Below are positions 1-24,640 of a stretch of 24,640 nucleotides of DNA, piece by piece; positions within the stretch are counted from its first letter, which is position 1; the number at the start of each line of letters is the position of its first letter. The translations under genes were made by a program, and so were the position numbers. The notes beneath the pieces were generated by a model. It had not been told where the DNA came from. It was given only the letters and a program-made list of their open reading frames with translations, and did no database searches. The DNA is from a virus: positions 1 through 24,640 of the IMG/VR virus record IMGVR_UViG_3300006928_000078, one strand, 5' to 3'.

Positions 1-32
1 AAAAAAAAAGAGGATGATTTTTTCATCCCCTT
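1..32 (-). terminator. Intrinsic (Rho-independent) terminator after the 249-residue protein gene
   Basis: Read on the minus strand, positions 32-23 pair with 17-8 to form a 10-bp stem containing one G-U wobble, around a 5-base A-rich loop at 18-22. A tract of nine T follows at 9-1. It begins 7 bases past the stop codon of the gene ending at 39. The hairpin plus T tract is the standard form of an intrinsic terminator; that it works is inferred. Confidence 0.85.
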
Positions 33-38
33 CTCAAA

Positions 39-788
39 TTACTTGTCTTCCAAGCGTTTTTCAAGTAGTTTTAATGCTTCTATTCCATCATCAGATTGTA
101 AAAATGATGATACTATATACACAGGGTCTTCTCCGTATGGAACACTAACCATTCTCTTCTTGTTAGAAGAAGTGTTAAAGTGCACATCTTTTTTTCCATT
201 TCTATAAACCAATAGTTTATTGTCAAAGAATAATTGAACCTTAGAATATAATTTTAACATTGGGTCATTAACCATGTTTACTAAATCTGAAGGATGTCTT
301 CTAGCAAATACTAGCATATCTCTTTTTAATTCAGCTGTAGTTAGTTTGTTAATATCTCCAAACAAAACTCTACCAATAGTTTCGAGCTGTGTTAACGTCA
401 TTTCTCTTGCAAGAATTAATGCATCTACTTCAGCGTATAATGTTTCTACATCTTCAGCTGCTTCTTTGCCTTTATCAACCTCTTCAAATACGCCACCGTT
501 TTGTGGATGTATAGAAAGAAATTCTTGTAACACTTGATTTTCTTTGGCAACTACTAGCATACCATCTTCAAACACAATTGGTTCTAAAATAACATTACCG
601 TCTTGGTCGTCAACAAATGGAGACTTTTGGTTTCTAGCATAACGCATAGGTTTGTTAACACCTGTCTCTTTATCAAAATGCATTAATGGGAATCTTCTAC
701 TGTGTTGTGTAGCCAACATAAAAGATAAGGGATATTTATCGCCTACTAAACGGTAGACTTTATCTACAAATTCTTTTGTCTTTTTCAT
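39..788 (-). CDS. Conserved phage structural-module protein downstream of the capsid gene
   Basis: 249 residues, soluble, with no membrane segment. Residues 27-95 hold a dense conserved-looking block (TQHSRRFPLMHFD, then MRYARNQKSPF, ILEPIVFEDG and LSIHP). A helical, acidic middle follows (about 104-165, with LTTAELKRDMLVFARRHP). I recall this pattern from proteins next to the major capsid gene in marine and crAss-like phages of Bacteroidota, where the function is not assigned. Its position right after the capsid gene suggests a head or head-tail connector role, which is inference. It has its own terminator downstream and lies behind the capsid terminator. Its leader is A/T-rich with no Shine-Dalgarno and no obvious promoter, so expression may rely on readthrough. 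Confidence 0.8.
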   Translation of the reverse strand: MKKTKEFVDKVYRLVGDKYPLSFMLATQHSRRFPLMHFDKETGVNKPMRYARNQKSPFVDDQDGNVILEPIVFEDGMLVVAKENQVLQEFLSIHPQNGGVFEEVDKGKEAAEDVETLYAEVDALILAREMTLTQLETIGRVLFGDINKLTTAELKRDMLVFARRHPSDLVNMVNDPMLKLYSKVQLFFDNKLLVYRNGKKDVHFNTSSNKKRMVSVPYGEDPVYIVSSFLQSDDGIEALKLLEKRLEDK

Positions 789-810
789 TTTATTTAAATT
801 TAATTAGATT

Positions 811-841
811 AAAAAAAAAGGGAGGAGGTTAATCCTCCCTT
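811..841 (-). terminator. Strong intrinsic terminator after the major capsid gene
   Basis: On the minus strand, positions 841-833 (AAGGGAGGA) pair perfectly with 826-818 (TCCTCCCTT), giving a 9-bp GC-rich stem with a 6-base loop at 832-827. A run of T follows at 819-811. It starts about 17 bases after the capsid stop codon (859-861). A strong terminator here fits a highly transcribed capsid unit and would reduce flow into the 249-residue protein gene. Confidence 0.92.
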
Positions 842-858
842 AATTATATATACACTTC

Positions 859-1740
859 TTATGACTTGAATAAGAAGAAATTGTTAGCACCTAGAGTACA
901 AACACATCTTTCAGAAAGGAAGTTAACTTCCATTGCATCTAAATCTTTGTTTGTTGCTCCACCTGCAGAACCTGTAATCCAAGACTTATAACGTCTGTCT
1001 TCAGCTTCTGAAGCTCTGTATCTAACATGCAAATAAGGTCTCTTAGCGTTTTTACCTAAAATTTGGTCATAAACTGTAGTAGAACCTGCAGGAACTAATA
1101 GTCCATTAATTGCTCCACCTACTAATCCACCTCTCATTGTTGGGTCATTTAGGTATTTCCATTCAGACTTATAGAAGTCGTAACCTCTTCTAAATCCTGT
1201 AAATCCTAAGTTAAGAGCCATTTCCTCATCATTGTCAAATAGTCCATATGAAGAACCACCTGCACCATAAGAATTTTGAGCTGCTAACATATCATCAATG
1301 TCAAACGAGAATGCTCTGTTTACGAAAATTACATTTTCTTCAATAGAACCTTGCTTGTCTAATCTTTGAATAATGCTATCAAATCCTGCTAAATCAGCCG
1401 GATTTCCTGCACCCCAAACGTTACCTCTTGCTTCTACAACGTAGAATACCCCTTCAGAACCTTTGTTACCTGCATCTGCATAAACTGCTTGAGTAGCAAC
1501 ACCTGAACCTGCTTCTGCCGGTACAGCTTCTACCATCGCTGTTTCTAAGTAATCATCGAAACGTAATCTAGTTTCGTGTTCTGATTTAAGATACCATAAA
1601 TATCCACTTGCTCCATCTTCTGTTTGAACTTCAATCCAACCGATTTGTGCCATATCAGAACCTGATACTTGGTACTTATCTTTTAATATAATTGGAGAGT
1701 TTTCAAAAATGAAGTCGTTAGATATTAATCCACCTTCCAT
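859..1740 (-). CDS. Major capsid protein, C-terminal part (split gene, downstream frame)
   Basis: 293 residues from the first ATG of this frame. The content fits the main body of a HK97-fold capsid protein of the marine/crAss-like type: FIFENSPIILKDKY, then SGSDMAQIGWIEVQTEDGA, LWYLKSEHETRLRFDDYLE, and a C-terminal part with YLHVRYRASEAEDRRYKSW and ending FLSERCVCTLGANNFFLF. The start MEGGLISNDF falls in the middle of what I recall as one continuous family, so this ATG is probably not the true start. In the same frame, upstream codons continue without a stop and read FIYGSEFKKGTVG just before the Met. The upstream ORF (1725-2312) supplies the N-terminal part in another frame, overlapping by 16 bases. 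Joined, the protein would be about 484 residues. The terminator at 811-841 follows. Confidence 0.85.
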   Translation of the reverse strand: MEGGLISNDFIFENSPIILKDKYQVSGSDMAQIGWIEVQTEDGASGYLWYLKSEHETRLRFDDYLETAMVEAVPAEAGSGVATQAVYADAGNKGSEGVFYVVEARGNVWGAGNPADLAGFDSIIQRLDKQGSIEENVIFVNRAFSFDIDDMLAAQNSYGAGGSSYGLFDNDEEMALNLGFTGFRRGYDFYKSEWKYLNDPTMRGGLVGGAINGLLVPAGSTTVYDQILGKNAKRPYLHVRYRASEAEDRRYKSWITGSAGGATNKDLDAMEVNFLSERCVCTLGANNFFLFKS

Positions 1741-2312
1741 TCCAACAGTTCCTTTTTTAAATTCAGAACCATAGATAAAACTGATGCTGTACCTGCGTAA
1801 GCTGCTAAACCTGCTGCTTCATACATTGCAACAGTAAATGTAGTAGCTGTAACCGCTGTTACAATACCTTTGTTGTTTAATGCAGAACCTGCTGTATCAT
1901 CAGAAATCATTACTGTTTGACCTTTTCTGATACCGATTTGCCCTGCTGCACCTGCCGGTGCTACTGAACCTGATGGTTGTCTTGCAGGGTCAATTTGTGC
2001 TGCAGGAACTGTAAAAGTTTCTGAAGCTGCACCTGCACCTGCACCACCTAAGACACAGTTTACATATTTAATATGTAACCTTCCTTGTTCTGCCCATTTG
2101 ATAAGGTCAGAGTTAGAAGGCATTTCTGCTCCTACCATTCTTAAGAATGATGAAACAGTTCTATTACCATATCTCTCAAACTCTTTTTCATAAGTATCAG
2201 GAAGATACTGATTCAAAAAGTTAAATTGAGCATTAGTAATATAGTTTGACGACAACGCTACCTGTTGAGCACTTGGCTGCAACTGAAACGTTGGACTTGC
2301 TAATACTGCCAT
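1725..2312 (-). CDS. Major capsid protein, N-terminal part (split gene, upstream frame)
   Basis: 195 residues. Residues about 22-85 (ITNAQFNFLNQYLPDTYEKE, RYGNRTVSSFLRMVGAEMP, DLIKWAEQGRLHIKY) match my recollection of the N-terminal region of the marine/crAss-like major capsid protein. A Gly/Ala-rich stretch (GIRKGQTVMI, TAVTATTFTVAMY) follows. The last 17 or so residues (VLSMVLNLKKELLEWKVD) do not look like the family. Over the same bases the -1 frame reads FIYGSEFKKGTVG and runs straight into the downstream ORF. The gene is therefore interrupted by a frameshift or recoded. An A AAA AAG heptamer lies in this reading frame at 1758-1752. The start ATG has an A/T-only leader, usual for this genome, and lies 23 bases after the scaffold-like gene. 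Confidence 0.85.
   Translation of the reverse strand: MAVLASPTFQLQPSAQQVALSSNYITNAQFNFLNQYLPDTYEKEFERYGNRTVSSFLRMVGAEMPSNSDLIKWAEQGRLHIKYVNCVLGGAGAGAASETFTVPAAQIDPARQPSGSVAPAGAAGQIGIRKGQTVMISDDTAGSALNNKGIVTAVTATTFTVAMYEAAGLAAYAGTASVLSMVLNLKKELLEWKVD
1752..1758 (-). promoter_or_regulatory. Possible -1 ribosomal frameshift slippery heptamer in the capsid gene
   Basis: On the minus strand positions 1758-1752 read A AAA AAG, in the upstream capsid reading frame as TTA AAA AAG. After a -1 slip translation continues as GGA ACT GTT GGA ATG into the downstream capsid frame. This is the best-known bacterial -1 slippery sequence (established for dnaX and IS elements). I see no clear upstream Shine-Dalgarno stimulator and no strong downstream stem-loop. 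A homopolymer indel is an equally good explanation. Confidence 0.35.
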
Positions 2313-2335
2313 AATTAATAATTTTTAATTGTTAC

Positions 2336-3415
2336 TTATTTCTTTTTCATACTTTTAATCTTCAAACCTCGACCTGAGTCGGTGTTTAAAGCTCTAACTT
2401 TCATTCCTCCTTGAGTAGTTGCAGTTTCGGGAGTTTTACGAATATCCATACTAACATTTTTTGTTTTACGGACAACATCTTCAACTCCTTCGGCTTGACC
2501 TAATTCATAAAAGAATTTGGCAAACTTCTCAGGATTCATAGCTAGTGATAAAGCTCTGTGGTATCCCTGTGCATCTTTCATCAATCCTGTTTCTCCATCT
2601 ACAAACTTGTTTATAAAATTCAAAACATTAGATTGTTTAGATTTCAATTCAGATGCATCACCCGGACTATAGGTAACATTCTTATCGCCTACGGTAAACT
2701 CAAAACCTTTGAACTCACTTGAAAAAACCTCGTCAGTTTTTTTAGAAAACCAATCTTGCTTTTTTCTAGCCGCTTCCTCATTACTTCTCACACTCTTGAG
2801 ATATTGTTCATACTCGTCTAGTTTTTTATTGTCATCAGAACTAACTCCCGCACTTGACTCAAGGGGTTGTTTGTATTGTTCTTTCTGTTCATTAAAATAC
2901 TTCTTAGCTTGAACAACAGCTCGTTTTTTTGCTAACCTTTTTTTCTTAACAACTTTAGCATCATCTACATCTTCATCAAATCTAAACTCATCTAACAAAT
3001 CGTCTACATCTTCTGTATCTATAGCTTCATCAGTTGCTAAATAATACTCAGCTAACAAATTATCAGGTTGTAATTCATCAAAGTCTCTATTCAAACGAAC
3101 ATAGTCTTCAATTCCTCTACCTGTTTCTTTTTTATATTTTAAGAAAGATGAAACATCTTCAGGCAATGCTTCTTGTTCCTCTCTTTCTTGCATCAACTCA
3201 TCAAATGAATTGATGGTCTTATTATATCTTTTTCCTAAATACTCTAAAACTGTATTATCATCTAATGCAGGAGTATCTACTATTGTCTCTTCAACAACTT
3301 CTTGTTCTTCAACAACTTTTTTTTCTTCAGCTTTATCTAAAAGCTCTTGTTCGACTTCAGCTTTCCCTTTTTCAGGTGCACTAACTTCTCTTACTTTAAT
3401 ATTTTCTAGATTCAT
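2336..3415 (-). CDS. Probable head scaffolding protein
   Basis: 359 residues, highly charged and probably mostly helical. The N-terminal 50 residues are Glu/Val-rich and acidic. A second acidic cluster lies around 110-150 (DTEDVDDLLDEFRFDEDVDD). A basic Lys/Ala coil follows (VVKKKRLAKKRAVVQAKKYF), and the extreme C-terminus is basic (GLKIKSMKKK). The composition, the lack of membrane segments or enzyme motifs, and the position between portal and major capsid genes are typical of a scaffold; a basic tail is often what contacts the capsid protein. The assignment rests on context and composition. A Bacteroidota-type -7 element lies just upstream (3438-3445), so this gene may start the scaffold-capsid transcription unit that ends at the 811-841 terminator. 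Confidence 0.7.
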   Translation of the reverse strand: MNLENIKVREVSAPEKGKAEVEQELLDKAEEKKVVEEQEVVEETIVDTPALDDNTVLEYLGKRYNKTINSFDELMQEREEQEALPEDVSSFLKYKKETGRGIEDYVRLNRDFDELQPDNLLAEYYLATDEAIDTEDVDDLLDEFRFDEDVDDAKVVKKKRLAKKRAVVQAKKYFNEQKEQYKQPLESSAGVSSDDNKKLDEYEQYLKSVRSNEEAARKKQDWFSKKTDEVFSSEFKGFEFTVGDKNVTYSPGDASELKSKQSNVLNFINKFVDGETGLMKDAQGYHRALSLAMNPEKFAKFFYELGQAEGVEDVVRKTKNVSMDIRKTPETATTQGGMKVRALNTDSGRGLKIKSMKKK

Positions 3416-3437
3416 TGGATTTAATTTTAATTTTGTA

Positions 3438-3445
3438 CAAAGTTA
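3438..3445 (-). promoter_or_regulatory. Putative Bacteroidota-type promoter -7 element (TAACTTTG)
   Basis: The minus strand reads TAACTTTGTACAAAAT in the 58-base gap between the portal stop and the scaffold start. It matches the known Bacteroidota sigma-A -7 consensus TAnnTTTG exactly and ends 22 bases before the ATG at 3415. No convincing TTTG-type -33 element is seen at the usual spacing. It shares TAWCTTTGTAMAAA with sites at 12847-12854 and 24350-24357. Confidence 0.55.
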
Positions 3446-3473
3446 AACAATATGTTATAATTATTTTAAGCTA

Positions 3474-5909
3474 CTATCTTGGGTCAAATTCCGATAGATT
3501 AAAACCATCTAAACTGTCCTCATTAGATTCAAAACTTTGAGGAGGTAAATTATTTTTCTTTTGATTTATCAGATTAGATTGTTCCGTATTTTGTTGACTT
3601 ATTCTATTAGCTTTTGCTTTTTCTCTATCACTTTCTCTTTTTGATAAAGCAGCATCTTCTTGTCCTTTTATCTGCATGTTATATTGAAACTCTTCAGCCA
3701 TAAGTGAACGTTTTAATTCAGCTTCCACTTTAAGTTTTTCTATTTCAAAAGCAACATCTGCTTGTCTGTATTGCATTTTCATTTGACCTTCAGCTTGAAT
3801 TTTTTGCATTGCTGTTTGAGCAGCCATTTGTTGAGACATTTGCTGTTGTTTTGCGAGTACAGCTTGTTTAGTCATTTCTCTTTTTTCGTCTTCTTCTTTC
3901 TTTCTTTTACGCTTCATTTTCAACAATTGATTTGCAAGTTTAATATTTCTTAAAGCTCTGATATCAATTGCGTCTTCCAAGTTTATGTCTTGCTTAGATA
4001 AAGCCATTTGAATATTTTGTTCTAACATAGCTTTTTCTTCTTCATCAGGAGAAACTTCTATAAATATTCCAAAATCATATATATATAAATCATTTATTTC
4101 TTTTAATATAGACACATTGTATTTACCTATTTGATTTATAAACTCTTCTTTAAAAGCAGAATACTCTAACACATCTGCCACTCTATACGACAATGCTTCC
4201 GCAAGAGTTCTATATAAATATAAACTTGCATCCAAAATATGTCTTGTTGCGGTATTGGAATTTAATGCTGCTAATTTTTGAACACCAACTAAAGCGTCAG
4301 GATTTGGTGTAGAACCATCTCTAGCTTCATTTAGTCCTGTAACAGTTCTAATCATATCCATATAATGGTTATAATTAGTTAAAAGCATTTGAGTTTTACT
4401 CGCTCCACTATTAGAAGTAAGCTGTTGAATCGGGACTCTACCATTATTAAATTCACCATCTTGAGTATAACTTCTACCTACAACACTACCTGTTTGAAAA
4501 TAAAGCCGTAGAGCGTCTTCGGGGTTATAAGCGTTACCTGTACCTAGGTCTACCTCATTAAGCCCGTCAGCGTCAATATAAACACCGTCAGGGACAGTTT
4601 TAGCAATTACTTGCTGTAGCTTTAAGTGAGTGATTTGAATTAAATCAGCAAATGGTATCATTCGTCTTGTTAAAGACTCAATATTACCCTTATACATTCT
4701 AGGTGCAACAGCAACATAATTAGGCATTGCATGTTGAGATGCTGATTTTGGTCTAACCATATTTTTAGATAATTCCCATTTTAAAATAAAGTTAGTACCC
4801 ATTACCATTACTCCTTCATACCATACATCTATACGTTTACTAATTTTTTCAAAATTACCCTCTTCCTGTACTTCATCAGGCGGATTAAATTGGTCATCTT
4901 TTTCAAGAACCCTAGCTCCTCCGCCCTCTAATTTTTTCTTTTTATAAACAAATTCTTTTGTGGTTTTATAATTAAAATACATAATGGTAGCAGTATCTCT
5001 ATAAAAAATACTATTCTGATAATACTGTGCTGTGTTAAAATAGTCATACCATGATTGACTGTATTTGCTTATCTTTTCTAAATCTTCATTTGTTAATGAT
5101 GGGTCAATCTTCATCAGCTCTATTATAGGAACGGTTTTGATTTCACCCCAATAAAAACAATCTTTAAAATGTTTATCTTCTGTGTAACTGTATACTAAAT
5201 TTGCAGGGTCAACATAAGTTATTGTTACACCACTACCTTCTAAAAATTCATGTTTAGCACACGCTATTCCACAAACAGTAATATCATAATCTAATCTTTT
5301 TCTAATATCTTGATAATGATTATCATCAAATAAAGTATTGATTGCTTCTTCTTCAGCTATCTCAATAGCAGGTTTATAATTTAAATTCATAAACAACTGA
5401 AGCTCATCATCTGTTTCAGGCAAACTGTCAGGTTGTACAACAAAAGGGTCAACATCAAAATTTTTAGAAATGTTTTGAAGAATAGGTTTAGCAGACATTT
5501 GACCCTCAACCATATCTTGATATTTTGAACGCTTTGCTTGAGACATTGCATCTTGTGCATATGCTTCAACTTTAAACAATCTGTCAGACATTCCATTTAC
5601 AACAATGTCAACAAACTTAGGAATTACAGGAACTATAGACCAATCTAAATTTAAGTAAGACAAGTCTCCATCAACAGCTAATTCGTTTTTATATTTTCCT
5701 ACTGATTGTTCACCACGAGCATATAATCTTAATCTATTAAAATTACCCCATTGATTATAGTATCTACACCCTACTCCATCCTTTCTAAACCACTCATATT
5801 GTATTGCTTGACCAATCTGTAAACCAAACTCTACTGTTGCTTTTTTAGCATCAGACACAAATTGACTTGGAAAACCGGCTGCACTTATATCTATTTTTAT
5901 ATCTTTCAT
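3474..5909 (-). CDS. Portal protein
   Basis: 811 residues, resembling large portal proteins of the crAss-like/marine Bacteroidota phage type. The portal forms the dodecameric ring at one capsid vertex through which DNA enters and leaves. An N-terminal region (about 25-110) includes YNQWGNFNRLRLYARGEQS and VPVIPKFVDIVVNGMSDRLF. Residues 400-450 contain SLTRRMIPFADLIQITHLKL and AKTVPDGVYIDADGL, which I associate with this family's core. About 505-565 includes TVTGLNEARDGSTPNPDALV and an alpha-helical stem-like stretch. Residues 655-770 form a long Lys/Gln/Glu-rich predicted coiled coil (KMKRKRKKEEDEKREM), and the tail is Gln/Asn-rich. The start overlaps the large terminase stop by ATGA (5906-5909), indicating translational coupling. 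Genomic position (TerL, portal, scaffold, capsid) supports the call. Confidence 0.9.
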   Translation of the reverse strand: MKDIKIDISAAGFPSQFVSDAKKATVEFGLQIGQAIQYEWFRKDGVGCRYYNQWGNFNRLRLYARGEQSVGKYKNELAVDGDLSYLNLDWSIVPVIPKFVDIVVNGMSDRLFKVEAYAQDAMSQAKRSKYQDMVEGQMSAKPILQNISKNFDVDPFVVQPDSLPETDDELQLFMNLNYKPAIEIAEEEAINTLFDDNHYQDIRKRLDYDITVCGIACAKHEFLEGSGVTITYVDPANLVYSYTEDKHFKDCFYWGEIKTVPIIELMKIDPSLTNEDLEKISKYSQSWYDYFNTAQYYQNSIFYRDTATIMYFNYKTTKEFVYKKKKLEGGGARVLEKDDQFNPPDEVQEEGNFEKISKRIDVWYEGVMVMGTNFILKWELSKNMVRPKSASQHAMPNYVAVAPRMYKGNIESLTRRMIPFADLIQITHLKLQQVIAKTVPDGVYIDADGLNEVDLGTGNAYNPEDALRLYFQTGSVVGRSYTQDGEFNNGRVPIQQLTSNSGASKTQMLLTNYNHYMDMIRTVTGLNEARDGSTPNPDALVGVQKLAALNSNTATRHILDASLYLYRTLAEALSYRVADVLEYSAFKEEFINQIGKYNVSILKEINDLYIYDFGIFIEVSPDEEEKAMLEQNIQMALSKQDINLEDAIDIRALRNIKLANQLLKMKRKRKKEEDEKREMTKQAVLAKQQQMSQQMAAQTAMQKIQAEGQMKMQYRQADVAFEIEKLKVEAELKRSLMAEEFQYNMQIKGQEDAALSKRESDREKAKANRISQQNTEQSNLINQKKNNLPPQSFESNEDSLDGFNLSEFDPR

Positions 5910-8152
5910 TGTAATATTTTGCTTAATGTTCCTGTATTCGTGTATCTTGCAAAGTTAATGCTTATTTTTGACTCTTTTTTGGTCGGTAAATATAAGTGTT
6001 TTTGATTAGCCATTATTGCCAATCCTGAACTTATAGTTGCATCAAAACGAGTTCTATTTGAAATATCAAACTTTGCCCAATCTTCAAGCGTCTTTGTAAA
6101 ATACATTGTACCCATATCTTCGGAATCTCTAAATGTTCCTTCAAAATCTAAACCTACATATTTTTCAATATATGATTCTATTGCTGCGGCATGTGATTGT
6201 TTTACATCTTCACTTGAGTTAGGGATACCACCTAATTCTCTTTCTGTTTTTGATAATTTATTATATACTTTATCGGGTCTATTTAAACTATAACCTCTAT
6301 ACCCTCTGTTTTTAAAATGATATAAAAGACGAGGTTTATTGTTTTCACATAATATTGGCATACCATAAAATACACAAGCCATTAAAACTTCTTCAAAAAA
6401 TATTTCAGCAGTTTGAGGTCTTGCTACATATTCTAAAAAAAACTCATTACTTGGTGCGTCATCCATGTTAAATTTAGTCATTCCATGTAAAGCACCATTA
6501 GAACCTCCACCTCCAACAACACCTGAAATATCATAGGAGTCACATCCAAAAGAACCAATATGTTCATTGCCCGGATATTTTTTCCCATTGCGGATATAAT
6601 ATTTATTTTGAAGTTGTTTTGATGGAGTCCATCCAACCAAAAATCTTCCTCGTTTATCAGGTTTAAATATTACTTCGGTGTCTTTTATTCCATTTTTCCA
6701 ATAAAACCCTCCTTGAGTAACATGATGTTGAATTATTAATGAATCATTATAATCTATTTGTTGGTATATTTTTGTTAGATTAAACAATGACTGTTTGCTT
6801 TCATCTCTAAATGCGTGAGATTCAGACCTAGGAAATTGTCTGTAATATTCATTTAAAGCATCAGGGTCGGATTTTAATGATTCAACCTCATTCTCCCAAT
6901 ACTCAATTGCTCCTATTCTAATCATTTCATTATCGATTCCTAAAATTGGTGTAGATGGGGTTTCTAAAACAGGCATTCCATATCTATCAATAAACCCTTC
7001 CATATTCCACTCCATAGGAATAAATAAATTATATAATCCACTTTTTGTCTGACCATTCGCATTTCTTTTAGAACTATCCGAATCTTCATACAAACTTTTA
7101 AAATTATCACCCCCCTTACTTAAAGCATTGGAAGTAGAACCCATCATACATTTACCAATAACTTTGCTACCTAACCTTAAACAAGTTTTAGTAACACGCC
7201 AATTATTTAATATGTTATTTGGCTTTAGCCATTTACCACTTTCATCATGAACTAATAATAATAATTTTTCACCATCATAAGAGTTATCATCAGTATTCTT
7301 CCAATCTATAGTAGTATCTAACCCATCTAGCTCTTCCTCTTCAACGGTATACATATTTTTCTTTGTAATTTTTGAAGCAGGTACTCTAAAAGCTAATTCA
7401 GTTTTTGGCTTATCCATACCATCTTGAATAGGTTTAAAGAAAAATGGTAAATTACTTCCAATAGGCACAACCTTGTCTGTAAACATTTTTTTAGCATCCG
7501 AACCTGTTTTAGAAAGAATACCTACCCTTGAATCTTTAGCTAATGTTCCTGTATTAACACATTCGGAAGAACCCATAAAAGAAAATCCGGAACGTCTTAT
7601 TTTTAAATAACATAAACCGAAACTTCTCAGGTCTGCCCTACACGCTTCCCAATAAATAAAAAACAATCTGTTTGCTTCTCTAAAATCAGGATAACCTACA
7701 TCAATTTTTGTCCATTGTAAATACATATAATGAGAACCTGTCATATATGTCGGAATACCGTTATTGTAAAACCAATACCCATATTCTCTATAATCAAACT
7801 CTTGTTCTATATAATCAATCCATTGGTTTTTAAATGTATTGGGTTGGTCGTTCCATTGAAATATGGTAGAAATTCTTTTTAGTGATTTAGGGTATTCGTG
7901 CCTTTCCCAATATTGATGTTTTGTTGCACTATGTCTTTTAGTAATTTTTTTTGGTTGGAGTGGTAATGCAATATTTATACCATTCATTTTTATTATATCT
8001 CCAATTTCACCTGTTTTTGATATAACAACAATGTCATATTTTTCATTGTATCCATATTTCCAAGTTGCACTTTTATTTTTTTTAACAAGCACATTTTTAG
8101 GAATGACTCCAACTAATTTGGTATATAATTTATTTAGAACGTCTTTCTGCAA
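5906..8152 (-). CDS. terL: Terminase large subunit (packaging ATPase and nuclease)
   Basis: 748 residues. TerL is the motor that translocates DNA into the prohead and cuts it. The N-terminal ATPase shows a degenerate Walker A around 184-191 (KIRRSGFS), a Walker B at 296-304 (KLLLLVHDE, with D303 and E304) and a coupling motif around 338-340 (GST). The C-terminal RNase H-like nuclease candidates are D538 in GSFGCDSYD, E603 in ILCENNKP, and an acidic residue near D704 (RFDATISSGLAIMA). The HAAAIESY segment (654-661) is also family-like. The length, including about 130 residues before the ATPase, fits the large TerL of crAss-like and marine flavobacterial phages. The start overlaps the small terminase gene by 23 bases, and the end overlaps the portal by ATGA. 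Confidence 0.93.
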   Translation of the reverse strand: MQKDVLNKLYTKLVGVIPKNVLVKKNKSATWKYGYNEKYDIVVISKTGEIGDIIKMNGINIALPLQPKKITKRHSATKHQYWERHEYPKSLKRISTIFQWNDQPNTFKNQWIDYIEQEFDYREYGYWFYNNGIPTYMTGSHYMYLQWTKIDVGYPDFREANRLFFIYWEACRADLRSFGLCYLKIRRSGFSFMGSSECVNTGTLAKDSRVGILSKTGSDAKKMFTDKVVPIGSNLPFFFKPIQDGMDKPKTELAFRVPASKITKKNMYTVEEEELDGLDTTIDWKNTDDNSYDGEKLLLLVHDESGKWLKPNNILNNWRVTKTCLRLGSKVIGKCMMGSTSNALSKGGDNFKSLYEDSDSSKRNANGQTKSGLYNLFIPMEWNMEGFIDRYGMPVLETPSTPILGIDNEMIRIGAIEYWENEVESLKSDPDALNEYYRQFPRSESHAFRDESKQSLFNLTKIYQQIDYNDSLIIQHHVTQGGFYWKNGIKDTEVIFKPDKRGRFLVGWTPSKQLQNKYYIRNGKKYPGNEHIGSFGCDSYDISGVVGGGGSNGALHGMTKFNMDDAPSNEFFLEYVARPQTAEIFFEEVLMACVFYGMPILCENNKPRLLYHFKNRGYRGYSLNRPDKVYNKLSKTERELGGIPNSSEDVKQSHAAAIESYIEKYVGLDFEGTFRDSEDMGTMYFTKTLEDWAKFDISNRTRFDATISSGLAIMANQKHLYLPTKKESKISINFARYTNTGTLSKILQ

Positions 8153-8405
8153 AACCCTGATTTGTTGTTTGTTTTATACCTTTACTTTCTAGTTCAATAA
8201 CATCTCTTTCTTGTTCGATTCTATTTAGTATTTCAAATGCATCAAATATTGCTAACTTTTTTGTAGCTGCTGCATTTTTTAATCTATCAGCCGACAAATC
8301 ATCTTCGCTTCCGGTAACTATTTTTTCTTTAGCCACACTAATCAATTCATCGACTGCCTTTTGTCCTGCTTCAATTATTTTTAATTTAATTTCAGTATTA
8401 CTCAT
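8130..8405 (-). CDS. Probable terminase small subunit
   Basis: 91 residues, short, charged and helical. Key segment: ADRLKNAAATKKLAIFDAFE followed by ILNRIEQERD (about residues 39-68). I recall this short protein directly in front of the large terminase in marine Bacteroidota phages. Small terminases bind the packaging start site and load TerL. No DNA-binding motif can be demonstrated by eye, so the call depends on size, helicity and the 23-base overlap with terL. The start overlaps the stop of the GroES-like gene by ATGA (8402-8405). It could instead be an uncharacterised small virion protein. Confidence 0.65.
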   Translation of the reverse strand: MSNTEIKLKIIEAGQKAVDELISVAKEKIVTGSEDDLSADRLKNAAATKKLAIFDAFEILNRIEQERDVIELESKGIKQTTNQGFAERRSK

Positions 8406-8965
8406 AATTTAACTGTTATGAATTGAGACATAACTCTATACATTAATACATCATCAATTCTAAATTCATATTCACTTTCAGGTTGAAAAGCTACTTCATC
8501 ACCTTTTTTTACTCCATGCTTTATTAACTCATCATTTGGATATTTCATAATACCCATTAATGGCTCGTATTTAACCGCTTTATTTAAATAATAATCTTTA
8601 GCTGCAATTGGTTCTACAAAACAATATTTGTCGTGAGCAAACCATTCTCCATTTTTATTATACAAAAAAAATTGGTCGTTATCTATAAAAAATAAATCAT
8701 CTTTAAAATAACTTCTGCCGCTTTTCTGTATACCTTTCATGTCATAATAATATTTAAAAACATTATGATGAACTAATAATATATCACCTACTTCAATAGG
8801 TCCGCAATAATTTAATGGTAAAGAAACTACTATCCCATAACGATTTGAAAACTTATGGTCTTCTTGTGAAGAACTAACAATAAATTCTACCTCACCAAAA
8901 TTTTTAGTATTATCGTATCTTTTTCCTTTTACCGGTTGTACGATGAAGCTGTGAGGTGATTGCAT
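8402..8965 (-). CDS. GroES-like (co-chaperonin-like) protein, possibly with two domains
   Basis: 187 residues. The N-terminal half has a GroES-like layout: FIVQPVKGKRYDNTK (7-21), RYGIVVSLP (42-50), PIEVGDILLVHHNVF (56-70) and a DQFFLYNKNGEWFA segment. The C-terminal half repeats it: YCFVEPI, EPLMGIMKYP, HGVKKGDEVAFQPESEYEF and a final MYRVMSQFITVKL. In GroES the corresponding elements are RVIV, GxVxAVG, VKVGDxVxF and a closing strand with I. Phage co-chaperonins such as T4 gp31 help fold the capsid protein, so a place in the packaging/head operon is sensible. The fold assignment is my pattern recognition, not a search. The alternative is an uncharacterised beta-rich protein. Confidence 0.5.
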   Translation of the reverse strand: MQSPHSFIVQPVKGKRYDNTKNFGEVEFIVSSSQEDHKFSNRYGIVVSLPLNYCGPIEVGDILLVHHNVFKYYYDMKGIQKSGRSYFKDDLFFIDNDQFFLYNKNGEWFAHDKYCFVEPIAAKDYYLNKAVKYEPLMGIMKYPNDELIKHGVKKGDEVAFQPESEYEFRIDDVLMYRVMSQFITVKL

Positions 8966-8978
8966 TTTGATTCATTGT

Positions 8979-9203
8979 TTAAAAATTTATATTATATTCA
9001 ATAGAAATCGGCATCACTCTGTTAAACGATTTCCATAATTTGATTTCATTGCCTTGAATTATGTATATATTAAAATTACCTGATGAAGTTTCAAACTTTA
9101 TTAAATGGATAATATAGTTTCCTCCTAATACTTCTTGTCCAACTAAATAATGCATAGCACCTGATTTATAGTCAGGTCCTACTGAAATTTTTCTTATATC
9201 CAT
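8979..9203 (-). CDS. Small conserved phage protein of unknown function
   Basis: 74 residues, mostly short beta-type segments: MDIRKISVGPDYKSGAMHY, VGQEVLGGNYIIHLIKFE, NFNIYIIQGNEIKLWKSFN and a closing MPISIEYNINF. No signal peptide, membrane segment or enzyme motif. I recall close relatives at the same place, just ahead of the GroES-like and terminase genes, in other marine Bacteroidota phage contigs, always unannotated. It lies between the large fibre gene (12-base gap) and the GroES-like gene (13-base gap), so it is probably co-transcribed with the head module. Function unknown. Confidence 0.75.
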   Translation of the reverse strand: MDIRKISVGPDYKSGAMHYLVGQEVLGGNYIIHLIKFETSSGNFNIYIIQGNEIKLWKSFNRVMPISIEYNINF

Positions 9204-9215
9204 TACATTTTATTT

Positions 9216-12200
9216 CTAGAATGCGTCTTCTATTCTATATTTTATTTTAAATGTTGCTGACCCTCCACCTTGTGTTGGATTAGTATCAGCAAATACTTCT
9301 AATGCAGCGTTCACTTTAATCTGACCATTTGCATTTCCATTACTTTGTGCAGGAGGTATTGTTTGATAAAAATCACTTCCTGAATTTAACATACCATTAT
9401 CAAAATTTAAAAATGGTTGGAACTGAATATTAGTACCACCACTTGAAAATCTAACAGCAACATCATTTGTATAATCAAAGTTTGGAGCTGAATAGCTTAA
9501 TTTCCATAAACATTCTACTACACTAATCATTTTACCTGCACCCGGAGCAGGAACTAATTCTATTGGTGTTGTAGCTAAAGCCATCATTTGTGCATTTGAT
9601 ATAGTAGTTGTTGTTTCTACAACATTTGCTGTTCCACTATCAACCCATATTAATCCGGTGTTTGCAGGGTTTTTTGCCAAAATTTGTCCTGATGTACCTA
9701 CGTTGTCACCTGCATCTCTAATTTCTTTTACATATATATCTTTCCATCTTAATGCGGATGTACCTAAGTCAATAGCTACGTCAGTCGTTGGCTTTATAAT
9801 ACCTACACTATTAAGTTCACCTTTTGTAGTTATATCAGTTGGGAAAGCTATAGTTAATGCTTGTGCATTACCTGCAGTTTCTATTTCATTAGCTGTACCC
9901 GCAATAGTTAAAGATTGTGTAGCTAAATCCACCGCCGGTGTTCCTGTGTTTGAGTCTCCTAAAAACTCTAAAGAATTAGCAGTTATTGAAGACCATGATA
10001 ATTGGTTAGCACCATTTTTAACTAAATACTGTCCTGCAGTTCCTAATCCGCCATTAACTGCCTGAATATCGTTTACAAATATTTCTGACCATCTTAATAA
10101 TGTTGTACCAAGTGGTACTGCCGCAGTTGTTTTAGGGGATAATGAAGTAGTAATTTCCATTGTATCCGGTACTACTACGTTTGAAGGTAGTGACAATGTA
10201 GCTGACTGACCTGATACTGTTGAGGTAATTTCATTTGCAGTACCTGCAATAGTTAAGGATTGTGTTGGTAAAGCAACACTACCTGCAGTTGAACCATCAG
10301 ATATATTTAATGTACTGTTATTTTGTGCAGCCCATGCTAATTGCCCGGAAGCATTTGAAGATAGAACTTGACCATTTGTTCCTCCTGAACCTGCATGGTC
10401 ATACAATTCACTTAAATACATTCTTAACATTCTTTCACTACCACTTCCTATTTTAGTAGTAAGGTCACTCTTAGGAAGTAAATCAGTACCTACGGTAATA
10501 GTGGTTGTTGATTCGATACTGCCCGGAGCTACAAATGTTGATGGGATACTATATGTGATTGTTCTTGTAGCATCAGATACTGTTGTTATTTCATTAGCAG
10601 TTCCCAAAAATCTCATTGGAGCTGATGAAGAACTTTCACCAATACTAACAGATGAATTTGTACCGGAATCACCTATAAAATATACAGTTGGTACATACCA
10701 CTCTAAAGCAGTATTACCTAAATTTTTTCTTAATACTTGATACTCTGTACCTGTGCTATTCGTACCATCTAAAATATCATCAGTAGCTAGAGATAACCAT
10801 TTTAATGAAGAACTACCTAATTTACTATTGCTGTCAGTAACAGGTAAAACATCTCCTGTTATATTAATATCGTTTTTAGTAGTTATGTCCGTTGGAAAGG
10901 CAACAGTAATTGTTTGTGAACCTCCAACTGTTACAATTTCATTTGATGTTCCGGCAACAGTTAATGTTTGTGTTGGAAGGTCAACAACTCCTGTTCCTGT
11001 ATCACCTGCAATTTGTAAATCGTCTGTACCTGTGTTTGCCACCCATGCTAATCCTGAACCTGTAGATGATAATACTTGACCTGATGTACCTGCTGAATCA
11101 GCTGCATCATAAATTAAGTCAGCATATAATGCTAAAAACTTTTCTGTAGCTGAAGCTAAATTACTTGTGCTATCCGAAACAGGAAGCACATCGCCTGTAG
11201 CAATTAAATTTGTAGTAGCTTTTACTGAACCCGGAGCAATTAATACTGAAGGCAATGATAAAGTTAATGTTTGGTTGTTACCTGCAGTTACTATTTGATT
11301 TGTTGTTCCAAGAACAGAAAAAGATTGAGAATTTAAATCTACTGAAGGTGTTCCTGTGTTAGAATCTCCTAAAAATTCTAATGAAGAATCATCAGGTGTA
11401 GTCCACTCTAATGCTGTATTAGCTGCATTTTTGGCTAAAACCATATTAGCTCCACCCAAACTATCTGCTCCATCTGCAATAGACCTAACATATAAGTCTC
11501 TATATTTATCGGCACTTGTACCAATATCGTAAAGCATATCGCCTTGAGCTTTTATGTCTTGCGTTTCAATAGCTCCTCTAAACGTTACAGTTGCAGGTAA
11601 TCTAAATGCAACAGTTTCAGATACAGGAGACAAAACTTCTACCTCGTTTGTTGTTCCAACAAATGAAATTATCTCAGTAGCTAAATCTACCACAAAAGTA
11701 GCTCCTCCTGAACTTCCTATTCTTACTGATAAATCTTCATTTGGTATATCTATCCAAGCTAATGAACTACCTGCAGGTCCTGCCGATAAAACTTGATTAG
11801 CTGTACCTTGAGCATTTGATGCATCAATAATTGAATCTGTTCCAAGCACAGTCCATTTTAATGTAGCACTACCTAGTTTTGTGTTGCTATCAGTTACAGG
11901 AGCTAAAGAAGTTCCACCTACTGATACATCACCGGGTGTTATCATATTACTTGTAAAAGCAATTTGCATTGTTTGTGCTCCATCACCTGTTGTGGTTACT
12001 TGGTTTGCTGTACCTAATATTCTTAAAGATTGAGTCGGTATATTTACGGCTGTTGTACTTGTATCATAAGAACATGATAAATCATCAACAGTTCCTATAG
12101 CTGTATCTACATAACTCTTAATAGCAAGTGTACTTGCTAAATTAGTATTTGCAGCTCCTGCTAAAGAAGTTGATGTAATTAAAGAAGAACCACCAACTGT

Positions 12201-12527
12201 TCCCGATAAGGTTAATACGCCACTAGCGATTAAATTAGTCGGAACAGTTAGCGTAATTATTTCACCAACGTCAGCTCTTAAATCATCTATATAAGCTACT
12301 CCATCAATGTATAAATCTTTCCATTCTTTAGTTGACGAACCAATATCAAATTGGTCATCAATTGTTGGTATTAGCGACGAAGCTATATTCCCAAATATAA
12401 ACGTCTGAAGTGCTTCGACTGTAACCGTCTTAGTGGCTAAAGAAGAATCTTTATCTGTTAATATTAAATAATCTTCATTTGTCGGGGTTATATTGGGATA
12501 ACTCGTAGTGTCGCTAATTTTTGCCAT
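9216..12527 (-). CDS. Large repeat-containing tail fibre protein
   Basis: 1103 residues. An N-terminal segment (1-45, MAKISDTTSYPNITP... with DYLILTD) resembles the start of the 239-residue protein at 18302-19021 and may be a particle-attachment motif. Residues 53-75 are a partial repeat unit. Residues about 148-967 form seven units of 113-123 residues. Each unit carries VDLxTQSLTIxGTxNEI, a QxxTxxFPxxxxxPG segment, LPxTDSxxxLGSxxLKW, and GTxGQVLxxNxxGxxLxW. Residues 968-1103 are a distinct C-terminal domain starting VVETTTTISNAQMMALATTP and ELVPAPGAGK, likely the receptor-contacting or trimer-capping part. The composition (Thr/Ser/Gly/Asn-rich, almost no Cys) fits a trimeric beta-fibre. The ATG directly abuts the stop of the coiled-coil gene upstream. 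Confidence 0.85.
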   Translation of the reverse strand: MAKISDTTSYPNITPTNEDYLILTDKDSSLATKTVTVEALQTFIFGNIASSLIPTIDDQFDIGSSTKEWKDLYIDGVAYIDDLRADVGEIITLTVPTNLIASGVLTLSGTVGGSSLITSTSLAGAANTNLASTLAIKSYVDTAIGTVDDLSCSYDTSTTAVNIPTQSLRILGTANQVTTTGDGAQTMQIAFTSNMITPGDVSVGGTSLAPVTDSNTKLGSATLKWTVLGTDSIIDASNAQGTANQVLSAGPAGSSLAWIDIPNEDLSVRIGSSGGATFVVDLATEIISFVGTTNEVEVLSPVSETVAFRLPATVTFRGAIETQDIKAQGDMLYDIGTSADKYRDLYVRSIADGADSLGGANMVLAKNAANTALEWTTPDDSSLEFLGDSNTGTPSVDLNSQSFSVLGTTNQIVTAGNNQTLTLSLPSVLIAPGSVKATTNLIATGDVLPVSDSTSNLASATEKFLALYADLIYDAADSAGTSGQVLSSTGSGLAWVANTGTDDLQIAGDTGTGVVDLPTQTLTVAGTSNEIVTVGGSQTITVAFPTDITTKNDINITGDVLPVTDSNSKLGSSSLKWLSLATDDILDGTNSTGTEYQVLRKNLGNTALEWYVPTVYFIGDSGTNSSVSIGESSSSAPMRFLGTANEITTVSDATRTITYSIPSTFVAPGSIESTTTITVGTDLLPKSDLTTKIGSGSERMLRMYLSELYDHAGSGGTNGQVLSSNASGQLAWAAQNNSTLNISDGSTAGSVALPTQSLTIAGTANEITSTVSGQSATLSLPSNVVVPDTMEITTSLSPKTTAAVPLGTTLLRWSEIFVNDIQAVNGGLGTAGQYLVKNGANQLSWSSITANSLEFLGDSNTGTPAVDLATQSLTIAGTANEIETAGNAQALTIAFPTDITTKGELNSVGIIKPTTDVAIDLGTSALRWKDIYVKEIRDAGDNVGTSGQILAKNPANTGLIWVDSGTANVVETTTTISNAQMMALATTPIELVPAPGAGKMISVVECLWKLSYSAPNFDYTNDVAVRFSSGGTNIQFQPFLNFDNGMLNSGSDFYQTIPPAQSNGNANGQIKVNAALEVFADTNPTQGGGSATFKIKYRIEDAF
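9627..12086 (-). repeat. Seven tandem coding repeats of about 345 bases in the 1103-residue fibre
   Basis: Seven units begin at residues of about 148, 265, 381, 501, 615, 738 and 851. Units 3 and 7 are the closest pair: both open with LEFLGDSNTGTPxVDL, and the DNA is also similar around 11340-11380 and 9930-9970. Other units have diverged mostly at the surface-like positions while keeping the GTxNEI, LGSxxLKW and GTxGQ cores. This suggests duplication followed by drift. Confidence 0.8.
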
Positions 12528-12806
12528 TTACTCTTTTTTTTCTGATTCTTTTTCTTTTTCAGCTTCAGCTTTTATTTCCTCCACCGTTCTTACTTCTCCG
12601 GTTTGCATATTAATACTGCTATCCTTTCCGTACTTCTTAATCAACTCTTGTTCAAAAACAGCAAACTCGGATTTAATTTTATCTAGTTCTTGTAAAATTC
12701 CCGCCTTTTGCATCTCAACATCAGCTATTCTTAATTTAGCTTTTGTAAAGTCGTTCTGTGATTTTTGAATTGATTCTAATTCTGTGTCTGTTAATTTTTT
12801 ACTCAT
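12528..12806 (-). CDS. Small coiled-coil protein upstream of the large fibre
   Basis: 92 residues, highly charged, almost certainly helical. KLTDTELESIQKSQNDFTKA leads into a heptad-like stretch (RIADVEMQKAGILQELDKIK) up to about residue 60. A short loop follows (YGKDSSINMQTGEV) and then a Glu/Lys tail. I recall relatives with the loop form INxQTGEV in many marine phage contigs, without assigned function. Its stop codon is immediately followed by the ATG of the 1103-residue fibre, so the two are translationally coupled. It could be a fibre assembly chaperone or small structural component, which is inference. A putative -7 promoter element lies 41 bases upstream of its ATG, so it may open a fibre-to-packaging transcript. 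Confidence 0.75.
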   Translation of the reverse strand: MSKKLTDTELESIQKSQNDFTKAKLRIADVEMQKAGILQELDKIKSEFAVFEQELIKKYGKDSSINMQTGEVRTVEEIKAEAEKEKESEKKE

Positions 12807-12846
12807 TTCATTAAATTTTAAGTGTTTATAATTATTTTTATTTTTA

Positions 12847-12854
12847 CAAAGATA
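12847..12854 (-). promoter_or_regulatory. Putative Bacteroidota-type promoter -7 element (TATCTTTG)
   Basis: The minus strand reads TATCTTTGTAAAAAT in the 69-base gap between the 157-residue and 92-residue genes, an exact match to TAnnTTTG. The element overlaps an 8-bp perfect inverted repeat (12850-12857 with 12861-12868, 3-base loop). No canonical -33 TTTG is evident at the usual spacing. The shared form TAWCTTTGTAMAAA recurs at 3438-3445 and 24350-24357. Confidence 0.55.
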
Positions 12855-12875
12855 ATAAAATATTATCTAAACTCT

Positions 12876-13349
12876 CTAACAAGTTGCTATACTACTAGCT
12901 TGTTCATCTTCAACATACAATAATCCACCATTTGCCATTTTATAATAATTGTCAGCCATTGGTGAAGTACCTGCTGAATTAGTATAACAATTGTCACCAA
13001 CAGAAGGATATGTTCCTGAACCATCGTGATAATAAGTTACATTAGTTGCAGAGCCACAAACTGCCTTACCACTACCTCCACCAAAACTTCCACTAAATGC
13101 CGTAATAGATGACGCATCTTTGTCATATCCATAAAAGGAATTAGTTTGTACAGGTGTAGTGTTAGGAGGATAAGATGAACTCGAAGTATTAATTGAAGGA
13201 TAGGATTGCCCTGACCCATATGTATTTCCTCCTGCAACTAAATCTCTAATAGATATAGCTCCGGTTATACTTCCTGACCCCCATGTGCCATACGCACATT
13301 CTCTAGCCATATTTAAAAAGTCTAATGCTCCTGACGAGGGTATAGCCAT
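12876..13349 (-). CDS. Small Ser/Gly-rich tail or fibre-associated protein with conserved cysteines
   Basis: 157 residues, no signal peptide. The N-terminus MAIPSSGALDFLNMARECAY with GAISIRDLVAGG resembles short phage proteins that begin MAIPSSG and carry an ISIxD motif, usually near tail genes. A low-complexity Ser/Pro/Gly middle (about 41-95) follows. The C-terminal region (98-157) has TYYHDGSGTYPSVGDNCYTN, then NYYKMANGGLLYVED, and a terminal Cys. Cysteines are at 18, 98, 121 and 157. I recall YYHDGSGTYP-type sequences from flavobacterial surface and phage proteins, which supports a Bacteroidota host. Probably a minor virion or adhesion protein; function unproven. It lies 6 bases after the 87-residue gene. 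Confidence 0.7.
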   Translation of the reverse strand: MAIPSSGALDFLNMARECAYGTWGSGSITGAISIRDLVAGGNTYGSGQSYPSINTSSSSYPPNTTPVQTNSFYGYDKDASSITAFSGSFGGGSGKAVCGSATNVTYYHDGSGTYPSVGDNCYTNSAGTSPMADNYYKMANGGLLYVEDEQASSIATC

Positions 13350-13355
13350 AATATA

Positions 13356-13619
13356 TTATTTTTTTCCTCCCATATTAGTCGGCTTAGGCATATTCAACTT
13401 TCTGCCTTTTCTTTTTTTACCTGCTAACGCTCTTGGAATATCATCTAGTTGATTTCCTACTTGCTTTAAAGCATTACCCACATCGGCTAATTCTTTAGAA
13501 GTTAGTTTATATCTTTTTTTAATTTCTTTTAAAGCAGCTATACTTTTTTCATCGATGGAGGTTTTATTCCATAAAGCATTCCACATATCTTTCCAATATT
13601 GTTTTGTTAATTTCCACAT
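13356..13619 (-). CDS. Small basic helical protein, conserved hypothetical
   Basis: 87 residues. A tryptophan-rich amphipathic start (MWKLTKQYWKDMWNALWNKT) leads to a helical Lys/Glu segment (SIDEKSIAALKEIKKRYKL), then ALKQVGNQLDDIPRAL. The tail is strongly basic (GKKRKGRKLNMPKPTNMGGKK). I recall relatives with WNKTxVDEK and EVGNQLGDI in marine Bacteroidota phages, with no assigned role. The basic tail could bind nucleic acid or another virion protein (inference). The gene starts 13 bases inside the end of the S74 fibre gene, so it is translationally coupled to it. Confidence 0.72.
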   Translation of the reverse strand: MWKLTKQYWKDMWNALWNKTSIDEKSIAALKEIKKRYKLTSKELADVGNALKQVGNQLDDIPRALAGKKRKGRKLNMPKPTNMGGKK

Positions 13620-15910
13620 GATTTATTTTTTAAAATTTCTATTTCATTTTTTAATTCTTTGATAGATTCAATTAGTAATGGTACTAATCTACCATAATCT
13701 ACTGTTAAATAATCTTCATCATTATCGTAAGAGATAGGTGCAGTTTCAATAACTTCAGGCATAACTCTTTGAACTTCTTGTGCACTAACTCCTACTTGTC
13801 TTTCATAATTTTCATATCCAAGTTCAGCTGCTTTTTCATTTTGTGTATAATAATAACCATTTAGTTTACACACTTTATCTAAAGCATCAGGAATATTACC
13901 TTTAAAATCTTTTAGTCTTTCATCCGAATAGTATGCTATAATGTTACCTGTTGCTCTGATTGTACCACTTGCAGTTGAAGTTGTACCTGCAGATATACCA
14001 TATCCCGAAGGAACATAGAATCCACTTGCTGTAGTATAAATTGAATTTTCATCAAACGTCATAGACCCATTTGAACCAAAGCCATTTATTTTAGTAATTA
14101 TATCTGAGCCATCACAATTTAATTCAAACGTACCACTCCCGTCTTCTCTAATAGCATAATCGCCATTAAAGATTAATTTATTATCTGTACTGTTATATGT
14201 TAATCCATTATCACTACTAAGTGATGAAGTGCCTGTCCAATACGCTATTCTCTGATTTACCCCTGTACCTGTTACCGTTCCTGAATTAGTAGTATATCCT
14301 GAATCATTTGTCCATTGTGATATATTACCACTTTTATTTGTAAAAGTAGTTGTTGAAGAAGCTGTAACATCCCCTTGTGGAGCAGCGGCAACTAAATTAG
14401 TTACACTTACTTTTTTATTGGCTAAGCCACTTGTGTCATAAATTAATAAGTAATCTCCACCGGCAGCTGTTGCTCCTAATGCGGTTTGACCTTGAATATC
14501 AAGTCCTATATTTAATGTTCCGCTTGTAGTCCAACTTGAACTTCCTCCTAATGTAATACCTGCTTTATTTCCTGTTTGTTCAGTAAATGCAACCGAGGTT
14601 ACAGTACCTGCAGTTGAAGAAGTACCTGCACCAATCGCTGTTCTAAAATCTGAAGCACTTAATGAGCTAACTGAGTTGTCAGCATTCATTCTTGGAAAAG
14701 TAACCGCACTAGGATTAGTAAGCGTAAAAAACGCTTGACCAACTGTAGTTCCACCCAAAGATGTTCTTCCATCAGCTGCAAGTAATCCTGTGGACTGCCC
14801 ATTCCATTTAAATCTATCTGTGTATGCAGTATTCCATTCTGTTGATGTGTTTCCCGTAACTGTTAAAACAGTTCCACTAAATGTCATATTAGCATTTCCT
14901 TCAACTGTAGTTGCATCCGTCCAAATAGCAACTTGGTTATCTACAGGTGTGCCTGATGCGACTACATCACCACTACCTGTACCTGCTCCGATATAACTTC
15001 TTAAATTAGCTCCCGTTACATACTTTATTTCACCACTATCTGACATTAAGAATTTGTCAGTATCACTACCTATTTGGTCAATAGTGCTTATGGTTTGTGT
15101 TCCTGTTACACTAACCCCTGTACTTGTAGTTTGAAATTTTTGTACATTATTATAAAAAAGTTGAACAGAACCATTTTCATTAAATACTGCTTTATTTTCT
15201 CCATTTATACCCTCTATTTGTACATTTGCAGAACCTTGTATATATAGAACACCTGTACCTGTTTCTTTTATATAACTATTACTACCATCGTGATATATTT
15301 CTAAATCACCACCATCACCAAATTTTGCCTTTACACTATCAAAATGTAGTGTTGATTTTAAAAATCTAGTTTCAACTTCACCACCATCAACTCTAAAATA
15401 TTGAGCAACATTACCTGAGCCATCATCGCTGTAAAATATAATATCTCCACCATCCGCTTTTTGTTCAATTAATAAATTACCTGTTTCATTTACTATATTA
15501 CTATTAGTAGCATCATGGTATATTTTTAAATCACTACCTGTACCAATTCTTAGTTGAACATCATCTGTCAAATATAAGTTTTTAGAAAATTCTAGTATAG
15601 TTAAACTACCATCTAATTTGAAATATGTAGTAGTACCACCACTTCCATCATCAGCTTGAAAAATAATATCTTTATCAGCAGTTATATTTTTAATAATAAA
15701 ATTTTGAGAACTATTTGATAATCTCCCAAATTCAGAACTACTCGCTCCTCTTAATACTACATCATTTCCACCTGAATCTAATCTTAAATCGTCTATTGAA
15801 GCAATAGTGAAATCTCCACTTCCACTTTCGGTAAATGTTGCAGCATTGCTACCATCTCCTGTAATAGATACAGAACCTGTAACATTTATTCCACTTAAGA
15901 AATTTCCCAT
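13607..15910 (-). CDS. Tail fibre or spike with C-terminal Peptidase_S74 (intramolecular chaperone) domain
   Basis: 767 residues. The fibre shaft contains two copies of a DLxIYHDxxNSxIxETG unit (about 127-149 and 202-224). It also has variable-type modules such as NQVAIWTDATTVEGNANMTF (325-344) and NQRIAYWTGTSSLSSDNGLT (552-571). The C-terminal 115 residues form a Peptidase_S74 domain: a Ser-Asp dyad at S662-D663 in YYSDERLKDFKGNI, then GVSAQEVQRVMPEV (707-720), TVDYGRLVPLLIESIKEL and a closing coiled coil. In characterised S74 proteins (endosialidase and T5 L-shaped fibre families) this domain directs trimer folding and then cleaves itself off before the catalytic serine. All key residues are present, so self-cleavage near residue 661 is expected. 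Confidence 0.9.
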   Translation of the reverse strand: MGNFLSGINVTGSVSITGDGSNAATFTESGSGDFTIASIDDLRLDSGGNDVVLRGASSSEFGRLSNSSQNFIIKNITADKDIIFQADDGSGGTTTYFKLDGSLTILEFSKNLYLTDDVQLRIGTGSDLKIYHDATNSNIVNETGNLLIEQKADGGDIIFYSDDGSGNVAQYFRVDGGEVETRFLKSTLHFDSVKAKFGDGGDLEIYHDGSNSYIKETGTGVLYIQGSANVQIEGINGENKAVFNENGSVQLFYNNVQKFQTTSTGVSVTGTQTISTIDQIGSDTDKFLMSDSGEIKYVTGANLRSYIGAGTGSGDVVASGTPVDNQVAIWTDATTVEGNANMTFSGTVLTVTGNTSTEWNTAYTDRFKWNGQSTGLLAADGRTSLGGTTVGQAFFTLTNPSAVTFPRMNADNSVSSLSASDFRTAIGAGTSSTAGTVTSVAFTEQTGNKAGITLGGSSSWTTSGTLNIGLDIQGQTALGATAAGGDYLLIYDTSGLANKKVSVTNLVAAAPQGDVTASSTTTFTNKSGNISQWTNDSGYTTNSGTVTGTGVNQRIAYWTGTSSLSSDNGLTYNSTDNKLIFNGDYAIREDGSGTFELNCDGSDIITKINGFGSNGSMTFDENSIYTTASGFYVPSGYGISAGTTSTASGTIRATGNIIAYYSDERLKDFKGNIPDALDKVCKLNGYYYTQNEKAAELGYENYERQVGVSAQEVQRVMPEVIETAPISYDNDEDYLTVDYGRLVPLLIESIKELKNEIEILKNKSCGN

Positions 15911-15928
15911 AAAGGTTGTATTTAATTA

Positions 15929-18286
15929 TTATCCAACCTTGCTAACTAATACCCTCACATCATTTGATGCAATAGGTTGAGTTGTTGTTAAGGTTAGTGA
16001 ATTTGTATTTGTTCTTGCAACATCTACATAAACTGTATCATATGAACTATTATCATAACATTGAACAGAAACATCTCTTGTTCCTAAGTTATGAGTTACC
16101 GTATATGATGTAGCTGAACCATTTCCAATGTTCTGTGCATAACTATGACTAGAACCTACACAAGTTTCAACCGCTGTACAGAAATCACTTACTTGTGATG
16201 CTGTAATAGATATCGCTTGTTCACCAATTGAAGTAACTAAACCTTTAGCGTTAGCTGTAACAGTTAGAGATTTACTCGCACCACCTTGTGAAGTAGTTTC
16301 CGTTGAATTAACAGTTGCTAAAGTTAAAGCACCTGTAACATTTGCAGAACCATCAAAAGATACTGACCACACACCGTCCCCGGATAAAGCTATTGTTCTA
16401 GCTGTAGCAAGTTTAGAAGCTGTTGCAGCATTACCTGTTATCTCCCCATTAATGTTAGCATATAACGTTCCTACATTTGCAATTGCAGCTGTACTGCCCG
16501 GTTTAGTTGTAGCATTACCTAATCTAAATACCGGCGAACTTGCACTAGAAGATGCAGAAGCATCGTAGAACATAGTTGGGAAATAATCCGTAGCTGATAT
16601 TACATAGTTACCAAACCATCCAATATCTACCGAGTTTGCACCACCACCGGCAACATCATTACCGTTAGCGTACTCCATCATGTTATCTTTAATAGATACC
16701 GTTGTACTATCAATCGTAGTGGTTGTACCATTAACTGTTAAGTTACCTGCAATAGTTACTGTTGAACCATCGTCAGTCATTAACGAGTCAGTTAATTGAT
16801 TATTTGAATTATCCCACTTTAATACTTTGTTAGCACCTAAAGATGAATAGTTTTTAAGTCTTAAACTTCCTGAAGTAGTTATTGTACCACCCGTTAAACC
16901 TCCGTCTGAAGGGGTTGCAATGGATGTAACTGTACCACCTGAAGCATCGAAAGGTAAGTCTGAAACTAAACCTTTCTTAATATTATTGTCATCAGAATCA
17001 CTATACCATATTACATCTGCGGCTGCTATAGCTGTTCCTTCTAAATCGGTAGCTGCTTCAATGGCATTGTTAGTCCCTAAGTAGTCTATTTTTAAATCAC
17101 TAACAGCAGCTGAACCATTATAAGATGTCATTGTTAAACCTGTAGAAGCTGTTAAAGCATTTAAGTTACTTCCTAAAGAAACACCACTAATAGTTGAGTT
17201 AGCTAATCTGTCGTTATTAATTCCACCGGCAGATATTCCGAAAGCTAATGTTCCTGAAGATGTAATTGGCGAACCACTTACTGTTAATCCGTTAGCTGCT
17301 GTAGCCGCTACACTTGTTACTGTACCACCACCAATCGCTGCAGAAAGCTGAGACACATTAGCATATTTAACTGTATCACTTCCATCACTATCATCAACAA
17401 ACATTACTTTATCGGTACTTGCTAGTGTTACCGAAGTACCATCAGTTGCAGAAAGAATAACACTATCTGAACCTGCATAGTCTACAGCTACAGTTACTGT
17501 ACCACTTGTTCCTCCTCCGGTTAAACCGTCTCCGGCAGTAACTCCTGTTATATCTCCTTGAGTATCGGCGTTTATAGTTACAGCTCCTGTCGCTCCACTA
17601 ATTGTAACATTAGTACCTGCAACAATACTTGTAACACCGGTATTTGTTAATGCAATAGTTCCTGAGCTTGTAATAGGTGAACCTGAAACACTAAGACCTG
17701 TACTTCCGGTTACAGCTACACTTGTTACTGTACCTTCATCATAAGTCGCTAATTCTCCATCACCTCTTACATATTGAGCCGAACTACCTTGCCAAGGTAA
17801 AGTTAATGTACCACTTGATGTTATAGTATTGGATGTACTTAATGAACCGCCATCTGTAGTAACTGTTACACTTGTTACAGTTCCTGATGTGTTAGTAAAA
17901 GGTAAGTCAGATACAAGACCATGTTTTACATTATCACTATCATTAGAATCAGAATACATGATAACATCACTACTTGCAATAGCACTTCCCTCTGCATTAG
18001 TAGCTTCTAATATGACATTGTCTGAACCTGCGTAATCTACCGCTAAAGTTACAGTACCACTTGTACCACCTCCTGATAGACCTGCACCTGCCGTAACACC
18101 GGCAATATCTCCTGTGCCATCTAAACTTATCCAACTAGACCCATTGTAATATTTGAAAGTATTAGAAGTTGTGTTGTATATAAATTGACCCGCATAACCC
18201 GTAGGGTCAGATGCAAGGTTTTGTGCTTTAACGTTCTGTATTTCGTTTTCCGTTAAATCAATGTTAGTCAAATATCTTATTGCCAT
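15929..18286 (-). CDS. Long repeat-containing tail fibre protein
   Basis: 785 residues. The N-terminus MAIRYLTNIDLTENEIQNVK with AGQFIYNTTSNTFKYYNGS is typical of marine phage fibre starts. Three related modules follow, at about 59-134, 244-318 and 384-447. The first two share GVTAGxGLxGGGTSGTVTxA followed by VDYAGSD, and the first and third share GLVSDLPF. They are interspersed with GTVTSV units at about 135, 186, 321 and 451. Residues about 505-650 include the VDIGWFGNYVISATDYFPT and LYANINGEITGNAATASKL stretches seen in many fibres. Residues about 714-785 are a compact C-terminal beta module (YTVTHNLGTRDVSVQCYDN) similar to the end of the 239-residue protein upstream. No enzymatic domain is visible. 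Probably a trimeric host-recognition fibre; 15-base gap from the gene before it. Confidence 0.85.
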   Translation of the reverse strand: MAIRYLTNIDLTENEIQNVKAQNLASDPTGYAGQFIYNTTSNTFKYYNGSSWISLDGTGDIAGVTAGAGLSGGGTSGTVTLAVDYAGSDNVILEATNAEGSAIASSDVIMYSDSNDSDNVKHGLVSDLPFTNTSGTVTSVTVTTDGGSLSTSNTITSSGTLTLPWQGSSAQYVRGDGELATYDEGTVTSVAVTGSTGLSVSGSPITSSGTIALTNTGVTSIVAGTNVTISGATGAVTINADTQGDITGVTAGDGLTGGGTSGTVTVAVDYAGSDSVILSATDGTSVTLASTDKVMFVDDSDGSDTVKYANVSQLSAAIGGGTVTSVAATAANGLTVSGSPITSSGTLAFGISAGGINNDRLANSTISGVSLGSNLNALTASTGLTMTSYNGSAAVSDLKIDYLGTNNAIEAATDLEGTAIAAADVIWYSDSDDNNIKKGLVSDLPFDASGGTVTSIATPSDGGLTGGTITTSGSLRLKNYSSLGANKVLKWDNSNNQLTDSLMTDDGSTVTIAGNLTVNGTTTTIDSTTVSIKDNMMEYANGNDVAGGGANSVDIGWFGNYVISATDYFPTMFYDASASSSASSPVFRLGNATTKPGSTAAIANVGTLYANINGEITGNAATASKLATARTIALSGDGVWSVSFDGSANVTGALTLATVNSTETTSQGGASKSLTVTANAKGLVTSIGEQAISITASQVSDFCTAVETCVGSSHSYAQNIGNGSATSYTVTHNLGTRDVSVQCYDNSSYDTVYVDVARTNTNSLTLTTTQPIASNDVRVLVSKVG
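16946..18112 (-). repeat. Three dispersed coding repeats in the 785-residue fibre
   Basis: The copies lie at about 18112-17885, 17557-17333 and 17137-16946. Copies one and two share a TAGxGLxGGGTSGTVT core followed by VDYAGSDxVIL. The third keeps only DYLGTNNAIEAATDLEG and a GLVSDLPF ending that matches the first copy. Shorter GTVTSV units separate them. Confidence 0.7.
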
Positions 18287-18301
18287 GTTTTCTCTCTTTT
18301 A

Positions 18302-19021
18302 TTAATTTAAAAATGCTTTTCCTGCAAATGCAGCTGAAAATGACACAGTCAGCTGATTTGAATTATTATATACTATCTGTCCCTGTGCAACACTATATGG
18401 AGTGTTGGCTGAATCCGTTACCGTAACTGAAGGAAACGAATTTAAATTATGTGTGATTGTCCAAGTAGCTGAAGCTACACTTTGTGTGTGAATGTAGGTT
18501 GTCGCAGGGTCAGACTTATATGTTAGCAAAGATATAAAATAATCTTTATCATCTACTAAGCTCCCATACCCTGTGGCATAAGTTACACCGATGTCCCAAA
18601 AATTAGTTTCAACCCCGTCTTGTACGGCTGAATCCCATTCGTAAATTGCAAATGTAGAAGGGTCACTACACCTTGACACCAAAACAGTTGATTGTAATAA
18701 TGGGTTAGTATAATATAAACTTACATCTACCGCATTATTAATTTGTTGTTTGCTTAATTTAAAACTTGTTATGGAACTTAATGGAACTGTACCTGTATTT
18801 AAAGAAGCAAAAGATATTGTCCCTGCTAGTCTTACATCACCTGCTTCCATATCTTGATACTTGTATCTCAAAGATTGAGATTCAATCCTATTATACGAGT
18901 TCATAAAAATAGCTACTGCATTAGCGGAAAAGTTTTTTGTATTATTTGTTACATCAGTACCAATCCATTTATCCGCAGGAACTACAGGTGTAGATAAGGG
19001 ATATGTTTCAATTTTTGCCAT
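18302..19021 (-). CDS. Fibre-like structural protein
   Basis: 239 residues, Ser/Thr/Asn-rich, no signal peptide. The N-terminus (MAKIETYPLSTPVVPADKWI then TNNTKNFSANAVAIFMNSY) resembles the N-terminus of the 1103-residue fibre and probably serves for attachment to the particle. The C-terminal module (about 181-239) contains ATWTITHNLNSFPSVTVTDS and a terminal LTVSFSAAFAGKAFLN. I recognise this as a frequent fibre tip or trimerisation module of marine phages; a relative ends the 785-residue fibre. The middle (75-175) has no motif that I recognise. The ATG lies 14 bases inside the end of the holin gene, so this fibre protein is translationally coupled to the lysis genes. Confidence 0.75.
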   Translation of the reverse strand: MAKIETYPLSTPVVPADKWIGTDVTNNTKNFSANAVAIFMNSYNRIESQSLRYKYQDMEAGDVRLAGTISFASLNTGTVPLSSITSFKLSKQQINNAVDVSLYYTNPLLQSTVLVSRCSDPSTFAIYEWDSAVQDGVETNFWDIGVTYATGYGSLVDDKDYFISLLTYKSDPATTYIHTQSVASATWTITHNLNSFPSVTVTDSANTPYSVAQGQIVYNNSNQLTVSFSAAFAGKAFLN

Positions 19022-19421
19022 TCTTTATTTTTTTTCCTTTTTCATAAGACCTTCCGCCGAAATAAGCTGCCACAATTGTAATTAGAAGCATCTGAAGTAA
19101 ATCCGACCATTTCTCTTCAACTGCAAAGTTAATAAATCCTGAGTCAATAAAAATTAGCAACATTGTGCAGACAATAACAAAAATTAAAACTAACGGTCTT
19201 ACGGATTTAGATAATTTATTGTCGGATGCCATATCTGCTTTCCATCTATCCGTTACATTTTTTTGCATAGCAGCTTCGGCATTAATGAGTATTTCAGTCA
19301 TCTCTTTTTCAAACTCTGCTTTCTCATCTTTAGTTCTCACAAATCTATCTACTATATTTGATAGTTTATCTCCTACCTCCCCTGCTGCACCTCCAAATAT
19401 TTTTGCTAGTATTTCTTTCAT
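19008..19421 (-). CDS. Probable holin of the 3TM (GTA-type) family
   Basis: 137 residues. A cytoplasmic helical N-terminal part (about 1-72, including KDEKAEFEKEMTEILINAEA) is followed by two evident hydrophobic segments: about 75-93 (RPLVLIFVIVCTMLLIFI) and about 106-121 (SDLLQMLLITIVAAYFGG). The ending GGRSYEKGKK is characteristic. The pattern of charged helix, RP-started first membrane segment and a final FGGRxxEK fits the holin_3TMs (PF11351-like) family as I recall it. Holins open the inner membrane to release or activate the endolysin. The gene overlaps the peptidase gene by ATGA (19418-19421), giving the common endolysin-holin pair. Confidence 0.82.
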   Translation of the reverse strand: MKEILAKIFGGAAGEVGDKLSNIVDRFVRTKDEKAEFEKEMTEILINAEAAMQKNVTDRWKADMASDNKLSKSVRPLVLIFVIVCTMLLIFIDSGFINFAVEEKWSDLLQMLLITIVAAYFGGRSYEKGKKIKNGKN

Positions 19422-19876
19422 ATCACTTTATATTTAGTTCTACGTTCCTCTTTATATGCCTTTAAACATCTTCCTCTATTTTCTTCTTTTGAAACGTATG
19501 ATACATGAATCCAATTCGGATTCATATCCGTACCAAACTCCCAAATTAATTGGTCAAAGTCACAATTTTCTTTTATCCAATAATACATTTCAGCGTTTGT
19601 TTTATGACCATAAACATCATCGAGGTCAATCGCTTGACCTTTACAATGTTGTGAGGAAGCTACTCCGCCAATTGCTTCATTCAAAGGAATCGACCTAAAA
19701 AATGAATTTACTTTTATAGGTCCTCCAACCCATTCTCTTAACGGTTCAAAAACTTTTTCTGCCGTTAATTTCATTGTATCAACTTGAGTCGGATTTGGCG
19801 TGTTATCTATTCCTTTTCTTTTAGCTGTGTTTGAGTGTATTGCTTCTGCGTAAGTTATATGTTTGCTTATTCTCAT
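19418..19876 (-). CDS. Endolysin, Peptidase M15-type (D-Ala-D-Ala or L-Ala-D-Glu peptidase)
   Basis: 152 residues, no signal peptide. Zinc-site motifs of the Peptidase M15A/M15_3 family are present: SSQHCKGQAIDLD (74-86, ligands H77 and D84), NWIHVSY (121-127, ligand H124), and FDQLIWEFG with probable catalytic E113. The N-terminal HITYAEAIHSNTAKRKGIDN (6-25) and FFRSIPLNEAIGG (59-71) are also typical. Such phage enzymes cut peptidoglycan peptide stems during lysis. Without a signal sequence it would need the adjacent holin to reach the cell wall. ATGA overlaps couple it to the outer-membrane-like gene before it and to the holin after it. Confidence 0.92.
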   Translation of the reverse strand: MRISKHITYAEAIHSNTAKRKGIDNTPNPTQVDTMKLTAEKVFEPLREWVGGPIKVNSFFRSIPLNEAIGGVASSQHCKGQAIDLDDVYGHKTNAEMYYWIKENCDFDQLIWEFGTDMNPNWIHVSYVSKEENRGRCLKAYKEERRTKYKVI

Positions 19877-21165
19877 AATTCTATATTTAGTCCTATAGTA
19901 GATTTAAAAATCTCAGTATCCCAAAACTTAGTATATTCTCCTTCTACAAATATACTCAATTTTGAAGTAATGTACCATCCACTAATCAAACCAAATTGAT
20001 AGTCTTCCCATTGTTCTAATTCAGAATCTTCTTTTAATCCGCCTAATCCCCAATTATTTCTATTTAAATAACTGAACGATTCATCTCCCTTAAAGTATTT
20101 ATGATAAGGTAAGATATAGTTAGCATATGCATGAACCCATAGTTTATCATTGTAACTGTACCAATCTGCTCCGATAACAGGAGCTACTTCAGCAAAAGCA
20201 TCTAACATATCCCATTGCTCTCTATTATATCGGTTCATCAAGTCAGCAAAAACTGTCTCACGAAACTCTAAATCCGTATGGGCTACTATTGTTCCTTCTT
20301 CATCTATCCAATACCAATCTGAAATTTCATTACCTAATTGGTCTGATTGGGTATAATAAATATCATCATAACCATATTCAAAACCTAAGGTGTACCAAGG
20401 GTTTAATGCGTATCCATCTTCATCAGTTTCGTTTAACCAAATTTCTACAGGATTGTATCCAAATGCTTGGTCATGAGTTCTTGCTATAACTCCGGCTGAT
20501 ATACTAAACTTTTTTCCTATAGGTAGTCTACCTCTTACTTCGGCTGAACTATATTTAAATCCAACATTTCCTTCTTCTCTTGACTCTACCTTAACAATGT
20601 GATGCTTACCTGTATTCCTAAGAAAGTAACGGTGATTATTAAACACCTCACCTCTTTCCCTTTCTTTCTCCCAATGGAATAAGTATTCCCATCCATCAAA
20701 TGCGGCTGTTGGAGAAGACAAAGCTACATTCTTTTCAGTACCATCATAATATGCTTTTTCTTTATTCTCATAATCAAATCTAGCAATACGTCTAATTCCA
20801 AATCCATATCGATAATCAAATTCATGATATTCAGTTGCGTCTTCAACTATTGGCACATCGTATAAACTACCGCTAGGATTAGTTCTTACAACATAGTCAA
20901 TAGATTGTTTTTGATAGGGATTATTTGCATTACCTGCAATATAGATTGTTCCATATTTTAAAAAGTCATTATATACTTTTTTAAAAAATTTTCCTTTGTT
21001 TATTTTTTTCTCAAAACCTTCAATTAAGTTTTTTTCCGTAACCGAGTCTACCTCTTTAATTACTTGAGCTTGTGCATTAAATGTAAAAGCTGCTAATAAA
21101 AAAATTATTACCAAATATAATATAGCGTTTAATGCAAACTTTTCTGTTTTTTGTTTTCTATCCAT
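19873..21165 (-). CDS. Exported, beta-rich outer-membrane-like protein
   Basis: 430 residues. Basic N-terminus, hydrophobic core about 11-28 (ALNAILYLVIIFLLAAFTF) and a signal-peptidase-like site AQA|Q after residue 33. The mature part is rich in aromatic residues and alternating beta-type segments, such as YGFGIRRIARFDYENKEKAY, HRYFLRNTGKHHIVKVESRE, SAEVRGRLPIGKKFSISAGV and NPWYTLGFEYGYDD. It ends IFKSTIGLNIEL, like the last strand of an outer-membrane barrel. This suggests an outer-membrane or periplasmic protein made by the phage in the infected cell. Roles could be envelope disruption at lysis, receptor masking or virion function; none is proven. It starts one base after the previous gene and overlaps the endolysin by ATGA, so it belongs to the lysis operon. 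Confidence 0.75.
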   Translation of the reverse strand: MDRKQKTEKFALNAILYLVIIFLLAAFTFNAQAQVIKEVDSVTEKNLIEGFEKKINKGKFFKKVYNDFLKYGTIYIAGNANNPYQKQSIDYVVRTNPSGSLYDVPIVEDATEYHEFDYRYGFGIRRIARFDYENKEKAYYDGTEKNVALSSPTAAFDGWEYLFHWEKERERGEVFNNHRYFLRNTGKHHIVKVESREEGNVGFKYSSAEVRGRLPIGKKFSISAGVIARTHDQAFGYNPVEIWLNETDEDGYALNPWYTLGFEYGYDDIYYTQSDQLGNEISDWYWIDEEGTIVAHTDLEFRETVFADLMNRYNREQWDMLDAFAEVAPVIGADWYSYNDKLWVHAYANYILPYHKYFKGDESFSYLNRNNWGLGGLKEDSELEQWEDYQFGLISGWYITSKLSIFVEGEYTKFWDTEIFKSTIGLNIEL

Positions 21166-21166
21166 T

Positions 21167-21502
21167 TTAAAACTTGCTTTTTTTAATTTCGTTAATATGT
21201 TTTTGTATAGTCTCTAATGTATTTTCAGGTAGGGTAAGCGATATATTACTTTCTACTCTGACAATTTCTTTTCGATTGTGGTATAAAACTACTGTGGGAA
21301 GATATACTATTTTATCTTTGGAAAATAATTTAGGATGGTCGGTAAGATAAAATCTATATTGGTCTGCACCCTCTAAGTCATCTAAATCTACTTCGGCTGC
21401 TTTTACAAAATCAGCACTATATTGAACTACGACAATTCCATCTTTGTACTGTGCATGAACGGTAGAGGTTAACAGCATTAATAATATTATCCATAACCTC
21501 AT
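21167..21502 (-). CDS. Exported thioredoxin-like protein lacking cysteines
   Basis: 111 residues. Signal peptide about 1-17 (MRLWIILLMLLTSTVHA|Q). The mature part has the order of a thioredoxin fold: DGIVVVQYSADFVKAA (strand and following helix, 21-36), QYRFYLTDHPKLFSKDKI (48-65), a cis-proline-type segment YLPTVVLYHNRKEIVRV (67-83, P69) and a C-terminal helix (NTLETIQKHINEIKK). The protein contains no cysteine at all, so it cannot be a redox enzyme. It may be a structural or binding version of the fold. The fold assignment is by eye. It overlaps the membrane-anchored coiled-coil gene by ATGA and precedes the outer-membrane-like gene by one base. Confidence 0.7.
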   Translation of the reverse strand: MRLWIILLMLLTSTVHAQYKDGIVVVQYSADFVKAAEVDLDDLEGADQYRFYLTDHPKLFSKDKIVYLPTVVLYHNRKEIVRVESNISLTLPENTLETIQKHINEIKKSKF

Positions 21503-21801
21503 TTCTTGCTAATTTCATATAATCTCTCATCCATCTTGTCTAGTTGTAATTTGATATCCTTAACGTCTTCTTTAATTGTCGCCATATCGGATTGTACTCC
21601 TTCTACTACTGTCCTAGTTAATTGGTCTTTATATGAAAATTCAACTTGAGTTACTTCAGGTTTTGGTAATTCCGCTGCGTTTGCTATATCAGCTTTTAAC
21701 GTAAAGTACATGGTTACAAGAGATATCGTAAATCCAACTATCATTCCAATAGTCTTTAAATCTAAAGTTACATTAGTATCTTCCGAAATCTTCTGTGCCA
21801 T
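21499..21801 (-). CDS. Membrane-anchored coiled-coil protein at the head of the lysis operon
   Basis: 100 residues. A short N-terminal part (MAQKISEDTNVTLDLKT) precedes one transmembrane segment (about 17-36, TIGMIVGFTISLVTMYFTLK). A linker with LPKPEVTQVEF follows, then a charged coiled coil to the end (TIKEDVKDIKLQLDKMDERL). I recall very similar proteins in marine phages, unannotated, next to lysis genes. The layout (one membrane anchor plus periplasmic coiled coil) would suit an inner-membrane spanin-like or holin-accessory role, which is inference. The minus strand shows AAGGAGA directly before the ATG; this Shine-Dalgarno match has unusually short spacing. The gene follows an 85-base gap that carries a palindrome. 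Confidence 0.75.
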   Translation of the reverse strand: MAQKISEDTNVTLDLKTIGMIVGFTISLVTMYFTLKADIANAAELPKPEVTQVEFSYKDQLTRTVVEGVQSDMATIKEDVKDIKLQLDKMDERLYEISKK

Positions 21802-21819
21802 TCTCCTTCATTCTTATTT

Positions 21820-21841
21820 TATAACGTATATAAACGTTATA
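21820..21841. repeat. Perfect 8-bp inverted repeat in the gap before the lysis operon
   Basis: TATAACGT (21820-21827) and ACGTTATA (21834-21841) are exact inverted copies around a 6-base A/T spacer. The pair lies 19 bases upstream of the ATG at 21801. No T tract follows, so it does not look like a terminator. It could be an operator or a leader hairpin controlling the membrane, export and lysis genes. In such AT-rich DNA it may also be chance. Confidence 0.4.
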
Positions 21842-21886
21842 TCATTAGACCATGTGTTTGTTTGTGTGTATATCATTTTATTTAAT

Positions 21887-22744
21887 TTACCAAATTGCTA
21901 TTAATTTTGCGTCAGTAACTGAAGGGGTTGCAAATACTTGAACCACCTGAACAGGCAATATTTCACCTACAGGGAAATTATAAAATGTTACATTCTCTCC
22001 TCCAACTGTTTTAACTTTAATGTTTACATGACGAGGGTCATTTGTTCCTGCACCTGATTCAGTAATATCTTGTACAAACTGTGTGCTTGTTCCAACATAT
22101 ACTAAACAACCTTCTGCATCACCAATATAACTTGGCTGTCCTGAACCTTTTGATGTTGGAGGATTACCTCCAAAAATACTGTATTTTTCACCTGTTCCTG
22201 TAAAAATATTTGCATCAAGAGTAATAGTTCGGTCATCGGTTACTCCTGTAACTAAAGCCATGGTGCTAGTTGCATCATTCACAACAATATCACCAACTTT
22301 CACTCCAAGTTTTGATTTATATCCTTCTCCTACAACAGTATAAGTTTTTGCTGTTGGGACACCTGTATTTACTAATAAGGCATCTGAACTTGATGCATTA
22401 GGACTTTTAACTGCTGACACTATATGTTCTGTAGTGTCTGTAGAATTTAATACAATATTACCATCTTTTATAAACTTACCCGCACCGGCTGTTCCTCCTG
22501 CTTGTGCTTGTGTAGAATTTAAAACAAAATTCTCGGAAGAATCAATTAATTCTCCGGTTGCCGCACCATCTGTTACTCCGCTCCATATTTGCGTTGTGAT
22601 ACTCGAATCATATAAACTATCGGCAACTGTGTTTGTCTGAGAACTTCGAGTAATTATTAGAGCCGGGTTAGGAATATAAATGGAATTGTGAGGAACAATC
22701 TCAATTGCATTCATTCCGCTAATCATATTTTTTAAGTACGACAT
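21887..22744 (-). CDS. Putative virion structural protein
   Basis: 285 residues, beta-rich, no signal peptide, one Cys. It contains two short related segments, ENFVLNSTQ (71-79) and GNIVLNSTD (95-103). Further on is KLGVKVGDIVVNDATSTMAL with VTGVTDDRTITLDANIFTGT (about 145-184), a form I associate with small beta modules in phage structural proteins. The C-terminus (FYNFPVGEILPVQVVQVFAT, then AKLIAIW) resembles the ends of uncharacterised marine phage virion proteins. It sits between the small-protein cluster and the lysis operon, close to fibre-type genes. A virion or decoration role is likely but not proven. Confidence 0.65.
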   Translation of the reverse strand: MSYLKNMISGMNAIEIVPHNSIYIPNPALIITRSSQTNTVADSLYDSSITTQIWSGVTDGAATGELIDSSENFVLNSTQAQAGGTAGAGKFIKDGNIVLNSTDTTEHIVSAVKSPNASSSDALLVNTGVPTAKTYTVVGEGYKSKLGVKVGDIVVNDATSTMALVTGVTDDRTITLDANIFTGTGEKYSIFGGNPPTSKGSGQPSYIGDAEGCLVYVGTSTQFVQDITESGAGTNDPRHVNIKVKTVGGENVTFYNFPVGEILPVQVVQVFATPSVTDAKLIAIW

Positions 22745-22761
22745 ATCTATTTATTTATTTA

Positions 22762-22920
22762 TTAATATTTCTTCATTTTGGGTTTACTACTCTTAGTAGA
22801 ATTTTCCATGCCGTAGGTAGGATTATATTTAATCTTGCCCTTTGTCATTCTTGCATAAGAATCCGCTTGAGCTCTACCTACTGCATTATATGGAAATACC
22901 CTTTTACCTACTGTTGGCAT
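22762..22920 (-). CDS. Small conserved basic phage protein
   Basis: 52 residues from the chosen ATG at 22920: MPTVGKRVFPYNAVGRAQAD, then SYARMTKGKIKYNPTYGM and a Lys/Ser-rich tail ending KMKKY. A longer in-frame start exists at 22980 but would place 49 bases inside the upstream fibre gene. I recall relatives beginning MPxVGKKKFPYT, so the shorter start is preferred. It is basic and has no cysteine or membrane segment. Such MPTVGKxxFPY proteins are common in marine phages near head and tail genes, and their function is unknown. It lies 11 bases after the fibre-like gene and 17 bases before the 285-residue gene. Confidence 0.7.
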   Translation of the reverse strand: MPTVGKRVFPYNAVGRAQADSYARMTKGKIKYNPTYGMENSTKSSKPKMKKY

Positions 22921-22931
22921 AATCTTTAATT

Positions 22932-23645
22932 TTAGAATGTTGCTATTGCTACTTTTTTCCAAGTATCTGTAGCTGTACAAACATAAATTGCATCAGTTGC
23001 AAATCTAATGTCTCCTGCTACTCCTGTAGCTGAAGCTGAAGCCGGTGCAGTTTCTAATGCAGATACATTAAATGTAGCTGAAGTTACTGCAGTATTAGCT
23101 GTCACACCACTTGAGTCTACAGACATTTCATCATTAACTCCTAAGTTTCCACTTCTTGAAATTTTAAATTTGTTTGAATCTCCTCTATCAATTCCAATAG
23201 AAATATCTGCAGCTGATTGAGTTTCAAATGAAATTTTCGCATCTGCGTCTGCTCCTGTATTTTGATTATGAATTAATAATCCAATTGATAAGTTTCCTTT
23301 ATCTTGTTGTAAGTTAATACCTAAAGGATTTTCTCCTGTATTATCTCCTACTAAAAGATTTCCTGATGCTACCACATCACCTGTTACGTCTAATGGTCTA
23401 GCTACTGCTACTTTTGAACCATCATCTGTTACACCTGCATCTTGTAAAGTATTGGAGTCGAGCCATCTAGACAGCGAATTTGCTGTTCCTGAACCGTCTA
23501 CTCCACCACCTACTGTGATAGTGTCTTGGATATCTTGCATTGTAAAAATTGTTCTTTGGGAGTTAAGACCTGCCGAACCTCTGTTTTCTGTGTCTACCGT
23601 ACTTGCTACAGTATGGAATTTTTGACCGCTTGGTATTGTTGCCAT
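22932..23645 (-). CDS. Fibre-like structural protein
   Basis: 237 residues, Ser/Thr/Ala/Asp-rich. An N-terminal part (MATIPSGQKFHTVASTVDTE) is followed by GTANSLSRWLDSNTLQDAGV and TDDGSKVAV (about 53-81). This module recurs in altered form in the 785- and 767-residue fibres. A shaft-like stretch carries SGNLLVGDNTGENPLGINLQ and SFETQSAADISIGID. The C-terminal unit is ATGVAGDIRFATDAIYVCTA followed by TWKKVAIATF, an ending found on many phage fibre and head-fibre proteins. It is too short to be a long tail fibre, so it may be a short fibre or capsid fibre. The A/T-rich leader has no Shine-Dalgarno. Confidence 0.75.
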   Translation of the reverse strand: MATIPSGQKFHTVASTVDTENRGSAGLNSQRTIFTMQDIQDTITVGGGVDGSGTANSLSRWLDSNTLQDAGVTDDGSKVAVARPLDVTGDVVASGNLLVGDNTGENPLGINLQQDKGNLSIGLLIHNQNTGADADAKISFETQSAADISIGIDRGDSNKFKISRSGNLGVNDEMSVDSSGVTANTAVTSATFNVSALETAPASASATGVAGDIRFATDAIYVCTATDTWKKVAIATF

Positions 23646-23670
23646 TTTTAATTATTTAAGGGTTTATATA

Positions 23671-23835
23671 TTAGTTTTTCTTATATGGAAAAAGTCTATT
23701 CAAAGTATCTCTGCGATTATTACATCCGCAATCTTTAATTCCTACAGCTTTAGCTGTAGCACCTACTAAGTGTTTGATTCCGGTAGCTTTAGTCGCCTTC
23801 TCAATCGAATCTCCTAATCCTCTACTTTTTTTCAT
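23671..23835 (-). CDS. Small conserved phage protein with DCGC motif
   Basis: 54 residues. MKKSRGLGDSIEKATKATGI is followed by KHLVGATAKAVGIKDCGCNN and RRDTLNRLFPYKKN. The layout GLGDxIEKxTKATGIK ... DCGCxxRRxxLNxxFPY is one I recall as recurrent in marine and gut Bacteroidota phages. The paired cysteines (C36, C38) might bind a metal or form a disulphide, which is inference. The start overlaps the stop of the 35-residue gene by ATGA (23832-23835), strong evidence that both are real genes. Confidence 0.75.
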   Translation of the reverse strand: MKKSRGLGDSIEKATKATGIKHLVGATAKAVGIKDCGCNNRRDTLNRLFPYKKN

Positions 23836-23939
23836 TTCTTACAAGTACAAAGTTTATTTGGACAGTTTTTAACTTCAAATGAAATTTTGTCTAATAGCCA
23901 ATTCCATATACATTGAAATTTACACCATATATTTTTCAT
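23832..23939 (-). CDS. Very small cysteine-rich protein
   Basis: 35 residues: MKNIWCKFQCIWNWLLDKIS then FEVKNCPNKLCTCKK. It has five cysteines (C6, C10, C26, C31 and C33). The spacing of the last three, CPNKLCTC, suggests a metal-binding or disulphide-bonded knuckle. The first half is Trp-rich and amphipathic. It starts 8 bases after the stop of the 65-residue gene and its stop overlaps the next ATG as ATGA, so the frame is well supported by context. Similar tiny Cys-rich proteins, as I recall, accompany the DCGC protein in other marine phage contigs. Function unknown. Confidence 0.6.
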   Translation of the reverse strand: MKNIWCKFQCIWNWLLDKISFEVKNCPNKLCTCKK

Positions 23940-23947
23940 ACCTGTTT

Positions 23948-24145
23948 TTACTTTTTGAAGTTCTTAGAATTAGAACCTAAGTGCTCCTCATACTTCATAT
24001 GATGGTCGCCACCGTAAGCGTGTCCATAATCTTTTTTAGACATTGCTTTACTTTCGTCTCTTCTGTCCTTCATGCTTTGTTTGTGCTTACCTCTATGCTT
24101 CATGCCTAGAGACTCGTCTAACCTGTCGTTATAACCTTGTGCCAT
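23948..24145 (-). CDS. Small highly charged phage protein
   Basis: 65 residues, rich in Lys, Arg, Asp, Glu and His: MAQGYNDRLDESLGMKHRGK, then HKQSMKDRRDESKAMSKKDY and GHAYGGDHHMKYEEHL. No hydrophobic core, so probably extended or helical and possibly disordered. The RLDESLG and SMKDRRDESKAM segments are ones I recall from small unannotated proteins of marine Bacteroidota phages in the same neighbourhood as the DUF5872-like protein. It could be a packaged DNA-binding or capsid-internal protein, which is inference from composition. Confidence 0.7.
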   Translation of the reverse strand: MAQGYNDRLDESLGMKHRGKHKQSMKDRRDESKAMSKKDYGHAYGGDHHMKYEEHLGSNSKNFKK

Positions 24146-24173
24146 TTTTTTATTTTTTATATTAATTTATTAA

Positions 24174-24332
24174 TTAAGCGTTTCGAGAATTACGTCTTCC
24201 GGCTGCGGCTTTACGAGCCATACCTTTTTTTCCGTACTTATTTACACCAATTGAATACGCTATTTTTTTTGCTGCTTCTTTGCTCTTTCCTTGAGCCATC
24301 AGCTTTTTTACCATTCTATCAAATGCTCCCAT
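24174..24332 (-). CDS. Small basic phage protein
   Basis: 52 residues: MGAFDRMVKKLMAQGKSKEA, AKKIAYSIGVNKYGKKGMAR, KAAAGRRNSRNA. The N-terminal half is helical; the C-terminal half is very basic and Ala/Arg-rich. The pattern KxLxxxGxSxExAxKIAxxIxxxKYGKKxMxxxAAxGRR is familiar from many marine phage contigs with no assigned function. It lies immediately behind a putative promoter element (24350-24357) and ahead of the 65-residue gene, so it may begin a transcript covering the small-protein cluster. Confidence 0.72.
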   Translation of the reverse strand: MGAFDRMVKKLMAQGKSKEAAKKIAYSIGVNKYGKKGMARKAAAGRRNSRNA

Positions 24333-24349
24333 GCTTAAAATTTATTTTA

Positions 24350-24357
24350 CAAAGATA
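24350..24357 (-). promoter_or_regulatory. Putative Bacteroidota-type promoter -7 element (TATCTTTG)
   Basis: The minus strand reads TATCTTTGTAAAATAAAT in the 46-base gap between the DUF5872-like gene and the 52-residue gene, 17 bases before the ATG at 24332. It matches TAnnTTTG exactly and shares TAWCTTTGTAMAAA with 3438-3445 and 12847-12854. A -33 TTTG at proper spacing is not evident. Confidence 0.55.
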
Positions 24358-24378
24358 CTATTATTTTTCTTTATGTAT

Positions 24379-24640
24379 TTAACACTTCCACCTACGTCTA
24401 GCTTGTCTTATTCTAGAGTTAGGATTGTTTCTAGTTTTTGCACTACTTCGTTTCAATTGCCCTAAACTTCTAGCACAATATGACTTTCTTCTTTTAGAAG
24501 CTTTACTTCCGGGTTTTACTTTACCGGTAACAGCTGTTTTTAATTTAGAACCGGGATTTGCTTTACGATAAGCGGCAACTCCTTTCTTCGTCATTCCTGC
24601 TCCTTTTTTTGTAGGTCTATAATTTGCACCTTTACCCTTC
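24379..24640 (-). CDS. DUF5872-like small basic protein (partial, N-terminus beyond the window)
   Basis: The frame is open to the right edge of the window, giving at least 86 residues. Upstream of the first visible ATG (24594) it reads KGKGANYRPTKKGAG, which matches how I recall the family continuing, so that ATG is internal. The visible part has MTKKGVAAYRKANPGSKLKT, AVTGKVKPGSKASKRRKSYC, ARSLGQLKR and a terminal RQARRRWKC. The KRRKSYCARSxGQ and RRRWxC elements are the hallmark of DUF5872 proteins found in phages and in large DNA viruses, where the function is unknown. It is very basic, with two cysteines (one in SYCARS and the last residue), and possibly a virion DNA-binding protein (inference). 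Confidence 0.85.
   Translation of the reverse strand, partial: KGKGANYRPTKKGAGMTKKGVAAYRKANPGSKLKTAVTGKVKPGSKASKRRKSYCARSLGQLKRSSAKTRNNPNSRIRQARRRWKC

Follow-up and report, generated by a model that had tools for sequence, protein, structure and literature searches.

A predicted outer-membrane barrel and two co-conserved envelope proteins in the lysis operon of an uncultured phage: a possible spanin-like module

It is still an open question by what means the outer membrane is breached in phages that lack recognisable spanins, and it is raised again by the lysis operon of the phage DNA analysed here, a part of a tailed-phage genome (24,640 nt, positions 1 to 24,640 of the record IMGVR_UViG_3300006928_000078; hereafter the window). 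A preliminary description of this DNA, made from the letters alone, had singled out a 430-aa exported barrel-like protein in the operon and had offered three roles for it: envelope rupture in place of spanins, blocking of superinfection, or a place in the virion. It had missed that the gene lies on the minus strand and has two obligate upstream partners (21167-21502 and 21499-21801). The features on which our argument draws are the following.

TMCC, 21499..21801, minus strand: 100 aa; laid out like an i-spanin, with a single TM helix at the N-terminus and a coiled coil at the C-terminus
TRXL, 21167..21502, minus strand: 111 aa; secreted thioredoxin fold, no CxxC
BARREL, 19873..21165, minus strand: 430-aa exported beta-barrel (predicted); no sequence family; structural matches are outer-membrane barrels
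M15-peptidase endolysin, 19418..19876, minus strand: PF08291 E 4.7e-16; PHROG 894 'endolysin' E 1.4e-27
Holin-family gene (GTA_holin_3TM), 19008..19421, minus strand: PF11351 E 1.8e-6; PHROG 3427 E 1.5e-24
TerL, 5906-8152, minus strand: PHROG 6681 match
Portal, 3474-5909, minus strand: PHROG 6547 match

Read along the minus strand, the operon runs TMCC, TRXL, BARREL, M15 endolysin, holin, the last two being named from family matches only. Three of its junctions are 4-nt overlaps and the TRXL/BARREL gap is 1 nt. The ATGA coupling to the endolysin gene reported earlier was confirmed, the BARREL stop and the ATG of the M15 peptidase gene (PF08291, PHROG 894) sharing 4 nt, and the endolysin/holin junction is again a 4-nt overlap.

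The BARREL reading frame is, from its sequence conservation, no chance ORF, because a single-sequence scan of viral metagenomes yielded 44 relatives, profile searches yielded 580 candidate stretches (546 with a second profile, the two sets overlapping), and about 80 columns are invariant across 31 aligned sequences with 47-87% identity to the window protein. By inspection its signal peptide comprises residues 1-33 (..LYLVIIFLLAAFTFNAQA, then Q), and this Q, at the predicted cleavage junction, is invariant in the 31 sequences, the N-termini being variable. Inspection and a hydrophobicity score, by which all signal peptides were assessed, indicate a Sec signal peptide and a mature part without a TM helix. 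No family match was obtained in Pfam, PHROGs, NCBIfam, PADLOC or PDB sequences, and tblastn against 50,697 deposited phage records gave no match, not even when a divergent member was the query and the threshold was E<5. Within the viral protein set of BFVD, entry A0A516LKJ4 (342 aa) is a probable relative judging from its structural match (Foldseek E 2.2e-25, 24% identity over 369 columns). A bacterial origin was considered and rejected: the genome scan returned six MAG contigs (L126-L131) whose bins disagree (Woesearchaeota, Alphaproteobacteria, Maricaulis and Bacteroidetes) and whose neighbouring genes match viral loci, and these contigs are probably mis-binned phage.

Two alignments were tried in turn for AlphaFold2, and the figures quoted are those of the better model: a first model from 31 sequences (pLDDT 68.6) was superseded by a second one of the mature protein from 88 sequences (pLDDT 82.3, pTM 0.70). 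The latter has a long N-terminal helix (mature residues 7-35), which would lie on the periplasm side, and about 12 long antiparallel strands (mature residues 39-47, 83-92, 124-136, 139-151, 155-164, 169-182, 186-197, 290-304, 308-317, 354-364, 369-380 and 383-394), with long loops between strands 1-2, 7-8 and 9-10, the longest of about 90 residues and holding a hairpin. Foldseek and VIA-align searches recovered outer-membrane barrels almost throughout (NanC, OmpT, BamA, FapF, CymA, OmpG, TamA and OpcA), with CymA at Z 11-12 over about 207 residues. The predicted strands also show alternating hydrophobicity, a value reached by 8 of 2000 shuffles, several strands being weak. The predicted fold class, an outer-membrane barrel, is thus well supported by the models, but the exact strand number is not, since the matched barrels vary in strand number at an rmsd of about 4-6 A. 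The barrel-like, exported nature of the 430-aa protein holds up in frame, signal peptide, model, structure searches and hydrophobicity pattern, whereas the comparison with outer-membrane families that had been suggested succeeded in structure and failed in sequence. The earlier statement that phages rarely carry large outer-membrane-type proteins stands in part, unrelated porin-like proteins having been predicted in other phages.

The two upstream partners are small envelope proteins. TMCC (93-151 aa in the family, median 99) has one TM helix near the N-terminus, then a C-terminal helix with a heptad coiled coil, in which 85% of the a/d positions are hydrophobic, compared with 33% overall; between orthologues this helix varies by a stretch of 7 residues, the length of one heptad. 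Its PHROG matches are weak only (Rz-like spanin, E 0.0036; holin/anti-holin, E 0.00098). The layout resembles that of an i-spanin as far as sequence tells, and the protein would sit in the inner membrane in an N-in/C-out orientation. TRXL combines a signal peptide with a thioredoxin fold: the curated cut-off of Pfam Thioredoxin (PF00085) is exceeded in three relatives, and the family profile recovers PDB thioredoxins, the top row (E 5.3e-11) being a multi-domain chain in which no stretch passes by itself and the next one standing at E 1.2e-7. It shares with Thioredoxin the fold and the Pro-Thr (cis-Pro) motif, invariant in the TRXL alignment A2, but differs from it in being secreted and in having no CxxC in any of 109 members. 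Since CxxC is missing throughout and 92 of the 109 proteins end in Phe, a thiol-redox role appears unlikely from the sequences; the window protein has no cysteine at all. An adaptor role is the one we infer for TRXL. Searched with tblastn among deposited phages, TMCC and TRXL gave only thioredoxin-like or marginal matches.

What lifts BARREL above an odd protein is its company, an obligate and widespread module in a lysis operon without recognisable spanins. Where a barrel-centred locus has 1.5 kb or more of flank to each side, TMCC and TRXL were always present on the same strand (135 of 135 cases), near-identical contigs included (183 BARREL proteins leave 87 once redundancy is removed at 88% identity), and the barrel loci without the full trio all have less than 1.5 kb of flank. 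All three genes were found in 48 of 48 TRXL-centred loci with full flanks and in 51 of 56 TMCC-centred loci, the other five (L351 at 6001-7658, L353, L364, L370 and L387) being TMCC-TRXL pairs without BARREL. Three such pairs (L351-L353) have an amidase and a holin directly after them, and BARREL was not found in four of the pair records searched whole, which may be fragments. BARREL was therefore never seen without TMCC-TRXL, the pair can exist without BARREL, and given these five pairs BARREL is not needed in every TMCC-TRXL system. The flanks of 1.5 kb and 2.6 kb, the E 1e-3 threshold and the lipobox rules applied below were chosen while viewing the data.

The loci vary in arrangement. Of 111 loci, 52 have the order TMCC-TRXL-BARREL, 30 have BARREL-TMCC-TRXL, and nine contain a second pair; L025 and L027-L034 carry this pair after BARREL (TMCC-TRXL-BARREL-TMCC'-TRXL'), possibly a duplication with a diverged TRXL' type. 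TMCC and TRXL overlap by 4 nt in 59 cases. The trio adjoins either of two unrelated endolysin types, M15 endolysin or amidase, and occurs in records of 50 to 213 kb. Many barrel-first loci are distant from a holin, and in barrel-first loci the BARREL gene comes after a very large gene (~1900-2600 aa) with no assigned function. Divergence is correlated in all pairs tested by Mantel correlation (BARREL-endolysin 0.70, BARREL-TRXL 0.65, BARREL-TMCC 0.31), a signal that is not specific to the trio, BARREL-endolysin being as high as BARREL-TRXL and above BARREL-TMCC, and that therefore offers no evidence of a physical complex over and above linkage.

Profile searches recovered the trio in none of six TerL relatives (MW202828, elemo, Panino, phi13:2, phi38:1 and Gundel_1); one of these searches included twelve positive controls, and two of the runs included none. 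The nearest annotated relative (TerL 75%) retains an M15 endolysin belonging to the same family and has, directly upstream in the trio's place, a single 207-aa TM protein. The 207-aa protein of MW202828 was also compared with gp84 of phi38:1, and their homology was not relied on, with only E 0.001 in a two-sequence comparison. Beside the endolysin of relatives lacking the trio there is a protein of about 200 aa with an N-terminal TM helix (L046:15506-16129, L135:13274-13873 and L136:29456-30103); these proteins could possibly be single-gene envelope linkers.

In regard to known spanins, we searched for the lipobox that would mark an outer-membrane lipoprotein partner. None was present in the trio proteins (109 TRXL, 108 TMCC and 111 BARREL), the only match in the window lies inside the terminase gene, and none of the minus-strand ATG frames of the lysis region revealed a hidden o-spanin within or beside the trio. 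In a 65-kb relative, which has no terminal repeat and whose completeness is not proven, the search for a lipoprotein spanin in any frame matched only two short ORFs that are not gene-like. In TMCC-first loci, 49 of 58 have no same-strand lipobox ORF within 3 kb, and the nine matches include two that are BARREL and TRXL themselves. Of 83 barrel-first loci, 31 have a nearby lipoprotein gene, which differs in kind among the loci and could be an o-spanin there. Since no trio member has a lipobox, the trio is not, on sequence grounds, a member of either known spanin class. Like the two-component systems (lambda Rz/Rz1, T4 PseT.3/PseT.2) it has lysis genes nearby, and it would likewise have a coiled-coil protein that is held in the inner membrane by an N-terminal TM helix and reaches into the periplasm, and a partner directed to the outer membrane, but here the outer-membrane partner would be a 400-aa barrel and not a small lipoprotein, a third component of thioredoxin fold is added, and neither a lipobox nor sequence homology was found. 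With unimolecular spanins of the T1 gp11 type only the possible role is alike, the trio having three genes and no single protein with both a lipobox and a C-terminal TM helix.

The 2018 spanin survey left about 13% of the analysed phage genomes without a spanin and placed outer-membrane proteins among the possibilities outside its criteria (PMC6139136); that such a protein might act as an o-spanin was stated there by Kongari et al. with no case given. Most spanins use disulfides (PMC6139136), whereas shared cysteines are few or absent in TMCC and TRXL. In Bacteroidetes phages, spanins of the unimolecular type only have been reported (PMC12596118). In the literature that we searched, no comparable lysis protein with a barrel or a thioredoxin fold is described, and as far as the searches went the three-gene envelope module is undescribed.

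Of the three roles first proposed, the most strongly backed is a possible part in envelope rupture instead of spanins. We consider it an even call that BARREL, TRXL and TMCC form one envelope-spanning, spanin-like lysis module with the barrel as its outer-membrane anchor, and more tentatively suggest that this is a tripartite trans-envelope machine for outer-membrane disruption in marine phages, unrelated by descent to spanins. The function, localisation and complex formation of the trio are what we infer, and the likelihoods attached to each explanation are judgements and were not computed. Under such a mechanism, the TMCC coiled coil would reach into the periplasm from the inner membrane (N-in/C-out), and TRXL would be a periplasmic adaptor linking it to the periplasmic face of BARREL. 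Intact peptidoglycan would keep the complexes trapped; once the holin frees the endolysin they would cluster, and the outer membrane would be pulled onto the inner one and disrupted. The constancy of the trio, the 4-nt TMCC-TRXL overlaps, the position in the lysis operon, the TMCC layout, the failure to find a lipobox and the replacement by a 207-aa TM protein all argue for the spanin-like module, whereas the non-specific Mantel result, the five pairs without BARREL, the barrel-first loci far from a holin or near a lipoprotein gene and the few cysteines argue against it. As to how phages lacking recognisable spanins breach the outer membrane, the trio is in any case a concrete, compact and abundant candidate, with hundreds of candidate stretches in uncultured viral contigs.

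The operon position and the TMCC topology could also be read as a lysis-timing device, which we regard as unlikely, with TMCC a holin/antiholin like T of phage T4, TRXL a periplasmic regulator like RI, and BARREL, in the outer membrane, a sensor or anchor by which lysis is delayed upon superinfection or envelope stress. T4 T has one TM helix and a periplasmic C-terminus, and the RI-type antiholin is periplasmic and binds the periplasmic domain of the holin. A one-TM holin would suit TMCC, TRXL is small and secreted, the trio shares its operon with endolysin and holin, and the weak holin/anti-holin match of TMCC points the same way; however, the operon already has a separate holin-family gene, and the long heptad coiled coil of TMCC is more spanin-like.

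Blocking of superinfection by BARREL is possible, and a broader form of this idea, to which we assign an equally low likelihood, has BARREL altering or masking a receptor or the cell surface, and TRXL and TMCC helping to assemble or anchor it. Phages are known to alter the host surface, and the long predicted loops, of up to about 90 residues, would fit such a role. Yet surface-altering and exclusion proteins usually act alone, with no tie to an inner-membrane coiled coil, and BARREL lies in a late lysis operon coupled to the endolysin, with no match to a defence or exclusion family.

Less probable still is that BARREL serves the infected cell as an outer-membrane channel, for the uptake of nutrients or in some other auxiliary capacity. 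BARREL does match the diffusion channels CymA, OmpG and NanC, with which it has the outer-membrane barrel fold in common by structure search, though a common fold does not show function; it differs from them in its identity (at most about 10%), its phage origin, its obligate envelope partners and its long N-terminal helix, and a channel leaves the invariant TMCC/TRXL partners and the lysis-gene position unexplained. The virion or ejection protein raised in the preliminary description, for which the large gene preceding BARREL in barrel-first loci could speak, is very improbable because a Sec-type signal peptide is kept across the family and its two co-conserved partners are envelope proteins, and in addition tailed phages assemble in the cytoplasm and BARREL matches no tail family.

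As for the phage itself, which is marine, the best relative of its TerL among deposited phages is that of an uncultured podovirus from Manatee Spring (75%), and TerL is 31-45% to phages of Flavobacterium, Maribacter, Cellulophaga and Tenacibaculum, so that a host among the Flavobacteriia appears likely. Elsewhere in the window, a 767-aa ORF (13607-15910, minus strand) has a C-terminus that by eye resembles the S74-type intramolecular chaperone of tail fibres, and small Lys/Arg-rich ORFs are clustered at 23948-24639 (minus strand), a cluster that recurs near the trio in relatives. Relatives also encode GroEL/GroES, seen by eye at L103:1885-3498 and annotated in MW202828, elemo and Panino (GroEL) (L046, L132 and L133). 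Downstream of the trio in two loci (L021:12027-12779 and L023:12443-13195, both minus strand) there is an ORF that by eye resembles KDO-8-phosphate-synthase (MKKPILIAGPCSLEG..), possibly a surface-sugar gene.
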